From positions 124,001 to 188,000 of the forward strand of contig NZ_JIAU01000006.1 in NCBI RefSeq assembly GCF_000620665.1: a stretch of DNA of 64,000 nt, read 5' to 3'. A program made the position numbers and the translations under genes. A model generated the notes under the pieces. That model had not been told where the DNA came from. It searched no databases and saw only the letters and a program-made list of their open reading frames with translations. Positions 1-64,000 of this stretch are shown one piece after another (positions within the stretch are counted from its first letter, which is position 1; every line of letters starts with the position of its first letter). Origin of the DNA: Sphingomonas sp. URHD0057 (GTDB lineage Bacteria; Pseudomonadota; Alphaproteobacteria; Sphingomonadales; Sphingomonadaceae).

Positions 1-33
1 AAGCCATTTTCTCTTGCCTGGCCGACAAAAGAA

Positions 34-57
34 AACGGGGCGATCGCTCGCCCCGTT
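34..57 (-). terminator. Rho-independent terminator of the M13 peptidase gene
   Basis: A perfect 10-bp stem (AACGGGGCGA / TCGCCCCGTT) with a TCGC tetraloop lies 13 bases past the stop codon of the leftward peptidase gene. On the minus strand it is followed by TTCTTTTG, a T-rich tail, which is the classic intrinsic terminator layout. Confidence 0.8.
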
Positions 58-70
58 CCCCTCCTAACCG

Positions 71-2110
71 CTACCAGAGCCGGACGCGCTTTTCCGGCGG
101 GATGTAGAATTTGGAATCCGGCCCGATGTTGAAGGCCTTGTACCAGGCGTCCATGTTGCGGACCGCGCCGATCACCCGCCAGCGATCGGGCGGATGGGGG
201 TTGCTCGCGACCTGCGCCTTGACCGCATCGGGCCGCTGGTTCGCGCGCCACACCTGGCCGAAGCCGAGGAAGAAGCGCTGGTCGCCGGTCAGGCCGTCGA
301 TCACCGGCGCTTCCTTGCCGTTGAGCGCCATCTTGTAGGCGTCATAGGCGACCTCGAGGCCCGACATGTCGCCGATATTCTCGCCCATGGTGAGGTCGCC
401 GTTGACGAACACGCCCGGCGCCGCCTCGAACGCCGAATATTGCTTGCCGAGCTCGGTGGTGAGCGCCTTAAAGCGGTTGGCGTCAGCGGCGGTCCACCAA
501 TCCCGGATCGCTCCCGTCTGGTCGATCTTGCGCCCCTGGTCGTCGAACCCGTGCATAATCTCATGCCCGATGCCCGAGCCGATCGCGCCATAATTGACGG
601 CGAGGTCGGCGCTCGGATCGAAGAACGGCGCCTGCAGGATGCCGGCCGGGAACACGATCTTGTTCTCCTGCCCGCCATTGTACGCATTCACCGTCGCCGG
701 GCTCAGTGCCCATTTCTGGCGGTCGACCGGTTGGCCGAGCTGGCTCAGCTGATACTGCCATTCGAAGACGTTGCTGCGCTTGACGTTGCCGTAGAGGTCG
801 TCCGCCTTCATCGCGAGCTTCGAATAATCCCGGAACTTGCTGGGATAGCCGACCATCACGTCCATCTTGCCCAGCTTGACGAGCGCGGCCTCCTTGGTCG
901 CGTCGCTCATCCAGCTGTTGGCCTTGATGTGGAGCGCGGCGGCCTTCTTCAAATTGCCGACGAGGTCTTCCATCATCGCCTTCGACGTGGGCGAGAAGTA
1001 GCGCTCGATATAGGTCTTGCCGAGCAGCTCGCCGAGGCGGCCGTCGACCTGGTCGATGCCGCGGCGCCACCGGGGCCGCAGCTGCGACACGCCGGACAGG
1101 ACCTTGGTGAACTCGAAGCGGTTGTCGACGAAGCGCTTCGACAGATAGTTGGACGCCTGGTGCGTGACGTTGAAGCGCTCCCACGCCTTGAGCGTGTCGA
1201 GCGGCGTCGCGGCGAACAACGCCGCCTTCGCCTTCACCGCGCTATTGTCGCCGACGATGAGCTTGTCGGTGTGGATGCCCGAAGCCGCGAAATAGCTCGG
1301 CCAGTCGAAGCCCGGCGCATAGGCGGCGAGCTCGGCCATGGTCATCGGATTGTTGTTCTTGTCGATGTCGCGCAGGTCCGCGATCGGCCAGGTCAGCTTG
1401 GCCACCTCGGTCTCGAACGCGAGGATGGCGTCGGCCTGCTTCGCGGCGTCGGCCGCGCCCGCCATGGTGAGCGCGCGCTCGACATAGGCGCGATAGGCGT
1501 CGCGCTCCTTCTTGTACTTGTCGTCGAGATAATAGTCGCGGTTCGGCAGGCCGAGCCCGCCCGATCCAAGATATAGTGTGTTGAGGTTCGGGTTCACCGA
1601 ATCCGGGCCGACGCCGGCGCCGAACAGGCTCGCTCCGAAATCGGCCGAGGCCTCGCCCATGAACCGGGTCAAGTCGGCCTTGTCCTTGATCGCCTCGACG
1701 CGGGCGAGGTCGGCTTTCAGCGGAGCGTCGTCGACCTGCTCGAGCCGCGGTTCGTCGAGGTAGCTCGCATAAAGCGCGCCGAGCTGGCCGTCCTTCGCGG
1801 CGCCGACGATGATGTCCTTCAGTCGGTCCTGGTTGCTGTTGTAGGTGTCGAAGAAGGTGCCGTTGCTCGACTGGTCGGCCGGGATCGGATGGGCGTCGAG
1901 CCACTCGCCGCTGGTGTAGCGCTGGAAGTCGTCGCCGGGCTTCACCGCGGTGTCGCGCGCCGACAGGTCGACCCCCCATTTGCCGAAGCTGACGACGGTA
2001 GGCGCCGCTCCGCTCGCGCCTTGCGCGATCGCCGCCCCCGCCAGCACCGTCGATGCCGCAAGCAGCACCGCCGCCGCCCGAACGAATCTGATCCCCGAAC
2101 TCTGAGCCAT
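71..2110 (-). CDS. M13 family (neprilysin/PepO-like) secreted zinc metallopeptidase
   Basis: This 679-aa protein is a zinc endopeptidase that should cleave peptides in the periplasm. The N terminus (MAQSSGIRF...AGAAIAQG) is a signal peptide, so I place the start at the second ATG (2110) rather than at 2131. The zinc site [10 protein letters not shown] fits HExxH, and GENIGDMSG supplies the third zinc ligand (ExxxD). The motif [13 protein letters not shown] just before the zinc helix is typical of M13, although the usual NAYY is NAYN here. The C terminus ends VRLW, close to the family's usual CxxW ending but without the cysteine. Length agrees with bacterial M13 enzymes. It is transcribed divergently from uvrA. 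The substrate is unknown. Confidence 0.93.
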
Positions 2111-2250
2111 GAAAAATCCCCGCCAATGCAATGAGATGAGCCGTGTGGCGCGCCACGGTTAAGCGCTCCAGCCGGGATCGACAAGCGTCCCCCGCCCATC
2201 GACGAACACTGGCAAATTCGCCGCTCCGCACCCATATGCGCAAAGCCGCG

Positions 2251-2280
2251 TTGACCGGGTGCGGCGCTCCACGCTAGACT
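2251..2280 (+). promoter_or_regulatory. Candidate sigma-70 promoter of uvrA
   Basis: TTGACC (2251-2256) and TAGACT (2275-2280) are separated by 18 bases and lie 28 bases before the uvrA ATG. The LexA box begins right after the -10 element, where bound repressor would block RNA polymerase. Inferred from sequence only. Confidence 0.5.
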
Positions 2281-2281
2281 A

Positions 2282-2296
2282 GAACATAAACGGAAC
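2282..2296 (+). promoter_or_regulatory. LexA (SOS) box upstream of uvrA
   Basis: The sequence GAAC-ATAAACG-GAAC matches the alphaproteobacterial SOS operator GAAC-N7-GAAC (equivalently GTTC-N7-GTTC). It ends 12 bases before the uvrA start codon, immediately downstream of the candidate -10. Since uvrA is a classical SOS gene, repression by LexA and induction by DNA damage is the natural reading. Confidence 0.8.
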
Positions 2297-2308
2297 GAAG
2301 CCGACCCG

Positions 2309-5300
2309 ATGCTGACCCATATTTCTGTCAGAGGTGCCCGCGAGCACAACCTCAAGGGGATCGACGTCGATATCCCGCGCGAGAGCCTGACGGTCATCAC
2401 CGGCCTGTCGGGCTCGGGCAAGTCGTCCCTCGCCTTCGACACCATCTATGCGGAGGGGCAGCGGCGCTACGTCGAGAGCCTCAGCGCCTATGCGCGCCAG
2501 TTCCTCGAGATGATGCAGAAGCCCGACGTCGAACATATCGACGGCCTCTCGCCCGCCATCTCGATCGAGCAGAAGACCACGTCGCGCAACCCGCGCTCGA
2601 CGGTCGCCACCGTCACCGAGATCTACGATTACATGCGCTTGCTGTGGGCGCGCGTCGGCGTCCCTTACTCGCCCGCGACCGGGCTGCCGATCGAGGCGCA
2701 GCAGGTCAGCCAGATGGTCGACCGCGTGATGGCGCTGCCCGAAGGCAGCCGCCACTACCTGCTCGCCCCCGTCGTGCGCGGCCGCAAGGGCGAGTACCGC
2801 AAGGAGCTCGCCGAGTGGCAGAAGGCGGGCTTCCAGCGAGTCCGCATCGACGGCGTCTTCTATGCGATCGAGGAAGCCCCCGCGCTCGACAAGAAATACA
2901 AACATGACATCGAGGTGGTGGTCGACCGCATCGTCGTCCGCGAAGGGATCGAAGCCCGCCTCGCCGACAGCTTCGAGCAGGCGCTCAAGCTCGCCGAGGG
3001 GCTTGCCTACCTGGACCCCGCAGACGCGCCAACTCCCTCCCCCTCGATGGGGGAGGGTCGGGGTCGGGGTGGGGGTGACGGTGGAGACAGCCGCGCCTTT
3101 TCCGGAGACGTCACCCCGCCCCCAACCCCTCCCCATCAAGGGGAGGGGAGCCAGTTCAAGCTCGACTACGCACCCCCCGGCCGCATCCTCTTCTCGGAGA
3201 AATTCGCCTGCCCGGTCTCGGGCTTCACCATCGCCGAGATCGAGCCGCGCCTGTTCAGCTTCAACGCCCCGCAGGGCGCCTGCCCGGCGTGCGACGGCCT
3301 CGGCGAGAAGCTGGTGTTCGACGAAGATCTCGTCGTCCCCAACCACAACCTCTCGATCGCCAAGGGCGCGGTCGTCCCCTGGGCCAAGTCGCAGCCGCCC
3401 AGCCCTTATTACATGCAGGTGCTCAGCTCACTCGCCCGCGCCTATGATTTCGATCTCCATGTGCCGTGGAAGGACCTCCCCGAGGAAGCGCAGCGCGTGA
3501 TCCTCCACGGCACCGCCGGCCGCCCGGTCACCCTCCGCTTCATCGACGGCCGCCGCAGCTACGAGGTCAACAAGCCGTTCGAGGGCGTCATCGGCAATTT
3601 GAACCGCCGCATGCTGTCGACCGAGAGCGCGTGGACTCGCGAGGAGCTGTCGCGCTACCAGGGCAGCCGCCCGTGCGAGGTGTGTCACGGCGCCCGCCTC
3701 CGCCCCGAGGCGCTGGCGGTGAAGATCGCGGGCGAGGACATCTCGCTCTCCAGCCGCCGCAGCGTCGCCGACGCGCTCGCCTGGTTCGCCGCGCTCCACA
3801 CCAAGCTCACCGAGACCCAGAACGCGATCGCCGGGGTGATCCTCAAGGAGATCAACGAGCGTCTCGGCTTCCTCCACAATGTCGGCCTCGACTATCTCCA
3901 CCTCGACCGCACCAGCGGCACCCTCTCGGGCGGCGAGAGCCAGCGCATTCGCCTCGCCAGCCAGATCGGCAGCGGCCTGTCGGGCGTCCTCTATGTCCTC
4001 GACGAGCCCTCGATCGGCCTCCACCAGAAGGACAACGACCGCCTCCTCGAGACCCTCAAGCGCCTGCGCGGCCTCGGCAACACCGTGCTGGTGGTCGAGC
4101 ATGACGAGGAGGCGATCCGCACCGCCGACCATGTCATCGACATGGGCCCGGGCGCCGGCGTCCACGGCGGCGAGATCGTGTGCGAAGGCTCGCTTGCCGA
4201 CCTCCTCGCGTGCGAAGGCAGCCTCACCGCGGACTACCTCTCCGGCCGCCGCGAGATCCCGCTCCTCGCCACCCGCCGCAAGGGCAGCGGAAAATTCGTC
4301 ACGGTCCACGGCGCCACCGCCAACAACCTCGACAACGTCACCGTCAAGTTCCCGCTCGGCACGTTCACCTGCGTCACCGGGGTCAGCGGCAGCGGCAAGT
4401 CGAGCCTGACCATCGACACGCTCTACGCCGGCGCCGCCCGCGCGCTTAACGGCGCCCGCATCGTCTGCGGCCCGTGCGAGCGCATCACCGGCCTCGAGCA
4501 ACTCGACAAGGTGATCGACATCGACCAGTCGCCGATCGGCCGCACGCCCCGCTCCAACCCCGCGACCTACACCGGCGCCTTCACCCAGATCCGCGACTGG
4601 TTCGCCGGCCTGCCCGAGAGCAAGGCGCGCGGCTACAAGCCCGGCCGCTTCTCCTTCAACGTCAAGGGCGGGCGGTGCGAGGCGTGCCAGGGCGACGGCC
4701 TGATCAAGATCGAGATGCACTTCCTGCCCGACGTCTACGTCACCTGCGACGTGTGCCACGGCGCGCGCTACAACCGCGAGACGCTCGAGGTGAAGTTCAA
4801 GGGCCACTCGATCGCCGACGTGCTCGACATGAACGTCGAGGAGGCGGCCGAGCTGTTCAAGGCGGTCCCCGCAATCCGCGACAAGATGCGCATGCTGCAG
4901 GAGGTGGGCTTAGGCTACATCAAGGTCGGCCAGTCCGCGACCACGCTCAGCGGCGGCGAGGCGCAGCGCGTCAAGCTCTCCAAGGAGCTGTCGCGCAGAG
5001 CCACCGGCAACACCCTCTACATCCTCGACGAGCCGACCACCGGCCTCCACTTCGAGGACGTCCGCAAGCTCCTCGAAGTGCTCCACGCGCTGGTCGAGCA
5101 GGGCAACACCGTGGTCGTGATCGAGCACAACCTCGACGTCATCAAAACCGCCGACTGGGTGATCGACCTCGGCCCCGGCGGCGGAGTCAACGGCGGCAAG
5201 ATCATCGCCGAAGGCCCGCCCGAGAAAATCGCGGAAACCGCGGTCTCGGCGACGGGGCAGTATCTGCGGCCGATTCTGGAGCGGGCGAGCGTCAAGCCGA

Positions 5301-5389
5301 AGGTGGTGGAGACGAAGCCGGTGCGGGTGAAGCGCTCGCGCAGGGTTGCGGTCGACGAGAACGAACCGGACTTGATTCCGGCGAAGTAG
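2309..5389 (+). CDS. uvrA: Excinuclease ABC subunit UvrA with an in-frame repeat insertion
   Basis: UvrA is the damage-recognition ATPase of nucleotide excision repair and loads UvrB on damaged DNA. The first ATP site has Walker [10 protein letters not shown] (near residue 32), signature [14 protein letters not shown] and Walker [13 protein letters not shown]. The second has [14 protein letters not shown] (about 690), [14 protein letters not shown] and [12 protein letters not shown]. Zinc motifs include CPACDGLG and CEACQGDG...CDVCHGAR. At 1026 aa it is longer than the usual 940-980. The excess is a Gly/Pro-rich stretch at about residues 241-281, encoded by a palindromic repeat and lying just before the conserved [15 protein letters not shown] Lys/Arg-rich C-terminal tail follows the second ATPase. 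An SOS box precedes the gene. Confidence 0.98.
3033..3150. repeat. Intragenic palindromic repeat element inside uvrA
   Basis: Two arms, 3033-3080 and 3109-3150, are imperfect inverted copies of each other. Each arm contains its own small hairpin, CCTCCCC-(n)-GGGGAGG, followed by a G-rich tract ending GGTGACG; 28 bases separate the arms. The unit is read in frame as about 41 residues rich in Pro and Gly (for example [15 protein letters not shown]), with no stop codon. The layout resembles mobile palindromic elements that insert in frame into genes, such as the Rickettsia palindromic elements. No other copy is visible in this window. Confidence 0.8.
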
Positions 5390-5474
5390 GTTACGCGTCA
5401 CCCGCTTGCATTGCCTATCGTTTCATCCAACAACAATGCCGCTCGGCTCGGGGTGAATGGGGAGAGCCGCACGT

Positions 5475-6506
5475 ATGGCTGAGAGACCGCTGAAGTTGCG
5501 CGCCAAGACGCTGCGCCCTCACAAGGCGCGGGTCAGTGCGCAATTCGAGATTCGTAATGTCCTCGCCAACGATCCTTTCGTGTACGTCGACCTATGGTTG
5601 CGACGAAATCATCAGGAGGACGCGAGGTTCTTCTGGAAGCAGGCCGGCGCATTTTACAAGAGCGCTGAAACTCTTCCTTTGGAGGCAAAACCGCTTCTCC
5701 TATATTATTGTTTCATGAACGCAGTGAAAGCACTGCTGTCAGCAAAGTCTATACCCTTCAACCAACACCACGGCGTCGGCCAGGGAGATACGCTAGGTAA
5801 GTTTGTACTTAGCAACTATGGAATTGAGATACGGAACGCTGGCATTCTCCCCTCACTCTCCGGTTATTATAACGAGACAGAACCGAGTACTCGGCACAGC
5901 TTAGAAGACATTTTTTATAATCTTGTTCACATTCATCGAACTTACTGTCTCACGTATCCGCGGCGACGCGACCTTTTTCTTCCGCTGCGTGACGCCATGT
6001 TTGTCCGTGACAATGTCACAGGCAATACTAGGGTTCGTGCAGTCGTCGGCAGCGACGTAGACTGGCCGAGCTATCGTCGCGCCATGCCCGGAAATTTCAC
6101 CCATTACTTGGAGGGCGCTGACCGGGTGGTCGAGTCCATCTCGACGGCGACTCTTTCGATCGCTGCAGTTCCCACCGCCGCAGACCTCACTCAAGTGGCC
6201 CACCTAAACCAAACGATTCGGGAGAGGGTGAAATACATCCGAGGCTCGCAGTCTCTGTGGTACCTCAAAACTGATAGCCCCAGCAGTATCGCGAGGGAGC
6301 AGCTCACACTAACCTTGGCAGCGATGCACCGTCTGAGTGAGTTGACCCGATATCAACCGAAACAGCTGACATCGCTGCTAGATGGACAGAGAAACTGGTT
6401 GCTTACCGAATTTATTGAGATGTCGCCCGCGCAGTTCATGGATGAGATCGCTGCCGAAATTACGGGCCACCAAATTCTAGTTCCGAATGTTCGCATCCCG
6501 GCCTGA
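5475..6506 (+). CDS. YaaC-like protein
   Basis: This 343-aa protein resembles the YaaC family. The stretch around residues 45-90 (FFWKQAGAFYKSAETLP, then KPLLLYYCFMNAVKALL and QHHGVGQ) is the family's most recognisable part. The biochemical function of YaaC is not established. The ATG at 5475 has GGGGAGAG about 9 bases upstream; the ATG at 5457 would overlap that ribosome site. The gene is visibly AT-richer than uvrA and uses codons such as TTA, ATA and AGA that are rare nearby, which suggests horizontal acquisition. It is followed after two bases by a GTG-started deoxyribosyltransferase-like gene, so the two form an operon. Confidence 0.75.
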   Translation: MAERPLKLRAKTLRPHKARVSAQFEIRNVLANDPFVYVDLWLRRNHQEDARFFWKQAGAFYKSAETLPLEAKPLLLYYCFMNAVKALLSAKSIPFNQHHGVGQGDTLGKFVLSNYGIEIRNAGILPSLSGYYNETEPSTRHSLEDIFYNLVHIHRTYCLTYPRRRDLFLPLRDAMFVRDNVTGNTRVRAVVGSDVDWPSYRRAMPGNFTHYLEGADRVVESISTATLSIAAVPTAADLTQVAHLNQTIRERVKYIRGSQSLWYLKTDSPSSIAREQLTLTLAAMHRLSELTRYQPKQLTSLLDGQRNWLLTEFIEMSPAQFMDEIAAEITGHQILVPNVRIPA

Positions 6507-6508
6507 CT

Positions 6509-7030
6509 GTGAAGATATATCTTGCCTGCAGTCTAACGCATTTGCCCCAACAACATTTTGGAAGATATGTGTCCTACCTACACGCGTTGGCCGCGTCGCT
6601 CAGGGGCATCGGTGGCGTTGAGGCTGTCAAGTACGCGTTATTGGACAGCGATCCGCAGCTCAAGGAGCGCCCTCCTGAACGACGGGCCGAGCTTTGCTAC
6701 GCGTGGGATCGGCAGATGATTGAGGACGCCGACCTCGTTGTTGCCGATGCAAGCTTCCCATCCACTGGAATGGGTGTCGAGCTTCAAATCGCCGAAGGGG
6801 CCGGCAAGCCGATAATCATGTTAGTCGGTGATTACGGGGATAATCGGGTACCTTCTCGCGAATACGAAAACCCCGACCATTCGCGACATCATTTACAAGT
6901 TGGTGAGGGCGTTGTTTCCCTCATGGCCTTAGGTGTCCCCACGATTTCACAGGTGATTCAATACGCTTGCGAGGTGGAAGCCATTCAAAAAGCTAGCGAA
7001 GCCGTCGCCCTCTTCGTTCGACCCAGTTAG
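6509..7030 (+). CDS. Nucleoside 2-deoxyribosyltransferase / DNPH1-like protein
   Basis: This 173-aa protein begins MKIYLACSLT, the first beta strand of the nucleoside 2-deoxyribosyltransferase/Rcl fold. It carries DRQMIEDADLVVADASFPS followed by GMGVEL (residues 87-92) and GKPIIML. Glu91 in GMGVEL lines up with the catalytic Glu of the family (GxGxE, as in DNPH1/Rcl). The enzyme would cleave or transfer the N-glycosidic bond of a (deoxy)nucleoside or nucleotide; the substrate cannot be read from sequence. It starts with GTG two bases after the YaaC-like stop, so translation is probably coupled. Codon use is again atypical for the window. A strong hairpin terminator follows. Confidence 0.75.
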   Translation: MKIYLACSLTHLPQQHFGRYVSYLHALAASLRGIGGVEAVKYALLDSDPQLKERPPERRAELCYAWDRQMIEDADLVVADASFPSTGMGVELQIAEGAGKPIIMLVGDYGDNRVPSREYENPDHSRHHLQVGEGVVSLMALGVPTISQVIQYACEVEAIQKASEAVALFVRPS

Positions 7031-7052
7031 GGTTACTTAGCTCGTAAACGAA

Positions 7053-7080
7053 AATAGCCCGCGATCTCTCGCGGGCTATT
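7053..7080 (+). terminator. Terminator hairpin after the YaaC/NDT pair
   Basis: A perfect 12-bp stem AATAGCCCGCGA / TCGCGGGCTATT with a TCTC loop lies 22 bases after the stop codon at 7030. An A-rich run precedes the stem, and downstream there are few T residues. It may therefore act in both directions, also ending the leftward gene whose stop is at 7182. Confidence 0.75.
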
Positions 7081-7181
7081 CCCTTGGTCCACCCTTGGAA
7101 ACCTCTCCCGCCGAGGCGGGCTGTTGTCCGATGTACAAGGGGGCGAACTGCGACAGCTCTCGCAGAGCGCTGGACCTCAAC

Positions 7182-7754
7182 TCATTGCCCGGTTCCTTCG
7201 ACGTAGAACGAACCAACCACGTTCGGCATCGCCGCCTTCGGGTTATTTTGCCACGCGAACACGACCTCGACTGCGATCCCAGTTGCCGACGCGATGACGT
7301 ACGTCTGACGCCATGCGCCGTTCGCGTCCTGGCCCTGCACCGAGAGGCCCGCCTCATCGATATACGTGAACCCGTTGTCGAGCCGACGGCCCGCTTGACG
7401 ATTGGTCGTGATTAGATCGAGCAGGTCCTCAGTCGAAACACCGCGAGCAGCAGCCCGGCGGATGACCGCAAACCAAATCGAGTTCCAATACGCGTCGCTG
7501 TAAGGCAACGCGATACCGTCCACCTTGGCACTACGCGGCTTCGTGTGCGTCAGACTTGGCGGAGCAGCCGGGTTGAACGATCGCGGGGCATCGTTGCCGA
7601 CGACTGCGAGCGCTCCGGTCGACGGCTCTTCATCCCCTTGCTCCAACGCCCTCACCGCACGCTCGATCACAGTCACTGGAGTGTCGATGAACGGCACCGC
7701 GTGCTTCTGCAATTTCGCGAACAAATCGTCCGGCAATTCAACTGAATATGGCAT
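7182..7754 (-). CDS. Hypothetical protein with ribbon-helix-helix-like N terminus
   Basis: This 190-aa protein was not assigned to a named family. The first 40 residues (MPYSVELPDDLFAKLQKH...TPVTVIERAVRALE) have the strand-helix-helix pattern of ribbon-helix-helix DNA-binding domains and look loosely like the SeqA N terminus. A Pro/Ala-rich linker follows. The C-terminal part contains YWNSIWFAVIRRAAARG and GLSVQGQDANGAWRQTYV, which suggest a folded domain of unknown role. I prefer the ATG at 7754 over an upstream start at 7778. It sits on the opposite strand to the YaaC/NDT pair and shares its atypical composition, so it may belong to the same acquired segment. Confidence 0.65.
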   Translation of the reverse strand: MPYSVELPDDLFAKLQKHAVPFIDTPVTVIERAVRALEQGDEEPSTGALAVVGNDAPRSFNPAAPPSLTHTKPRSAKVDGIALPYSDAYWNSIWFAVIRRAAARGVSTEDLLDLITTNRQAGRRLDNGFTYIDEAGLSVQGQDANGAWRQTYVIASATGIAVEVVFAWQNNPKAAMPNVVGSFYVEGTGQ

Positions 7755-7954
7755 CTCAACCTCGCTTCTGACGCTCACGTACCGAGTCGCTGTAAGGCTG
7801 TCAAGTCTATAAGTCTACAACCATTACGGCCGCAAGCTCGCATTCATGCAGGATGCCACAAAGCTTATCCCGGTATAGCATACGATGACGAACACGATCC
7901 ATTGCGTTCACTGCCCGTTGGTGTATTACAACACTAACTCGGTCGGAGCAGGGG

Positions 7955-8500
7955 ATGATCGACATGACGCAGCAGCGCCTCGCGCGGATCGCCGGGCTGT
8001 TCTACGCGCTCAACTTCGTCCTCGGCATTCTCTCGCTGGTCCGGTTGAAGGCGGGCGATCAGGCCGCGTCCGACCAGATGATGCTGTTCGCGGCGATCGA
8101 TTATGCAATCGTGGTGATCCTTCTCGGCCGGCTGTTCGAGCCTGCCGGGCGGGCGCTGTCCTGGGCCGTGGCCGCAGTCGGCCTCACCGGTTGCGCGCTG
8201 TCCGCCGCGGCTGCGCTCCATGTCTTTGCAGCGCCGGTCAATCCGCTCGCCATATTCGGCGTCTATTGCCTCGGCGTCGGAAGCTTGATCGTTCGGTCCC
8301 GCCTGATGCCGTCCGTGATCGGCGTGCTGCTCATGCTCGGCGGCTTGAGCTGGATGACCTACGCCTCGCCCGCCCTCGCGCACCGTCTCGTGCCGTACAG
8401 CATGGCACCCGGAGCGATCGCCGAGCTGATTTTCACCCTCTGGCTGCTGATCTTCGGCGTTCGGGCGCCCTCATCGCTGTCAGCCCCTAGTACCGCCTGA
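7955..8500 (+). CDS. DUF4386-like integral membrane protein
   Basis: This 181-aa protein is almost entirely hydrophobic, with about six membrane segments and the N-terminal pattern QQRLARIAGLFYALNFVLG of the DUF4386 family. It would sit in the inner membrane; its role is unknown. The start ATG at 7955 follows a GCAGGGG ribosome site. The sequence GTGTATTACAACACTA about 35 bases upstream resembles one half of the inverted repeat found before the DUF2157 gene at 16.7 kb, hinting at a shared type of regulator. GC content returns to the level of the backbone here. Confidence 0.7.
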   Translation: MIDMTQQRLARIAGLFYALNFVLGILSLVRLKAGDQAASDQMMLFAAIDYAIVVILLGRLFEPAGRALSWAVAAVGLTGCALSAAAALHVFAAPVNPLAIFGVYCLGVGSLIVRSRLMPSVIGVLLMLGGLSWMTYASPALAHRLVPYSMAPGAIAELIFTLWLLIFGVRAPSSLSAPSTA

Positions 8501-8520
8501 TCCACCAATTCGGGCGGAGG

Positions 8521-8997
8521 TCACTGCCTCTCGAACACCAGCACCTGCGAGAATTTCTCGCCCTTCCGGTTGGTACCGTCATCAGTGATAGTCATGACCT
8601 TCCCGTCGGGCGAAACCTTGCGAATGGCGATGCCGACGACCTTGCCGCCGCGCTTTTCCTCCGACTTCACGGTCAGCGCATCGACCCTGACCGCGTTCAG
8701 CGTGTCGTAGTTCGCCGACCCCTTCATCGGATAGTCCTTGCCGTCGGTCTTGGACTCGAAGCGCACGCGCATCGGCTCGCCGTGGCCGCCGACGCCCACC
8801 CAATCCACGATCACGCCACCGCCCGGCGCGAGCCGGTAGGTCCGTGTCTGGCTCCGCCAGCCCGGCCCCGGAGTGAAGGTCGATTTCGCAACGTTCAGCT
8901 TCCACGTGCCGATTATGGGATTGCCCGGCGCACCCGCCCGCGCGCCCGACAGCGCGAGCCCCGCAACCAAACCGAACGACAGCAAGCGTAACCCCAT
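8521..8997 (-). CDS. Secreted hypothetical protein
   Basis: This 158-aa protein has a signal peptide (MGLRLLSFGLVAGLALSGARA) followed by NPIIGTWKLNVAKSTFTPGP, a start seen in many small secreted proteins built mainly from beta strands. Alternating charged and hydrophobic residues in the rest suggest a beta barrel or sandwich; no catalytic motif is visible. I chose the ATG at 8997 because the upstream extension to 9063 would run into the neighbouring gene and precede the signal peptide. It lies 19 bases downstream of another secreted-protein gene on the same strand, so the two may be cotranscribed. Confidence 0.7.
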   Translation of the reverse strand: MGLRLLSFGLVAGLALSGARAGAPGNPIIGTWKLNVAKSTFTPGPGWRSQTRTYRLAPGGGVIVDWVGVGGHGEPMRVRFESKTDGKDYPMKGSANYDTLNAVRVDALTVKSEEKRGGKVVGIAIRKVSPDGKVMTITDDGTNRKGEKFSQVLVFERQ

Positions 8998-9016
8998 CAC
9001 GCCCTTCCTCCTCGCG

Positions 9017-9670
9017 TCAATGCGGCTGCACCTGAACCACCATCGGCGCAGGCGCACCGCCAACCTGCATCGGCGCTAGGGCGGCCACCGGCATCGCCAA
9101 CGGCACATCTTCGTCGACAAAGCCCTTCACGACTGAGCCCATCGGCACCCGCGCACTCGTGCCGGTCATGAAGAAGCCCGCTGGCAAGAACACGATCCCG
9201 GAAACGAGCGCCGCTCCAACTCCACCGGCGACGCCCTTGTCGTCGAACGCTCCGCTGAGGCGGATCTGTCGTCCGTTCACGGTCACGTACAAAAGTCGCG
9301 CGGCCAAATGGCCCGATTTGCCCCACATGCCCTTGTTGCGGGCGTCGGTGATCTCACCCATCGCCGGGCTGCCGACCGGAATCACGTTCACGCCCTGGAC
9401 CATCACAGCTTCGGACGTCTCGAGATGGAACCGGTCGCCGACGCGCAGCTTCTTGCCCTTGGTCGTGAGCTCTTCGCTGAGCCTCAGCGGAACCACCGTT
9501 CCGACCCGCAGGATCGCGTTCACCATCACCGGAGCCGCGATCGGCGGAGCGGGCAAGGCAGGCGCCGGTGCAACGATCAGCCCCTGTTCCTGCTTGGCTT
9601 GTTGGCTGTTGAGCGGCACCCATTGCGGAGCCGCCGCCGCAGCTGCGGCGACTAGGATACTCACGAACAT
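9017..9670 (-). CDS. Secreted hypothetical protein with Ala/Pro-rich segments
   Basis: This 217-aa protein begins MFVSILVAAAAAAAPQWVPL, a short signal-like segment, then an Ala/Pro-rich linker. The central region (LRVGTVVPLRLSEELTTKGKKLRVGDRFHLETSE) suggests a beta domain. A Gly/Ala-rich hydrophobic stretch (GVAGGVGAALVSGIVFLPAG) could insert in or cross a membrane. I recognise no named family with confidence. It precedes and is close to another secreted protein on the same strand. It shares a 176-bp intergenic region with the divergent membrane protein at 9847. Confidence 0.65.
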   Translation of the reverse strand: MFVSILVAAAAAAAPQWVPLNSQQAKQEQGLIVAPAPALPAPPIAAPVMVNAILRVGTVVPLRLSEELTTKGKKLRVGDRFHLETSEAVMVQGVNVIPVGSPAMGEITDARNKGMWGKSGHLAARLLYVTVNGRQIRLSGAFDDKGVAGGVGAALVSGIVFLPAGFFMTGTSARVPMGSVVKGFVDEDVPLAMPVAALAPMQVGGAPAPMVVQVQPH

Positions 9671-9846
9671 AACTCACACTCCCCCGTTTCGACTCGCCCC
9701 CCGAGCACGAGCGTCGACGATAGACTGCCCCGCCCCGTTAAATTTGCAAAGGGCGATAGAGGGTTAACGTAAGACGGCAGGCTTCAACCCCGATTGCCAT
9801 TGGCCGGAAACCCCGCCAGCATGCTCCTCAATCTGCGGGGGGAAGT

Positions 9847-10332
9847 ATGTCGTATCGGAACGATGAAGAGGGTTATGACTCGGGTGGCGCCAAGAGGTCA
9901 TTTTGGTACTGGCCGGCGCTTGACACATTAGATGACTCTTACTCTGTCGCCCGCAAATCATTCGGTGGATGGGTGTTGGCCGGGATGATCGTTTTAGGAG
10001 CGGTGGTCACCTATTTCACCGGCCTGAGTACGCGTGATCTCGCAACTCCTGAAACCGATCCGATGGGTGCGTTGATAGGCGAGTTCGTCGAGCTTCTGTT
10101 CGTCCTGTTCGCCTCTTATCGGATCATGATCGGACGCGGCTGGATCGTCTCGTGGTTCCTGCTCGCAATCTTTGCCGCCGAAGCGGTCATGAAGGTTCTC
10201 GGGGGGCATTCATTCGGCTGGATTATCTTCTACCTGGCGGTCGGATCGTCCATCCTCGCCGGCGCCCGCGCCTGCTGGGACATCCGGTCACGCCTCAAAT
10301 TCGGCGAATCCGTCGCGACAGTTTTTGAGTAG
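9847..10332 (+). CDS. Hypothetical membrane protein
   Basis: This 161-aa protein has a hydrophilic, Tyr/Gly-rich start (MSYRNDEEGYDSGGAKRSFW) and then about four predicted membrane segments, for example WVLAGMIVLGAVVTYF and WIIFYLAVGSSILAGA. I recognise no family or catalytic residue. The ATG at 9847 follows GGGGGAAGT, a good ribosome site. It is divergent from the secreted protein at 9670 and convergent with the membrane protein that follows. Confidence 0.65.
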   Translation: MSYRNDEEGYDSGGAKRSFWYWPALDTLDDSYSVARKSFGGWVLAGMIVLGAVVTYFTGLSTRDLATPETDPMGALIGEFVELLFVLFASYRIMIGRGWIVSWFLLAIFAAEAVMKVLGGHSFGWIIFYLAVGSSILAGARACWDIRSRLKFGESVATVFE

Positions 10333-10377
10333 GGACGCGTCAGCACCTTTTCGCGATATCCTCGCCCTCGCCCCGCC

Positions 10378-10962
10378 TCACAACGGCACCGGCTGCACGA
10401 AGCTCATCACCGCCGAGTACAGGTAGATCAGGATCAGCACGACGAGCGCCACGACGTTGGCGCGCTTGTTGCGCGAGAGGATGCAGGTCAGCATCGCCGA
10501 ATATTGAAGCGCGTTCTCGAACCACACGCGCGTCGGGATGTCGTGAAAGCGCAGGATCGCGATCGGCGCCATCTCGATCAGGTCGCAGATGATCACCGCG
10601 CTCATCACCTGCCACGCGTGCTGCATGTAATGGGCGTCGAAGTCGGCCCCACTCAATTCCTGATCGCGCCTGCCGAACTCGGCGGGGAAGATCAGCGACG
10701 CCGCGAGATAATAAAGACCGCTGACCACGAGGCCAATCAGCAGGATGCCATATTGGGGGTTGAGGAAGCGCCGCGCGCCCCAGCCGAATTCCCAGAAGCT
10801 GGTCAGGTCGAGCATCACGAAGACGGCAAGCAATGGGGTCAGCCAGCCGAGGTGGACTACCCGCCGCTGCTTCAGCGCCCGCGCAAAACCGGTCAGCACC
10901 TCGACCAGGCTCAGCCCGAGAATGATCGCGAACAGCGAAAAGGCGAAATTGAATGCGTCCAC
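10378..10962 (-). CDS. Hypothetical membrane protein, paralogue A
   Basis: This 194-aa protein has about six membrane segments and no charged catalytic motif. It begins MDAFNFAFSLFAIILGLSL and contains HLGWLTPLLAVFVMLDLTS and a Tyr/His-containing loop DAHYMQHAWQVM. The gene next upstream (11052-11621) encodes a protein with the same plan (MDAFSFVFTLFGLLMGLAL, IGWLLPLLGLLITFDITS, DAYYFKHRRWLM). The two are therefore tandem paralogues. Each has a copy of the 40-bp repeat just upstream of its start. Function unknown. Confidence 0.75.
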   Translation of the reverse strand: MDAFNFAFSLFAIILGLSLVEVLTGFARALKQRRVVHLGWLTPLLAVFVMLDLTSFWEFGWGARRFLNPQYGILLIGLVVSGLYYLAASLIFPAEFGRRDQELSGADFDAHYMQHAWQVMSAVIICDLIEMAPIAILRFHDIPTRVWFENALQYSAMLTCILSRNKRANVVALVVLILIYLYSAVMSFVQPVPL

Positions 10963-10991
10963 CCGAGCCCCCTGCCGGGGCGCAGCCTAGT

Positions 10992-11028
10992 GAAAAGCCT
11001 GTCCTACAGCACCCCTTTTTATGGCTTA
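10992..11028 (-). repeat. Upstream repeat element, copy A
   Basis: This is one of three copies of a conserved 37-44 bp element (the others are at 11653-11696 and 12579-12621). On the plus strand the shared core is CTGTCCTACAGCACC, then a T-rich tract and TGGCTTA. Here it lies 30 bases upstream of the leftward gene starting at 10962. It also carries the flanking AGCCTAGTGAAAA shared with copy B. CTGT-N3-ACAG is a small inverted repeat inside it. Confidence 0.7.
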
Positions 11029-11051
11029 CGACCGGGATCACGGCGACAGGA

Positions 11052-11621
11052 TCAAAACCACGTATTGGACATGATCCCGAGCGCGTCGAACAACGGGTAG
11101 AGCAAGAGCTGGTAGATCAACGCCGCCATGTTGAGCCGGCGCCCCGGCAGGAAACAGACCGCCGCGACCCCGGCGCTGAAGGCGAGGAACACGATCCATT
11201 GGTTGCCATTGGCGAGCTGCGGGATGCCGATCGCCTGCTCCCCGGCCATCGCCAGCAGGTTGCAGATGTACATGCCGCCCATCAGCCACCGCCGGTGCTT
11301 GAAATAATAAGCGTCGAGGTCGGGCCAATGCTCGATGTCGTCGGGGAAGGCGAGCTGCGCGATCAGGTAATAAATGCCGAAGATGACGAGGCCCGCGGCA
11401 AGGCTGATGAAGCTGATCGGGATCGCCGACCGGCTCTGCCAGGCGATCAGCCACAGACTGGTGATGTCGAAGGTGATCAGCAGGCCGAGCAGCGGCAGCA
11501 GCCAGCCGATGCGGATCTTGTGCCGCATCTCCAGCGCCTTGCCGAACCCGCCGATGGTCTCGGCGAGGGCGAGCCCCATGAGCAGCCCGAACAGCGTGAA
11601 GACGAAACTGAATGCGTCCAC
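11052..11621 (-). CDS. Hypothetical membrane protein, paralogue B
   Basis: This 189-aa protein is a six-segment membrane protein related along its length to the product of the downstream gene at 10378. Shared features are the start MDAFSFVFTLFGLLMG, the segment IRIGWLLPLLGLLITFDITS and the loop with DLDAYYFKHRRWLMGG. The duplication is old enough that only these positions stand out. The gene starts 32 bases from repeat copy B. No function can be assigned. Confidence 0.75.
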   Translation of the reverse strand: MDAFSFVFTLFGLLMGLALAETIGGFGKALEMRHKIRIGWLLPLLGLLITFDITSLWLIAWQSRSAIPISFISLAAGLVIFGIYYLIAQLAFPDDIEHWPDLDAYYFKHRRWLMGGMYICNLLAMAGEQAIGIPQLANGNQWIVFLAFSAGVAAVCFLPGRRLNMAALIYQLLLYPLFDALGIMSNTWF

Positions 11622-11652
11622 CGAAGCCCCCTCTCCAGCCCGACAGCCTAGT

Positions 11653-11696
11653 AGAAAATCCTGTCCTACAGCACCGCTTTTGTGGCTTATCCTCGC
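11653..11696. repeat. Upstream repeat element, copy B
   Basis: The plus strand reads GAAAATCCTGTCCTACAGC, then ACCGCTTTTGTGGCTTATCC and TCGC. It is nearly identical to copy C and close to copy A. It lies between divergent genes (11621 leftward, 11844 rightward), so it could serve either. CTGTCCTACAG forms a CTGT-N3-ACAG inverted repeat. Confidence 0.75.
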
Positions 11697-11808
11697 CGAT
11701 GCCTACGCATTCGAGTCGTCGCTTCCGTTCCCCCACGCCGCCGCGTCGCGCGTACGCTCGCCCACGGGGTTGGTAGGACCGCTGCATTCGCTGCGTTTCG
11801 CTTCCGTT

Positions 11809-11833
11809 ACTGCGAACATTCGCGAAGATTCGA
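11809..11833 (+). promoter_or_regulatory. Tandem 10-bp direct repeat, site 1
   Basis: ACTGC is followed by GAACATTCGC and then GAAGATTCGA, a direct repeat with a 10-base period (one helical turn). It ends 10 bases before the ATG at 11844. An almost identical block occurs before the gene at 12737. The spacing (GAAC-N6-GAA) is one base short of the LexA consensus, so I do not call it an SOS box. Confidence 0.55.
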
Positions 11834-11843
11834 GGAAAACCAA

Positions 11844-12254
11844 ATGCCCCGCCGCCGCGACCCTAGCTTCACCACCGGCCATCTCTGCCGCCTCTGCGGG
11901 GAGCTGGTGCCGTGGGGGACGATCCTGCGCCTGATCCGGGTCGATCCGGACACGCCCGGCTTCATGCTCAGCGAAAGCGCCTGCCACAGCGAATGCCTGG
12001 CGCAACACTTACGGCCCGAGGTCCCGCTCACCTTCCACCGCCACTGGAACGGCCGGGCGCCGATGCTCGCCGACGACGCCGACGTGGACGCGAAGCCCTG
12101 CGCCATGTGCGGTCAGGCGATCGCGCCCGACACCCTCGTCCGCCTCCGCGTCCAGCGGCCCGCCGGCACCGTCAAGGCGCCCGAGTTCGACGAGCAGACC
12201 CTGCCCCTCCACTTCGACTGCCTCGCCGCCGTCAGCACCACGCGGCTGTTCTGA
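11844..12254 (+). CDS. Small zinc-ribbon-like hypothetical protein
   Basis: This 136-aa protein carries two Cys pairs, CRLCGE near residue 14 and CAMCGQ near residue 87, plus several His and Cys residues (SACHSECLAQH, LHFDC). It looks like a double zinc-binding domain. No catalytic motif is seen and I recognise no named family. I start it at the ATG at 11844 because the upstream reading frame shows no conserved character and the direct-repeat site lies just before this ATG. It is divergent from the membrane paralogue B. Confidence 0.7.
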   Translation: MPRRRDPSFTTGHLCRLCGELVPWGTILRLIRVDPDTPGFMLSESACHSECLAQHLRPEVPLTFHRHWNGRAPMLADDADVDAKPCAMCGQAIAPDTLVRLRVQRPAGTVKAPEFDEQTLPLHFDCLAAVSTTRLF

Positions 12255-12272
12255 ACCGGCGGCCGAAGCGGT

Positions 12273-12455
12273 TTAGGCGGCCGTCGGCCCCTTCATCCTC
12301 GCCACCGCCGCCTCAAGCGTGTTGCGGTCGTTGCCGTACTCTTTGATCAGCGCCTGGACCTGGTCGTCGGTCAGGTCGTGCTTCTTCCCGAAATAGCGCA
12401 CTTCGCTGGGATCGCTCGCCGCGACGCGGCTGCGGTCGCTCTGGGTGTTCGACAT
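12273..12455 (-). CDS. DUF3606-like small protein
   Basis: This 60-aa protein matches the short DUF3606 pattern: DRSRVAASDPSEVRYFGKKH, then a helix DLTDDQVQALIKEYGNDRNT. Members are small and usually of unknown function. It lies 18 bases from the convergent zinc-ribbon gene. A GGAGAG ribosome site precedes the ATG on the minus strand. The region upstream (12456-12736) holds repeat copy C and the second direct-repeat site. Confidence 0.8.
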   Translation of the reverse strand: MSNTQSDRSRVAASDPSEVRYFGKKHDLTDDQVQALIKEYGNDRNTLEAAVARMKGPTAA

Positions 12456-12578
12456 CCTGGCTCTCCTTCGACTGGGCGGCTGACGCTTATCCGGTGCTGG
12501 ACCGGACCGTCCCCTGCCCCATACGCCTCGCCGATCCCGCCAACCAACGAAATGCGCCCAAGCGTGCCGCCGCCCCCG

Positions 12579-12621
12579 GAAAAGGCTGTCCTACAGCACC
12601 CTATTTGTGGCTTATCCTCGC
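12579..12621. repeat. Upstream repeat element, copy C
   Basis: The plus strand reads GAAAAGGCTGTCCTACAGC, then ACCCTATTTGTGGCTTATCC and TCGC. It differs from copy B at only a few positions over 43 bases. It sits in the divergent region between the DUF3606 gene (leftward) and the ABM gene (rightward), as copy B does between two other divergent genes. Confidence 0.75.
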
Positions 12622-12699
12622 GGATGGACCCGCTCCTGAGTCGCGCCCGCCCAATCCCGCATCGAAGGGCCAATGCCGCACCGCGAACGCATGCTCGTC

Positions 12700-12724
12700 A
12701 CTGCGAACATTCGCGAACATTCGA
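12700..12724 (+). promoter_or_regulatory. Tandem 10-bp direct repeat, site 2
   Basis: ACTGC is followed by GAACATTCGC and GAACATTCGA, ending 12 bases before the ATG at 12737. It matches site 1 (11809-11833) at all but one position. Two genes with different products sharing this block next to repeat copies B and C suggests coregulation. Confidence 0.55.
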
Positions 12725-12736
12725 AAGGGAACACCC

Positions 12737-13078
12737 ATGATCTTTCGCAAATGGACCGGCCGGATCCGCACTGGGGACCGCGCGGCCTATGTCGCCTACA
12801 TCGTCGAGACCGGCCTCGCCGATTATGCCAGCACCCCGGGCAACCGTGGCTACCAGATGGTCACGCGCGATCTTGGCGACGGCACCACCGAGGTGTCGAC
12901 GATGAGCTGGTGGGAGTCGATGGACTCGATCCGCGGCTTCGCCGGCGACGAGCCGGAGCGCGCGCGTTACTATCCGGAGGACGACGCCTTCCTCGTCGAG
13001 CGGCCCGTGCACGTCGAGCATCACCTCATCGAGGCGGGCCGCGTGGCGGTCGAGATTTCCGCAGGGGGCGCTGCCTAA
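12737..13078 (+). CDS. ABM-fold (antibiotic biosynthesis monooxygenase-like) protein
   Basis: This 113-aa protein has the single-domain ferredoxin-like pattern of ABM proteins. It begins MIFRKWTGRIRTGDRAAYVA, has a middle segment GNRGYQMVTRDLGDGTTEVS and the family's TMSWWESMDSIRGFAGDEPE with conserved W and F residues. Such proteins bind small aromatic or haem-like ligands; most are uncharacterised. The ATG at 12737 follows GAAAGGGAACACCC. It is preceded by the second direct-repeat site and repeat copy C. Confidence 0.8.
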   Translation: MIFRKWTGRIRTGDRAAYVAYIVETGLADYASTPGNRGYQMVTRDLGDGTTEVSTMSWWESMDSIRGFAGDEPERARYYPEDDAFLVERPVHVEHHLIEAGRVAVEISAGGAA

Positions 13079-13170
13079 TTCTGCGTTGGCAACTTGGACA
13101 CGCCCCCGAAACGGTCGGCACGGCCTGGGCCCGCGCGCGTTTGTCATGTCGAACCGCCGCGGAGTGCCGC

Positions 13171-13356
13171 TTGCCGAAGGATCGCATCGTTGCCGTCGCC
13201 TTGCTGACCCAGCGCGACGTGGACTTGCTCGGTCCGACCTTCGAGCGGCTGTGGCCGGTCGACGACGCGCCCTGTTTCGCCGAGCTGCTGCGGGCGATCG
13301 ACGCGGCCGAGCGCGAACTGCGCGAGGTGCGGGCGGAGATGCCGGCGCAGGTTTGA
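13171..13356 (+). CDS. Small hypothetical protein with TTG start
   Basis: This 61-aa protein reads LPKDRIVAVALLTQRDVDLL, then GPTFERLWPVDDAPCFAELL and a Glu/Arg-rich helix. It looks like a small conserved sphingomonad protein. I infer a TTG start at 13171 because no ATG or GTG lies in frame near the start of the plausible coding part. Function unknown. It follows the ABM gene by 92 bases. Confidence 0.5.
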   Translation: MPKDRIVAVALLTQRDVDLLGPTFERLWPVDDAPCFAELLRAIDAAERELREVRAEMPAQV

Positions 13357-13456
13357 TCTCCCGTCCGGCCATTGTTGTTTTAGGTTCATGCGACCGATTG
13401 GAGAATGCGCGCGTTCTGCACTGCACTGGCCCATTCCGGGCACAAGGAATTTTCCG

Positions 13457-14056
13457 ATGATGAACCTGGCAAGATTCGCGGCGTCCGCGGCGGCGATCGG
13501 CGGCTTCGCGCTCCCGGCAGCCGCGCAGACCCCCTATCCCTACACGCAGCCCTACGGCCAACCTTACGCCCAGCCGTACGCGCAACCCTATGCCCAGCCC
13601 TATCCCGGCTATCAGCAGCCTTATGGGCAGAACGTCGTCGGCTCGATCATCGATCAGTTGCTCGGCAACCGCTACAACGTCACCGACCGCCAGGCGGTCA
13701 GCCGCTGCGCCAGCGCCGCCGTGGCGCAGGCCTCGGCACAGTACCGACCCAACGGCGGCGGCTACAACGGCCAAGGCTATAACGGCCAAGGCTACGGCGG
13801 CGGCTATAACGGCCAGGGCTATGGCGGCTATGGCAACGCCCGGGTGACCGCGATCACCGACGTCCAGCGCCGCAGCGGCGGGCTACGTGTCAGCGGCATG
13901 CTCGATTCACGCGGCGGCTACGGCACCTATGCCCAGCCTGGCTACGGCAACCGCGGCTTTGCCGCCGGGGGCGGCGACCTCACCTTCCGCTGCAACGTCG
14001 ATTATCGCGGCGCGGTCACCAACGTCCGCGTCCGCCGCAACAACAACCGCTACTGA
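13457..14056 (+). CDS. Secreted Tyr/Gly/Gln-repeat protein
   Basis: This 199-aa protein has a signal peptide (MMNLARFAASAAAIGGFALP, then AAAQT). Next come a QPY/AQPY repeat (about residues 27-55) and, after a helical segment with two Cys-containing ends (AVSRCASAAVAQAS), a GYNGQGYGG repeat (about 96-123). The C-terminal part contains VTAITDVQRRSGGLRVSGML and LTFRCNVDYRGAVTNVRVRR. This C-terminal pattern recurs in small secreted sphingomonad proteins of unknown role. The repeats suggest a flexible, perhaps surface-associated chain. The ATG at 13457 is chosen because the signal peptide starts there. Confidence 0.75.
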   Translation: MMNLARFAASAAAIGGFALPAAAQTPYPYTQPYGQPYAQPYAQPYAQPYPGYQQPYGQNVVGSIIDQLLGNRYNVTDRQAVSRCASAAVAQASAQYRPNGGGYNGQGYNGQGYGGGYNGQGYGGYGNARVTAITDVQRRSGGLRVSGMLDSRGGYGTYAQPGYGNRGFAAGGGDLTFRCNVDYRGAVTNVRVRRNNNRY

Positions 14057-14083
14057 CGGGGGCAGAAGCTAAGCGCGCGCCGC

Positions 14084-14290
14084 TCAGTCCTGCGGGCGGT
14101 GTGCGTTGTTCTTCAGGCGGGTCTGCCCGCGGGCCTTGAACGATTGCTGCAGCAGCCGCTCCGAGGTCTCCTCGGCCGCTTCGGGCGTCAGGGTGACGTC
14201 GACCTGGTCGGGGCCGTCGACATCAACCTTGCCGTCGACCGCTTTGACCTCGCTCGGATCGTGATAAACGGTGCGGTCTTTGTGCTGCAT
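14084..14290 (-). CDS. Small acidic hypothetical protein
   Basis: This 68-aa soluble protein reads MQHKDRTVYHDPSEVKAVDG, then a Val/Asp-rich segment with VDVTLTPEAAEETSERLLQQ. It has no membrane segment, signal or catalytic motif. Its layout is that of small conserved sphingomonad proteins. It is convergent with the secreted repeat protein and precedes the PilZ gene region on the same strand in reverse order. Confidence 0.6.
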   Translation of the reverse strand: MQHKDRTVYHDPSEVKAVDGKVDVDGPDQVDVTLTPEAAEETSERLLQQSFKARGQTRLKNNAHRPQD

Positions 14291-14354
14291 GCCCGATCAA
14301 CTCGGTTTTCCGCCATTTGTTGCGGACGTTTCGGCGCCGCACCGGCCCGTTCGC

Positions 14355-14936
14355 TCAGCGCAGGCGGGCGATCAGCAGCTCGAACACCGCGGGATGGAAG
14401 CTGCGCTCGAAGCTGAGGCCGGCCTGAGGGCCCTCGACCCAGCGGACCTGGACCTCGAGCGGCTCGATTCCGGCGAAGCGGATCACGGCGCGCTCGCCGA
14501 CCAGCGGGCGCTCGATCATCTCGGCCTTGCAGCCGTCGGGGGACAGATCGAACACCCGGCACTGATAGGCGTTCTTGCCCATCCGCCGCAGCCACACCTC
14601 GGCCGCGACCGACACCCGTTCGGACTTGCGCGGCTGGGCCGGGGTTTCGGTCTTGATCGGGAAGCCGAGCCCGGCCTTGCCGTCCTTGACCCAGCGTACC
14701 TCGGCGTCGAGCGCGCCGCGGCGGAGCACCGACAGTTTGATCGCCTGGCCCGGCTCGAGCGGCGCATTGGTCTCGATTCCGCAGCCTTCGTAGGACAAAT
14801 CGGTGACGGTGATTTCGTGGGTGATTCCGCCGGCCAGCATGACGTGACCGTCCATGCGCACGCTGCGCCGCTCGGCGCGCCCATCGAGCGCCCGAGCCGC
14901 AGGATTCGCAGCCGTCCAGTTCATCGAGGCGTCCAC
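14355..14936 (-). CDS. Tandem PilZ-domain protein
   Basis: This 193-aa protein has two PilZ domains. The first has RAERRSVR (about residues 20-27) and DLSYEGCGIE; the second has RKSERVSV (about 102-109) and DLSPDGCKAE. Both keep the RxxxR and [DN]xSxxG motifs that bind cyclic di-GMP, so both sites could be functional. It should act as a cytoplasmic c-di-GMP receptor, consistent with two GGDEF/EAL enzymes elsewhere in the window. The start is either GTG at 14936, four bases after GGAGGAGG, or ATG at 14924. The downstream target is unknown. Confidence 0.88.
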   Translation of the reverse strand: MDASMNWTAANPAARALDGRAERRSVRMDGHVMLAGGITHEITVTDLSYEGCGIETNAPLEPGQAIKLSVLRRGALDAEVRWVKDGKAGLGFPIKTETPAQPRKSERVSVAAEVWLRRMGKNAYQCRVFDLSPDGCKAEMIERPLVGERAVIRFAGIEPLEVQVRWVEGPQAGLSFERSFHPAVFELLIARLR

Positions 14937-15001
14937 GAGCCTCCTCCACTGCCACGCCTTAGTCTAGACCGATGGAGGTAAAGGCGGATTTAACGGCGAT
15001 G

Positions 15002-15367
15002 CTAGGTGTCGGCATTGTCGAGGTATCGCACCTCAAGGGCGCGGCCGTCGAGCAGGTACCGGCCCTCGCTGACCGCGAAGCCGTCGAGCAGGCGCGAGCT
15101 GACGCCGATCCGGCCGTAGCTTTCGCCGGTCGATTCCCAATGGGTGAAGCAGGCGCAGGTCGGACAATGATGAAGGGCAATCATGCGGTCGCCCCAGATG
15201 TAGGTAGCGGTCTCGCCGGTGACGCGGACGCTGCCGTCGTCGGGATAGTAAGCCATCAGCGACCCGATCTTCCGGCAAATGCTGCAATTGCAGCTGCCGA
15301 GCCATTCGGGCGCGTGCGGCACCTCGATGCGCACCGCTCCGCAATGGCAGGATCCCGTCATGCTCAT
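15002..15367 (-). CDS. GFA-family (CENP-V/formaldehyde-activating-enzyme-like) protein
   Basis: This 121-aa protein shows the GFA zinc pattern: SCHCGAVRIEV near the N terminus, SCNCSICRKIGSLMAYY in the middle and CPTCACFTHW later. These Cys residues bind two structural zinc ions. The family is named for a proposed glutathione-formaldehyde enzyme, but most members have unknown substrates. The start is ATG 15367 or ATG 15361 (MTGSCHCG). Confidence 0.9.
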   Translation of the reverse strand: MSMTGSCHCGAVRIEVPHAPEWLGSCNCSICRKIGSLMAYYPDDGSVRVTGETATYIWGDRMIALHHCPTCACFTHWESTGESYGRIGVSSRLLDGFAVSEGRYLLDGRALEVRYLDNADT

Positions 15368-15403
15368 CGCTCCATCTTACCGCGGAAATGACCGCATTCC
15401 AGC

Positions 15404-15688
15404 GTGTTTACAGCGATGAAACCAACCGGCGGCTTCGTCGTTGAACAGGCCAAACGCCGCTTTCGGGCGGCTGCAGAAACAGGGTTTGTGCGCGTGACAG
15501 GTTACAGGCTTTATGGCCTCGACGGGGTCCATAAGGTCGCGTCCGGCGAGTGGATCGACGCCGACAGCGACGAGGCCGCGATCGAGGCCGCGAATGAAGT
15601 ATTTCGCGGTTCCGAGTGTGAGATCTGGCAGGGCACGCGCCTCGTCGCGCGCCTCGACCTTCGGCGCCAGCCCTCGAGATCCGGCTAG
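15404..15688 (+). CDS. Small hypothetical protein
   Basis: This protein of up to 94 aa ends in a compact domain reading VTGYRLYGLDGVHKVASGEW, then IDADSDEAAIEAANEVFRGS and CEIWQGTRLVARL. This pattern recurs in small sphingomonad proteins of about 60-70 aa. The N-terminal extension before VTGYRLYG is not typical. The true start may be ATG 15416 or a GTG near 15488-15494. Function unknown. Confidence 0.6.
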   Translation: MFTAMKPTGGFVVEQAKRRFRAAAETGFVRVTGYRLYGLDGVHKVASGEWIDADSDEAAIEAANEVFRGSECEIWQGTRLVARLDLRRQPSRSG

Positions 15689-16242
15689 CGAACCTCGGCA
15701 ACCGGCTGCAGCACCGCGCAGGCGATGCGCGGGCCGCTGTTGCCGCTGGGGTCGGTGACGTAATCGTCGGCCTGGCCGTGGATCACGAGAGCGGCGCCGT
15801 CGGCGTCGATGACCGCACCGCCCACTCCGACACCACCGACCAGGGTCGCCCCCGGCAGGGTGACGGTCGTGGCGAGCACGCCGTTGGCCGCGACCTCGAC
15901 GTTGGGCAGGTCGCCGGCATGCGGACCCGCCGGATTGTTCATGCCGTGCTTGCGGGCGCCGGGGTTCCAGTGAGGGCCGGCGCTCGCGAAGTCGGGCGGA
16001 TCGCAGCGCCCGACGGAATGGACATGGATCCCGTGGATTCCGTGCGGCAGGCCGATCGCGTCGATGCGGAAGGTGACTCCGCCCGCAGTTTGCCAGGCGC
16101 GGATGCTGCCGATCGACTGCCCGCTCGCGTTGACGAGCGCGACCGGCGTCCCGCCCGTCGGCTCGATGGGTGCGCACCCGGCGATGGTTGCGCCAACGAG
16201 AAAAACGAAGCACTTCACGCCAGGTCCAAACCGCAACCGCAT
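15685..16242 (-). CDS. sodC: Superoxide dismutase [Cu-Zn] family lipoprotein
   Basis: This 185-aa protein dismutates superoxide in the periplasm. The start MRLRFGPGVKCFVFLVGATI, followed by AGC, is a lipoprotein signal with lipobox, so I begin at ATG 16242 rather than 16299. Copper and zinc ligands are visible in GIHGIHVHSVGRC, HGMNNPAGPHAGDLPN and ALVIHGQADDYVTDPSGNSG. The disulfide pair is CDP and IACAVL. Length matches bacterial SodC. It is convergent with the small gene at 15404 (stop codons overlap by 4 bases). Confidence 0.93.
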   Translation of the reverse strand: MRLRFGPGVKCFVFLVGATIAGCAPIEPTGGTPVALVNASGQSIGSIRAWQTAGGVTFRIDAIGLPHGIHGIHVHSVGRCDPPDFASAGPHWNPGARKHGMNNPAGPHAGDLPNVEVAANGVLATTVTLPGATLVGGVGVGGAVIDADGAALVIHGQADDYVTDPSGNSGPRIACAVLQPVAEVR

Positions 16243-16355
16243 TATCCTGTTCCTTCGCAACAACCGTTTGCCGTTAACGGGCAGGGAACGGTTTGACACG
16301 CGCGGCGGTTAGGATTGTTACGGATGCACATCGTCAACGCTCTAAAGGGGATCCC

Positions 16356-16652
16356 ATGCGCAAAGTGATACTCGCTTTCGCCGTCGCCGGCCTGACCTTC
16401 CCGGTCATGGACACGCCGGCCGCGGCTCGGCCTCACTATTACCAAGGCAAAGTCTGGCGGGATTCCCACGGGAGGATGCGTTGCCATCGCTCAAACGGGA
16501 CCACCGGCCTGATCGTCGGCGCCGCCGGCGGAGCGTTGGTTGGCCGCGCGATCGATACCCATGGGGGACGAGCCTCCGGCACGATCCTCGGCGCGGTGGG
16601 TGGGGCGCTGGTCGGCCGTGCGGTGGACCGTCAGCGGATGATCTGCCGCTAG
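16356..16652 (+). CDS. Glycine-zipper 2TM-type secreted/outer-membrane protein
   Basis: This 98-aa protein has a signal peptide (MRKVILAFAVAGLTFPVMDT, then PAAA). Two Gly-rich hydrophobic repeats follow, GLIVGAAGGALVGRAID and GTILGAVGGALVGRAVD, which form the glycine-zipper pattern of envelope proteins such as the SlyB/Rcp group. Single Cys residues occur near the middle (MRCHRSN) and the end (MICR). The ATG at 16356 follows TAAAGGGG. Likely an envelope-stress or structural protein. Confidence 0.8.
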   Translation: MRKVILAFAVAGLTFPVMDTPAAARPHYYQGKVWRDSHGRMRCHRSNGTTGLIVGAAGGALVGRAIDTHGGRASGTILGAVGGALVGRAVDRQRMICR

Positions 16653-16666
16653 CCGAGCCCGTTGTG

Positions 16667-16700
16667 GTGTATTGACACGATAATACACTCGGCATAACCT
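16667..16700 (+). promoter_or_regulatory. Promoter with operator-like inverted repeat before the DUF2157 gene
   Basis: TTGACA (16672-16677) and TAACCT (16695-16700) are 17 bases apart, a good sigma-70 promoter. Overlapping the -35 is a perfect inverted repeat GTGTATT-N8-AATACAC (16667-16688), of the type bound by small dimeric regulators such as the GntR/YtrA or PadR groups. No such regulator gene is in this window. Confidence 0.6.
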
Positions 16701-16724
16701 CCCGCGCGAACAGGGAGGAATAGA

Positions 16725-17828
16725 ATGTACAGTCAACAAGAGCTCGACGATGCCGTCGCATCCGGCGCGATCACGGCTGAATCCGCGGACGCCTTGCGCA
16801 AATATATCGAAGGCCAGCGCGTTGCCGTAATTCCCGATGAGGAGCAATTCCGGCTGATCACCGGCTTCAACGATATATTCGTGTCGATCGCCGCTGCCAT
16901 TCTGCTGGTCGCGGTCGGCTGGATCGGCCAGTGGATCGGTCAACAATCGGGGCTGATCGTCGGCGAGGACGGACCATCGTTCCTCGCGCCGCTGTTCGTC
17001 GCCATCTGCTCCTGGGGCCTTGCTCTGTTCTTCACCGCCAGGCGCCGCATGGCGCTGCCATCGATCCTGTTGCTGCTGAGCTTTGTCGGCGGCGTGGTCG
17101 TTACTGCCGGCTTCGCCCTCGCGTTTGGCATCGGCGACGAAGCCTTAGACAACAACCCGCAGCTTGGCGGCATTGTCGGCGCGATCTCGGCAGCTGTCGG
17201 CGCCGCCGGAGCGTGGTTGCATTGGCGTCAGTTCCGCGTGCCGATCACCATCGCCGCCGGCGCGGCGTCGGTCGCCGGCATCGCGGTCGGACTCCTCTAC
17301 GCCGCGCTCGGGCAGAATGCCGAACAGGCGAAGGATCTGATCCTCGGCTTCATCCTGTTGCTCGGCATCGGCGTATTCCTGTTCGCCATGTGGTGGGATG
17401 GATCGGATCGGGAACGGCTCACGCGCCGGTCGGACGTGGCCTTCTGGCTGCACCTCCTCGCCGCACCGATGATCGTGCACCCGGTCTTCACGCTGCTCGG
17501 CCTGAACGACGGTAATGCGACGATAAGCGAGGGGCTGGTCGTGGTCCTGCTCTACGTCGCGCTCGGACTGACCGCGCTTGCCATCGACCGCCGCGCGCTC
17601 CTGGTGTCCGCTCTGGCTTACGTCCTGTTCGCGCTGCAGCAGCTGTTCCGTCAGTTCGGCGCGGTCGAGCTCAACGTCGCGCTGACGGCGCTGGTCATCG
17701 GCTCGTCCCTGCTGCTGCTCTCGGCCTTCTGGCACCAGGCCCGCGGCGCGATCGTTCGGCCGCTACCTGGATCGCTGCAGGCGCGGTTGCCGGTGCTCGA
17801 TCGGATGGTCAGCCAACCAGCCGCATAA
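16725..17828 (+). CDS. DUF2157-like multi-pass membrane protein
   Basis: This 367-aa protein starts with a short soluble helix pair (QQELDDAVASGAITAESADA) typical of the DUF2157 N terminus, followed by about ten membrane segments. Some look like DUF4401/DUF2157 proteins, for example DIFVSIAAAILLVAVGWIG and PSILLLLSFVGGVVVTAGFA. The role of the family is unknown. An AGGGAGGAA ribosome site precedes the ATG. Its promoter overlaps an operator-like inverted repeat, so expression is probably controlled. The 3' end overlaps the convergent DUF2794 gene by 20 bases. Confidence 0.75.
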   Translation: MYSQQELDDAVASGAITAESADALRKYIEGQRVAVIPDEEQFRLITGFNDIFVSIAAAILLVAVGWIGQWIGQQSGLIVGEDGPSFLAPLFVAICSWGLALFFTARRRMALPSILLLLSFVGGVVVTAGFALAFGIGDEALDNNPQLGGIVGAISAAVGAAGAWLHWRQFRVPITIAAGAASVAGIAVGLLYAALGQNAEQAKDLILGFILLLGIGVFLFAMWWDGSDRERLTRRSDVAFWLHLLAAPMIVHPVFTLLGLNDGNATISEGLVVVLLYVALGLTALAIDRRALLVSALAYVLFALQQLFRQFGAVELNVALTALVIGSSLLLLSAFWHQARGAIVRPLPGSLQARLPVLDRMVSQPAA

Positions 17829-18150
17829 GCCGTCGCTCGAGCGGGGCCAGCACGGGCTGAAGCTCGTGGCCCCGCTTGAGGACGACGCCATGCTCGCCGA
17901 CCAATGCGAATGCCCCTTGCTTCAGCCGAAGCGAGGGGCATTTTTCGATGCGGATCTCGGGGCGCTCGGAATGGCGCCGGAAAGCGGCAAATACCGCGAC
18001 GTCCGGATCGATCCGCAAGGCATAATCGCGCCAGTGGCCGGCGGCGACCATGCGGCCGTAGAGATCGAGGATGCGGGTCAGTTCCCGGCGGTCGAAACTG
18101 GCGATTGGGCGCCGGTCCCTCAAATTGGGGAACGGCGCGATGACGCTCAA
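17809..18150 (-). CDS. DUF2794 family protein
   Basis: This 113-aa protein matches the alphaproteobacterial DUF2794 family: [40 protein letters not shown] and a C-terminal [12 protein letters not shown]. Function is unknown; WRDYA plus [14 protein letters not shown] are the conserved hallmarks. The start is a TTG at 18150 that overlaps the cysE stop in the four bases TTGA, so it is probably translated by coupling to cysE. Confidence 0.85.
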
Positions 18151-18833
18151 GCGCTTTTGACCTTGGGCTGGGGCTGGCGCGCCGTCTTCATGCCTTTGAT
18201 CTCCTGACGCAGATCGTCGATCTCCCGCTCCAGCTCAGCGATGCGCGCCCGCACCGGATCGACATCTTCGCCACACGGCGTTCCGTAGGGGAGGAACCCG
18301 GGGCTGTAGTGGATGGAATCGACGGGAACCGCCTTAGCCGGGATACCGACCACGGTCTGGCCCGGCGCCACATCCTTGGTAACCACCGAGTTCGCACCGA
18401 CCTTGGCCCCTTCGCCGATCTCGATCGGGCCGAGTATCTGCGCGCCGGAACCGATCACGACGCCATTGTGCAGGGTCGGGTGGCGCTTGCCGCCGACGCC
18501 GGTGGTCGGATTGGTACCGCCGAGCGTCACATGCTGGTAGATGGTGACGTCGTCGCCGATCTCCGCGCTTTCGCCGATCACGCTGAACCCGTGGTCGAGG
18601 AAGAAGCGCCTGCCGATCTTCGCACCCGGGTGAATGTCGATGTTGGTCAGGAACCGGGCGAGATGGTTCACCAGTCGGGCGATGAAAAACAGCCGTCCTT
18701 CCCACAGCCAATGGCCGAGGCGGTGAAGCGCGAGCGCCAGCACGCCAGGATAGAACAGCACGTCCCAGCGGGAGCGGGCCGCGGGATCGCGCGATTTGAC
18801 GGAGTCGAGATACGCAATCAGGCCGGACTGCAA
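18147..18833 (-). CDS. cysE: Serine O-acetyltransferase
   Basis: CysE transfers acetyl from acetyl-CoA to serine, giving O-acetylserine for cysteine synthesis. The protein has the helical N-terminal part ([30 protein letters not shown]) and a left-handed beta helix of hexapeptide repeats ([48 protein letters not shown]). Catalytic residues expected in DIHPGA and FLDHG are present. A C-terminal coiled-coil-like helix ([19 protein letters not shown]) follows. The reading frame is open to an ATG at 18950, but conservation begins near the TTG at 18833, so I start there; the true start is uncertain. It is coupled to the downstream DUF2794 gene. Confidence 0.9.
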
Positions 18834-19074
18834 GCTTCGGAACCCTTTGCCGTTACATGAGGCCAATTTAAGTGAGCCCCGAGCCAAATACCAGCCGGTC
18901 GAGGCAATACCGCGAAGAGTGCTTGCCCGACGCCCGACCTTTCGGCACATCGCTCGCCTGTAACAGGGGCGAACTTACAGCCAGTTCCATGACATCGCAC
19001 AGAACGAATTAGCGGAGAGCCGCATCATCTCCGCTTACAACCCACTATATTCGATCGCCGGCTTCCTGGTCGGC

Positions 19075-19809
19075 ATGCTCGTCGGCCTGACCGGGGTCGG
19101 CGGCGGCTCACTGATGACGCCGCTGCTGGTGCTCCTGTTCGGTTTCCATCCGGCGACCGCGGTTGGGACCGACCTGCTCTACGCTTCGGTGACCAAGAGC
19201 GTGGGCACCGTCGTGCACCATAAGGGCCAGACGGTCGACTGGAAGATCGTCGGCGGGCTCGCGACCGGCAGCATCCCGGCCGCCGCGCTGACGCTGTTTG
19301 CGATGAGCCAATTGGGTGCGACGACCTCGCATAGTCCGCTGATCCTCAACTTGTTGCTCGGAAGCGCGCTCCTGCTGACCAGCTTTGCGGTTTTCTTCCG
19401 GCCGCGGATCCTCCGCTGGGCCGGCGATCACCTCGAGGCGATGGACGACGCGCGAGTCCGCCGCAGGACGATCATCCTTGGCGCCGTTCTCGGCGTGCTG
19501 GTGTCGATAACGTCGGTTGGCGCCGGAGCGTTGGGCACCACCGCATTGCTGATCCTCTATCCCAAGCTGCCGGTCGCGCGGATTGCCGGCAGCGACATTG
19601 CCCACGCGGTGCCGCTGACATTGATCGCCGGGATCGGACATTGGCTGATGGGCTCGGTCGACTTCACCCTGATGGGCGCGCTGCTGCTCGGCTCGATTCC
19701 GGGGATCATCGTCGGCAGCCTGCTCGGCAGTCGCTCCTCGGATGCCATCCTCCGCCCGATCCTCGCGGTGACCTTGCTGATCGTCGCTGTGCGCCTGCTC
19801 ACCGCCTAG
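19075..19809 (+). CDS. TauE/SafE family anion permease
   Basis: This inner-membrane protein of the sulfite-exporter TauE/SafE family has about eight membrane segments. The two-fold repeat is marked by GLTGVGGGSLMTPLLVLLFG near the start and SITSVGAGALGTTALLILYP in the second half. It may export sulfite or sulfonate-type anions. The first ATG (19075) falls inside the first membrane segment. The same frame reads ISAYNPLYSIAGFLVG upstream, as expected for the true N terminus, and GGAGAG lies at 19014-19019, but no ATG/GTG/TTG exists there. A rare start (ATC at 19024 or 19027) or a changed start codon is possible. Its closeness to cysE suggests sulfur metabolism. Confidence 0.8.
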   Translation: MLVGLTGVGGGSLMTPLLVLLFGFHPATAVGTDLLYASVTKSVGTVVHHKGQTVDWKIVGGLATGSIPAAALTLFAMSQLGATTSHSPLILNLLLGSALLLTSFAVFFRPRILRWAGDHLEAMDDARVRRRTIILGAVLGVLVSITSVGAGALGTTALLILYPKLPVARIAGSDIAHAVPLTLIAGIGHWLMGSVDFTLMGALLLGSIPGIIVGSLLGSRSSDAILRPILAVTLLIVAVRLLTA

Positions 19810-19871
19810 GGCTGGCTCCAATCGATCGGCTGCATTATAGCGGTCGTATTCATTGGTATTTCCGATTTAAC

Positions 19872-20828
19872 ATGACCGTCCACCAGCCAACCATCAAGCA
19901 GCTCCAATATCTCGTCGCGCTGCGCGAGCACGGCCATTTCGGCCGCGCCGCCGAGGCCTGCTACGTCACCCAATCGACCCTGTCGGCCGGCTTGCGCGAG
20001 CTCGAGACCTTGCTTGGCGTGACGCTGGTTGAGCGCACCCGCCGGGTGGTCCGGTTCACCGCGCTGGGCGAGAAGATCGCCGACAAGGCCGTTCGTGTGC
20101 TGCGCGAAAGCGAAGAGCTCGCCGAGCTCGCTCGCGCCGAAGGCCAGCCATTGCACGGCGAGCTCCGCATGGGCGTGATCCCGACGATCGCGCCCTTCCT
20201 GCTCCCGGCGATGCTGCCGAAGCTGCGCCGGGAATGGCCCAGTCTGCGCCTTTACCTGCGCGAAGAGACCAGCCAGGCGGCGTGCGAAGCGCTCCATCGC
20301 GGCCTCCTCGATTGCGTGCTGCTCGCGCTCCCCTACGCCTGCGGCGACGTCGATTTCGCGCTGCTGTTCGACGATCCCCTGTTCGTTGCCTTTCCACGCG
20401 GCGAGGCGCCGGCCGGCAGCGTCATCGATGTCAGCCAGATCGACGAGACCCGCCTGCTGCTGCTCGAGGACGGGCATTGTCTCAAGGACCATGCGCTGTC
20501 GGCGTGCAACCGGCCCGATCTTCGCGCCCACGCCTCGATGATGGGCACCTCGCTCCACACATTGGTGCAAATGGTCGACAACGGGCTCGGGATGACGTTC
20601 ATCCCGGCGATGGCGATCGAGGCCGGAATCCTCGACGGGACCGAGGTCGACGCCAAGCCCCTGCGCTCGGACCATGGCTCACGCCAGATCGCGCTGCTGT
20701 GGCGCCCATCAAGCCCGCGCGAGAACGAGTTCCGAATGCTCGCGGCGGCGCTTCAAAGGATCATCCGCGAGCTCGTGCGGGCGGCGCAATCGCCGGCCAT
20801 GCTCGAAGCGGTTCCCGAACCGGCCTGA
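19872..20828 (+). CDS. oxyR: OxyR-type LysR regulator of peroxide response
   Basis: This 318-aa LysR-family protein has an N-terminal winged helix (IKQLQYLVALREHGHFGRAA, VTQSTLSAGLRELE). In the sensor domain GHCLKDHALSAC holds the two Cys residues whose disulfide senses hydrogen peroxide in OxyR, with the usual spacing. EDGH and DNGLGMTFIPAMAIEAG are further OxyR hallmarks. It is convergent with katG, its likely target, which supports the identity. The start at 19872 begins the HTH; the reading frame is open further upstream without conservation. Confidence 0.93.
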   Translation: MTVHQPTIKQLQYLVALREHGHFGRAAEACYVTQSTLSAGLRELETLLGVTLVERTRRVVRFTALGEKIADKAVRVLRESEELAELARAEGQPLHGELRMGVIPTIAPFLLPAMLPKLRREWPSLRLYLREETSQAACEALHRGLLDCVLLALPYACGDVDFALLFDDPLFVAFPRGEAPAGSVIDVSQIDETRLLLLEDGHCLKDHALSACNRPDLRAHASMMGTSLHTLVQMVDNGLGMTFIPAMAIEAGILDGTEVDAKPLRSDHGSRQIALLWRPSSPRENEFRMLAAALQRIIRELVRAAQSPAMLEAVPEPA

Positions 20829-20831
20829 CTG

Positions 20832-20873
20832 GCCGCGGCGCCCCGGAGGGAGGGAGGAACGGAGCGCCGCGGC
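20832..20873. terminator. Bidirectional terminator between oxyR and katG
   Basis: A perfect 10-bp inverted repeat (GCCGCGGCGC / GCGCCGCGGC) with a 22-base purine-rich loop lies between the two convergent stop codons (20828 and 20882). There is no T tract, so its efficiency as an intrinsic terminator is uncertain. Confidence 0.6.
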
Positions 20874-20881
20874 GGAGGTGC

Positions 20882-23194
<2,313 letters not shown>

Positions 23195-23226
23195 TCAGTC
23201 AGACGCGCAAAATCGATTAATCCGCC

Positions 23227-23793
23227 TCAATCCATGTGGCGCAGGCCGATCCGCAAATAATCGTATCCGGTCAGGAGTGTGAGGGCTGCGGCGAGCCACA
23301 GGCAGACGAGCCCGACGAGGTGCACCCACTCCATGTTCGGAACCGCGCCGCCGAGGATGAGCGCGCCGAGCGCGACCATCTGTAAAGTCGTTTTCCACTT
23401 GGCGAGCGCGCTGACCGGCATCGAAACCCGGAGCTCGGCGAGGAATTCGCGAAGGCCGGAGACGATGATCTCGCGCAGCAGGATGACGAGCGCCGGGATG
23501 ATGTGGAGCCCCGCGATCTCCGGCAGCGGGTTGGCCTTGCGGCTGGAGATCAGCATCACGAGGACCGCCGCGACCATGATCTTGTCGGCGATCGGATCGA
23601 GGAACTGGCCGAGCCGCGAAATCCGGCCCTGGGCACGCGCCAGATAGCCGTCGAAATAGTCGGTGATGCCGACGACGCAGTAGAGTACGAAGGTGATCGC
23701 ATAGTCGAGCGGCGCCGGGCGCCACAGCAGGAACACGAGGATCGGAACCGCGAAGATCCGCGACAGCGTCAAAAGGTTGGGCAGCGTCAGCAT
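23227..23793 (-). CDS. pgsA: CDP-diacylglycerol-glycerol-3-phosphate 3-phosphatidyltransferase
   Basis: PgsA makes phosphatidylglycerol phosphate from CDP-diacylglycerol in the inner membrane. The protein (188 aa) begins MLTLPNLLTLSRIFAVPILV, as most PgsA proteins do. It carries the CDP-alcohol phosphotransferase signature DYFDGYLARAQG, then LGQFLDPIADK (DGxxAR...GxxxDxxxD). About five membrane segments follow. The frame opens to 23832, but conservation starts at ATG 23793. It is divergent from an LplT-like transporter, which fits a phospholipid theme. Confidence 0.93.
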   Translation of the reverse strand: MLTLPNLLTLSRIFAVPILVFLLWRPAPLDYAITFVLYCVVGITDYFDGYLARAQGRISRLGQFLDPIADKIMVAAVLVMLISSRKANPLPEIAGLHIIPALVILLREIIVSGLREFLAELRVSMPVSALAKWKTTLQMVALGALILGGAVPNMEWVHLVGLVCLWLAAALTLLTGYDYLRIGLRHMD

Positions 23794-23840
23794 CCGTGGC
23801 CGTGCAGTTATAGGGTTTGGCGGCATGCGCAAAGCTGGCT

Positions 23841-25157
23841 ATGCCACGCACCCATCCCCATGGCAGCCCGCGCGCCCCAGCCTTGATTCAAAACGTCACC
23901 CATCTGCTGCGCGCGCGGCGGTTCCTGCCGTTGTTCTCGACGCAATTCCTCGGCGCCTTCAACGACAGCCTGTTCAAGCAGGCGGTCGTGCTGTTCGTCA
24001 CCTACCAGCTCTATTCCAACCCGGCGAAGGAGTTTCAGTTCAGCGCCATTGCGCAGGGGCTGTTCATCCTGCCGTTCTTCCTGTTCTCGGCGCTGTCCGG
24101 CCAGCTGGCCGACGATCATGACAAGGCGCGCCTGATCCGCATCATCAAGTTCGCCGAGATCGGCATCATGCTGGTCGGCGGGGCGGGGCTGATGCTTGCG
24201 AACATCCCGCTGATGCTCGCAGCGGTGTGCGCGATGGGCGTTCACTCTACCTTCTTCGGACCGATCAAATACGCAATCCTCCCGCAGCATCTGCAGAGAG
24301 ACGAAGTGCTCGGCGGCACCGGACTGGTCGAAGCCGGAACCTATCTTGCAATACTGGGTGGGACCATTCTCGCGGGGGTGCTCGCGGCCACTCCGTCGCT
24401 CACCGCCGCGGCGACCTTCGGGCTCGCGGTCTTGGGGCTCCTTGCGGGGCGCCAGGTGCCGCCGGCGCCGCCCGCAGCCGAGCGCATTCCGTTCAACTGG
24501 CATATCCTCCACGCCTCAATCGAGCTGGTCCGAGCGACGCTGCACATCCGGCGGCTGTTCCTGGCGATCCTGTCGATCAGCTTCTTCTGGACCATCGGAG
24601 CGGTGCTGATCATCATCTTCCCGCCGCTGGTGAAGAACGTGCTCGGAGCGAACGAGCAGGTCGCGAGCCTGTTCATCGGCATTTTCTCGGTCGGCATCGC
24701 GATCGGCTCGGTGCTGATCAACCGCCTCCTCAAAAGCGAGGTCTCGGCCCGGTTCGCGCCGATGTCGGTCATCGCCATGGGCGTGTTCGTTGTGCTGCTT
24801 CATTTCGTCGCCCTCGCCTGGGGCAAGAACGGACCCGAGCTGACGACGCTGAGCAATTTCGTATTCCACCCGATGGCCGGCCTGATGATCCTGGCGCTGC
24901 TCGGAGTGTCGATTAGCGGCGGCATGTTCGTCGTGCCGCTCTACGCTTTCCTGACGACGACGGTACCGAAGTCCGAAACGGCGCGCACCGTGGCGGCGAA
25001 CAACATCGTCAACTCGGGCGCGATGGTGATCGGTTCACTGCTAGCCTTCGCGCTCAGCAGCGTTGGCGTCGGCCCGACCGGCCAGTTGCTGCTGGTCGCG
25101 GCGATGTGCATCATTTCCGCCTGGCTGGGGTGGAAGCTCCACCTCGCCTGCGATTAG
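23841..25157 (+). CDS. MFS transporter, LplT-like
   Basis: This 438-aa protein has twelve membrane segments. It begins with RRFLPLFSTQFLGAFNDSLF, the hallmark of the MFS domain found in LplT (lysophospholipid flippase) and in fused MFS/acyltransferase/acyl-ACP-synthetase proteins. Only the MFS part is present; no PlsC or AMP-ligase domain follows. Its probable role is lysophospholipid movement across the inner membrane, fitting its divergent neighbour pgsA. The start is ATG 23841 or upstream TTG 23817. A 13-base unit (GCCTGCGATTAGG) is tandemly repeated across the stop codon (25146-25179). Confidence 0.85.
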   Translation: MPRTHPHGSPRAPALIQNVTHLLRARRFLPLFSTQFLGAFNDSLFKQAVVLFVTYQLYSNPAKEFQFSAIAQGLFILPFFLFSALSGQLADDHDKARLIRIIKFAEIGIMLVGGAGLMLANIPLMLAAVCAMGVHSTFFGPIKYAILPQHLQRDEVLGGTGLVEAGTYLAILGGTILAGVLAATPSLTAAATFGLAVLGLLAGRQVPPAPPAAERIPFNWHILHASIELVRATLHIRRLFLAILSISFFWTIGAVLIIIFPPLVKNVLGANEQVASLFIGIFSVGIAIGSVLINRLLKSEVSARFAPMSVIAMGVFVVLLHFVALAWGKNGPELTTLSNFVFHPMAGLMILALLGVSISGGMFVVPLYAFLTTTVPKSETARTVAANNIVNSGAMVIGSLLAFALSSVGVGPTGQLLLVAAMCIISAWLGWKLHLACD

Positions 25158-25184
25158 GGCCTGCGATTAGGGCCTGCGACCAAG

Positions 25185-25478
25185 CTATTTGAGCTCCACG
25201 ACCACCGGGCCGGACACCGGATCGGTCACGTTCCCGTCGCTGACCTCCTCGAGCGTATCGCGGAAGCTATCCAGCGTCGCGATCATGTGCGGCCGCGCCG
25301 CAGCCAGGCTGTCCATGTCGTCCCATTCGCCGATGATGCAGTAATCCTGCTCGCCAGTCTTGATCAGATTGACGCTGCGCAGGCCCGGCCAGTCGCGGTC
25401 GACCTGGCGATGCGCCTCGATGAACTCCTCGTCCCGGCCCGGCTTCACCGGGAAACGTACAGCGTTGAATGCAGTCAT
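25185..25478 (-). CDS. ABM-fold (antibiotic biosynthesis monooxygenase-like) protein
   Basis: This 97-aa protein has the ABM pattern: FNAVRFPVKPGRDEEFIEAH, LRSVNLIKTGEQDYCIIGEW and a C-terminal LDSFRDTLEEVS. The WDDMDSLAAARPHM stretch with the conserved Trp is typical. The function of such single-domain members is mostly unknown. ATG 25478 is preferred to the upstream start at 25499. It differs clearly from the ABM protein at 12737, so the two are not recent duplicates. Confidence 0.8.
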   Translation of the reverse strand: MTAFNAVRFPVKPGRDEEFIEAHRQVDRDWPGLRSVNLIKTGEQDYCIIGEWDDMDSLAAARPHMIATLDSFRDTLEEVSDGNVTDPVSGPVVVELK

Positions 25479-25517
25479 GACGGCTCTCCCGCGTCCCAAC
25501 GGACAGCGGCAGCGGCC

Positions 25518-25685
25518 TTAGCCGATCACGATCGAGACGAACAGGAATCCCGCGGCAAAGGTCAAAGCGAAGAGCCGCAAATCGTCGTTTAGGGCGGGCG
25601 CAACGCAGACCGCGTCGGCCAGCGCTACGGCCCGCTTGCCGAAGCGGCGAGGGTCGCGTGCAAAGGCGGGCCGAGCGAGCTGCAT
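25518..25685 (-). CDS. Small single-span membrane protein (55 aa)
   Basis: This short ORF reads MQLARPAFARDPRRFGKRAV, then ALADAVCVAPALNDDLRLFA and ends with one membrane segment, LTFAAGFLFVSIVIG. It has an ATG start and the pattern of a small sphingomonad membrane protein: an Arg-rich soluble part, then a C-terminal anchor. It lies between the ABM gene and the GGDEF/EAL gene, on the same strand as both. Function unknown. Confidence 0.6.
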   Translation of the reverse strand: MQLARPAFARDPRRFGKRAVALADAVCVAPALNDDLRLFALTFAAGFLFVSIVIG

Positions 25686-25788
25686 GGCAAATCCTTAACG
25701 CGGCTTTTACCACGTTTAAACCTGCCATTTGCGCGATCGGCTCCCCTCGTCCCGGCACGGGACAAGGCGCTCTCTTCAGTCCGTTGGG

Positions 25789-27405
25789 TTAGCCGTGCGC
25801 GGCGCTGGACAGCGGCGGATCGCCGGCGCGGCGGCGCGAGTCGAGCAGCTCTCGCGCCTGCTCGGCCGGCATCGGCTTTCCGAAATACCAGCCCTGGCCG
25901 ATTGCGCAGCCGAGCGTGATGACGGTGTCGAACGCGGCCTCGTTCTCAACCCCCTCGACGCAGACCGGCACCGAGAGGGCGCTGGCGAGGGTCGTCACGG
26001 CGCGGATGATCGCGACGCTTTCCCGCTTGGTATGGATGTTGGCGACGAAGCTGCGGTCGATCTTGATGATGTCGAAGGGCAGCGACTTCAGATGTCCCAA
26101 CGACGAGAAGCCGGTGCCGAAATCGTCGAGCGCGAGACGCACGCCCTGGTTCTTGAGGCTGGTGACGATCGACCGCGCCAGGTCGATGTCGGCGAACAGC
26201 GAGCTTTCGGTGACCTCGACCACGAGCCGCTCGGCCGGGAAGGCGCTTTCGGAGAGAATGCGAACGATGCGCTGTGCGAGCCAGCTGTCGGCGAGCTGCA
26301 CGGGCGAGATGTTGACCGAGATTTTGATCGACTGATCCCACGCGGCCGCCTCCCGCAAGGCCTCGGCAATCACTTGCTCGGAAAGCCGCCCGATCAGCCC
26401 GCTCTCCTCGGCCACCGGGATGAACACATCCGGACCGACGACGCCGGAAAGCGCGTGGTTCCACCGCGCCAGTACTTCAAAACCGACGATCTCGCCGGTC
26501 GCGAGGTCGACCTGCGGTTCAAAATAAGGAACGAATTGATGATGATCGAGCCCGTAGCGAATGCCCTGCTCGATCTCCCCCTGAGCGATCAGCGCCCGCT
26601 CCATCCCGGCGTCGAACCAGATCGGCCGCGCGACACGACCGTTCCGCGCATGATCCATCGCGATGTCGGCGCGGCGGAGCAGATCAGGAATGCGGGCGTC
26701 GGCCGCGGGGACCGAAGCGATGCCGGCGAAGGCGCCGACCTGCATGATCCGCTCGTCGATCACGAACGGCCGGGTGACCGCATGGAGTATGGTTTCCGCA
26801 AATTCTTCGGCCCGAGCGAGCTCGTCCGCGTGTAGACCTAGGGCAACGGCAAATTCGTCGCCGCTGAGGCGTGCGATCACGGCGTCGCCGCCCAGCTCAT
26901 TGGTCAGCGCTTCGGCAATGCATTTCAACAGCCGATCGCCGGTCTCATAGCCGTGCTGGTCGTTGATCGTCTTGAAGCGATTGATCTGCAGCGAGATGAT
27001 GACGACGTTGTCGCGGCGGGCAGCGGCATCTGCGCACAGCTCGCCCGCGCGGTCGGCAAACCCCTTGCGGTTGTAGAGCCCGGTGACGAAGTCGGTCGTC
27101 GCCAGAACCACCGCGCGCCGTTCCTGCTCGACTCGCATCTCCTCCTCGTGCTGGAGGTCCACATAGCGGCGCCAGCCGAACAGGATCAGCGCGACGTTGA
27201 GCGTCAGCGCGGTGCTGGCGATGCGGATTTCGCTGCCGAAATCTTCGCCGGCAAAGCGCAAATTGTGGAAGAAAGCATTGCCGTTCCAGATCAAGAGCAT
27301 GACGGCGCAGATGAGGATCACAAGAACGAGGGCGTCGCGGCGCGCGCCGACCAGGCGCGAGCCCGACGATGACGTCTCGACAGCGGTGGCCTCCGATTGC
27401 GACAC
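25789..27405 (-). CDS. GGDEF/EAL protein with degenerate GGDEF (probable c-di-GMP phosphodiesterase)
   Basis: This 538-aa membrane protein has two N-terminal membrane segments (ALVLVILICAVMLLIWNGNA and a segment ending ILFGWRRY), a GGDEF domain and an EAL domain. The GGDEF motif reads RLSGDEF, so the first Gly is lost and synthesis activity is doubtful. The EAL domain keeps GFEVLARW (EVL), NISPVQL, EVTESSL, DDFGTGFSSL, KIDRSFV and GVENEAAF, so hydrolysis of c-di-GMP is likely. I choose GTG 27405 because a good promoter lies at 27430-27458; the frame opens to 27489. The next rightward neighbour is tRNA-Leu. Confidence 0.9.
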   Translation of the reverse strand: MSQSEATAVETSSSGSRLVGARRDALVLVILICAVMLLIWNGNAFFHNLRFAGEDFGSEIRIASTALTLNVALILFGWRRYVDLQHEEEMRVEQERRAVVLATTDFVTGLYNRKGFADRAGELCADAAARRDNVVIISLQINRFKTINDQHGYETGDRLLKCIAEALTNELGGDAVIARLSGDEFAVALGLHADELARAEEFAETILHAVTRPFVIDERIMQVGAFAGIASVPAADARIPDLLRRADIAMDHARNGRVARPIWFDAGMERALIAQGEIEQGIRYGLDHHQFVPYFEPQVDLATGEIVGFEVLARWNHALSGVVGPDVFIPVAEESGLIGRLSEQVIAEALREAAAWDQSIKISVNISPVQLADSWLAQRIVRILSESAFPAERLVVEVTESSLFADIDLARSIVTSLKNQGVRLALDDFGTGFSSLGHLKSLPFDIIKIDRSFVANIHTKRESVAIIRAVTTLASALSVPVCVEGVENEAAFDTVITLGCAIGQGWYFGKPMPAEQARELLDSRRRAGDPPLSSAAHG

Positions 27406-27429
27406 GCAACCGAAATAAACGACCACGCT

Positions 27430-27458
27430 TAATAAATTACTGTCCGAAATGGAGACAA
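27430..27458 (-). promoter_or_regulatory. Candidate promoter of the GGDEF/EAL gene
   Basis: On the minus strand TTGTCT (27458-27453) and TTATTA (27435-27430) are 17 bases apart, in an AT-rich patch unusual for this window. The start site would fall near 27423, just before the GTG at 27405, which supports that start over the upstream one at 27489. Confidence 0.5.
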
Positions 27459-27508
27459 ACGGCCGGCCCGAACCGTTCGGGCCATCCACGATTGGCTGCG
27501 CTCTGCGA

Positions 27509-27596
27509 TGGTGCGGACGGCGGGACTCGAACCCGCACGCCCATTAGGGGCAGAAGATTTTAAGTCTCCAGCGTCTACCGGTTCCGCCACGTCCGC
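27509..27596 (-). tRNA. tRNA-Leu (UAA)
   Basis: On the minus strand a complete 85-base tRNA plus encoded CCA can be folded. The acceptor stem is GCGGAC(G)/GTCCGC. The anticodon loop contains TAA (GACTTAAAATC). The extended variable arm is as expected of class II tRNA-Leu, and the T arm is GCGGGTTCGAGTCCCGC. It lies between ihfB and the GGDEF/EAL gene, all on the minus strand. No integrase or attachment-site duplicate is visible. Confidence 0.97.
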
Positions 27597-27611
27597 CGGG
27601 ATGCAAATGCA

Positions 27612-27914
27612 TCATAAGTCGGCGTAGGCGGCTTCCTGCAGATTCAAGCGCTCGCGCATTTCCTTCCCCGGCTTGAAATAGGGCACGCGCTTGGCGTTGA
27701 CCGACACGGATTCGCCGGTCCGCGGATTGCGGCCGACGCGCGCATCGCGCTGACGGGTGGAAAAGGCCCCGAAGCCACGAAGCTCGACGCGACCGCCTTT
27801 GGCAAGCTGATCGGTGATAGAATCGAAAATGGAGCTCACCACGCTCTCGACCTCGCGCTGGGTGAGGTCCGGAAAATCGGTGCACAGCTTCTGCACCAGC
27901 TCGGAACGGATCAT
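27612..27914 (-). CDS. ihfB: Integration host factor subunit beta
   Basis: IhfB pairs with IhfA to bend DNA. The 100-aa protein begins [20 protein letters not shown]. It has the HU/IHF core [20 protein letters not shown], then [13 protein letters not shown] and a proline tip (RNPRTG) that inserts into DNA. Downstream [13 protein letters not shown] matches IhfB. ATG 27914 is chosen; a TTG two codons upstream (27920) is also open. It follows rpsA on the same strand, the common alphaproteobacterial order. Confidence 0.95.
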
Positions 27915-27975
27915 CGGCAACCCCGCATCATGGAATTGGACAGGTCCCGGTACGCCCCCTGTACCCGCCGGGACT

Positions 27976-28017
27976 GCTTGCGCTGGAAGCTGTCAGGAAA
28001 CATCTTCCGGCGCAAGC
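27976..28017 (-). terminator. Hairpin between rpsA and ihfB
   Basis: GCTTGCGCTGGAAG pairs with CTTCCGGCGCAAGC (14 bp, one G-T wobble) around a 14-base loop. It lies 44 bases after the rpsA stop and 62 bases before ihfB. No T tract follows on the minus strand, so it may be a partial terminator, an mRNA-stabilising structure or part of the ihfB leader. Confidence 0.5.
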
Positions 28018-28060
28018 GTGATTCGAGCGGCATTATTCAAAAGAAATGCCGCATTTCCCG

Positions 28061-30046
28061 TTACTTCTCGGTTTCCGGGGCCTCGACTGCTTCCGCCACC
28101 GTTTCAGATTCGGCTTCGGCGGGCTCGGCTGCTTTCGCTTTGGCGGCCTTTGCCGGCTTGGCGGCCTTCGCCGGTTTCTCGGCCTTCACGGCCTTCTCGG
28201 GCTTGTCCGCCTTGGTTGGCTTCTCAGCAGCCTCGGCCTTGGCTGGCTTCTCGGCAGCCTCCGCCTTGGTTGGCTTCTCGGCAGCTTCCGCCTTCGCCGG
28301 CTTCGCGGCCTTGGATTGGGCTTCCTTCAGGGCTTGACCCAGAATATCGCCGAGCGACGCGCCGCTGTCGGACGAGCCGTATTGCGCGACGGCCTGCTTC
28401 TCTTCGGAGATCTGCAGCGCCTTGACTGAGAAATTCGGCTTCTTCGAGCGATCGTACCCGCTGACCATGGCGTCGAACTTCTGTCCGACCTGGAAACGCT
28501 CCGGACGCTGCTCGTCACGGTCGCGGCCGAGGTCGGTGCGCTTGATGAACCCGGTGACGCCGTCGTCGCCGACCTGAACGTCGAGCCCGGCATCCTGTAC
28601 CGCGCGAACGATTACCGTGACCGTCTCGCCCTTGTTGACGCCGGCTCCGCCGCGAGCACCGCCAGAGCGCGCGCTTGCGCCCGCGCCAGCGCCGGTGCCG
28701 GCCCCGCCGCCCTCGAGCTGCTTCATGCCGAGGCTGATGCGCTCCTTCTCGACATCGACGTCGAGCACCTGCGCCTTGACCAGCTCACCCTTGCGGTGAA
28801 GTCCAAGCGCCTCCTCGCCCGACACGCCCCAGGCGATGTCGGACATGTGGACCATGCCGTCGACGTCCCCCTCGAGCCCGATGAACAGGCCGAACTCGGT
28901 TGCGTTCTTGACTTCGCCCTCGACCACCGAGCCGACCGGGTGGGCGCCCGCGAAGGCCTCCCACGGGTTCGACTGCGCCTGCTTGAGGCCGAGCGAAATC
29001 CGGCGCTTCTCCTGGTCGACTTCGAGCACCTTGACGTCGACTTCCTGCGAAGTGCTGACGATCTTGCCCGGGTGGACGTTCTTCTTGGTCCAGCTCATCT
29101 CGGAAACGTGGACGAGGCCCTCGATGCCCGCTTCCAGCTCGACGAAGGCGCCATATTCGGTGATGTTGGTGACCCGGCCGCGGAACGTACCGCCGATCGG
29201 ATATTTAGCGGCCGCGCCCTCCCATGGATCGCTTTCGAGCTGCTTCATGCCGAGGCTGATGCGCTGCGTTTCCTTGTTGATGCGGATGATCTGCACCTTC
29301 ACCGTGTCGCCGATGCCGAGCACCTCGGACGGGTGGTTGACCCGCTTGTACGAAATGTCGGTGACGTGGAGCAGGCCGTCGATCCCACCCAAATCGACGA
29401 ACGCGCCGTAGTCGGTGATGTTCTTGACCACGCCCTCGATCACCTGACCCTCGGCGAGGCTCTGGATGAGGCCGCTGCGCTGCTCGGCGCGGGTCTCCTC
29501 GAGGATGGCGCGGCGCGACACGACGATATTGCCGCGGCGCCGGTCCATCTTCAAAATGACGAAGGGTTGCGGCAAGTCCATCAACGGACCGACGTCGCGC
29601 ACCGGGCGAATGTCGACCTGGCTACCCGGGAGGAAGGCGACAGCGCCGCCGAGATCGACCGTGAAGCCGCCCTTCACGCGGCCGAAGATCACGCCCTCGA
29701 CGCGGTTGGCGGCGGTGAATTCGCCCTCGAGCTTGTCCCACGCGGCTTCGCGGCGGGCGCGGTCGCGCGACAGCATCGCTTCGCCCTGGCTGTTCTCGAC
29801 CCGGTCGACATAGACCTCGACCTCGTCGCCGATCTTGAGATCGGCCTTCTGGCCCGGCGCGGCGAACTCGCGCAGCGGCACCCGGCCCTCGCTCTTGAGG
29901 CCGACGTCGATGACCGCCATGTCATTCTCGATTCCCGTCACGGTGCCCTTCACCACCTTGCCTTCGAAGGTCTCGTTCTCGCCGCCGAGGCTTTCGTTGA
30001 GCAAGGCAGCGAAATCGTCGCGGGTCGGGAAAGTCGTGGTCGCCAT
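28061..30046 (-). CDS. rpsA: 30S ribosomal protein S1 with an extended repeat tail
   Basis: S1 helps the 30S subunit bind mRNA. Six S1 (OB-fold) domains are visible, including [40 protein letters not shown] and [21 protein letters not shown] Gly/Ala linker (about residues 445-470) precedes the sixth. At 661 aa it is longer than the usual 560-570. The excess is a C-terminal tail of about 100 residues made of [17 protein letters not shown] repeats, then an acidic end. ATG 30046 ([20 protein letters not shown]) is chosen; the frame opens to 30097. A hairpin lies in the leader. ihfB follows; cmk, its usual partner, is 7.5 kb upstream. Confidence 0.97.
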
Positions 30047-30354
30047 AAGGTCTGTGTATCTCTCGTTACTTGTCGGGCCTGCCGCGTGGCGCGCCACCGT
30101 GGCGGGCCTTCACATGCGGACCTGGTCAAATGCACTGCCGCGAACGGACCATCCGGGCGCGGCGTCTTTGAACAGAACGTCCATGGCAAAAAGCGCGTCC
30201 CGGTTCCGGCCCGAAGCCGATGAACCGTACGCGCTCGCCAAAGAGACGGGCTGCCGCGAGCGCTGAATGGAGCACCCGCCGGACGGCGCGCGCCTTAGCT
30301 CAGCAGCAGTTTCAGAGCAAGGCTAAGCCGGGCGGCGGCCGGACGCGCAGCGTG
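30047..30354 (-). other. rpsA leader and intergenic region
   Basis: This 308-bp stretch between the rpsA start and the end of the hydrolase gene holds no convincing gene. On the minus strand it carries the rpsA leader with a hairpin at 30076-30108 (GGCCTGCC / GGCGGGCC enclosing the palindrome GTGGCGCGCCAC). S1 regulates its own translation in other bacteria, so a leader structure is plausible. A weak CTTAGC/GCTAAG pairing lies near 30293-30330. Confidence 0.5.
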
Positions 30355-31365
30355 TCAGGCGCCAACGCGGGCGCGCAGCTCCAGCGAACGGGGAGCGGCC
30401 AGCCGTCCATACCGGCGGTCGATCGTGCGGATTGCCGCCCGCGCCCCGCGGCCTCCGTGCTGCACTATCGCATCGGCTCGCGCGAGTTCACCATCGATTT
30501 TCGAATAAAACTCCTCACGGCATTGGCGATCGCCCGGCGACGGCTCTTCACGCGTCCGGTCGAGGAACTCGATCGCCTTGGCGAGCGACCTGCCGTTCAT
30601 CATGTCATGTCCTTCGTGCGGCCGAACCTCGACCGACAACCGATCGAAGCAATGGCCACGCAGGCTGGACACAACCCGCTTGGCGTCCGCGGTATTGTAC
30701 TCGTCCTCTTCGCCGGTCGAAAACACCATCGACATCCGCTCGAGAAGACGCTCGAAATTTTCGCGCGGCGGCAGTGGAAGGTCGTTCGAGCCGATGCTGT
30801 CCGAGCTACCGTCGAGAATCGCTCCTGAAAACACATCGGGGTAAGCCAGCGCCATCCGCTCGGCGATGCGCGCGCCGCCGGAGAAGCCCGCAATCCAAAT
30901 GCGATCAGGATCGATCGCGTGGTTGCGAGCCACGTTGGCTGCGGCCGTCAATGCGAGCGGGATGCGCCGACCGAGCGGCGAGGTGTCGTTTCCGCTTCGC
31001 GCGGCGGTCACGAAGATCACCCCGCGGTCCTCCAGGGTCGGTGGCCAGCCGAGCGGCATCCCGGCTCCGTCGAGAGGGGAAACCCAGACGAGAAGCCCAT
31101 AGCCTTTGGCGGGCTTTTCCGCCGGGACGTACAGGCCGAACTTCTCGTCCTTCGGGTTGATCGGAAAAGCGTTGAGGACCGCGGCATCGTTTTTCTTCGC
31201 CAAGTCTGCAGAGGCGAACGGGCTGAGCAGCCGCTTGATCAACTCGCCGTTTCTCGCCAGCGGCGTTGTTTCGGTAAAGGTTACCGCCTTGAATTTCGCG
31301 ATGCTCCCCGGACTTGCGGCAATGGAGCAGAAAGCGACCAAGGCCCCGAATACGCGAAGCTTCAT
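30355..31365 (-). CDS. Secreted alpha/beta hydrolase (PHB-depolymerase/feruloyl-esterase-like)
   Basis: This 336-aa protein has a signal peptide (MKLRVFGALVAFCSIAASPG, then SIA). The nucleophile elbow is GFSGGARIAE (GxSxG) near the middle, preceded by NHAIDPDRIWIAG, the usual layout of the LpqC/polyhydroxybutyrate-depolymerase-like esterases. RPHEGHDMMNGR probably supplies the catalytic His. The substrate is unknown. The start is ATG 31365; a much longer frame runs upstream through the antisense of the next gene and is not coding. It lies between rpsA and a GGDEF/EAL gene. Confidence 0.85.
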   Translation of the reverse strand: MKLRVFGALVAFCSIAASPGSIAKFKAVTFTETTPLARNGELIKRLLSPFASADLAKKNDAAVLNAFPINPKDEKFGLYVPAEKPAKGYGLLVWVSPLDGAGMPLGWPPTLEDRGVIFVTAARSGNDTSPLGRRIPLALTAAANVARNHAIDPDRIWIAGFSGGARIAERMALAYPDVFSGAILDGSSDSIGSNDLPLPPRENFERLLERMSMVFSTGEEDEYNTADAKRVVSSLRGHCFDRLSVEVRPHEGHDMMNGRSLAKAIEFLDRTREEPSPGDRQCREEFYSKIDGELARADAIVQHGGRGARAAIRTIDRRYGRLAAPRSLELRARVGA

Positions 31366-31448
31366 CAGACCGACGCTAGTTGCGAGCCTCAGTGCGGTCC
31401 AGCACCACTCCGGCGCACTGCAGAGATACCGGTTTTTCTTGGACGATT

Positions 31449-33074
31449 CTACGCCGGGCGGCGGCGGATGCGCGGCGTGAAGCGGGCATCGTCTGCGCTG
31501 TCGTCGGCCGTGGGGCTTTCGGGAGCTGACGCTTCGGACGCAGCGCCCTTCTCGCTCATGTCGAGGAAGGTGCGCACAGTCTCCGCCGAGACGGCGCGGC
31601 CGAACAGCCAGCCCTGGGCTTCGGAGCAGCCGAACTTTTGTAGCTCGTTGCGGATACTCTCCGATTCGACGCCCTCGGCCGTGATCGGGACGTTGAGCGT
31701 GTGACCAAGCTGCGCGATCGTCGCGACGATCGCGGCGGTCTGCTCGCTCTTGACCAGGGTGGCGATGAAGCTCTTGTCGATCTTGATCCGGTCGACCGGC
31801 AAAGTGTGGAGCTGGGCCAGGCTCGCGTAACCGGTGCCGAAATCGTCGAGGCTGATGCTGATCCCGACGTTCTTCAGGCTCTGGATGATGGTGGTGAACT
31901 GGTCGCGGTCCTCGAGCAGGGAGCCTTCGGTGATCTCGATCTCGAGGCGGTGCGCGGGGAAGCCGGTCGCGGCCAGCACCTTCATGATCTGCTCGGCGAG
32001 CGAGGCGTCGCGGAACTGCACCGGCGAGATGTTGACCGCGATCTTGAGGTGCTGGGGCCAAACACGCGCCTCGCGCAGCGCAGTTTCCATCACCGCCAGG
32101 GTCAGCGGGCCGACCAGCCCGGTTGCTTCGGCGACTTCGATGAACGCTTCGGCCTCGACGAAGCCGCGGGTCGGCGAGCGCCAGCGGGCAAGCGCCTCGA
32201 AGCCAACCAGCTCGCGAGTCTGGAGGTCGATCAGCGGCTGGAAGAACGGCACGAACTCGCCGAGCCTCACCCCGGCCCGGATGTCCTCTTCCAGTTTTAG
32301 CCGCTCGGTGAGCTCGCGCTCGAGTTCCTCGTCGAACCAAGCGAGGCAATTCCGGCCGGCGCGCTTGGCCGCGTAGAGCGCGACGTCGCTCTGGCGCAGA
32401 ATGTCCTCTTCGGATTGGCCGCGGGCGAGCTCGGCCAGGCCGATCGACGCCGAGACCTGGACCTGGGACCCGCCGAGAAGGACGGGTGCAGCGAGCTGGG
32501 CGATGATGGCACGAGCAACCCGCTCGGCCCCCACGGCGGTCGAATTCGCCAGCAGCACCGCGAATTCGTCTCCGCCGATGCGCGCGCAACAGGCCGCCGC
32601 GGGCGCGGCTCGGGTTAAGGTTTCGGCGAAGACCGCCAACAGCTGATCGCCGGCAAGATGGCCGTGAAGGTCGTTGACCCGCTTGAAATGGTCGAGGTCG
32701 AGAAGAAGCAATGCGCCGGAGGTTTTGGTTTCGCGTGCCTCGGTCAGGCAACGCAACAGCTCGCGCCGGTTGGACAGGCCTGTGGCGGGATCGGTGTTGG
32801 CATTGCGATGCGCCGCCCGCTCCGATTCCTCATAGGCCTCGAGGGCCTCCTTGAGATCCTTGGAACGGCGCCACCCGAACAGGATGATGGCGATGTTGAG
32901 GAGGAAGGCGACCGTCAGCGTGCTATTGGCATCGGGGACGGGCGCGCCCCTCAGCGCACCCGGAAGGACCTGGCTGCCGAGCCCGACGAACAGCAGCAGC
33001 GCGGCGATCGTCGCGCAGCTCGTGATCAAATGGCTGCTCGCGATGCGAACGGCGTTGCGGCTTGCTCCGTGCAC
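31449..33074 (-). CDS. GGDEF/EAL protein with both motifs intact
   Basis: This 541-aa membrane protein has N-terminal membrane segments (ITSCATIAALLLFVGLGSQV and a segment ending ILFGWRR), then GGDEF and EAL domains. The GGDEF motif is intact (RIGGDEFAVLL), and so is EAL (GFEALARWRS) with EITEGSL, DDFGTGYASL, KIDKSFI and GVESESI. It may make or hydrolyse cyclic di-GMP. It shares its plan and membrane part with the protein at 25789, so the two are paralogues flanking rpsA-ihfB. The start is GTG 33074, seven bases after AGGTGA. Confidence 0.93.
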   Translation of the reverse strand: MHGASRNAVRIASSHLITSCATIAALLLFVGLGSQVLPGALRGAPVPDANSTLTVAFLLNIAIILFGWRRSKDLKEALEAYEESERAAHRNANTDPATGLSNRRELLRCLTEARETKTSGALLLLDLDHFKRVNDLHGHLAGDQLLAVFAETLTRAAPAAACCARIGGDEFAVLLANSTAVGAERVARAIIAQLAAPVLLGGSQVQVSASIGLAELARGQSEEDILRQSDVALYAAKRAGRNCLAWFDEELERELTERLKLEEDIRAGVRLGEFVPFFQPLIDLQTRELVGFEALARWRSPTRGFVEAEAFIEVAEATGLVGPLTLAVMETALREARVWPQHLKIAVNISPVQFRDASLAEQIMKVLAATGFPAHRLEIEITEGSLLEDRDQFTTIIQSLKNVGISISLDDFGTGYASLAQLHTLPVDRIKIDKSFIATLVKSEQTAAIVATIAQLGHTLNVPITAEGVESESIRNELQKFGCSEAQGWLFGRAVSAETVRTFLDMSEKGAASEASAPESPTADDSADDARFTPRIRRRPA

Positions 33075-33231
33075 TCTTGATTCACCTGGCTTGAAACTCA
33101 GCCACTCCCATGTGTCAGGAAAACATTGAGAATAGCTTTACCGGTCATCGGCCATCCCATCGGATGGATAGGAATATTCCTATTGCATCTAGGAAACAGA
33201 TAGGGAACATGAGGCGCCGGAGTCGCTCATC

Positions 33232-33324
33232 ATGCTTGTTCTCGATCCTTCGATGGTGATTGCCGTCGCCGCCCTCATCACCAGCCTGTCCGCGTTGATC
33301 TGGGCCGTGCGGCGAAAGCCGTGA
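33232..33324 (+). CDS. Small membrane peptide (30 aa)
   Basis: This ORF of 30 aa reads MLVLDPSMVIAVAALITSLS and continues ALIWAVRRKP. It is one membrane segment with a positively charged end, typical of small bacterial membrane proteins. It has an ATG start, and the next gene begins 18 bases after its stop, so the two may be cotranscribed. It is too short for certainty. Confidence 0.45.
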   Translation: MLVLDPSMVIAVAALITSLSALIWAVRRKP

Positions 33325-33342
33325 TGCGCTAAAGGCGCAGCG

Positions 33343-33882
33343 ATGTTTGAAGGCTGGCAAGATTATTTCCTGCTCGTCGGATCCGCCGCGGCGGCGCTGA
33401 TCGGACTGTTGTTCGTGGTCGTGACGCTGACCGCGGGGCGCGAGCGGTCGACGCTCGAGCTCGGGCAACGCTTCTACATGAGCCCGATCGTGGCCGATCT
33501 CGCCGCGATCCTCGTCCTCAGCGGGGCGGCGATGATGCCCCACCTCCACCCGACCCCATTCGGCTGGTTCATCGCTGCCGCCGGCCTCGTCGGGTTCATC
33601 GCCGACATGCGCATCGCACAGGGCATCGGCCGGCTCAGCATTCCGGGCGAAAACATGCTGTTCGACCGGTCGTGGTATGGGCTCGTCCCCGCGCTCGTTT
33701 CGCTCCTGATCGGCGGTGCGGGAGTTTCGGTCCTCCTGCGCATCGGCTGGGCCCCCTTCGCGCTCGCGGTCGCGTTGATGGTTCTGCTGCTTGTCTGCGT
33801 CCACAACGCCTGGGACCTGGTCACCTATATCGCGCCGCAAGCGGGCCAGCCGCCGACGCAGAAGCTGGAAGAAAAGGAATGA
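33343..33882 (+). CDS. Hypothetical membrane protein
   Basis: This 179-aa protein has about five membrane segments, beginning MFEGWQDYFLLVGSAAAALI and including GAAMMPHLHPTPFGWFIAAA. It ends with a soluble Lys/Glu tail (QKLEEKE). Similar proteins with the opening W-x-D-Y-F-x-L-x-G-x-A-A pattern occur widely, with unknown function. It may share a transcript with the 30-aa membrane peptide before it. No catalytic residue is visible. Confidence 0.7.
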   Translation: MFEGWQDYFLLVGSAAAALIGLLFVVVTLTAGRERSTLELGQRFYMSPIVADLAAILVLSGAAMMPHLHPTPFGWFIAAAGLVGFIADMRIAQGIGRLSIPGENMLFDRSWYGLVPALVSLLIGGAGVSVLLRIGWAPFALAVALMVLLLVCVHNAWDLVTYIAPQAGQPPTQKLEEKE

Positions 33883-33947
33883 GCGCAAGTCCGCGTTAAC
33901 CACGGCTGCTGACCCTAGCTTAGCGACTTGCTGCGAGACTTGCGGAC

Positions 33948-34559
33948 ATGATCGCCGTCCGCTTTCTCGCCGCCGTCGCGGCGCTCGCCTTCGCTATTCC
34001 TGCGCAGGCCCAGCAATGGGAGGGCGCAACCGGAACCCTCGCCCGGCGCCTGCTCGACGCGCACAATCGTGAGCGCGCCGCGGTCGGCGCCGCGCCGCTC
34101 GAGTGGGACGCGCAGCTCGCGGCACACGCCGCCTCTTACGGTCCGGCCCTCGCGAGCATCCGCAGTCTGGTGCACTCCCCGCGGCAAGGGCGGCCCGGCG
34201 AGCGCGAGAACCTCGCCATGGCGTGGCACGGGACCCTGACGCCCGAACAATTCATCGCCTTATGGTCGCGCGAAAAAGGCATGCTTCAGCCCGCCGCCCT
34301 CGGGCTCGGCTGCCCAGTGCAATTCGGCTGCATGACCTTTCCCGCGGCGAGCCGGACGGGGCGCTGGGAGGATGTTGCGCACTACACGCAGATGGTGTGG
34401 CCGACGACCACCCGAGTCGGCTGCGCCATCTTCGCCGCCGACTGGGACTATCTTGTCTGCCGATACTCGCCGCCAGGAAACATCGATGGCAAGCCGGTAT
34501 TCGCGGCGGCCCTGGCCCACGATCCCCTGGCGCCACTGAATAGCCCATCGGGCCGCTAG
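33948..34559 (+). CDS. Secreted CAP-domain (SCP/PR-1-like) protein
   Basis: This 203-aa protein has a signal peptide (MIAVRFLAAVAALAFAIPAQ, then AQ). One CAP domain follows, with LLDAHNRERAAVGAAPLEWD, ENLAMAWHG, DVAHYTQMVWPTTTRVGCAI and a closing YLVCRYSPPGNIDG. Each is a CAP signature. The conserved His/Glu cavity residues are present (DAHNRER, GEREN, AHYTQMVW). Bacterial CAP proteins are secreted and their roles are mostly unknown. It precedes the large hypothetical protein gene. Confidence 0.9.
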   Translation: MIAVRFLAAVAALAFAIPAQAQQWEGATGTLARRLLDAHNRERAAVGAAPLEWDAQLAAHAASYGPALASIRSLVHSPRQGRPGERENLAMAWHGTLTPEQFIALWSREKGMLQPAALGLGCPVQFGCMTFPAASRTGRWEDVAHYTQMVWPTTTRVGCAIFAADWDYLVCRYSPPGNIDGKPVFAAALAHDPLAPLNSPSGR

Positions 34560-34664
34560 GCGCGGCAAAATCCGGCGCCTTTTCACGGTTATTTGCGAAT
34601 AACGCCGTATCGACATCGACCGACGCTTGGTTGATCTTCCTTCCGTTCTGGGAGGGCGAGTGAA

Positions 34665-36845
34665 ATGGCGGGCGTGCGTTTGAAAGCCGGCCTGGGCGCG
34701 TTTGCCGCGGCGGCGTTGGGAGCGATCGGCTGGGCCTGCGCCGGAGGTCCCGACGCCCCGACCTGGACCTTGGTCAAGCCAGAGTTCGACGAATACGGAA
34801 GCGCGGCGGTGCTGCTTCCGAGCAACGACACGCGGGTGAACCTGCTGCTGTTGCTCGCGGATCGCCGCGGAGCGATCGTCCGCGATCCCAACGCCAAGGC
34901 CGAGGGGGTGCCGCTCGCCCTGTTCCCGTGGTCGGTGATGTCCGAAAAGGCGCTGCCGCCGGTCGAGCCGGACTATGCCTACGATCGCTATTACGGAACG
35001 CGGTGCCAATCGAACCAGGCCGGCGCTGCGGCGTTCATCGCGGCGGTCCTGGCCAATGCGCACCTGGACGAGCGAGATCGCGCGAAATTGATCGCCGCTC
35101 GCCAAAACCTTAGTCCCGAGGCCAAGGAGGTCCATCAATATATCGGCGACCTCAATTGTGGCGCGGCGCCGCTATCGAACGTGGAGGCTCTGTCGCCCCC
35201 GGCCCGCGAGTTCGCCGTCTATCTCTCAGGGGCACGGGACTTCTACGCGGGTGAGTTCGTGCGCTCCGAGAGCGAGTTTCGAGAGCTCGCGAAGGCGAGT
35301 GATCCGTGGTTGAGGGAAACCGCGTCGTACATGGTCGCGCGGACCTTGCTGACGCGGGCCCTCGAGAAATCGATGACGCAATGGGGCTCGCTGGAAAAAG
35401 ACCCCGCAAAGCGCGACGCCGCCACCGTAAGTGCGGCGGGCACTGCCTTCCAGAGCTATCTCAAGGACTATCCTGACGGGTTTTATTCGGCCTCCGCGCG
35501 CGGGCTGATGCGCCGCGTCTATTGGCTCACCGGGAACGACACTGCGCTCGCCGCCGAATATGCGCAGCAGGTCGACAGCCGAGAGAACCTCGCCGACGCC
35601 GCGGCGGCGATCGAACTGGTTGACGAGATCGACAACAAATTGCCGCTGCCGACCCTGCAGCCCCAGGCAGTCCGCGATCCCATCCTGCTGGCGGTCGTCG
35701 ACCTCAACCGGATGCGTCACCCGGAGGATGAGAGCCTGCGCGAATATTGCTGCGGTCCGGCGATCACCAAGGCTGAGATCGACGGCCAGCGCGCTCAGTT
35801 CGGCAATGACAGCGAGCTGTTCGACTATGTCCGGGCTGCGGAAGCCTCCTTCGTCCGCCACCAGCCGGGCGAGGTGCTTCAACTGCTTCCCGATGCAGCG
35901 CGGCAGCCGCGCTTCACCTACCTGCAGTTCAGCCGCCAGATGCTTCGGGGGCTGGCGCTCGAAGCCGCCGGCGATCGCAATGCGCGCGGCTTCTGGCTGA
36001 GCCTGTTCTCCGGAGCGGTTCAGCCATACCAGCGCGAAGCGGTCGAGCTGGAACTTGCGCTGCACGACGAGAAGGCCGGCCGACTCGATCTGGTGTTCGC
36101 GCCCAGTTCGCCGGTGGCCCACCCAATCATGCGCGCGATCCTGCTTGAAGAGGTGGCTGGACCTGACCTCCTGCGGCAGCAGGCAAGCCGCCCTGGAGTG
36201 CCGCAATATGAGCGCGAAGCCGCGCTCTACACCTTGCTCACCAAGGAAGTCCGGCGGGGCTATTACCGGAGCTTCATTGGTGACGCCCGACTGGTGCCCG
36301 CCGACGCACCGGCGGATGCTTGGTACTCGCCTGCAATTTTCTACTCGCCACGGTGGTCGACGACGCTCAATCGGCCGCCGCTTGGCAAGTATGGGCCCAA
36401 GGCGCCGCTCGGCGATTATGGCTGCCCGGCGCTGACTGCGACGCTGTCGCAGCTCGTTGCGAAGCCCGCTTCAATCCGGGGGCGTCTGTGCCTCGGCGAA
36501 TATTTCCGAGCGAACGGCTTCACCTGGTACCCGGAAGGGACCGGCACCGGCTATTATGATGCGCTGCACAAGCCGGGCACTCTCGGCAGCAGCAGGGAGC
36601 TCTTTCCCCAGGGCCGTCCTTATTCTCGCCTCGAGGACTATAAGGCGATCATGAGCGACCGGGCGGCAACCGCCGACGAGAAAGCGCTGGCGCTCAACCG
36701 GGCAGTCCGCTGCTACGCGCCGAGCCACTCAAACGACTGTGGCGGGGTCGAGGTGAGCCTGGCCGTGCGACGCGGCTGGTTCAATCGGCTGCGCGCGCAA
36801 TATCCTCAGTCGCGGTGGGCCAAAGACCTGAAATATTATTGGTGA
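34665..36845 (+). CDS. Large secreted hypothetical protein (726 aa), partner of a DUF3142 lipoprotein
   Basis: This protein has an N-terminal export signal (MAGVRLKAGLGAFAAAALGA, then IGWACAGG). The rest is soluble and rich in helices. Segments such as SESEFRELAKASDPWLRETA, YMVARTLLTRALEK and FQSYLKDYPDGFYSASARGL resemble tetratricopeptide-like (YfiO-like) repeats. I recognise no catalytic motif. The stop overlaps the GTG start of the DUF3142 gene (GTGA), so the two are translationally coupled and likely form one envelope module. What the module does is unknown. Confidence 0.75.
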   Translation: MAGVRLKAGLGAFAAAALGAIGWACAGGPDAPTWTLVKPEFDEYGSAAVLLPSNDTRVNLLLLLADRRGAIVRDPNAKAEGVPLALFPWSVMSEKALPPVEPDYAYDRYYGTRCQSNQAGAAAFIAAVLANAHLDERDRAKLIAARQNLSPEAKEVHQYIGDLNCGAAPLSNVEALSPPAREFAVYLSGARDFYAGEFVRSESEFRELAKASDPWLRETASYMVARTLLTRALEKSMTQWGSLEKDPAKRDAATVSAAGTAFQSYLKDYPDGFYSASARGLMRRVYWLTGNDTALAAEYAQQVDSRENLADAAAAIELVDEIDNKLPLPTLQPQAVRDPILLAVVDLNRMRHPEDESLREYCCGPAITKAEIDGQRAQFGNDSELFDYVRAAEASFVRHQPGEVLQLLPDAARQPRFTYLQFSRQMLRGLALEAAGDRNARGFWLSLFSGAVQPYQREAVELELALHDEKAGRLDLVFAPSSPVAHPIMRAILLEEVAGPDLLRQQASRPGVPQYEREAALYTLLTKEVRRGYYRSFIGDARLVPADAPADAWYSPAIFYSPRWSTTLNRPPLGKYGPKAPLGDYGCPALTATLSQLVAKPASIRGRLCLGEYFRANGFTWYPEGTGTGYYDALHKPGTLGSSRELFPQGRPYSRLEDYKAIMSDRAATADEKALALNRAVRCYAPSHSNDCGGVEVSLAVRRGWFNRLRAQYPQSRWAKDLKYYW

Positions 36846-37534
36846 GACGGTGCGCCTTTGCGCTGGCGGGACTGCTGCTGGCCGGATGCCGCGAGCCGGA
36901 TCGAGTCGACGCGCGCGACTATGACGCTTTCTGGCTGTGGGCGGGGGTCGCGCCGCAACCGGTGCTCGAGCAGGCGCGGACGATCTACATCCTCGATGGC
37001 GAAGTCCGCGATGGAGCCGCGATTCGATTCACGCGCCTCCTCGCCCAGCCTCCGCGGCTTCGTGACAAGCAGGTCTGGCTCGTTGTGCGCACCGACACGA
37101 TCGATTGGCCCGCGGAGGCTTACGAACCCGTCTTGCGTGACCTCGAAGCCTGGCACGACCCCGCCGGCGTGCAGATCGATTTCGACGCGAAGACGCGCAA
37201 GCTCGGCCGATACGCCGCGTTCCTGCGCGACTTCCGCAATCGGCTGCCCGGACGCTATCGCCTGTCGGTGACGGGGCTGCTCGACTGGAGCGCGAACGGC
37301 GATCCGCAAGCGCTGCGCAGCCTACGTGGGACGGTCGATGAGGTCGTCATCCAGACCTACCAGGGGCGCAGCACGATCTGGGGCTATGAGCGCTATTTCG
37401 AACGGATGCGCGGCTTTCCAATCCCGTTCAGGGTCGGGCTGGTGCAAGGCGGACGCTGGATCGAACCCGCGTCGCTGCCAACCGAGCGGAACTTCAAGGG
37501 CTATGTCGTCTTCCTGATAAATCCGCGCCGCTAG
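36842..37534 (+). CDS. DUF3142 lipoprotein
   Basis: This 230-aa protein begins VRRCAFALAGLLLAGCREPD, a lipoprotein signal with lipobox LAGC. The body fits DUF3142: YDAFWLWAGVAPQPVLEQAR, then VQIDFDAKTRKLGRYAAFLR, a TIM-barrel-like pattern, and RYRLSVTGLLDWS. GTG 36842 overlaps the stop of the 726-aa gene, and the lipoprotein signal starts exactly there, so the longer frame from 36815 is rejected. Its 3' end overlaps the convergent cmk by four bases. Function unknown. Confidence 0.82.
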   Translation: MRRCAFALAGLLLAGCREPDRVDARDYDAFWLWAGVAPQPVLEQARTIYILDGEVRDGAAIRFTRLLAQPPRLRDKQVWLVVRTDTIDWPAEAYEPVLRDLEAWHDPAGVQIDFDAKTRKLGRYAAFLRDFRNRLPGRYRLSVTGLLDWSANGDPQALRSLRGTVDEVVIQTYQGRSTIWGYERYFERMRGFPIPFRVGLVQGGRWIEPASLPTERNFKGYVVFLINPRR

Positions 37535-38193
37535 CCGGCGGCCCGCTCCTCGATCAGCCGGATCGCCTCGGCGATCGCGCCGTCGATATCGAGCTCAGTG
37601 GTGTCCAACAGGATCGCGTCGTCGGCGGCCCTGAGCGGCGCGACGTCGCGCTGCGAATCCCGCGCATCGCGGGCGCGGATGTCGGCGAGCACATCTTCGA
37701 GATGCGCCGGCATGCCGCGGGCCATCAACTCTCCCATCCGGCGGCGCGCCCGGACCTCGGGAGTCGCGGTGACGAACAGCTTCACGTTGGCTTCAGGTGC
37801 AATGACGGTTCCGATGTCGCGCCCGTCCAGAACTGCGCCGCCCGGCTGGCCGGCAAAATCCTGCTGCCGCTCGAGTAGGGCCGCGCGCACGGCCGGGTAA
37901 GCCGAGATCGCCGAAGCGATCTGCGATACCGGCTCGCTCCTCAGCTCGGGATCGTCATGGTCGATCCCCAGCTCATGGCAGGCGCGCAAGGCTTCGAACT
38001 CGTTCCCCGGGTCGCCACCCCACCGCCACAGGTTGAGGGCGACGGCGCGGTACAGCAGGCCCGTGTCCATGTGCGGGAGACCGTAATGCCTGGCGAGCGC
38101 GCGGGCGATGGTGCCCTTACCGCTCGCGGCGGGCCCGTCGACGGCGATGAGGAGGGCCTTCCGTGAGGCCAGCGATGCACTATTTTCAGCCAA
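37531..38193 (-). CDS. cmk: Cytidylate kinase
   Basis: Cmk phosphorylates CMP and dCMP. The 220-aa protein has the P-loop AVDGPAASGKGTIARALAR, the substrate-binding HMDTGLLYRAVAL, VLDGRDIGTVIAPEA and the lid region RARDARDSQRDVAPL. These are all hallmarks of bacterial Cmk. In many alphaproteobacteria cmk lies directly before rpsA; here they are 7.5 kb apart on the same strand. It is divergent from the TIGR02300 gene. Confidence 0.97.
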   Translation of the reverse strand: MAENSASLASRKALLIAVDGPAASGKGTIARALARHYGLPHMDTGLLYRAVALNLWRWGGDPGNEFEALRACHELGIDHDDPELRSEPVSQIASAISAYPAVRAALLERQQDFAGQPGGAVLDGRDIGTVIAPEANVKLFVTATPEVRARRRMGELMARGMPAHLEDVLADIRARDARDSQRDVAPLRAADDAILLDTTELDIDGAIAEAIRLIEERAAG

Positions 38194-38291
38194 GGCGGGC
38201 GCTTTGACAGGGCCATATCGCTATGGCAAGGCGCGCGGCCGAACGCCGGGCATGGCCCGCGACCAACGCTTTTTACTGGAGTAAAACCCTG

Positions 38292-38612
38292 ATGGTGAAG
38301 CCCGAATGGGGCACCAAGCGCACTTGCCCCAAGTGCTCGACCCGCTTTTACGATCTGACCAACGACAATCCCGTGCACTGCATCGAATGCGGCACCGACT
38401 TCATTCCCGACCCGGTGTTGAAGTCGAAGCAGCCGATGGCGTTCGAGCCGGCGGCAGCGCCGGTGAAGGAGCCGGTCGCCGATCCGGAGCTCGAAGCCGA
38501 GGATTTGGCGGTCGACGAGGATGCCGAAATCAGCGCCGACGAGGAAGTCGACCTTGAAACCGGCGACGACGACCTTGGCGTCGAGACGGCCGGCGAGGAC
38601 GACGAGTCCTAG
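38292..38612 (+). CDS. TIGR02300 family protein
   Basis: This 106-aa protein begins MVKPEWGTKRTCPKCSTRFY, then DLTNDNPVHCIECGTDF. It has two Cys pairs that form a small zinc ribbon, and the FYDLNxxP motif that defines TIGR02300. The C-terminal half is an acidic, disordered tail (Asp/Glu-rich). Function is unknown, but it is very common in alphaproteobacteria next to aroA/cmk/rpsA genes. Only cmk is adjacent here; aroA is not in the window. ATG 38292 is the conserved start. Confidence 0.9.
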   Translation: MVKPEWGTKRTCPKCSTRFYDLTNDNPVHCIECGTDFIPDPVLKSKQPMAFEPAAAPVKEPVADPELEAEDLAVDEDAEISADEEVDLETGDDDLGVETAGEDDES

Positions 38613-38758
38613 CCGCGTTTCCGGCGTTCGCAGACGTGGCGCGCCGCACTGTCGGACGGTTCTTGCCGCGTCGTTCCTGAACGGGCATGGTTCGCCAAAT
38701 TCTGGGGCGAATCCATGATATTAGTATGTAGCGCGGCACCGCGTGACGGAGCTTTGCG

Positions 38759-39676
38759 ATGAGCGCGCTCGACGTCGACAATGTGACCAAGAGGTTCGAT
38801 CGCACGATTGCGGTCGATGGCTTGAGCTTCGCCGTGCCCGAAGGCCAGGTGTTCGGCTTCCTCGGCGGCAATGGCGCCGGAAAGACCACGACGTTGCGCA
38901 TGGCGCTCGACATCATCCGTCCAACCGAAGGCCGGCTGACGGTGCTCGGCCGCTCCCCCGGCCGCGAGAATGCCGCCGACATCGGCTTCCTTCCGGAGGA
39001 GCGCGGGCTTTATCGGCAGATGACCGCGATCGACACGATCGTCTATTTCGGCCGCCTCAAGGGCATGACCGCCCATGACGCGCGGACCGAGGGCCTGGCC
39101 TTGCTCGAGCGCTTCGGCCTCGGCGACAATGCGCGGTTCACCATCGACAAGCTGTCCAAGGGCATGGCGCAAAAGGTGCAGCTCGCCACCGCGGTGGTGA
39201 ACCGCCCGAAGCTGTTGATCCTCGACGAGCCCTTCTCCGGCCTCGACCCGGTCAACCAAAGACTGCTCGAGGATGAAATCCGCCGCGCGTCCGCGAATGG
39301 CGCGACCGTCGTTTTCTCGACCCATGTCATGCAGCACGCCGAGCGGCTGTGCGACAAGCTCCTGCTCCTCGCACGGGGCCGCAAGAAGTTCGAAGGCACG
39401 CTCGACGAAGCACGCGCGCAATTGCCGGCACGCCTTTCGGTCGTGGCGCGGCAGTCGCTCGCCGGGGTCGCAGGGGTCAAGAGTTGCGTGCCGGCCGGCA
39501 CTGCGAAGGACGGCTGGCAGGAATGGGACGTGGAGCTAAACCCGGGCGTGGCCGCGGGTGACGTGCTGCAAGTATGCACCGAGCAGTCGATTTCACTGCG
39601 ACGGTTCGACGAGCGCCGCGCCAGCCTCCACGATGTATTCCTGCAGATTGTCGGCCCAGCGGAGGCCCGCCCATGA
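38759..39676 (+). CDS. ABC transporter ATP-binding protein (NatA-like)
   Basis: This 305-aa ATPase has Walker A GGNGAGKTTTLRMALDI, signature LSKGMAQKVQLA, Walker B LLILDEPFSGLDPVNQ and an H-loop His in STHVMQHAERL. A C-terminal DUF4162-type domain follows (about residues 225-300). This architecture is typical of NatA-type and ABC-2 exporters. Its stop overlaps the permease start in ATGA at 39673, so the two are one transporter. The substrate is unknown; sodium or a drug is possible. Confidence 0.92.
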   Translation: MSALDVDNVTKRFDRTIAVDGLSFAVPEGQVFGFLGGNGAGKTTTLRMALDIIRPTEGRLTVLGRSPGRENAADIGFLPEERGLYRQMTAIDTIVYFGRLKGMTAHDARTEGLALLERFGLGDNARFTIDKLSKGMAQKVQLATAVVNRPKLLILDEPFSGLDPVNQRLLEDEIRRASANGATVVFSTHVMQHAERLCDKLLLLARGRKKFEGTLDEARAQLPARLSVVARQSLAGVAGVKSCVPAGTAKDGWQEWDVELNPGVAAGDVLQVCTEQSISLRRFDERRASLHDVFLQIVGPAEARP

Positions 39677-41172
39677 ACAACGTCCTCATCATCGCCGCCC
39701 GCGAGTTCCGCCAAATCACCTCCATGCGCAGCTTCTGGCTTACGCTACTCATCCTGCCGATCGCTTTGTCGCTGGGCCCCATCGCGCAACGCTTCCTCAA
39801 CGACGACGGCGCCGACCGGGTCATCGTCATCGACCGCACCGGCGGCGGCGAAGCGCGCTCGATCGCGCAGCGCCTCGCCGCCGACCAGGACCGCGAGCTG
39901 CTGCAGAAGCTGTCGCGCTACGTCCAGCGCCACAAGCTGGAACGAGCGGATCCGGCGGCGCCGTGGGCGAGTCACGATCGCTGGTACAGCGACGCCGACG
40001 TCGGGCAGTTTCTGGACTCGGGCGGTCTCGACGCCGCCCTTGCGAAGATCGCCCGGGTCAAATCGTCCGAAGCGCCCGACTTCAAGCCGCCAACGGCCGA
40101 TTATGCGGTGATCGAAACGCCCGCGCTCGCGACCCTGCCCGATGCCCAGCTTGATGCGGCGGTCCAGCGCTACCTGAAACCCGCCGGCGATAAGGCGAAG
40201 CCGGTCGACTACGTCCTCCTCATTCCGAGGGAGTTCGGAGCCAGCCCGGTGGTCCGCCTATGGGCGCGAGGTGAAGCAAGGCCGGGCTTCGTCGCGGCAA
40301 TCCAGGACGTGCTGACGCGCGACCTTCGTTCGCGCTTTCTCCAGAGCCAGGGCCTGTCGCCGCAGGCCGCCCAGGCCGCCACCGTGATTGCTCCGACGCT
40401 AGCCGTCTCCTCCCCTCCTCCGGGCGGCGGGGCGCGCGAAGCGATGCTGGTGCGCTCGATCCTGCCGCTCGCCGCGTCCTATTTGTTGATGATGAGCCTG
40501 ATGCTGTCGGGCAGCTGGATGCTTCAGGGCACCGTCGAGGAACGCTCGAACAAGCTGCTTGAAACGGTGCTGGCGTGCGTCAGCCCGGAAGAGCTGATGT
40601 ACGGCAAGCTGCTCGGGACCATCGCGGTCGGACTGTCGATGATCGTTGCCTGGGTCGGGTGCGGCATCGTCGCCGCTTATGCCACGCATGGCGTCATCGC
40701 CGACCTCATCCGGCCGGCGCTCGAGCCGTTGACCTCGCCGGGGACGATCATCGCGCTGATCTACTTCTTCATCACCGGCTATGTCGGCGTCTCGGTGATC
40801 TTCCTGGCGATCGGCGGGATGAGCGATTCGATGCGCGAGGCGCAGGGCTATCTGATGCCGGTGCTGCTCGCGATCCTGATGCCGATCACCTTCCTGCTGC
40901 AGGCGATCGTCGCCGGACGCGGCGGAGTGCTGGTCGAGGTCCTGACCTGGGTCCCGCTCTGGACTCCGTTCGCGGTGCTGGCGCGGCTGGGGATCGGCAT
41001 CCCGACCTGGGAAGTGATCGGCAGCGGTCTGGTGCTGGCGGCGTTCACGGCCATGTCGCTGGTGCTGGTCGGCCGCCTGTTCCGGGCCAGCCTGCTCGCC
41101 CAGGGCCAGCGGCCGAACCTCCGGCAGGTCATCGCCCGCATGCGCCACGGCGGCTACTCCGCGATCGGCTGA
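39673..41172 (+). CDS. ABC-2 type transporter permease (NatB-like)
   Basis: This 499-aa permease begins MNNVLIIAAREFRQITSMRS. It has one membrane segment, a large extracytoplasmic domain (about residues 45-250), then five or six further segments, including SYLLMMSLMLSGSWMLQGTV followed by EERSNKLLETVLACVSPEEL. The latter is the ABC-2 hallmark (EExxNKxLE) that contacts the ATPase. The ATG at 39673 overlaps the ATPase stop. It is followed by tRNA-Ala. Confidence 0.92.
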   Translation: MNNVLIIAAREFRQITSMRSFWLTLLILPIALSLGPIAQRFLNDDGADRVIVIDRTGGGEARSIAQRLAADQDRELLQKLSRYVQRHKLERADPAAPWASHDRWYSDADVGQFLDSGGLDAALAKIARVKSSEAPDFKPPTADYAVIETPALATLPDAQLDAAVQRYLKPAGDKAKPVDYVLLIPREFGASPVVRLWARGEARPGFVAAIQDVLTRDLRSRFLQSQGLSPQAAQAATVIAPTLAVSSPPPGGGAREAMLVRSILPLAASYLLMMSLMLSGSWMLQGTVEERSNKLLETVLACVSPEELMYGKLLGTIAVGLSMIVAWVGCGIVAAYATHGVIADLIRPALEPLTSPGTIIALIYFFITGYVGVSVIFLAIGGMSDSMREAQGYLMPVLLAILMPITFLLQAIVAGRGGVLVEVLTWVPLWTPFAVLARLGIGIPTWEVIGSGLVLAAFTAMSLVLVGRLFRASLLAQGQRPNLRQVIARMRHGGYSAIG

Positions 41173-41241
41173 ACGATTGCGGCGACCCGAGATTTTAGGG
41201 GATTTACGCGAGGGAGAAGTTCCGCCTAAAGGCGCGGGCAC

Positions 41242-41317
41242 GGGGCCGTAGCTCAGCTGGGAGAGCGTCGCAATGGCATTGCGAAGGTCAGGGGTTCGAT
41301 CCCCCTCGGCTCCACCA
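41242..41317 (+). tRNA. tRNA-Ala (GGC)
   Basis: The 76-base gene folds as a class I tRNA. The acceptor stem is GGGGCCG/CGGCTCC with encoded ACCA, the D arm is GCTCAGCTGGGAGAGC, the anticodon loop is ATGGCAT with anticodon GGC, and the T arm is AGGGGTTCGATCCCCCT. It lies 71 bases before glk. Confidence 0.98.
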
Positions 41318-41388
41318 ACCCCCTAGTCCGTCGTCGTTCCAACGACTGGTTTTGTGCTGCTCCAGCGATTGTGCGACTACCTGCGCCC

Positions 41389-42378
41389 ATGACCAAACCG
41401 GCAAACAGGATTGTCAGCGCCGACATCGGCGGAACACACGCGCGCTTTGCGATTGCGACCATCGACGCCGAGCGAATCGAGCTTGGCGAGCCGGTCACCC
41501 TGCGCACGGCCGATCACGTCAGCTTTGAGAGCGCCTGGAACGAGTTCGAGCGTCAATCGGGGACCGCGCTGCCGCGGGAGCTGTCGATCGCCATTGCCGG
41601 ACCGGTGGACGACGCGGAGCTGTCGCTGACCAACAGCCAGTGGCGCTTCAACCGCGACCGGATGGTCGAGGAACTCGGCCTCCATTCGATCACCTTGTTG
41701 AACGATTTCGGCGCGGTCGCCCATGCCGTTGCGACCGTCGGCGAGGCCGCGCTGTTGCACATCGCGGGCCCCGATGAGCCGCTACCCGAGCGCGGGGTTG
41801 TGACCGTCGTCGGCCCGGGCACCGGCCTCGGCGCGGCGGCGCTCCTGCGCCGGAGCAAGGACGAATATGAGATTCTCGAAACCGAGGCCGGGCACATGGA
41901 TTTCTCCCCGCTCGACGCGCTCGAGGACCAGATCGTGAAGGAGCTTCGCAAGACCTTCCGCCGCGTCTCGGTCGAGCGGCTCGTGTCCGGGCCGGGCCTT
42001 CGCAACATCTATGACGTGCTCGCCCTGGTTGAAGGCGAAGCCGCCGGAATCCGCGGCGAGACCGAGCTGTGGACGGCTGCTCTTGCGCTAACCGACAGCC
42101 TCGCCACCTTGGCGCTCGAGCGGTTTTGCATGTGCTTCGGGGCGGTCGCTGGGGATTTCGCGCTCGCCCATGGGGCAAGCGCAGTCGTGATCGGTGGCGG
42201 AATTGGCAAGCGCCTCAAGGACTATCTGCCAGGTTCGGGCTTTGCCGATCGCTTCGCCGCCAAGGGCCGGTTTTCGTCCCGGCTCGCCGCGATGCCGGTG
42301 AAGCTGATCACGCACCCGGAGCCAGGCCTGCTCGGCGCCGCTGCCGCCTACGTGCAAAAATCACGCGCCTCTCAGTAG
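41389..42378 (+). CDS. glk: Glucokinase
   Basis: Glk phosphorylates glucose to glucose 6-phosphate. The 329-aa protein has the phosphate-binding start SADIGGTHARFAIA, the catalytic LLNDFGAVAHA, the VGPGTGLGAAAL loop, the zinc-less E-T-E-A-G-H (ILETEAGHMDF) and VIGGGIGKRLKDY. This is the bacterial hexokinase-type Glk pattern. ATG 41389 is chosen; an in-frame ATG lies at 41371. It is convergent with a phosphofructokinase gene (7-base overlap) and beside the glucan-utilisation locus, whose product would be glucose. Confidence 0.96.
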   Translation: MTKPANRIVSADIGGTHARFAIATIDAERIELGEPVTLRTADHVSFESAWNEFERQSGTALPRELSIAIAGPVDDAELSLTNSQWRFNRDRMVEELGLHSITLLNDFGAVAHAVATVGEAALLHIAGPDEPLPERGVVTVVGPGTGLGAAALLRRSKDEYEILETEAGHMDFSPLDALEDQIVKELRKTFRRVSVERLVSGPGLRNIYDVLALVEGEAAGIRGETELWTAALALTDSLATLALERFCMCFGAVAGDFALAHGASAVVIGGGIGKRLKDYLPGSGFADRFAAKGRFSSRLAAMPVKLITHPEPGLLGAAAAYVQKSRASQ

Positions 42379-43475
42379 AGGAACATCGGCATCCGCTCGA
42401 TGCGCATCAGCTTGGCGCGATAGAGCGCAGGGTCGTAGAGGCCGGAAACGTCGACAGACTTTCGGCCCGTTTCGAGCGTGCCGATCGGCACGTGGTCGTA
42501 GCGGCCATCCTTCAGCGCCAGCATCCGGCCGGTCTCGCCGCGCGACATCAGCTGCACCGCAAGGGCGCCAAAGGCGAGGCCGACCATGCGGTCCATCGCG
42601 TCGGGCTCACCCGCCCGCATAAGGTAGGCGAGCTCCTGGACGACGGTGCCGAAGCCGAGGTCCTGCTTGATGTGATGGCTGATGCGGCTGCTGACGCTCA
42701 TTTCCTCGCGATCGCTGGCCGGCAAGGAGCGGATGGAATCGTCCAGCGCCGGCTCGCCGGCGATCGTCGCGCCTTCGGATACGACGCACATCGCGTAGCC
42801 TTCGCCGCTGTCGCTCTTGTCCCTGGCGAGCAGGGGCAGAAGCACGTCAAGGTCGACGGGGATCTCCGCGATCACCGTCCGGTCGACCTGGGCAAGGAAC
42901 CCCGCCAGCAACGCCGTCTCGCCGCTGCGCCGGCCGAACAGCTCGACGATCCCGATGCGCTCGTGGCTGCCGACGGTCGTTCGAAGCGCATTGATCGCTT
43001 CCACCGATCGGCTCACCGCAGTCGAGAAACCGATCGAATAGTCGGTTCCGAACACGTCATTATCCATCGTTTTCGGGATCGAGACGACCGGCAACCCCTG
43101 CCGCGAGAGATGCGCGGAGAAGCGCAGCGTCCCGTCGCCGCCAAGCGTGATCATCGCCTCGATGCCAAGGCGATCGAGAACGCTCAGCACTTTGTTCGTC
43201 CGATCGCCCTCGGAACCGACGCGCGGGTCGACGCGCGAGGTGTGAAGGATCGTGCCGCCCATTCGGTCGATGCTGCGGACAGACGCTCTATTCAGCGGCA
43301 TGGTGTTGTCGGCAACCGAGGCCGGATCGTCGGGGTCGATCGCGAGGACGCCTTCCCACCCACGCTTGAGCCCAATCACTTCCCAGCCGAGATCATCGGC
43401 GGACAGCGTGACCGCACGGATGCAGGCATTGAGGCCGGGCACGTCGCCGCCGCCAGTCAGGATGCCGATTCTCAC
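42372..43475 (-). CDS. 6-phosphofructokinase (group III type)
   Basis: Pfk phosphorylates fructose 6-phosphate. The 367-aa protein begins MRIGILTGGGDVPGLNACIR. It has the phosphoryl-donor motif TLGGDGTLRF (Gly, as in ATP-using enzymes, rather than the Asp of PPi-using ones) and the catalytic PKTMDND (Lys instead of the Gly of ATP-PFKs). This mixed signature defines the group III enzymes, which include ATP-dependent members. Later motifs are GIVELFGRRSG and LGFGTVVQELAYLMRAG. GTG 43475 is the start. Sphingomonads often use the Entner-Doudoroff route and many lack a Pfk, so its presence beside glk is notable. Confidence 0.92.
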   Translation of the reverse strand: MRIGILTGGGDVPGLNACIRAVTLSADDLGWEVIGLKRGWEGVLAIDPDDPASVADNTMPLNRASVRSIDRMGGTILHTSRVDPRVGSEGDRTNKVLSVLDRLGIEAMITLGGDGTLRFSAHLSRQGLPVVSIPKTMDNDVFGTDYSIGFSTAVSRSVEAINALRTTVGSHERIGIVELFGRRSGETALLAGFLAQVDRTVIAEIPVDLDVLLPLLARDKSDSGEGYAMCVVSEGATIAGEPALDDSIRSLPASDREEMSVSSRISHHIKQDLGFGTVVQELAYLMRAGEPDAMDRMVGLAFGALAVQLMSRGETGRMLALKDGRYDHVPIGTLETGRKSVDVSGLYDPALYRAKLMRIERMPMFLY

Positions 43476-43684
43476 CTGTTGATACCCCCGCCGAATGCTA
43501 GTTGATTTGACTACGATCAGGAGCCTTAACCGCGATCCAGTTCTAAGTCAGCGCGGCTCCTTGTGCGGCTGGTATTTCGCTGCCAGTAGCGGACAAATCA
43601 GGAGGGGTCATCAAGCCACCTCCATCACCCGGTTGTTCCCGCACAAGGGTTTACGCAACCGTCAAATGGTCGTCACTCCGGACA

Positions 43685-45286
43685 TTGGGAACGCGGCAAT
43701 TGCTTAGCTCTTCGACTCTTTCCGACCGGCGGCACCTGTGGGCTTTCGGGTTCGGAGTGCTCGCAGTCACCGTCGGCGTCCTGCTTCACATCCCGATGTT
43801 CCTGATGGGGCGGGACATGGGTTTCCGCCTCTCCGGCATGCCGATCGGACCGGACATGGTGACGGGGATGGTCGCCATCATCGGCGGCATCGGAATTGCC
43901 GCCTACGGATTGCTTCCGCGCAACATCTCGCAACAGCTGTCGGCGTCGCAGGAAATCGTCGTTTCGCCGCCCGAGGATGCCCCACTGACGGCCGCCCATT
44001 GGGGACTGATGGCGGTACTCGTCATCGCTCTCATCATCGACATTATGAAGCCGGCAAGCCTCGGCTTTACCATTCCCGGGATGATCAGCGAATATCATCA
44101 ACCCAAGGCGAGCGTGTCGATGGTCCCTTTCTCCGCGCTGATCGGAACCGTGGTCGGTTCAATCGTCTGGGGAACGCTGGCCGACATCTATGGTCGCAAG
44201 GCCTCGATCCTGCTCTCGGCCGTGATGTTCGTTGGCACCTCGATCTGCGGGGCCATGCCCTCTTTGTGGTGGAACGTCGGCATGTGCTTCATGATGGGCG
44301 CCGCGGCGGGCGGGATGCTGCCCGTCACCTACGCGCTTTTGGCCGAGATGATTCCGAGCAAGCATCGGGGCTGGGCGCTGGTATTGGTTGGCGGCCTGGG
44401 CGCGGTCGGCGGCTATTTCGCGGCGAGCGGCCTGTCGGCGTTGCTCCAGCCGATTTTCAGCTGGAGAATCCTGTGGCTTCTCAACCTGCCGACAGGCCTC
44501 TCGCTCGTCCTCCTCGGGGCGTTCATTCCGGAATCCGCCAAGTTCTTGCTGGCCCGCGGTCGCCGCGAGGAAGCGAGAGCGATCATGCAGCGATTCGGCT
44601 CGACCGCACGCCACGCCCGCGCGGCCGAACAGCTCGCGCTGCAGAAAGGAGCAGCGGTCGCGCTCACCGGCCGAGCTTTCATCGGAAAACTGTCGGCACT
44701 CTCGCTCGCGGCGATCTGCTACGGGCTGATCAACTTCGGCTTGCTGCTCTGGCTTCCCGCGGATCTGGTGTCCCGGGGATATAGCGTTGAAATCACCAGC
44801 AAGCTCCTCGCCGAATCCGCCCTCATCGCGTTCCCGACCGTCTTTGTCGCTGCTTTCGCCTACAGCCGGCTCAGCTCGAAATGGTCGGTCGTGGGCGCGA
44901 TCGCGGTGACGATCGTTGGCTTGCTCGGAGTGCTGCAGCTCGAATTCCTAGGCAGCGGGAGCCCGGTCGTTCCCGTGGCGCTTCTGATCGTCGGCACCAA
45001 TGCGCTGATCGCCATGCTCCTCCCCTACACCGCCGAAAGTTTCCCGCTGCGCATCCGCGGCCGCACGACCGGCACCGTCGCGGCCTGCAGCAAGGCCGGC
45101 GGGGTGATCGCGCAGTTCTTCGCGATCCTCGCTCTGGTCCCGCCGCTTTTCCTCGTCTCGCTGATCATCGTCGTGCCGACCGTTGCTGCTCTGGCCTTGC
45201 TGGCATGGTTCGGCCGCGAAACACGCGGCCGCGATCTCCGCGACCTCGACCCCGACGGCCACACGTTCGCCGCAACCGGAATGTAG
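43685..45286 (+). CDS. MFS transporter
   Basis: This protein of about 533 aa has twelve or more membrane segments. It carries the MFS signature after TM2 (GTLADIYGRKASIL, fitting GxLADrxGRk) and a later IRGRTTGTVAACSKAGG. It resembles the metabolite:H+ symporter group (sugar, aromatic acid), but the substrate is not readable. The start is uncertain: TTG 43685 is the first usable codon before the first membrane segment, with only a weak ribosome site. It lies next to the glycan locus, so sugar uptake is possible. Confidence 0.8.
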   Translation: MGTRQLLSSSTLSDRRHLWAFGFGVLAVTVGVLLHIPMFLMGRDMGFRLSGMPIGPDMVTGMVAIIGGIGIAAYGLLPRNISQQLSASQEIVVSPPEDAPLTAAHWGLMAVLVIALIIDIMKPASLGFTIPGMISEYHQPKASVSMVPFSALIGTVVGSIVWGTLADIYGRKASILLSAVMFVGTSICGAMPSLWWNVGMCFMMGAAAGGMLPVTYALLAEMIPSKHRGWALVLVGGLGAVGGYFAASGLSALLQPIFSWRILWLLNLPTGLSLVLLGAFIPESAKFLLARGRREEARAIMQRFGSTARHARAAEQLALQKGAAVALTGRAFIGKLSALSLAAICYGLINFGLLLWLPADLVSRGYSVEITSKLLAESALIAFPTVFVAAFAYSRLSSKWSVVGAIAVTIVGLLGVLQLEFLGSGSPVVPVALLIVGTNALIAMLLPYTAESFPLRIRGRTTGTVAACSKAGGVIAQFFAILALVPPLFLVSLIIVVPTVAALALLAWFGRETRGRDLRDLDPDGHTFAATGM

Positions 45287-45307
45287 CGGCGTAAGCGAGA
45301 CCGGCGA

Positions 45308-46126
45308 TTACTGCGCTTGCCACACGCGTACGTAATCCACCTCCATCCGCTGCGGCATAGCGGCATCGTCGATCCCCTTCTGGCTCGCCCAATCGCCACC
45401 GATGGCAAGGTTCAGGATGAGGTCGAACGGGGCGTCGAACGGCCACTCCGCCTTTCCGTCCGCCGGTTGCCGGCGGTGACGGAGGATGCCGCGGCCATCG
45501 ACGCCGATGGTGATCGAATCCGGGCGCCAGTCGAGCTGGTAGCGATGGAAAGCGCGGCAACTGCTCGGCACCAGCCGCTGCGCGCTCCGCTGCGTGCCGA
45601 TCCGGTGGTTGTAGGCCAGGGTATGGAGTGTCGAGTAAATCAGGTTCGGCTCGGCCCCCACCTGCTCCATGATGTCGATCTCGCCATCGTCGGGCCATTT
45701 CGTCATCGGCTGGCGAAGCATCCAGATCGCCGGCCAGGTGCCCGGCGCGCACGGCAGCTTGGCGCGGATTTCGTAGAAGCCGTAGGTCCAGGCGCGCGTC
45801 GAGACGATCTTGGCGGACGTGTAATTTTGCCCGCCCCAGTCGGGGAATTGCCGGGGGGCTTCGTGGCGCGCTTCCATGATCATGGCGCCATGCCGGACCT
45901 GCAGGTTCCGGCCGGGCGAATAATATTGCTTCTCGTTGTTGAACCAGCCGCGTTTGTTGAAGGCGGTGTCATAGCGCCATCGGGTGAGCTCGAGCGTGCG
46001 GCCGTTGAACTCGTCTCGCCAGACGAGGCGCATGTTCGCCGGCCGGCGGACCGGTCCATCGTAGGTGGAGTTGGTTACGGTGAACGGCGACAAAGCGGCG
46101 AGCGCCAGGGCCGGCATCAAGATCAC
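45308..46126 (-). CDS. GH16 family beta-glucanase (laminarinase-like)
   Basis: This enzyme of about 272 aa should hydrolyse beta-1,3- or mixed-linkage glucans. The catalytic motif is DDGEIDIMEQVG (ExDxxE), the GH16 hallmark, preceded by GTWPAIWMLRQPMTKWPDDG. RAWTYGFYEIRAKLP and WQAQ at the C terminus also match bacterial laminarinases. A short export signal precedes the domain. The start is GTG 46126 or ATG 46117, after AGGGGAGAC. It is the last gene of the leftward operon, 13 bases after the sugar-permease gene. Confidence 0.92.
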   Translation of the reverse strand: MILMPALALAALSPFTVTNSTYDGPVRRPANMRLVWRDEFNGRTLELTRWRYDTAFNKRGWFNNEKQYYSPGRNLQVRHGAMIMEARHEAPRQFPDWGGQNYTSAKIVSTRAWTYGFYEIRAKLPCAPGTWPAIWMLRQPMTKWPDDGEIDIMEQVGAEPNLIYSTLHTLAYNHRIGTQRSAQRLVPSSCRAFHRYQLDWRPDSITIGVDGRGILRHRRQPADGKAEWPFDAPFDLILNLAIGGDWASQKGIDDAAMPQRMEVDYVRVWQAQ

Positions 46127-46139
46127 GTCGGTCTCCCCT

Positions 46140-47420
46140 TCATGGGATCGGCGAGCCCTGGGCGGGCAATAGCACGGCGGGACCGGCGCGCCCCTCACGC
46201 GCCGCCGCCGCGAACAGCGCGATGAATGCATAACCAACCAGCGGGACCGCGAAGGCAGCAGAGAGCCCGAAGCGGTCGGCGAGTGCTCCAACCGCCAGCG
46301 GCAACAGCGCGCCGCCGAAGATCGCCACGCACAACAGGCCCGAAGTCGCGCTCTGCGACACGCCGGACCGCTCCAGCGTGATGGTGAAGATGGTCGGGAA
46401 CATGATGGAATTGAAAAAGCCGATCGCGAGCGCGGCATAGCCGGCGACGGGACCGTGGCCCGTAAGGACCGTCACACACAAGGCGGCAGCCACGACCCCG
46501 CACGTTCCCAGCAGTCGATCCGCACGCATTCGGGTTAGCAGCACCGTCCCGACGATCCGGCCGCACAGCGCCCCGCCCCAATAGAAATTGGCCAGGTACC
46601 CGCCGGCAACCTCGAACGGCAGGCCAAGCACCTGCGGCTGGTTGAGGAAGTTGATCATGATGCTTCCGATCGACACCTCGGCGCCGACGTAGAGACCGAT
46701 CGCGACCGCGCCGAACACTGCCCAGCGCGACCGCAGCGCCTCGAACATCCCCGCCGGCGCGGGGCGCAGCTGATCGGGCGCGGCGCTCGAAAGGCGTTTT
46801 CGCAACATCGCGAACAACAGCAGCAGCGACATCAGCAGCGCCGCCATGATCACATAAGCGCGATCGACCGAGCTGAGGATCGTAGCGCGGTTCGGCATTC
46901 CACCCGCCTGTCGCGGAAAGCCGCCCAGCATCACGAGCGAGCCGAAATGGACCCCGAGCACAACGCCGAGCGAATTGAAGGCTTGCGCGAAGTTCAACCG
47001 GAAATGCCGACGGTGCGGCGGTCCGAGCTCGGCGGCGAGCGGGTTGGCCGCGACCTGCAGGCCGGTGAACCCCGCCGCCAGCACGAACAGTGCGGCGAGG
47101 ATTGGCAGGAAGCTGTTGGTATCGGTGCTGAGCATCACCGCGAGGCAGCCGACAATCATCACCGCCAGCGAGCCGAGGATCGTGTCGATCGAACCGATCC
47201 GGCTGCACAGCCAGGCCGCGGGCAAGGACAGCAGCCCGTTGGCGAGGAACGAAACGATCTGGGTCAGCAGCGCCTCGGTATAATTGAGGCTGAAAGCGGC
47301 GCGCAAAGTGACGACCAGCGGATCGTTGTTCGAGGTGATGAAGCCCCATGCGAAGAACAAAGTGGTGACCGCCGAGAACGCGAGCAGCGACCGCCTGCTC
47401 TCTGGCGCGAGGCGCGTCAC
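46140..47420 (-). CDS. FHS-type sugar:H+ symporter (FucP/GluP-like MFS)
   Basis: This 426-aa permease has twelve membrane segments and the fucose/glucose-galactose:H+ symporter pattern: FFAWGFITSNNDPLVVTLRA near the N terminus and FTGLQVAANPLAAELGPP, then HRRHFRLNFAQAFNSLGVVL. It should import a hexose across the inner membrane, completing the path from outer-membrane receptor to cytoplasm. The GTG start (47420) overlaps the stop of the GH30 gene (GTGA), so the genes are coupled. Confidence 0.9.
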   Translation of the reverse strand: MTRLAPESRRSLLAFSAVTTLFFAWGFITSNNDPLVVTLRAAFSLNYTEALLTQIVSFLANGLLSLPAAWLCSRIGSIDTILGSLAVMIVGCLAVMLSTDTNSFLPILAALFVLAAGFTGLQVAANPLAAELGPPHRRHFRLNFAQAFNSLGVVLGVHFGSLVMLGGFPRQAGGMPNRATILSSVDRAYVIMAALLMSLLLLFAMLRKRLSSAAPDQLRPAPAGMFEALRSRWAVFGAVAIGLYVGAEVSIGSIMINFLNQPQVLGLPFEVAGGYLANFYWGGALCGRIVGTVLLTRMRADRLLGTCGVVAAALCVTVLTGHGPVAGYAALAIGFFNSIMFPTIFTITLERSGVSQSATSGLLCVAIFGGALLPLAVGALADRFGLSAAFAVPLVGYAFIALFAAAAREGRAGPAVLLPAQGSPIP

Positions 47421-48841
47421 CGGCCGCCTATGCCGCCCCAGCGCAAGGTCGCGACCGATCCCACGGCGAGCGGCACGACATACCGGCTGCCGTCGATCGC
47501 CACGCTGACCGGACCCTCGCCCGAGTTGCGATGCAGGATGGCGACGCGGCTCCCGTCTCGATTGACGAACGCCGCCGCCTCGACCCCGGAGTCGCGCTTG
47601 GTGGCGGCGACGCGGTAGGCGCCGGGAAGCACGAAGCGGCTCGCGTGACCGAGCACATAATATTCGACGTTGCGCGTGATAGCGCCGGTCGCCGGGTCAA
47701 TCGTGACGACGCCCCGGCAATCGGCGCAGCCGCCCTTGTGGGGCCCATGCGCGGGATCCAGCACAAGATTCCACAGCAGCACCCCGCGCGACCAATTGTT
47801 GGCGCCGCCGATGATCAGCTTGTCCGTCATCCAGCCAAGAGTCTCGTCGAACTTGGGCTGCCATTCGCCGCCCGAGCATTCGGTGAACCAGGTATCCTTG
47901 TCGGGAAAGGCGTCGTGGACCTGCGACTGGGCCGGGACATCGCCTTCGTAGCAATGCCAGGCGACGCCCGCGACATAGCGCCTGGCGACCGGGTCGGAGA
48001 GCACCGTCCACGGCATCTCCGGATTGTCCCAATTGTGATCGTAATCGAGGATCTGGGTTTTCAGCCTGCGCGCGCGCAGCGCCGGGCCGACGAAGCCGCC
48101 GATGATCTTGGCGCGATCGGGCGAATTGACCCGCATCCCGGGATAGGAATCGGGCTCGAAGTCGGGCTCGTTCTGGATGGTCAGCATCGCGACCGACACG
48201 CCTTCGCGCTCGAATCCCTCGACGGTGCGCGCGAGATAATTGGCGAATGCCGGATAATATTGCGGAAGCAACTGCCCTTGGATCAGGCTGCGCGTCGTCT
48301 TCATCCACGCCGGCGCGCTCCACGGGCTGATCATCACCTTGAGCTCGGGGTTGAGCGCCAATGCCTCGCGCACCCGCGGAAGCACATATTGGCGCGCCGG
48401 CGCGATCGAGAAATAGCGAAGCTCGGGATCGGGCGCGTTCCCGGGCGTATCGTCATAGCTGTAGTGGGTGCGCGAGAAGTCCGACGCTCCGACCGTCAGC
48501 CGAGTGAAGGACAGGCCGAGGCCGCCGTCTGCCCGCCCGAACAGCTCGGCCATGATCGCTTTGCGCTTGTCGTCCGGCAGGCGAGAGAAAAGCTCCGCCG
48601 ACGCATCCGTCATCGCCGCGCCAAACCCCTGCATCCGCTGGAACCGGCGGGCGGCATCGATGGTGACGGTTTCGTCTCCCGTCGCGGGCCCGGTGGGCGC
48701 GACGATCGGTTGCGGCGCCAGCTTTTGCGACTGGTCGGCGGTCGTCAGCCACATTTCCGCGGGGGCTTGAGCCGGCGGCGCAATGGATGTGCAGCCGGCC
48801 GTTAGCACCAGGCCGAAGAGCGCGGCCGCGATGCGCTTCAT
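47417..48841 (-). CDS. GH30 family glycosidase lipoprotein (beta-1,6-glucanase/glucosylceramidase type)
   Basis: This 474-aa protein has a lipoprotein signal (MKRIAAALFGLVLTAGCTSI; lipobox TAGC). The acid/base is in LTIQNEPDFEPDS and the nucleophile in DTWFTECSGGEW, as expected of clan GH-A family 30. Other signatures are MQGFGAAMTDASAEL, TVGASDFSRTHYSYDD and MISPWSAPAWMKTT. The C-terminal beta domain is present. GH30 enzymes of this type act on beta-1,6-glucan or beta-glucosides. The start codon overlaps the tryptophan-halogenase stop (ATGA), so the two are coupled. Confidence 0.93.
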   Translation of the reverse strand: MKRIAAALFGLVLTAGCTSIAPPAQAPAEMWLTTADQSQKLAPQPIVAPTGPATGDETVTIDAARRFQRMQGFGAAMTDASAELFSRLPDDKRKAIMAELFGRADGGLGLSFTRLTVGASDFSRTHYSYDDTPGNAPDPELRYFSIAPARQYVLPRVREALALNPELKVMISPWSAPAWMKTTRSLIQGQLLPQYYPAFANYLARTVEGFEREGVSVAMLTIQNEPDFEPDSYPGMRVNSPDRAKIIGGFVGPALRARRLKTQILDYDHNWDNPEMPWTVLSDPVARRYVAGVAWHCYEGDVPAQSQVHDAFPDKDTWFTECSGGEWQPKFDETLGWMTDKLIIGGANNWSRGVLLWNLVLDPAHGPHKGGCADCRGVVTIDPATGAITRNVEYYVLGHASRFVLPGAYRVAATKRDSGVEAAAFVNRDGSRVAILHRNSGEGPVSVAIDGSRYVVPLAVGSVATLRWGGIGGR

Positions 48842-50331
48842 GCGACCGGCTCGGCCGGGCAATATTTGCTCACATACTCGTCGTGCGAGGGCATGACGTC
48901 GAGGCACCGATCGATCGTCGCGGCGATATTGCCGAGGAATTGCTCGATCTCCAAATCGCCCTTGATCGCGACGAGCGGGTCGTAGCCGCGCGGAACGAGC
49001 CCCTGGCCGAGGAACACCTGGATCCAGCTTTCTTCGCCGAACAGCTCGTGGTTTTCGCGGAAGATGCGACCGTTGGAGCGCCAAACGTCGATCTTGTTCG
49101 TCAGCGTTTCGGGCAGCTCCATGTTGCGGCAATATTCCCAGAAGTCGCCGTCGCGCTGGTTCGCCCAATAATGAAGCACGATGAAGTCGCGCACGCGCTC
49201 CCATTCGAAATCCGATTGGCGGTTGAATTCGTCGATCGTAGCCTGGTCGGTCTTGCCGTCGGGGAACAGCCGAACGAGGCGGATCGCGGCGGATTGCACG
49301 AGGTGGATGCTGGTCGATTCGAGCGGCTCGAGGAACCCGGCGGCGAGGCCCAGCGCGACGCAATTGCGGTTCCACATCTTCTTGCGCTTGCCGCTGGTGA
49401 AGCGAAGGCGGTTGGGATTGGCGAGCTGCTCTCCGTCGAGGTTCGCGAGCAGCAGCTTTTCCGCCGAGTCGTCGTCGATATGTTTGCTGGAATAGACAAG
49501 GCCGTTGCCGGTGCGGTGCTGGAGCGGGATCCGCCATTGCCAACCCGGATCGCGCGCGGTCGATCGCGTGAACGGATGAAGCGGCTCGGTCCTCTTGCAC
49601 GGAACGGCCATCGCACGGTCGCACGGCAGCCAGTGGCTCCAGTCCTCGTAGCCAGTCTTGAGAGTCTGCTCGATCAAGAGGCCGCGGAAGCCCGAGCAAT
49701 CGATGAAGAAGTCGGCTTCGATGACCCGGCCGTCTTCCATGGTGATCGAGGCAAGGTCGCCATTCTCGGCGGTCTGAACGTCGACGATGCGACCCTCCGT
49801 CCGCTTGGCGCCATGCTGCTCGGCAAGCCCGCGCAGATATTTGGCATAGAGCGAGGCGTCGAAGTGGAAGGCATAGACGATATGGCCGATCGGGGATTCC
49901 GCCATCTCGATTCTGGGGTGCATGAACTTGTCCGCCCGGGCGGCAGCGGTGTTGATCGAAAAGTCGCCGAAATCGCGAGCCCGCCCAAGCTGATTGGCGC
50001 GAAGCCAATATTGATGGCAACGCAGCCATTCCCAGTCCTGCCCGATGATCCCGAACCCGTGCTGGTAGCGCTCGCCCTCCTTGAACCAGTCGACGAACTC
50101 GATCCCGAGCTTGAAGGTCGCCTGGGTCCGCTGCATGAACTCGACTTCGTTGAGATCGATCAGCTCATTATATTCCTTGATGACGGGGATGGTCGCTTCG
50201 CCCACGCCGACCGTGCCGATGGCCTCGCTCTCGACCAGCTCGATGTCCCACAGGCCGCGGAACAACCTGCCGAACAAAGCGGCGGCCATCCACCCGGCCG
50301 TGCCGCCCCCGACAATGAGAATCTTCTTCAT
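48838..50331 (-). CDS. Flavin-dependent tryptophan halogenase family protein
   Basis: This 497-aa protein has the FAD-binding start MKKILIVGGGTAGWMAAALF. It carries the halogenase motif WQWRIPLQ (WxWxIP), a Lys at position 74 (ATFKLGIEF) matching the catalytic Lys of PrnA-type enzymes, and LEPLESTSIHLV with the second key Glu. It should use reduced FAD, a halide and oxygen to halogenate an aromatic substrate. Members of this family are common beside TonB receptors in sphingomonads and xanthomonads, where their real substrate is unknown. It overlaps GH30 by four bases and lies 9 bases after GH3, so it is firmly in the glycan operon. Confidence 0.92.
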   Translation of the reverse strand: MKKILIVGGGTAGWMAAALFGRLFRGLWDIELVESEAIGTVGVGEATIPVIKEYNELIDLNEVEFMQRTQATFKLGIEFVDWFKEGERYQHGFGIIGQDWEWLRCHQYWLRANQLGRARDFGDFSINTAAARADKFMHPRIEMAESPIGHIVYAFHFDASLYAKYLRGLAEQHGAKRTEGRIVDVQTAENGDLASITMEDGRVIEADFFIDCSGFRGLLIEQTLKTGYEDWSHWLPCDRAMAVPCKRTEPLHPFTRSTARDPGWQWRIPLQHRTGNGLVYSSKHIDDDSAEKLLLANLDGEQLANPNRLRFTSGKRKKMWNRNCVALGLAAGFLEPLESTSIHLVQSAAIRLVRLFPDGKTDQATIDEFNRQSDFEWERVRDFIVLHYWANQRDGDFWEYCRNMELPETLTNKIDVWRSNGRIFRENHELFGEESWIQVFLGQGLVPRGYDPLVAIKGDLEIEQFLGNIAATIDRCLDVMPSHDEYVSKYCPAEPVA

Positions 50332-50340
50332 CGGCCCGGA

Positions 50341-52311
50341 TTACCGGCTTTCGGGCGGGCAAGCCATTGTCGGCGGCGATTCGGGCAACGGCCCGAGCCG
50401 CGCGGGACGAGTTAGCGATAGGCCATAGCCCCGCGGGAATCGGTACCCGCCCTGTTGCGGCAGGCAATCGCCCGCCGGCCAGTCGAACGACAGGCGGCCG
50501 GTGAAGTCATAGGCGGCACGCCCGTCCGGGGCCGCGAGCAACACGTCGGCAAGGCCCAGGCCCTCGGTGCCCGGAAGGAAGGCGGCGACGAAGGCATCGG
50601 AGCGATTCATGAGGTCGTTCGCCGCGACGGGCCGGCCGGAAAAGAGAAGCGTGACCACCGGCACACCCTTGCCGCTGACCCGGTCGAGAGCGGCCAGATC
50701 TTCCGGATAGCGGCTGGAGTGGCGCAGCGAGGCCGGGAAGACGATGTCTCCGGCAGTCTCGGCATAGGGCTTCTCGGCGGCGACCATGACGATCCCGCTG
50801 TAGCGGCTGACGTCGACGCCGGTGCCATCGGCGCTATAGTCCACATTCGTCGAACCAAGCGATTTGCGCAGCGCCGCTAGCAGGGAGTCGGCATTGGGAA
50901 AATCCGATGTCTTGGTATTGTCGCCCTGCCAGGTAAGCGACCATCCGCCGGACTGCATCGGCAGACTGTCCGCGCCCTTCCCGACCACCAGGATGCGGCC
51001 GCGCTTCAGCGGAAGCGCGCCATCATTCTTCAGCAGGACGAGCGATTTGCGGACGGCTTCGCGCGCGAGCTCGCGGACCGACGGCGACGACATGACCTCC
51101 GCGCCCGGATGCGGTCCAGCGGCGGGCGACCGATCGAACAAGCCGCTACGGAGCTTCACCGCGATGATCCGCGCCGCGGCCTCGTCGATCCGGCTCATCG
51201 GGATTCGGCGGGCCTGCACATCCTCGATGGTCCACGCGATGAATTTCTTCCAGTCGTCGGGGACCATGGCGAGGTCGATCCCGGCATTGATCGCCTGCGG
51301 GCAATGCCAGTTGGTGCAGCCCGGAACCTGGCCGATGCCGTTCCAGTCGCTCACCACCAACCCCTCGAAACCAAGGCGTCCCCTCAGCACGTCGGTGTTG
51401 AGATAGGCGTTGCCGTGCATCTTGCCCCAGGCGCGGCCCGTCGCGGTGTCGGTGAAGCTCGAATAGCTCACCATCACCGTCTGCACGTTGGCGGCGAGCG
51501 CGCCGTAATAGCCCGCTGCATGGGTGCGGTAAAGGTTCGCTTCCGTCGTCTGGGTTACGCCCTCGTTCTGGCCGTGAAAGGTGCCCCCGTCGCCGAGCCA
51601 ATGCTTGGCTGTGGCAAGCACCGACGTTGCCGAGCCGAGCTGGCCTTGAAGACCGGCAACCATCGCTTCAGCATAAGCGCGAACTTCTGCCGGGTCGGAA
51701 CTGTAGCTTTCGTAGGTCCGGCCCCAGCGCGGGTTCTGCACGACTGCGAGGGTGGGCGCGAAGGCCCAAGTGATACCGGTCGCGCGGATCTGCTCGGCAG
51801 TCGCGTGGCCGATTCGCGCCATCAGCGCCGGATCATGCGCCGCGCCAAGACCGATATTATGCGGGAAAAGCGTTGCCCCATAGACATTGTTGTGTCCGTG
51901 AACGGCATCGGTGCCCCAGATGACCGGCACCTTCACCGCCATGTCGGTCGACATCGACGCACGGTAATATTCGTCCGACAGCTTGAGCCAGTCGTCGACG
52001 CTCCCGTGCATGTTCATGCCCGGCCACGCGCCGCCGCCGTTGAGAATCGATCCGAGATAATATTTGCGCACATCGTCGGGCGTGACCGAGCGGATGTCGG
52101 CCTGGGTGATCTGACCGACCTTTTGCTCCAGTGTCATTCCGGCGACGATCTGGCGAGCGCGCGCGTCTATTGTGGCCTCGGACGGCAACGCTATCGGAGC
52201 GACAGCTCGCGGCCACAGCGCGGGAGCCGTCTCACACGATGCGAGCGCTGCGCCCAGCGCGCAAACGATCACGCGCGGGCGCATGCCCATCGCCTTTGTC
52301 AAAACCAACAT
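50341..52311 (-). CDS. GH3 family beta-glucosidase/glucan exo-hydrolase
   Basis: This 656-aa exported enzyme releases glucose from beta-glucans. The first domain (TIM barrel) contains WGTDAVHGHNNVYGATLFPH and ATAKHWLGDGGTFHGQNEG. The catalytic Asp is in GLVVSDWNGIGQ. The second alpha/beta domain is present (SLVLLKNDGALPLKRGRILV). It resembles the CelD-like 1,4-beta-glucan glucohydrolases but stops near GYGLSLTRPARL, lacking the C-terminal ExoP-like domain often present. A lipobox-like LGAALASC follows the start. ATG 52311 is chosen; 12 bases separate it from the TonB receptor stop. Confidence 0.93.
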   Translation of the reverse strand: MLVLTKAMGMRPRVIVCALGAALASCETAPALWPRAVAPIALPSEATIDARARQIVAGMTLEQKVGQITQADIRSVTPDDVRKYYLGSILNGGGAWPGMNMHGSVDDWLKLSDEYYRASMSTDMAVKVPVIWGTDAVHGHNNVYGATLFPHNIGLGAAHDPALMARIGHATAEQIRATGITWAFAPTLAVVQNPRWGRTYESYSSDPAEVRAYAEAMVAGLQGQLGSATSVLATAKHWLGDGGTFHGQNEGVTQTTEANLYRTHAAGYYGALAANVQTVMVSYSSFTDTATGRAWGKMHGNAYLNTDVLRGRLGFEGLVVSDWNGIGQVPGCTNWHCPQAINAGIDLAMVPDDWKKFIAWTIEDVQARRIPMSRIDEAAARIIAVKLRSGLFDRSPAAGPHPGAEVMSSPSVRELAREAVRKSLVLLKNDGALPLKRGRILVVGKGADSLPMQSGGWSLTWQGDNTKTSDFPNADSLLAALRKSLGSTNVDYSADGTGVDVSRYSGIVMVAAEKPYAETAGDIVFPASLRHSSRYPEDLAALDRVSGKGVPVVTLLFSGRPVAANDLMNRSDAFVAAFLPGTEGLGLADVLLAAPDGRAAYDFTGRLSFDWPAGDCLPQQGGYRFPRGYGLSLTRPARLGPLPESPPTMACPPESR

Positions 52312-52322
52312 TTTACGCAGTC

Positions 52323-55253
52323 CTAGAAGTGATAGCTCGCGCCGAGCAGCCACGATCGCCCGTATTCCTCGTACACGTTGAGCGTCTGGACCCCGCCGGT
52401 GGGGGAGAATTCGCGATAGGGCGAATTGAGGATGTTGCTGACCTGCAGCACAATACCGAGACCGTTGAAACGCGAGCCGGGCTGGAAGGTGTAGCCAATC
52501 TGTCCGTCCATTTGATCGTCAGCCCCGATGAATGGGAAGCCCAGGTTGGTGAACAACGAGACGACCTCGCCCTTGAAGGTGGACCGATGCCGGTAGGACA
52601 GGCGAGCCTGGACACCATTTTTCTCATAATAGCCTGTGGCGTCGTAGACCCACTTCGAGAAGCCGGGCAGGATCCGATCGGGGAGACTGTCCTGCGCCTC
52701 CTTCTTCAGCTTGTAGTCAGTGTAGGACACGCTCCCGGTCGCGCCGAAACCATCGAGCACCCTAGAAAGCCGGCCGAACTCGAACGCGCCACTTACTTCG
52801 ACGCCGCCGATCCACCCGCCCTGGCCGTTGGCGGGTACGTCGATCTCGCCGATCGGACTGACGATGACGCCTGGCGGAATCTTGGCCAACTCGGTCGCCG
52901 GTGGCGTGAAACCTGAGAAGTCGGCCGTCAGCGCCTGGTTATAAATGTAATTGTCCAGCCACATGTAGAACCCGTGGACGGAGAAATAGCTCGCCTTCCC
53001 GCCATACCATTCATAGCCAACGTCGAGTTCCTTGGCGCGCCACGGCTCCAACTGTGGGTTGCCGCCACCGGCGGACCACGGGTGAACTTCCTGGCCCGCG
53101 ACGCACGGCGGCTGCACATTTTGGCAAATTCCGCCATTGAACCCTGGCACGAGATTCGCGCGCATATCGTCCATCCGCGGTCGCGCCATGACCTTGGCCA
53201 AGGCGAAGCGGACGCGGTTCTGCCGGTTCAAGTCATAGTAAAGATTCAAGCTCGGCAGGATATCCGTGTACGATGCCCCAGCGCTCACGTCCTGGAGTTG
53301 AATTGCCGAGCCATCGCTGGGGGCAAAGATCCGAAGGCCGCTAGATGTTTGCTTCTGCCGGACAACCTGGACGCCGACATTGCCGTGCAACTCGCCAGAA
53401 TCGATATTCGCCTTGGCCTTGAAGGTCGTGATGCCTTCCTTGATGTCCCATGCCTTGTCGAAATGGTTCGCATCCTCGAGCTGGACGACGTCGTAGTAAT
53501 TTCCGCTGCCGACCAGCTTGTCGACATCGATCCCGAGTATGCTCAAGTCTCCCGCGAAGCCCAGCGACGTCGGATCGTTCAGGAACTGCGGATCGACCAA
53601 TACCTGCTGACGATTATTCTTCAGGAACAGGTCTAGCTCGGTGACCGTCTTATCCTTGTGGCGGTGGGTATAATCCACGCCCGCTTCGACGCTGCTGATG
53701 AAGTTCCCAAGGGGCGACGCTTCGAAGTCCTGACGGATCGTCGCATCGCCCGACGCCAGCCTCTCGCGGATGTGTGGCGTCTTGATATGTCCTTCGGAGC
53801 CATATCCGCCCCAGCCGCCGCGATCGCCAAGCGACACCTTGCTGGCGTCGGCATAGTCGAATTGGCCATTCGACAGGGTGTTGAACCCGTCGAGCGGGAT
53901 CAGGCGATCGAAACTGTCGAACACGCTCGCCAGGTGAGGACCGACCCCATAACCGCCGAAAATTTCCGTATCCTTATCGACGCGCTTGTTGGACGAATAT
54001 GACAGGTCAGCGAGCAGATGCGTGCGCTCGGCCAGCCGGAAATCGTTGTTCAGGCCCGCCGAGAACAGATGGTCGGTCCGGTTGACCGCATTCCATCTAA
54101 GAATCGGAACGACGTTGTTGACGTGGTCGGCAACGGAGAACGTCAAACCACCCTTGTCCTGGGTTTCGCTAACGTTGAACGTCACGGGATCGCCGTTGAA
54201 CGGCGTCGTCGAACCTTCCTCGCCCGTCGTGAGCGTCTTCTGTTTGAAACGCGAATAATAGAGATCGAGTATTGAATGGACCGCATCGCTCGGTTTCCAT
54301 TCGATGGCGCCGGTAACGCCGTCGCGAATGTCGCGCGAATTGCTGGCGCGTATTTCGTCACCCTGCAGGACCTGGATGCCGTCGCCTAGATCGGAATAAA
54401 ACCAGTTCTTGGTGTGGTTGACGTGGCTTGGCGAGTCGAGATGGGCATAGCTCACCATCCAGCCGAGCGTGCCGTCCTCATTCTGGTCGATGTAGCTGGC
54501 GCTGCCCCGCCAGCCGTATTTGGAAAAGTCCTTGTTCCGGCCGCCGCCCTGATCCCATTGCCCGCGCAGGTTCATCGCAACCGCGCGCTTGCCAAATTCG
54601 AGCGGGCGAATGGTCCGAAGATCGACCGTGCCGGCAAGTCCCATACCCGAGATACTCGCATCGGGAGTCTTGTAGACCACGACCGAGGCCATGAGCTCTG
54701 AAGGATATTGGTCGAACTCGACCGCTCGGTTGAAGCCCGAGCTCGCCTGCTGGCGACCGTTCAGCAGAACCGTCGTGAAGTCGGGCGAGAAGCCGCGGAT
54801 CGACACAATCTCCGCACGCCCCTTGACGCGCTGTGCGGTGATGCCGGGGAGACGCGCGATCGACTCGGCGATCGAAACGTCGGGCAGCTTGCCGATTTCT
54901 TCGGCCGATACGGCCTCGACGGTGCCGCGCTCGCGGCGCTTGATGTTGATCGAATTCTGGAGGCTCCCACGGAAACCGGTAACGACAATCGCGCCGCTAT
55001 CCGTCGGGGTAGCCGCCGGTTGTTGGGCATTGGGCTCGCCAGGCGTGGTAGCATCCGCCGGTGCCGGTGGCGGCGGCGCAGGCGCGTTCGGATCCGGCTG
55101 ATCCGTGGTCGCCTGCGCCAATGCTGCCGATGGTAGCCCGAGCACCAGTAATGACGAGCAACAGCCTCCGGCCAAAAGCAAGGCACGGCGCGAGCGCGGC
55201 GAGTGGAACAAATTTTCTCTCCCCAGTTCGGCCACGTCCGCCCGAGCATTCAC
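52323..55253 (-). CDS. TonB-dependent receptor (glycan uptake)
   Basis: This protein of up to 976 aa is an outer-membrane receptor that takes up oligosaccharides by TonB energy. It has a signal peptide (ALLLAGGCCSSLLVLGLPSA), a Pro/Ala/Thr linker and a plug domain (EEIGKLPDVSIAESIARLPG, VSIRGFSPDFTTVLLNGRQQ). The 22-strand barrel ends in aromatic Phe (LLGASYHF). The frame opens at GTG 55253, but GGGGAGAG precedes a TTG at 55211, which is a likely real start. It is the first gene of the leftward operon and lies directly downstream of the LacI operators. Confidence 0.95.
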   Translation of the reverse strand: MNARADVAELGRENLFHSPRSRRALLLAGGCCSSLLVLGLPSAALAQATTDQPDPNAPAPPPPAPADATTPGEPNAQQPAATPTDSGAIVVTGFRGSLQNSINIKRRERGTVEAVSAEEIGKLPDVSIAESIARLPGITAQRVKGRAEIVSIRGFSPDFTTVLLNGRQQASSGFNRAVEFDQYPSELMASVVVYKTPDASISGMGLAGTVDLRTIRPLEFGKRAVAMNLRGQWDQGGGRNKDFSKYGWRGSASYIDQNEDGTLGWMVSYAHLDSPSHVNHTKNWFYSDLGDGIQVLQGDEIRASNSRDIRDGVTGAIEWKPSDAVHSILDLYYSRFKQKTLTTGEEGSTTPFNGDPVTFNVSETQDKGGLTFSVADHVNNVVPILRWNAVNRTDHLFSAGLNNDFRLAERTHLLADLSYSSNKRVDKDTEIFGGYGVGPHLASVFDSFDRLIPLDGFNTLSNGQFDYADASKVSLGDRGGWGGYGSEGHIKTPHIRERLASGDATIRQDFEASPLGNFISSVEAGVDYTHRHKDKTVTELDLFLKNNRQQVLVDPQFLNDPTSLGFAGDLSILGIDVDKLVGSGNYYDVVQLEDANHFDKAWDIKEGITTFKAKANIDSGELHGNVGVQVVRQKQTSSGLRIFAPSDGSAIQLQDVSAGASYTDILPSLNLYYDLNRQNRVRFALAKVMARPRMDDMRANLVPGFNGGICQNVQPPCVAGQEVHPWSAGGGNPQLEPWRAKELDVGYEWYGGKASYFSVHGFYMWLDNYIYNQALTADFSGFTPPATELAKIPPGVIVSPIGEIDVPANGQGGWIGGVEVSGAFEFGRLSRVLDGFGATGSVSYTDYKLKKEAQDSLPDRILPGFSKWVYDATGYYEKNGVQARLSYRHRSTFKGEVVSLFTNLGFPFIGADDQMDGQIGYTFQPGSRFNGLGIVLQVSNILNSPYREFSPTGGVQTLNVYEEYGRSWLLGASYHF

Positions 55254-55258
55254 GGCCT

Positions 55259-55289
55259 CGCTTCCATACCTCTATGGAAGCGCTTCCAT
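55259..55289. promoter_or_regulatory. Overlapping LacI-type operators before the TonB receptor
   Basis: Two perfect inverted repeats overlap: CGCTTCCAT-N6-ATGGAAGCG (55259-55282) and the 16-base palindrome ATGGAAGCGCTTCCAT (55274-55289). The central CG of the palindrome is the pattern typical of LacI-family operators. Because the half-sites overlap, a repressor could bind in two registers. A related palindrome lies before GH20. Confidence 0.85.
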
Positions 55290-55314
55290 TTGGTGCTTGA
55301 AAGCCACGCCCCTG

Positions 55315-56355
55315 TCAAGCGGTCCGGAAAGGATTGGGGGCGGCGGTCGACTCCCGCACGATGAGCTCGTGCTCGACGCATTCGTAATGCGGCGCCGGAT
55401 CGATCTCGAACAGCAAATGGACCGCGCGCTCGGCGAGAAATTTGATCGGTTGCCGAACCGTCGTCAGCGGCGGCCAGATCACCTCCGACATCGGGGTGTC
55501 GTCGAAGCCGGCGACCGACATCGCCGATGGGATTTCGAGGCCGGCGCGGTGAAGCGCCAGCATCGCCCCCGCCGCCATGTCGTCATTGGCGCATGCCAGC
55601 GCCGTGACCGATCCCTGCTCCCGCAGCAGCCGCTCCGCCGCCTCGACCCCCGAATGGAAGGTGAAATCGCCCGTCGCGGTCCATGGCTCATGATCGATCC
55701 CGGCAGCGCGAAGCGCATCGAGGAAGCCGTCGTAGCGAAGCCCCGCGGACTGGTGGTCCGGAGGTCCTTTGACAAAACCAAAGCGGCGGTGGCCAAGCGC
55801 CAGCAGATGGTCGCCAATCGTCCGCCCGGCCGCGCGGTCGTCGATGCCGACGGCCGGAACGATCGAGCGCCCGCGCTCGCCCGCCGAGATGGCGACCATC
55901 CGCACCCCGACGCGCTGGGCGCAGGCGAGAAGGTCGAAATCGTCCGACATCGGCGGCGATACGATGATGCCCGCCGGGCTCTCATGCTCGAGAATCGCCG
56001 CAAGAAGGCGCGACGGCTGCTGCTCGCCGGCCGGATCGATTGCGCGCGTAACGAGGTCGAAACCCAGCGACGAGCAAGCCCGCAACGCCCCGAGTTCCAG
56101 GCCGGCATTGTAAAAGCTGTTCGGCTCGCGCTCGGGGTTGTGCGCGTGGATGAGCATGATCTGCGTGCCCGATCCGCTGGCCAGCGCGCGCGCTTGGCGA
56201 TTGACCGAATAACCGAGCTCTTCAACCGCGCGGCGAACCCGCTCGCGCGTTTCGGGGCGGACGTTCTGGACGTTGTTGAGAACCCGCGACACGGTGACCC
56301 GCGCGACGCGGGCCGCCTTGGCAACGTCGTCGATGGTCGAGTTCCGCCTGCTCAT
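55315..56355 (-). CDS. LacI family transcriptional regulator
   Basis: This 346-aa protein has the LacI helix-turn-helix at its N terminus (TIDDVAKAARVARVTVSRVL), followed by the hinge (VRPETRERVRRAVEELGY) and a periplasmic-binding-protein-like sensor domain. The latter has GHRRFGFVKGPPDHQSAGLR and SVAGFDDTPMSEVIWPPLTT. It should bind the ATGGAAGCGCTTNCAT operators on both sides and respond to a sugar released by the locus. ATG 56355 is chosen (MSRRNSTIDD); the frame opens to 56391. It lies between the two operons and is divergent from GH20. Confidence 0.95.
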   Translation of the reverse strand: MSRRNSTIDDVAKAARVARVTVSRVLNNVQNVRPETRERVRRAVEELGYSVNRQARALASGSGTQIMLIHAHNPEREPNSFYNAGLELGALRACSSLGFDLVTRAIDPAGEQQPSRLLAAILEHESPAGIIVSPPMSDDFDLLACAQRVGVRMVAISAGERGRSIVPAVGIDDRAAGRTIGDHLLALGHRRFGFVKGPPDHQSAGLRYDGFLDALRAAGIDHEPWTATGDFTFHSGVEAAERLLREQGSVTALACANDDMAAGAMLALHRAGLEIPSAMSVAGFDDTPMSEVIWPPLTTVRQPIKFLAERAVHLLFEIDPAPHYECVEHELIVRESTAAPNPFRTA

Positions 56356-56445
56356 GCGCGTGAGCTTGGCAAGCCTTTCATCCGTTCGCAACGGCTGACG
56401 TGCGCGCTTGCCAGCAGCGGAAATGCCTCCTTAAAACGAGCACGA

Positions 56446-56461
56446 ATGGAAGCGCTTTCAT
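56446..56461. promoter_or_regulatory. LacI-type operator before GH20 and lacI
   Basis: ATGGAAGCGCTTTCAT is a palindrome with one mismatch and matches the perfect operator at 55274-55289 at 15 of 16 positions. It lies 14 bases before the GH20 ATG (56476) and 91 bases before the divergent lacI start, so it could control both, including lacI autoregulation. Confidence 0.85.
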
Positions 56462-56475
56462 TTGCCCTGCCGAGG

Positions 56476-57996
56476 ATGCCGTTCGCGCGAGGTCTTTTGA
56501 TCTTTCTCGCGCTGTGCGTCCCCGCTTGCGCAGCTTCGGCGCGCCCGGCGCTGATTCCGCTGCCGGCGCAGATTGCCTGGCACGACGGAGCCGTTCGGAT
56601 CAACGCCGACACGCGCGTTGAAGCCCGCGGCGAAGCCGCGTCGGTTGCAGCCAATCTGTCCAGCCAACTCGGCCTGAAGCAGGGTGCGCGAGGCGGTTCG
56701 CGAATCCGGCTTACGCTCGTCCCCGCCAGCGTCGTCGCCAGCCCCGAAGGCTATCGCCTGCGCGCGGCCGGCAAAGACATAGCGATCGAAGCCTCGGATC
56801 CGCGTGGCTTGTTCTACGGGGCCCAGACGCTCCTGCAGCTGGTGGAAAAAGGCCCGGGCGGAGAGCGGACCGTCCAGGCTGTGGAGATCGACGATGCTCC
56901 GCGCTTCCGCTGGCGGGGGCTGACGGTCGACGTGGCCCGGCACTTCTTCGGCAGGGAAGCGCTCATCAAGATCATCGACGAAATGGGCGCGTACAAGCTC
57001 AACGTCCTGAAACTGCATTTGACCGACTATGAGGGGTGGCGGTTCGAAGTCCCCGCCTACCCCAGGCTGACCGGCATCGGCGCGCTGGTCGACGGGCAGC
57101 CGCGATATTTCACCGCTGCGGATATCCGCGAGATCGTCGCTTACGCCGCCGACCACCACATCATCGTCGTCCCCGAGATCGAGATGCCGGGCCATGCCGG
57201 AGCTGCCGCCCGCGCCTATCCTAAATATTTCAACAAGGAAGGCTCGGCCTTCAATCCAGCGAATCCTGAGACCTACGACTTTGTCCGCAGCATCCTGACC
57301 GAGGCCGCCCGGCTGTTCCCGGCGCCCTACATCCACTTCGGCGGCGACGAGGTCGGGGACGAGGTGTGGAACGGGATGGCCGACGTCGAACGCCTCAAGG
57401 CCGAGCAGAACTTAAAGTCGACCGACGACGTCGAAGCCTATTTCGGTCGCAGGGTCGTGGCCATCATCGAGAGCCTCGGGAAGCGCCCGATGGCGTGGGA
57501 CGAGCAGGTCGACGCCAATGCGCCAAAGAGCGTGGTGATCCAATGGTGGCGGCGGGACAAGCCGGAGGTCCGGGATGCAGCGGTCAGGAACGGCTACGAC
57601 CTCGTCGCGTCGCCCGCCGACCAGCTTTATTTCGATTATCCCCAGGGGCCGGGCGAGCCCGGCGCTCCGTGGGAAGGAAACAAGGGCGGCCCGCAGTCCA
57701 TCGGCAAAATGCTCGCCTGGGAACCGGTGCCGGATGGTTTCACCCCGGATGAGCAGGCGCACGTGATCGGCATCGAGGCGGCGGTGTGGACCGAATTCAT
57801 CGCGACCGAGCGCTATCTCCAGTTCATGACCTTCCCGCGCGTGCTCGCGCTCGCGGAAATCGCGTGGCGGCCGAAGGGCCCCCGCGACGAAAGGGAATTT
57901 TCGGACCGGCTGGCCCCGCACATCGACGCCTTGCGCGCAAAAGGGATCAACGCCCGCCGGGGCGAAGGGGACGCCTATGAGTTCATCACCAACTGA
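56476..57996 (+). CDS. GH20 family beta-N-acetylhexosaminidase
   Basis: This 506-aa exported enzyme removes terminal beta-linked N-acetylhexosamine. The signal peptide is MPFARGLLIFLALCVPACAA. A GH20b N-terminal domain (about residues 25-130) precedes the catalytic barrel. The catalytic Asp-Glu pair is in YIHFGGDEVGDEVWNG, with LNVLKLHLTDYEGWRFEVPA, VPEIEMPGHAGAA and MAWDEQV as further motifs. I prefer ATG 56476, because the ATG at 56446 falls within the operator. It is the first gene of the rightward operon and overlaps the next start by 20 bases. Confidence 0.93.
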   Translation: MPFARGLLIFLALCVPACAASARPALIPLPAQIAWHDGAVRINADTRVEARGEAASVAANLSSQLGLKQGARGGSRIRLTLVPASVVASPEGYRLRAAGKDIAIEASDPRGLFYGAQTLLQLVEKGPGGERTVQAVEIDDAPRFRWRGLTVDVARHFFGREALIKIIDEMGAYKLNVLKLHLTDYEGWRFEVPAYPRLTGIGALVDGQPRYFTAADIREIVAYAADHHIIVVPEIEMPGHAGAAARAYPKYFNKEGSAFNPANPETYDFVRSILTEAARLFPAPYIHFGGDEVGDEVWNGMADVERLKAEQNLKSTDDVEAYFGRRVVAIIESLGKRPMAWDEQVDANAPKSVVIQWWRRDKPEVRDAAVRNGYDLVASPADQLYFDYPQGPGEPGAPWEGNKGGPQSIGKMLAWEPVPDGFTPDEQAHVIGIEAAVWTEFIATERYLQFMTFPRVLALAEIAWRPKGPRDEREFSDRLAPHIDALRAKGINARRGEGDAYEFITN

Positions 57997-58802
57997 AACG
58001 CTCGCGCCCATTGCGGAGCGGGCGGCGACGACCCCGAAGCAATTCCGCGCGGGGATCGTGGCTGGCGGCCAACCGGCCGTGCTGCGCGAGATCGCGCGCG
58101 ACTGGCCGCTGGTCATCGCCGCGCGAGAGGGCGCGGACGAAGCCATGTCGCTGCTCGAGGCGAGCGCGAGCGCATCCGAGGCCAACGTCCTTCGAGCCGA
58201 TCCGGCGCTGGAAGGCCGGTTCCACTATGCAAAACACGATTACTCGATGAACTTCATCCGCGGGCAGGGAAATGTTGCCGGGATCCTCGCGGGGCTCCGT
58301 GAGCAGGAGAAGAGCTATCGGCCGTTTGCGATTGCAGCGCAGGGCCTGGATGCAGAACGCTTCTTCCCCGGATTCGCCGCGGCACACCCGATGCCGTTGG
58401 TGCCTCCCGAGGCCGCGCCGCGCGTGTGGATCGGCAATGCCGCGAAGGTCGCAACCCACCACGATCCGATCGACAATGTGGCGGTGGTCGCTGCGGGCCG
58501 GCGGCGCTTCACGCTGTTCCCGCCGGAGGCCGAGCCGAACCTCTACAGGGCCGAACCATCCGACCCCCGCCGGGGCGGCGATCAGCATGGTGCACGTGAC
58601 GGCGCCCGACCTCGATCGATTCCCGCGCTTCGCTTCGGCGCTGGAGGTCGCGCAAGTGGCGGAGCTTTCGCCGGGCGACGCAATCTTCATTCCTCGCGAC
58701 TGGTTTCACCACGTCGAGGCGCTCGATCGTTTCAACGTGCTCGTGAACTATTGGTGGGACGCGCGCGAGGACTCCGCGCCGGCGCGGGAAGGAAGGTCAT
58801 GA
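57977..58802 (+). pseudogene. Cupin_8/JmjC-like protein, frameshifted
   Basis: The gene encodes a cupin-like (JmjC-type) protein of about 275 aa of the kind often found with tryptophan halogenases and TonB receptors in sphingomonads. The first part runs in one frame to NAAKVATHHDPIDNVAVVAA (HxD iron ligands) and RRRFTLFPPEAEPNLY. The rest (TPAGAAISMVHVTAPDLDRF, GDAIFIPRDWFHHVEAL with the third His) is in the +2 frame, ending at the TGA at 58800-58802. The break is near 58547 in CTCTACAGGG, consistent with two lost bases or one gained. In the first frame no stop occurs, so the reading runs on into the GH3 gene. A real mutation or a sequencing error is possible. Confidence 0.8.
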
Positions 58803-61024
58803 AAAAGGGGATCGCGGTGCTGCTGCCGGTGGCATTGTTGCTCGGCATGCCCGGCCAAGCGGCGCAGCCCACCCCTCCGGACCGGCCGTGGCTCAATCGG
58901 GACCTGCCGCCGGAGGCGCGAGCGCGCGCCGCCGTCGCCGCGATGACTCTCGACGAGAAACTGAGGCTGGTGTTCGGCTTTTCCGACCAGGCGCTGACCG
59001 AGGTCGCCAAGGTTCCCGACGACGTGGTTTCGCCCGAGCTGAAGACCTATGTCGTAGGCCACCTGGTCAAGGGATCGGCGGGCTTCGTCCCCGGCGTTCC
59101 CCGCCTCGGAATTCCCGATCAGACCCAGACCGATGCGTCGATGGGCGTGCGCAACAGCTTCATCCCAAGCACCGCTTTGCCGTCTTCGCTCGCCACCGCC
59201 GCAAGCTTCGATCCGGCGGTGCCGAGGGCGGGCGGCGCGATGATCGGCGCCGAAGCGCGCGCGACGGGTCACAACACCATGCTGTCCGGCGGGATCAACC
59301 TCGCCCGCGAACCGCGCAACGGCCGCAACTTCGAATATGCCGGCGAAGACCCGCTGCTCGCCGGCACGATGGTCGGCGCGCTCATCAACGGCATCCAGTC
59401 CAACCGGATCATCTCGACGATCAAACATTATGCCGTGAACGACCAGGAGACGCTGCGCACCTCGCTCGACGTCACGATCTCTGCCGCGGCCATGCGGCAG
59501 TCGGACCTGCTCGCCTTCGAGCTCGCGATCGAGAATAGCTCCCCCGGATCGGTGATGTGCTCCTACAATTTGATCAACGGCCGTTGGGGCTGCGAGAACG
59601 ACTATCTGCTGAACACGGTGCTGAAGCACGATTGGGCCTACAAGGGCTTCGTCATGAGCGACTGGGGCGCGGTCCATTCGACCGTCGGCGCGGCGAACGG
59701 CGGGCTCGACCAATTCACCGGCTTCTGCTGCAAGGACGACAAGCCGTGGTTCGCGCCGCCGGCGATAAAGGCGGCGCTGCAATCGGGGGCGATTTCGCAA
59801 ACGCGGCTCGATGACATGGTTGAGCGGATACTGTGGGCATTGTTTGCCAAGGGCCCGGTCGACGACCCGGTGAAGCCTATGCCGATCGACTACGCGGCCA
59901 ACGCCGCGGTTTCGCAAAAGGCGGCGGAAGAGTCGCTGGTGCTGCTCAAGAACGACGGCGACCTGCTGCCTTTGCGCGGCGTCAAATCGATCGCGGTGAT
60001 CGGCGGCAACGCCGACAAGGGCGTGCTCGCCGGCGCCGGATCGTCAGATGTGACCCCGGTCGGTGGCGCGGTGATGATCGACACCCACACCTACCTGCCG
60101 TCGCCGCCGCTCGACGCGCTGAAGCGCGAGTTGCCACGGGCGCGAATATCGTTCGATCCGGGCACCGACCTCGCGTCCGCCGCGGCGCTGGCTGCGCGGT
60201 CGGACGTCGTCATCGTCGTCGTCACCCGCCACAACAGCGAAGGGTCGGAGGCCAGCCTCGAGATGGTGGGCAACCAGGATGCGCTCGTCGCCGCAGTGGC
60301 AAAGGCCAACCCGAAGACCATCGTCGTCGCTGAAACGGGGGGTGCGATCTACATGCCGTGGGTCGGCCAGGTGCCGGCGATCCTCGAGGCCTTCTATCCG
60401 GGCATCCGCGGCGGCGACGCGATCGCGCGGATCCTCACCGGCAAGGTCAATCCATCCGGCCATCTGCCGATCAGCTTCCCCGCCTCACCCGGCCAGCTCG
60501 CGCGGCCGGAGATCGCCGGGCTCGGCCAGCCCGACGGGACGCCGGCCGAAGTGCTCTACGATGAAGGCGCCGCGATCGGCTACAAATGGTACGACGTGAA
60601 GCGCTACAAGCCACTATTCGCCTTCGGACGGGGGCTAAGTTACACGCGCTTCGCCTTGTCGGACCTGAGAGCGCAACCCGACGGCAAGGGGATCAAGGTC
60701 AGCTTCTCGATCCGCAATGTCGGCAAGCACGCCGGCAAGGGCGTCGCCCAGGTCTATGTTGCGCCCGCGGATTGGGTGAAGGCTGGCTGGGAGGCGCCCA
60801 AGCGACTTGGTGCGTTCGCAAAGGCGTCGTTGAAGCCGGGCAAGGCGACCCAGGTCGACCTGATGATCGATCCGCGCCTGCTCGGCACCTATGAAGCTGC
60901 GGGCAACAATTGGCACAGGAAGCCCGGAACATATCGAGTTCTGCTCGGGCAATCGTCCGATGATCAGATGCGAACGGCCGACATAGATCTGCCTGACAAT
61001 CTTTGGAGCGCGTCCAAACAATAG
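58799..61024 (+). CDS. GH3 family beta-glucosidase
   Basis: This 741-aa exported enzyme has a signal peptide (MKKGIAVLLPVALLLGMPGQ, then AA). The GH3 N-terminal barrel includes TMLSGGINLAREPRNGRNFE, IISTIKHYAVNDQE and the nucleophile Asp in GFVMSDWGAVHST. The second domain and a C-terminal fibronectin-III-like domain (SFSIRNVGKHAGKGVAQVYV) are present. This matches the three-domain beta-glucosidase type and differs from the GH3 protein at 50341. Its ATG overlaps the stop of the cupin gene's original frame (ATGA). Confidence 0.95.
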   Translation: MKKGIAVLLPVALLLGMPGQAAQPTPPDRPWLNRDLPPEARARAAVAAMTLDEKLRLVFGFSDQALTEVAKVPDDVVSPELKTYVVGHLVKGSAGFVPGVPRLGIPDQTQTDASMGVRNSFIPSTALPSSLATAASFDPAVPRAGGAMIGAEARATGHNTMLSGGINLAREPRNGRNFEYAGEDPLLAGTMVGALINGIQSNRIISTIKHYAVNDQETLRTSLDVTISAAAMRQSDLLAFELAIENSSPGSVMCSYNLINGRWGCENDYLLNTVLKHDWAYKGFVMSDWGAVHSTVGAANGGLDQFTGFCCKDDKPWFAPPAIKAALQSGAISQTRLDDMVERILWALFAKGPVDDPVKPMPIDYAANAAVSQKAAEESLVLLKNDGDLLPLRGVKSIAVIGGNADKGVLAGAGSSDVTPVGGAVMIDTHTYLPSPPLDALKRELPRARISFDPGTDLASAAALAARSDVVIVVVTRHNSEGSEASLEMVGNQDALVAAVAKANPKTIVVAETGGAIYMPWVGQVPAILEAFYPGIRGGDAIARILTGKVNPSGHLPISFPASPGQLARPEIAGLGQPDGTPAEVLYDEGAAIGYKWYDVKRYKPLFAFGRGLSYTRFALSDLRAQPDGKGIKVSFSIRNVGKHAGKGVAQVYVAPADWVKAGWEAPKRLGAFAKASLKPGKATQVDLMIDPRLLGTYEAAGNNWHRKPGTYRVLLGQSSDDQMRTADIDLPDNLWSASKQ

Positions 61025-61062
61025 GCGGCGGTTGGTGGTGGCGGGAGGGCAATCGGAACTCT

Positions 61063-61449
61063 ATGGATACAATCATGCGAAGCCTTCTGCTGCTGGGACT
61101 CACCGTACTCGTTGGATGCAGCCGCCCGGTTGTCCCTCCTGGCGCCGATCTCGCGCAAACGCTCGCCGGCCGCGTTGCAGGTCCGCCGCAGAGCTGCGTG
61201 TCGACCCAGTCCGCGAGCAACCTGCGCGCGATCGACGCGGCAACGCTCGGCTACGGCTCTGGGTCGACAGTCTACGTCAACCGGCTTGGCGGCCCCTGCC
61301 CTGGACTCAGGGAGCTGAGCACGATCATCGTCGAGGTCCATGGCGGCCGCTATTGCCGCGGCGATCATTTTCGCGCGGTCGAATTGACCGGAGGCATCCC
61401 CGGACCGGTCTGCATCCTTGGCGACTGGGTGCCGTACCGAAAGCCGTAG
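61063..61449 (+). CDS. DUF6491-like small lipoprotein
   Basis: This protein of 128 aa has a lipoprotein signal (MRSLLLLGLTVLVGCSRPVV; lipobox LVGC). Next come a conserved Cys (PQSCVSTQS), then GGPCPGLRELSTIIVEVHGG, YCRGDHF and PVCILGDW. This Cys-rich pattern resembles the DUF6491 family of small envelope proteins. The start is ATG 61063 or ATG 61075. It lies within the rightward operon between GH3 and the GH15-like gene. Confidence 0.7.
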   Translation: MDTIMRSLLLLGLTVLVGCSRPVVPPGADLAQTLAGRVAGPPQSCVSTQSASNLRAIDAATLGYGSGSTVYVNRLGGPCPGLRELSTIIVEVHGGRYCRGDHFRAVELTGGIPGPVCILGDWVPYRKP

Positions 61450-61456
61450 CTCGATA

Positions 61457-63352
61457 ATGCCAATGAATGCGCTCCGTCGGGTCATCAGAGGCGGAGTGCG
61501 CCTCATTGCGGCTGTCGGCCTCGGGCTTGCCTCGTGCGGACCCGCAGCAGCGTCTCATCTCGTCACTGGCAACGGATTCGGGTTCGCGGTCGTCGCGCCC
61601 GAGATTGGCGTGGCGACCAAATTCTATGCTCACCCGCATAGCTTCACCGTGCCCGACCCGGCCAATCCGCTGAGCGAAGGGATCGAGACGGCCAACTTCA
61701 TCAAGGCGCTCGGCTACGGCCAGGCCGGGCAACGGCGCACCACCGACTATGTCGACGACACGCACGTCATCCGAATGCGTTCCGCCTCCGGCAACGCGGA
61801 TTATTTCATGCCGTTCGGCCTTGCGCGCCCGGCGCTGATCATCAGCCTTGAAGCAGCGACGCCGTGGCGCGTCGAATGGAACCGGCCGATAAGGTCACAG
61901 CGTCGGCTGGCGTCCGGGACGATGCTGCTGCGTTTCGAGGGAATCGATGAACCGCTGCTGCTGGTCCCGCTGGCCGCGACGCGCAGTGCGCCAGCGAACC
62001 AGCAGCTGGCTGCCAGCTCTGCGTGGGCATTGATTGCACTCAAGGATGAAAGCGAAGCCGCTGCCGCCATTCGCGAGGTCGGTCGCTGGCGCGCAAACCT
62101 GTCCACTCGGGTCCTGGTCAAACGTGAGCTCGCGCAGTTCGAGCGGTGGCGGGCAAACCCGTCCGTAAGGTTCGTGAACGACAAGGAGCGCCATTTGTGG
62201 CGGCAGAGCGAGACGATGCTGCGCATCGCCCAAAGCCGCGAGCCGAACCGGCCGGGCCGCTATGGCAACGGCCTGATCGTCGCCGCCTTGCCCGATGTCT
62301 ATGCGACGCCCTGGGTCCGCGACATGGCCTGGGCCACGGTGGCGTTGGCGAGGATGGGTCACCGCGCGGAGGCACGCGCCGCTTTGCTCGCGTATTTCAA
62401 TGCACGCCCAACCGGCAAAATGCGCGCCGAGGTCCATGGCGCCGACTATCAGGTCTCGGTCGTGCGTTACTTCGGCAACGGCGAGGAGGAGCCTTTCTTC
62501 ACCCAGGAGGGCGCGACCAACATCGAATATGACGACTGGGGCGAAGTCCTGTGGGTGCTCGGCGAGTATCTGCGCAGGTACGATGACCCGGCACTGCTGG
62601 AGACCGCGACCTATCGCGGACGGCTGTACGAAAGCGCGCGCGATTTCATCGTCCGGCCGCTCCTGGCCAACACCGAGCCCTATGGCGGGGGGCGGATCGT
62701 CGCCGCGGATACCTCGATCTGGGAGGAGCGGCAGAAGGACAGGAAGCACTTCGCCTTCTCCACCGCTTTGGCGATCGTCGGGCTGCACAATTTCGCCGAG
62801 GTCGCGCAGCGCGCCGGCGACCAGGCGGCAAGAAACAATGCGCTCGCCCAGGCAGCGCTGCTCGAGACGGGCTTTGCCGCCGCCTTCATCCGCGACGGCA
62901 AGCTTCGCGGAACGCTCGAGGACGGCGTGAAGAACGACATCGACGGCGCGTTGCTGCCGATCATCAATTTCGGCGTGGTGCGCGACGCGAACGTGATCCG
63001 CGACACGGTGGATCGGATGGAATTGCTGAAGGTCGCGTCAGGCGGCTACCGCCGCGTTCGAAGCACCTACACCGATCCGAAAATCTTCGAATATTGGTAC
63101 GAGCGCCAAGAGTTCCTGTTCGTCGACCTGCACCTGGCGCAGCTGTACCACGCGCTCGGCCGCAAGAGCGACGCCGACGCGATGCTGCAGCGGATCGTGA
63201 ACAAGGCCGCGGCCGACCATAACATCATCCCGGAAATGTATGTCGCCGTCCCCTGCGCGCTGTTTCCCGGCAAGATCGGCGATCCCACGGGGGCGTTGCC
63301 GATGGTCGGGTACGGCGCAGGTGCGTACGTTCTGCACCTGCTCGATCGGTAA
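61457..63352 (+). CDS. GH15-like (alpha/alpha)6-barrel glycoside hydrolase
   Basis: This 631-aa exported protein has an N-terminal signal (about residues 1-34) and a beta-rich domain. A helical barrel follows, with VYATPWVRDMAWATVALARM, the pattern of the GH15/glucodextranase clan (WxRDxA substrate-binding loop). Later motifs are EYDDWGEVLWVLGEYLRRYD, EERQKDRKHFAFSTALAIVG and ALPMVGYGAGAYVLHLL near the C terminus. Other (alpha/alpha)6 families (such as GH125) are possible, so the exact activity is uncertain. It is the last gene of the rightward operon. Confidence 0.65.
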   Translation: MPMNALRRVIRGGVRLIAAVGLGLASCGPAAASHLVTGNGFGFAVVAPEIGVATKFYAHPHSFTVPDPANPLSEGIETANFIKALGYGQAGQRRTTDYVDDTHVIRMRSASGNADYFMPFGLARPALIISLEAATPWRVEWNRPIRSQRRLASGTMLLRFEGIDEPLLLVPLAATRSAPANQQLAASSAWALIALKDESEAAAAIREVGRWRANLSTRVLVKRELAQFERWRANPSVRFVNDKERHLWRQSETMLRIAQSREPNRPGRYGNGLIVAALPDVYATPWVRDMAWATVALARMGHRAEARAALLAYFNARPTGKMRAEVHGADYQVSVVRYFGNGEEEPFFTQEGATNIEYDDWGEVLWVLGEYLRRYDDPALLETATYRGRLYESARDFIVRPLLANTEPYGGGRIVAADTSIWEERQKDRKHFAFSTALAIVGLHNFAEVAQRAGDQAARNNALAQAALLETGFAAAFIRDGKLRGTLEDGVKNDIDGALLPIINFGVVRDANVIRDTVDRMELLKVASGGYRRVRSTYTDPKIFEYWYERQEFLFVDLHLAQLYHALGRKSDADAMLQRIVNKAAADHNIIPEMYVAVPCALFPGKIGDPTGALPMVGYGAGAYVLHLLDR

Positions 63353-63468
63353 CCCTCAACTCACTATCATATATCAGAAGTCGGAACCCGCGCGCGTGCG
63401 GGAAACTTTCGCATGGCTATGGCCGTTTTGGTCAAGCGGGCGGTTGTCGGCGTGCGCGGAGTTTTAAT

Positions 63469-64000
63469 GCGGCGAATCCTGGTTGGGGTCATCGCGGTCG
63501 TCATTCTCATTGCAGCGGTCGCTGCGGTGATCTGGACCCGCAAGCGGACCGCGACCGACGCGGACGAAGTTGCCCCCCCGGTAAACGCTGCCAAGGCCAT
63601 CCCTGCCCCTTCGGCGTCACCCCCCGATGACGGCAATTGGGCGATGCCGGGCAAGGATTATGCGGCGACGCGGTTCAGCGGCCTGCATCAAATCACGCCG
63701 GCGAACATCGGCGCGCTGAAGGTCGAATTCACTGTTTCGACGGGCACCACCGAGGGCTTCGAAGCGCCGCCGCTGGTGGTCGACAACACCATGTACGTGG
63801 TGACGCCGTGGCCCAACAATATCTTCGCACTCGACCTCACCAAGCCGGGTGCGCCGGCGAAATGGGTGTACAAGCCCAACCCGGCCGCCGCCGCCAAGGG
63901 CGTCGCCTGCTGCGGGCCGGTCAATCGCGGCGCCTCCTACTGGAACGGGCGGCTGTTCCTGAACCTGCTCGACGGCAACACGGTCGCGGTTGATGCCGCG
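63469..64000 (+). CDS. PQQ-dependent alcohol dehydrogenase, N-terminal part
   Basis: The gene is cut by the right edge of the window; 177 codons are visible. It begins MRRILVGVIAVVILIAAVAA, a membrane anchor or uncleaved signal, then a Pro/Ala linker and the first propeller blades: DGNWAMPGKDYAATRFSGLH and QITPANIGALKVEFTVSTGT, typical of quinoprotein dehydrogenases. The adjacent Cys pair in GVACCGPVNRG is the vicinal-disulfide motif of methanol/ethanol dehydrogenases. It would oxidise an alcohol or sugar in the periplasm with PQQ. It follows the GH15-like gene by 116 bases and may not belong to that operon. Confidence 0.85.

Follow-up and report, generated by a model that had tools for sequence, protein, structure and literature searches.

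An in-frame palindromic insert in uvrA of Sphingomonas sp. URHD0057 resembles the joined ends of a DUF559-nuclease element

How does a long palindrome come to lie, in frame, within a housekeeping gene, and from where does it derive? Palindromic elements in frame within protein genes have been described in Rickettsia (RPEs; PMC10969869). The same question is raised by uvrA of Sphingomonas sp. URHD0057, which was analyzed here within a 64-kb stretch of the genome (the window). The gene (2309..5389, + strand) encodes a protein of 1026 a.a., as judged from its open reading frame and its match to UvrA structures such as 2R6F, and uvrA matches are present in all 61 genomes searched. The palindromic element spans 118 bp (3033..3150) and is defined by its inverted arms, its folding, and its further genomic copies. 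The left (3033-3071) and right (3112-3150) arms, each of 39 nt, are 82% complementary and are separated by 40 nt. A regular-expression hairpin scan located a 23-nt hairpin in each arm, CCCTCCCCCTCGATGGGGGAGGG on the left (3035..3057) and CCCCTCCCCATCAAGGGGAGGGG on the right (3126..3148), and found none of the same type elsewhere in the 64-kb window. The folding energy of the element is -81.2 kcal/mol, compared with -64.0 (sd 4.5) for shuffled sequences (z -3.85), and none of 200 shuffles folded as low. Likewise, its stem score is 18, while the maximum among same-length windows of the same gene is 11 (100 and, separately, 60 windows). The two inverted arms, each with its own hairpin, that the first-pass annotation had recognized in uvrA are thus borne out. 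An Rfam search of the window returned two tRNAs only.

The uvrA frame is open through the element, which adds approximately 40 residues (about residues 242-281), as had been proposed. These residues follow the UvrB-binding domain and precede the first zinc module, and the 14-residue segment that the first-pass annotation had placed just behind the loop begins at residue 292; the alignment to Geobacillus UvrA (2R6F) breaks at residue 255, with zero residues in between. In a predicted model of UvrA, which is of moderate quality overall (mean pLDDT 73), residues 241-287 have a pLDDT below 50 and no secondary structure, and are flanked by strands at 232-237 and 293-296. The position of the insert at a domain boundary, suggested earlier from the sequence, agrees with this predicted unstructured junction. 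The loop of the window measures 56 residues, vs. 23-37 residues in 26 of 28 other same-genus loci by the same measure; the two exceptions are L035 (51 residues, with a palindrome) and L036 (58 residues, without one). The first-pass annotation had held that relatives with an equally long loop but no arms would speak against an insertion. Such loops do occur, as L036, L104, L106, L110, and L135 have 40-60 residues with neither a significant stem nor an insert motif, but most of the other same-genus loci have the shorter loops given above. A simple kind of assembly artefact is an unlikely source of the insert, since the genomic copies of the element differ in sequence and occupy unrelated places.

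The proposed search of the remaining genome (G000; 2.79 Mb, 11 contigs) for the element yielded three further full copies at 78-87% identity, for a total of four, as well as half copies. Two of these other full copies are also in frame, one in the gene for RNase R (an 819-a.a. frame with an RNB domain) and one in a 314-a.a. ORF without a Pfam match; as read from the sequence, the frames of uvrA, RNase R, and this ORF all remain open through the element. The remaining copy coincides with the 3' end of an ORF, the stop codon of which falls inside the first hairpin; a first guess that this ORF encodes RarA had no Pfam support. The element therefore recurs within its genome, in keeping with the RPE-like, mobile-type behavior that had been ascribed to it. 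A conserved encoded peptide was rejected, as the copies are read in different frames and every full copy leaves three to four of its six frames open (three of six are stop-free in the uvrA copy). No clear target-site duplication was visible by eye at the relatives' empty RNase R site or in the uvrA loop, but the flanks have diverged. Among the 61 genomes, the element was detected in six (E-value <= 1e-6).

The half copies point to a source for the element. Two of them (C4:378474-378515 and C4:378875-378911) are in inverted orientation and flank a single DUF559 gene, and a second DUF559 gene of this genome, on C6, is flanked by a related hairpin pair; both DUF559 matches of G000 thus lie within inverted hairpins. 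When the uvrA copy is aligned to the C4 element, positions 3034..3095 match its left end (56 bp, at G000:C4:378474; scoring 77 by local alignment, with a gap of 7 nt), and positions 3092..3147 match its right end (55 bp, up to G000:C4:378911; score 58, with small gaps). The uvrA copy is therefore covered by two adjoining pieces of the element's ends, including inner bases beyond the hairpins. Two features of MITE/REPIN-type elements were found here: several dispersed copies (four full ones plus half copies), and ends held in common with a gene-bearing element of the same genome. Because its two alignments are to opposite ends of a larger element (56 bp on the left, 55 bp on the right), the insert looks like an internal-deletion (MITE/REPIN-like) derivative of the DUF559 element. 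This resemblance to both ends had escaped the first-pass annotation. A best-match comparison covered ten genomes with a G-rich uvrA palindrome (the window's included) and 25 of their 33 DUF559 matches. The best match of the uvrA insert came from its own genome in 7 of the 10 (expected 1.0; probability 5e-6, with kinship ignored), and in 6 of 9 (8e-5) after removal of the window, whose region was known beforehand to match; the exceptions are L113, L117, and L118.

DUF559 genes in these bacteria commonly lie between palindromes. Of 59 listed matches, 51 were examined and seven with missing flanks or partial domains were set aside; among the 44 remaining full-domain loci, flanking inverted repeats scored at least 16 in 32 and at least 13 in 39, compared with 0 and 15, respectively, of 3000 random segments. 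A second set, from named sphingomonads (26 uncut of 30 loci), gave scores of at least 16 in 22 and at least 13 in 23. Control segments from the loci themselves reached 13 in 1 of 276 cases for the Sphingomonadales. Phylum-wide, 13 of 30 DUF559 loci scored at least 16 and 16 scored at least 13, while the remaining 14 fell below 13 (own-locus controls at or above 13, 0/180). The relative G020 carries four dispersed DUF559 elements that are approximately 92-97% identical (C1 675745, 916146, 1441840, and 2590977; L234-L237), a sign, at the level of sequence comparison, of recent movement.

According to structure prediction, DUF559 is a nuclease with a Vsr/homing-endonuclease fold. The partner protein matches PF04480 and has a conserved D..ExD core, and residues D52, E63, D65, and H69 are invariant across 36 aligned proteins. 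The structures matched by its predicted model (pLDDT 85) are 3HRL and, from the homing endonuclease I-Bth0305I, the catalytic domain (3r3p, E-value 2.7e-5), with Vsr (1cw0, E-value 0.017) as a weaker match.

The distribution of DUF559 across genomes was also compared with that of the palindromes. All six element-bearing genomes have a DUF559 match, vs. 29 of 61 overall (p = 0.009, with kinship ignored); in three of the 29 positive genomes (G002, G041, and G049), the only match is a weak, partial one within a protein of ~1800-2100 residues. A second (group-2) palindrome type occurs in 20 of the 61 genomes, of which 17 have DUF559, as opposed to 12 of the 41 others (p = 8e-5, kinship again ignored); a reversed control pattern occurs in none of the 61. 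Hairpins of the other DUF559-associated type (GGGGAGGGGGACC..GGTGGAGGGG) were seen at five places in G000 (C3:7322, 330159, and 490429; C4:196364; C9:57025), although the two DUF559 genes of this genome have best-scoring flanking repeats of a different type. As a predictor of the uvrA insert, DUF559 presence failed: among 50 named genomes, 45 have DUF559, and because these include 25 of the 30 without an insert as well as all 20 with one, its presence alone does not discriminate.

Taken together, the insert is probably a non-autonomous, REPIN/MITE-like palindrome derived from the two ends of a small DUF559-nuclease mobile element, which landed in uvrA at a domain turn and is tolerated in an unstructured loop. 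A copy would have entered at the turn that links the UvrB-binding domain to the zinc module. The DUF559 nuclease, acting in trans, could recognize either the hairpins or the empty target and cut, and repair of the break could then copy the element, or a shortened derivative of it, into the site. The insert would be retained because its length keeps the frame, three of six frames are stop-free, and its residues are predicted to form an unstructured loop, and UvrA would presumably stay active.

The main alternative is that the nuclease is a passenger: the palindromes would spread by other means (replication slippage, template switching, or other enzymes), and DUF559 or GIY-YIG genes would land in them, as homing endonuclease genes do in safe sites. 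We regard this as unlikely, though worth serious consideration. GIY-YIG is a homing endonuclease family, and the predicted fold of DUF559 is homing endonuclease-like. In addition, three of the 20 genomes with group-2 palindromes lack a DUF559 match. On the other hand, the uvrA copy looks like joined element ends that retain some inner, non-hairpin sequence, and the type of palindrome goes with the type of nuclease. The latter follows from a comparison with GIY-YIG genes of the standalone kind. At these genes in the 61 genomes (26 uncut of 30 loci), flanking repeats scored at least 13 in 21 and at least 16 in 18, compared with 2/156 and 0/156 in controls; class-wide (23 uncut of 30 loci), the numbers were 13 and 11, and controls reached neither threshold (0/138). 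The GIY-YIG palindromes are mainly of two types, one CGTC-tagged and one with a GTTCGTCC...TCGAAG-like core; inverted palindromes of either type often flank the individual loci (L200-L229 and L359-L388). CGTC hairpins on both flanks were found at 11 of 26 GIY-YIG loci in relatives and at 4 of 23 class-wide, but at none of 75 DUF559 loci and in no controls (0/156 and 0/138). Conversely, a G-rich AGGG core is present on both flanks of 39 of 45 DUF559 loci vs. 1 of 26 standalone GIY-YIG loci. This pairing by type speaks against a passenger role.

Insertion at this site of UvrA is recurrent. A loop scan on both strands recovered 108 UvrA loops among 110 loci (L127 and L129 were missed and were covered by another scan), and 19 of the 108 have a significant stem, one that outscores every one of 60 windows of equal length taken from the gene concerned. 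One of these, L063, is doubtful and was not counted as an insert, because its loop is of ordinary length and scores 8 under narrower limits. The loop inserts belong to at least three families: G-rich (the DUF559 type), TCGAAG, and CGTC/AAGGCGGG, of which the latter two resemble the palindromes flanking GIY-YIG genes. With the calls made by sequence motif only (L078, L084, L095, and L117, whose stems are not significant), 23 of 96 full-length UvrA proteins carry an insert; the 80 named uvrA loci were the top scorers among at least 597, so this frequency does not come from a random sample. Outside the Sphingomonadales, the uvrA gene of Devosia equisanguinis (L127) has a significant G-rich palindrome in the same loop.

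In a quick-method tree of 96 of the 110 UvrA proteins, built with the loop excluded, the four labels require 20 changes, and the starred branches make no fewer than 17 switches between presence and absence of an insert unavoidable. Shuffling leaves the insert label about as scattered as it is observed to be (19 changes observed vs. a mean of 20.8 when shuffled). Because a change on the tree can reflect loss as well as gain, the insertion count is only estimated; nevertheless, different families adjoin on the tree, which argues for many separate insertion events. Among the same 96 proteins, with L063 as the reference and C-terminal differences set aside, internal insertions of at least 8 residues occur in this loop only, bar one 8-residue case (L091). 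By these sequence comparisons, palindromes of several families have landed repeatedly in the UvrA loop, a hotspot that the first-pass annotation had overlooked.

A further alternative is that the insert was selected because it changes UvrA activity, for instance through a mutator effect, as has been speculated in print for REP-tagged repair genes. Many REP-tagged proteins work in DNA synthesis and repair (PMC3733652), and insertion does recur at a single site. Selection for altered UvrA activity is nevertheless very improbable. The loop is occupied by unrelated sequences and is predicted to be unstructured, most of the 108 loops have no significant stem, and RNase R is struck likewise. Of 19 RNase R loops (20 loci), three contain an in-frame palindrome (G000, G004, and G012; L254-L256), with stems of 14, 15, and 23, respectively, against 4-9 in the remaining 16 loops (an informal comparison), and the three palindromes differ in sequence. 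A second in-frame insert was noticed in another loop of the G012 RNase R. According to the DUF559-element reading, insertions into housekeeping genes would survive only where frame and fold permit, and for this reason would pile up in one disordered UvrA loop. Finally, the element could be a REP that depends on a RAYT (HUH tyrosine) transposase for movement, as REPs of Pseudomonas and enterobacteria do. The general architecture of inverted hairpin pairs is shared with RAYT systems (PMC3733652), but this reading is extremely improbable, since no PF01797 match was found in G000, only 9 of the 61 genomes have one, and flanking inverted repeats were found at 0 of 6 testable RAYT-like loci, all from relatives.

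More broadly, there may be two palindrome superfamilies, each with its own non-HUH mobility nuclease: DUF559 (Vsr/EDxHD homing-type) for the G-rich palindromes and standalone GIY-YIG for the CGTC- and TCGAAG-type. Both would spread REPIN-like derivatives by homing-like cut-and-repair and would repeatedly recolonize tolerant loops such as those of UvrA and RNase R. We consider the odds of this wider proposal to be about even.

The element can be placed among several known systems. Like RPEs, it is a palindromic repeat of similar size found in frame in protein genes (PMC10969869); however, it is a G-rich double hairpin paired with DUF559, and while a conserved encoded peptide is attributed to RPEs, the frame in which its arms are read varies from gene to gene. 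REP/REPIN elements with RAYTs (GTAG repeats) also consist of inverted hairpin pairs, with a gene embedded between the same hairpins and gene-less copies elsewhere, but the embedded gene here is a DUF559 nuclease rather than an HUH tyrosine transposase, and a direct reading of 3033-3150 reveals no GTAG tag. CGTC-tagged REPs are found mostly in alphaproteobacteria, also inside genes, and apparently lack a dedicated transposase (Di Nocera, 2013; PMC3733652); REPs located within uvrA are reported there for Thioalkalivibrio and O. terrae. By eye, this tag is present in some of the class C inserts of other uvrA loops (L078, L107, and L115). In contrast, the window element is not a CGTC-tagged hairpin: a window scan for hairpins in which CGTC (or TGTC/CCTC) precedes a stem of 8-9 bp with A as its first base and a loop of 4-5 nt found none in the element, whose right half has the letters CGTC but no such stem. 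Moreover, the CGTC hairpins in the present genomes flank standalone GIY-YIG genes. I-Bth0305I and Vsr resemble the DUF559 model in their predicted fold, but the DUF559 gene is embedded in hairpins and has no known intron or recognition site.

Because in-frame palindromes (in Rickettsia) and REPs in uvrA are already in print, the uvrA insert adds a case to a phenomenon already described; what sets it apart is the nuclease pairing and the multi-family hotspot. A pairing of DUF559 or GIY-YIG with palindromes was not found in the available text of open-licence PMC papers. The pairing provides named, testable candidates for the mover of CGTC-type repeats, a question left open in print (in the available text of PMC3733652), and by extension of other RAYT-less repeats. 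In addition, approximately twenty apparently independent natural insertions in the UvrA loop, and several in RNase R, offer material on how mobile DNA becomes protein. For the DUF559 family, whose function is unknown, the pairing also hints at a role. In DUF559 proteins themselves, the palindromes can be part of the coding sequence: at L141, L176, and L306, the DUF559 frame enters the downstream palindrome, which encodes the end of the protein (e.g., HPHPTLPHQGGG), and such palindrome-encoded ends occur in many of the 59 listed DUF559 proteins.
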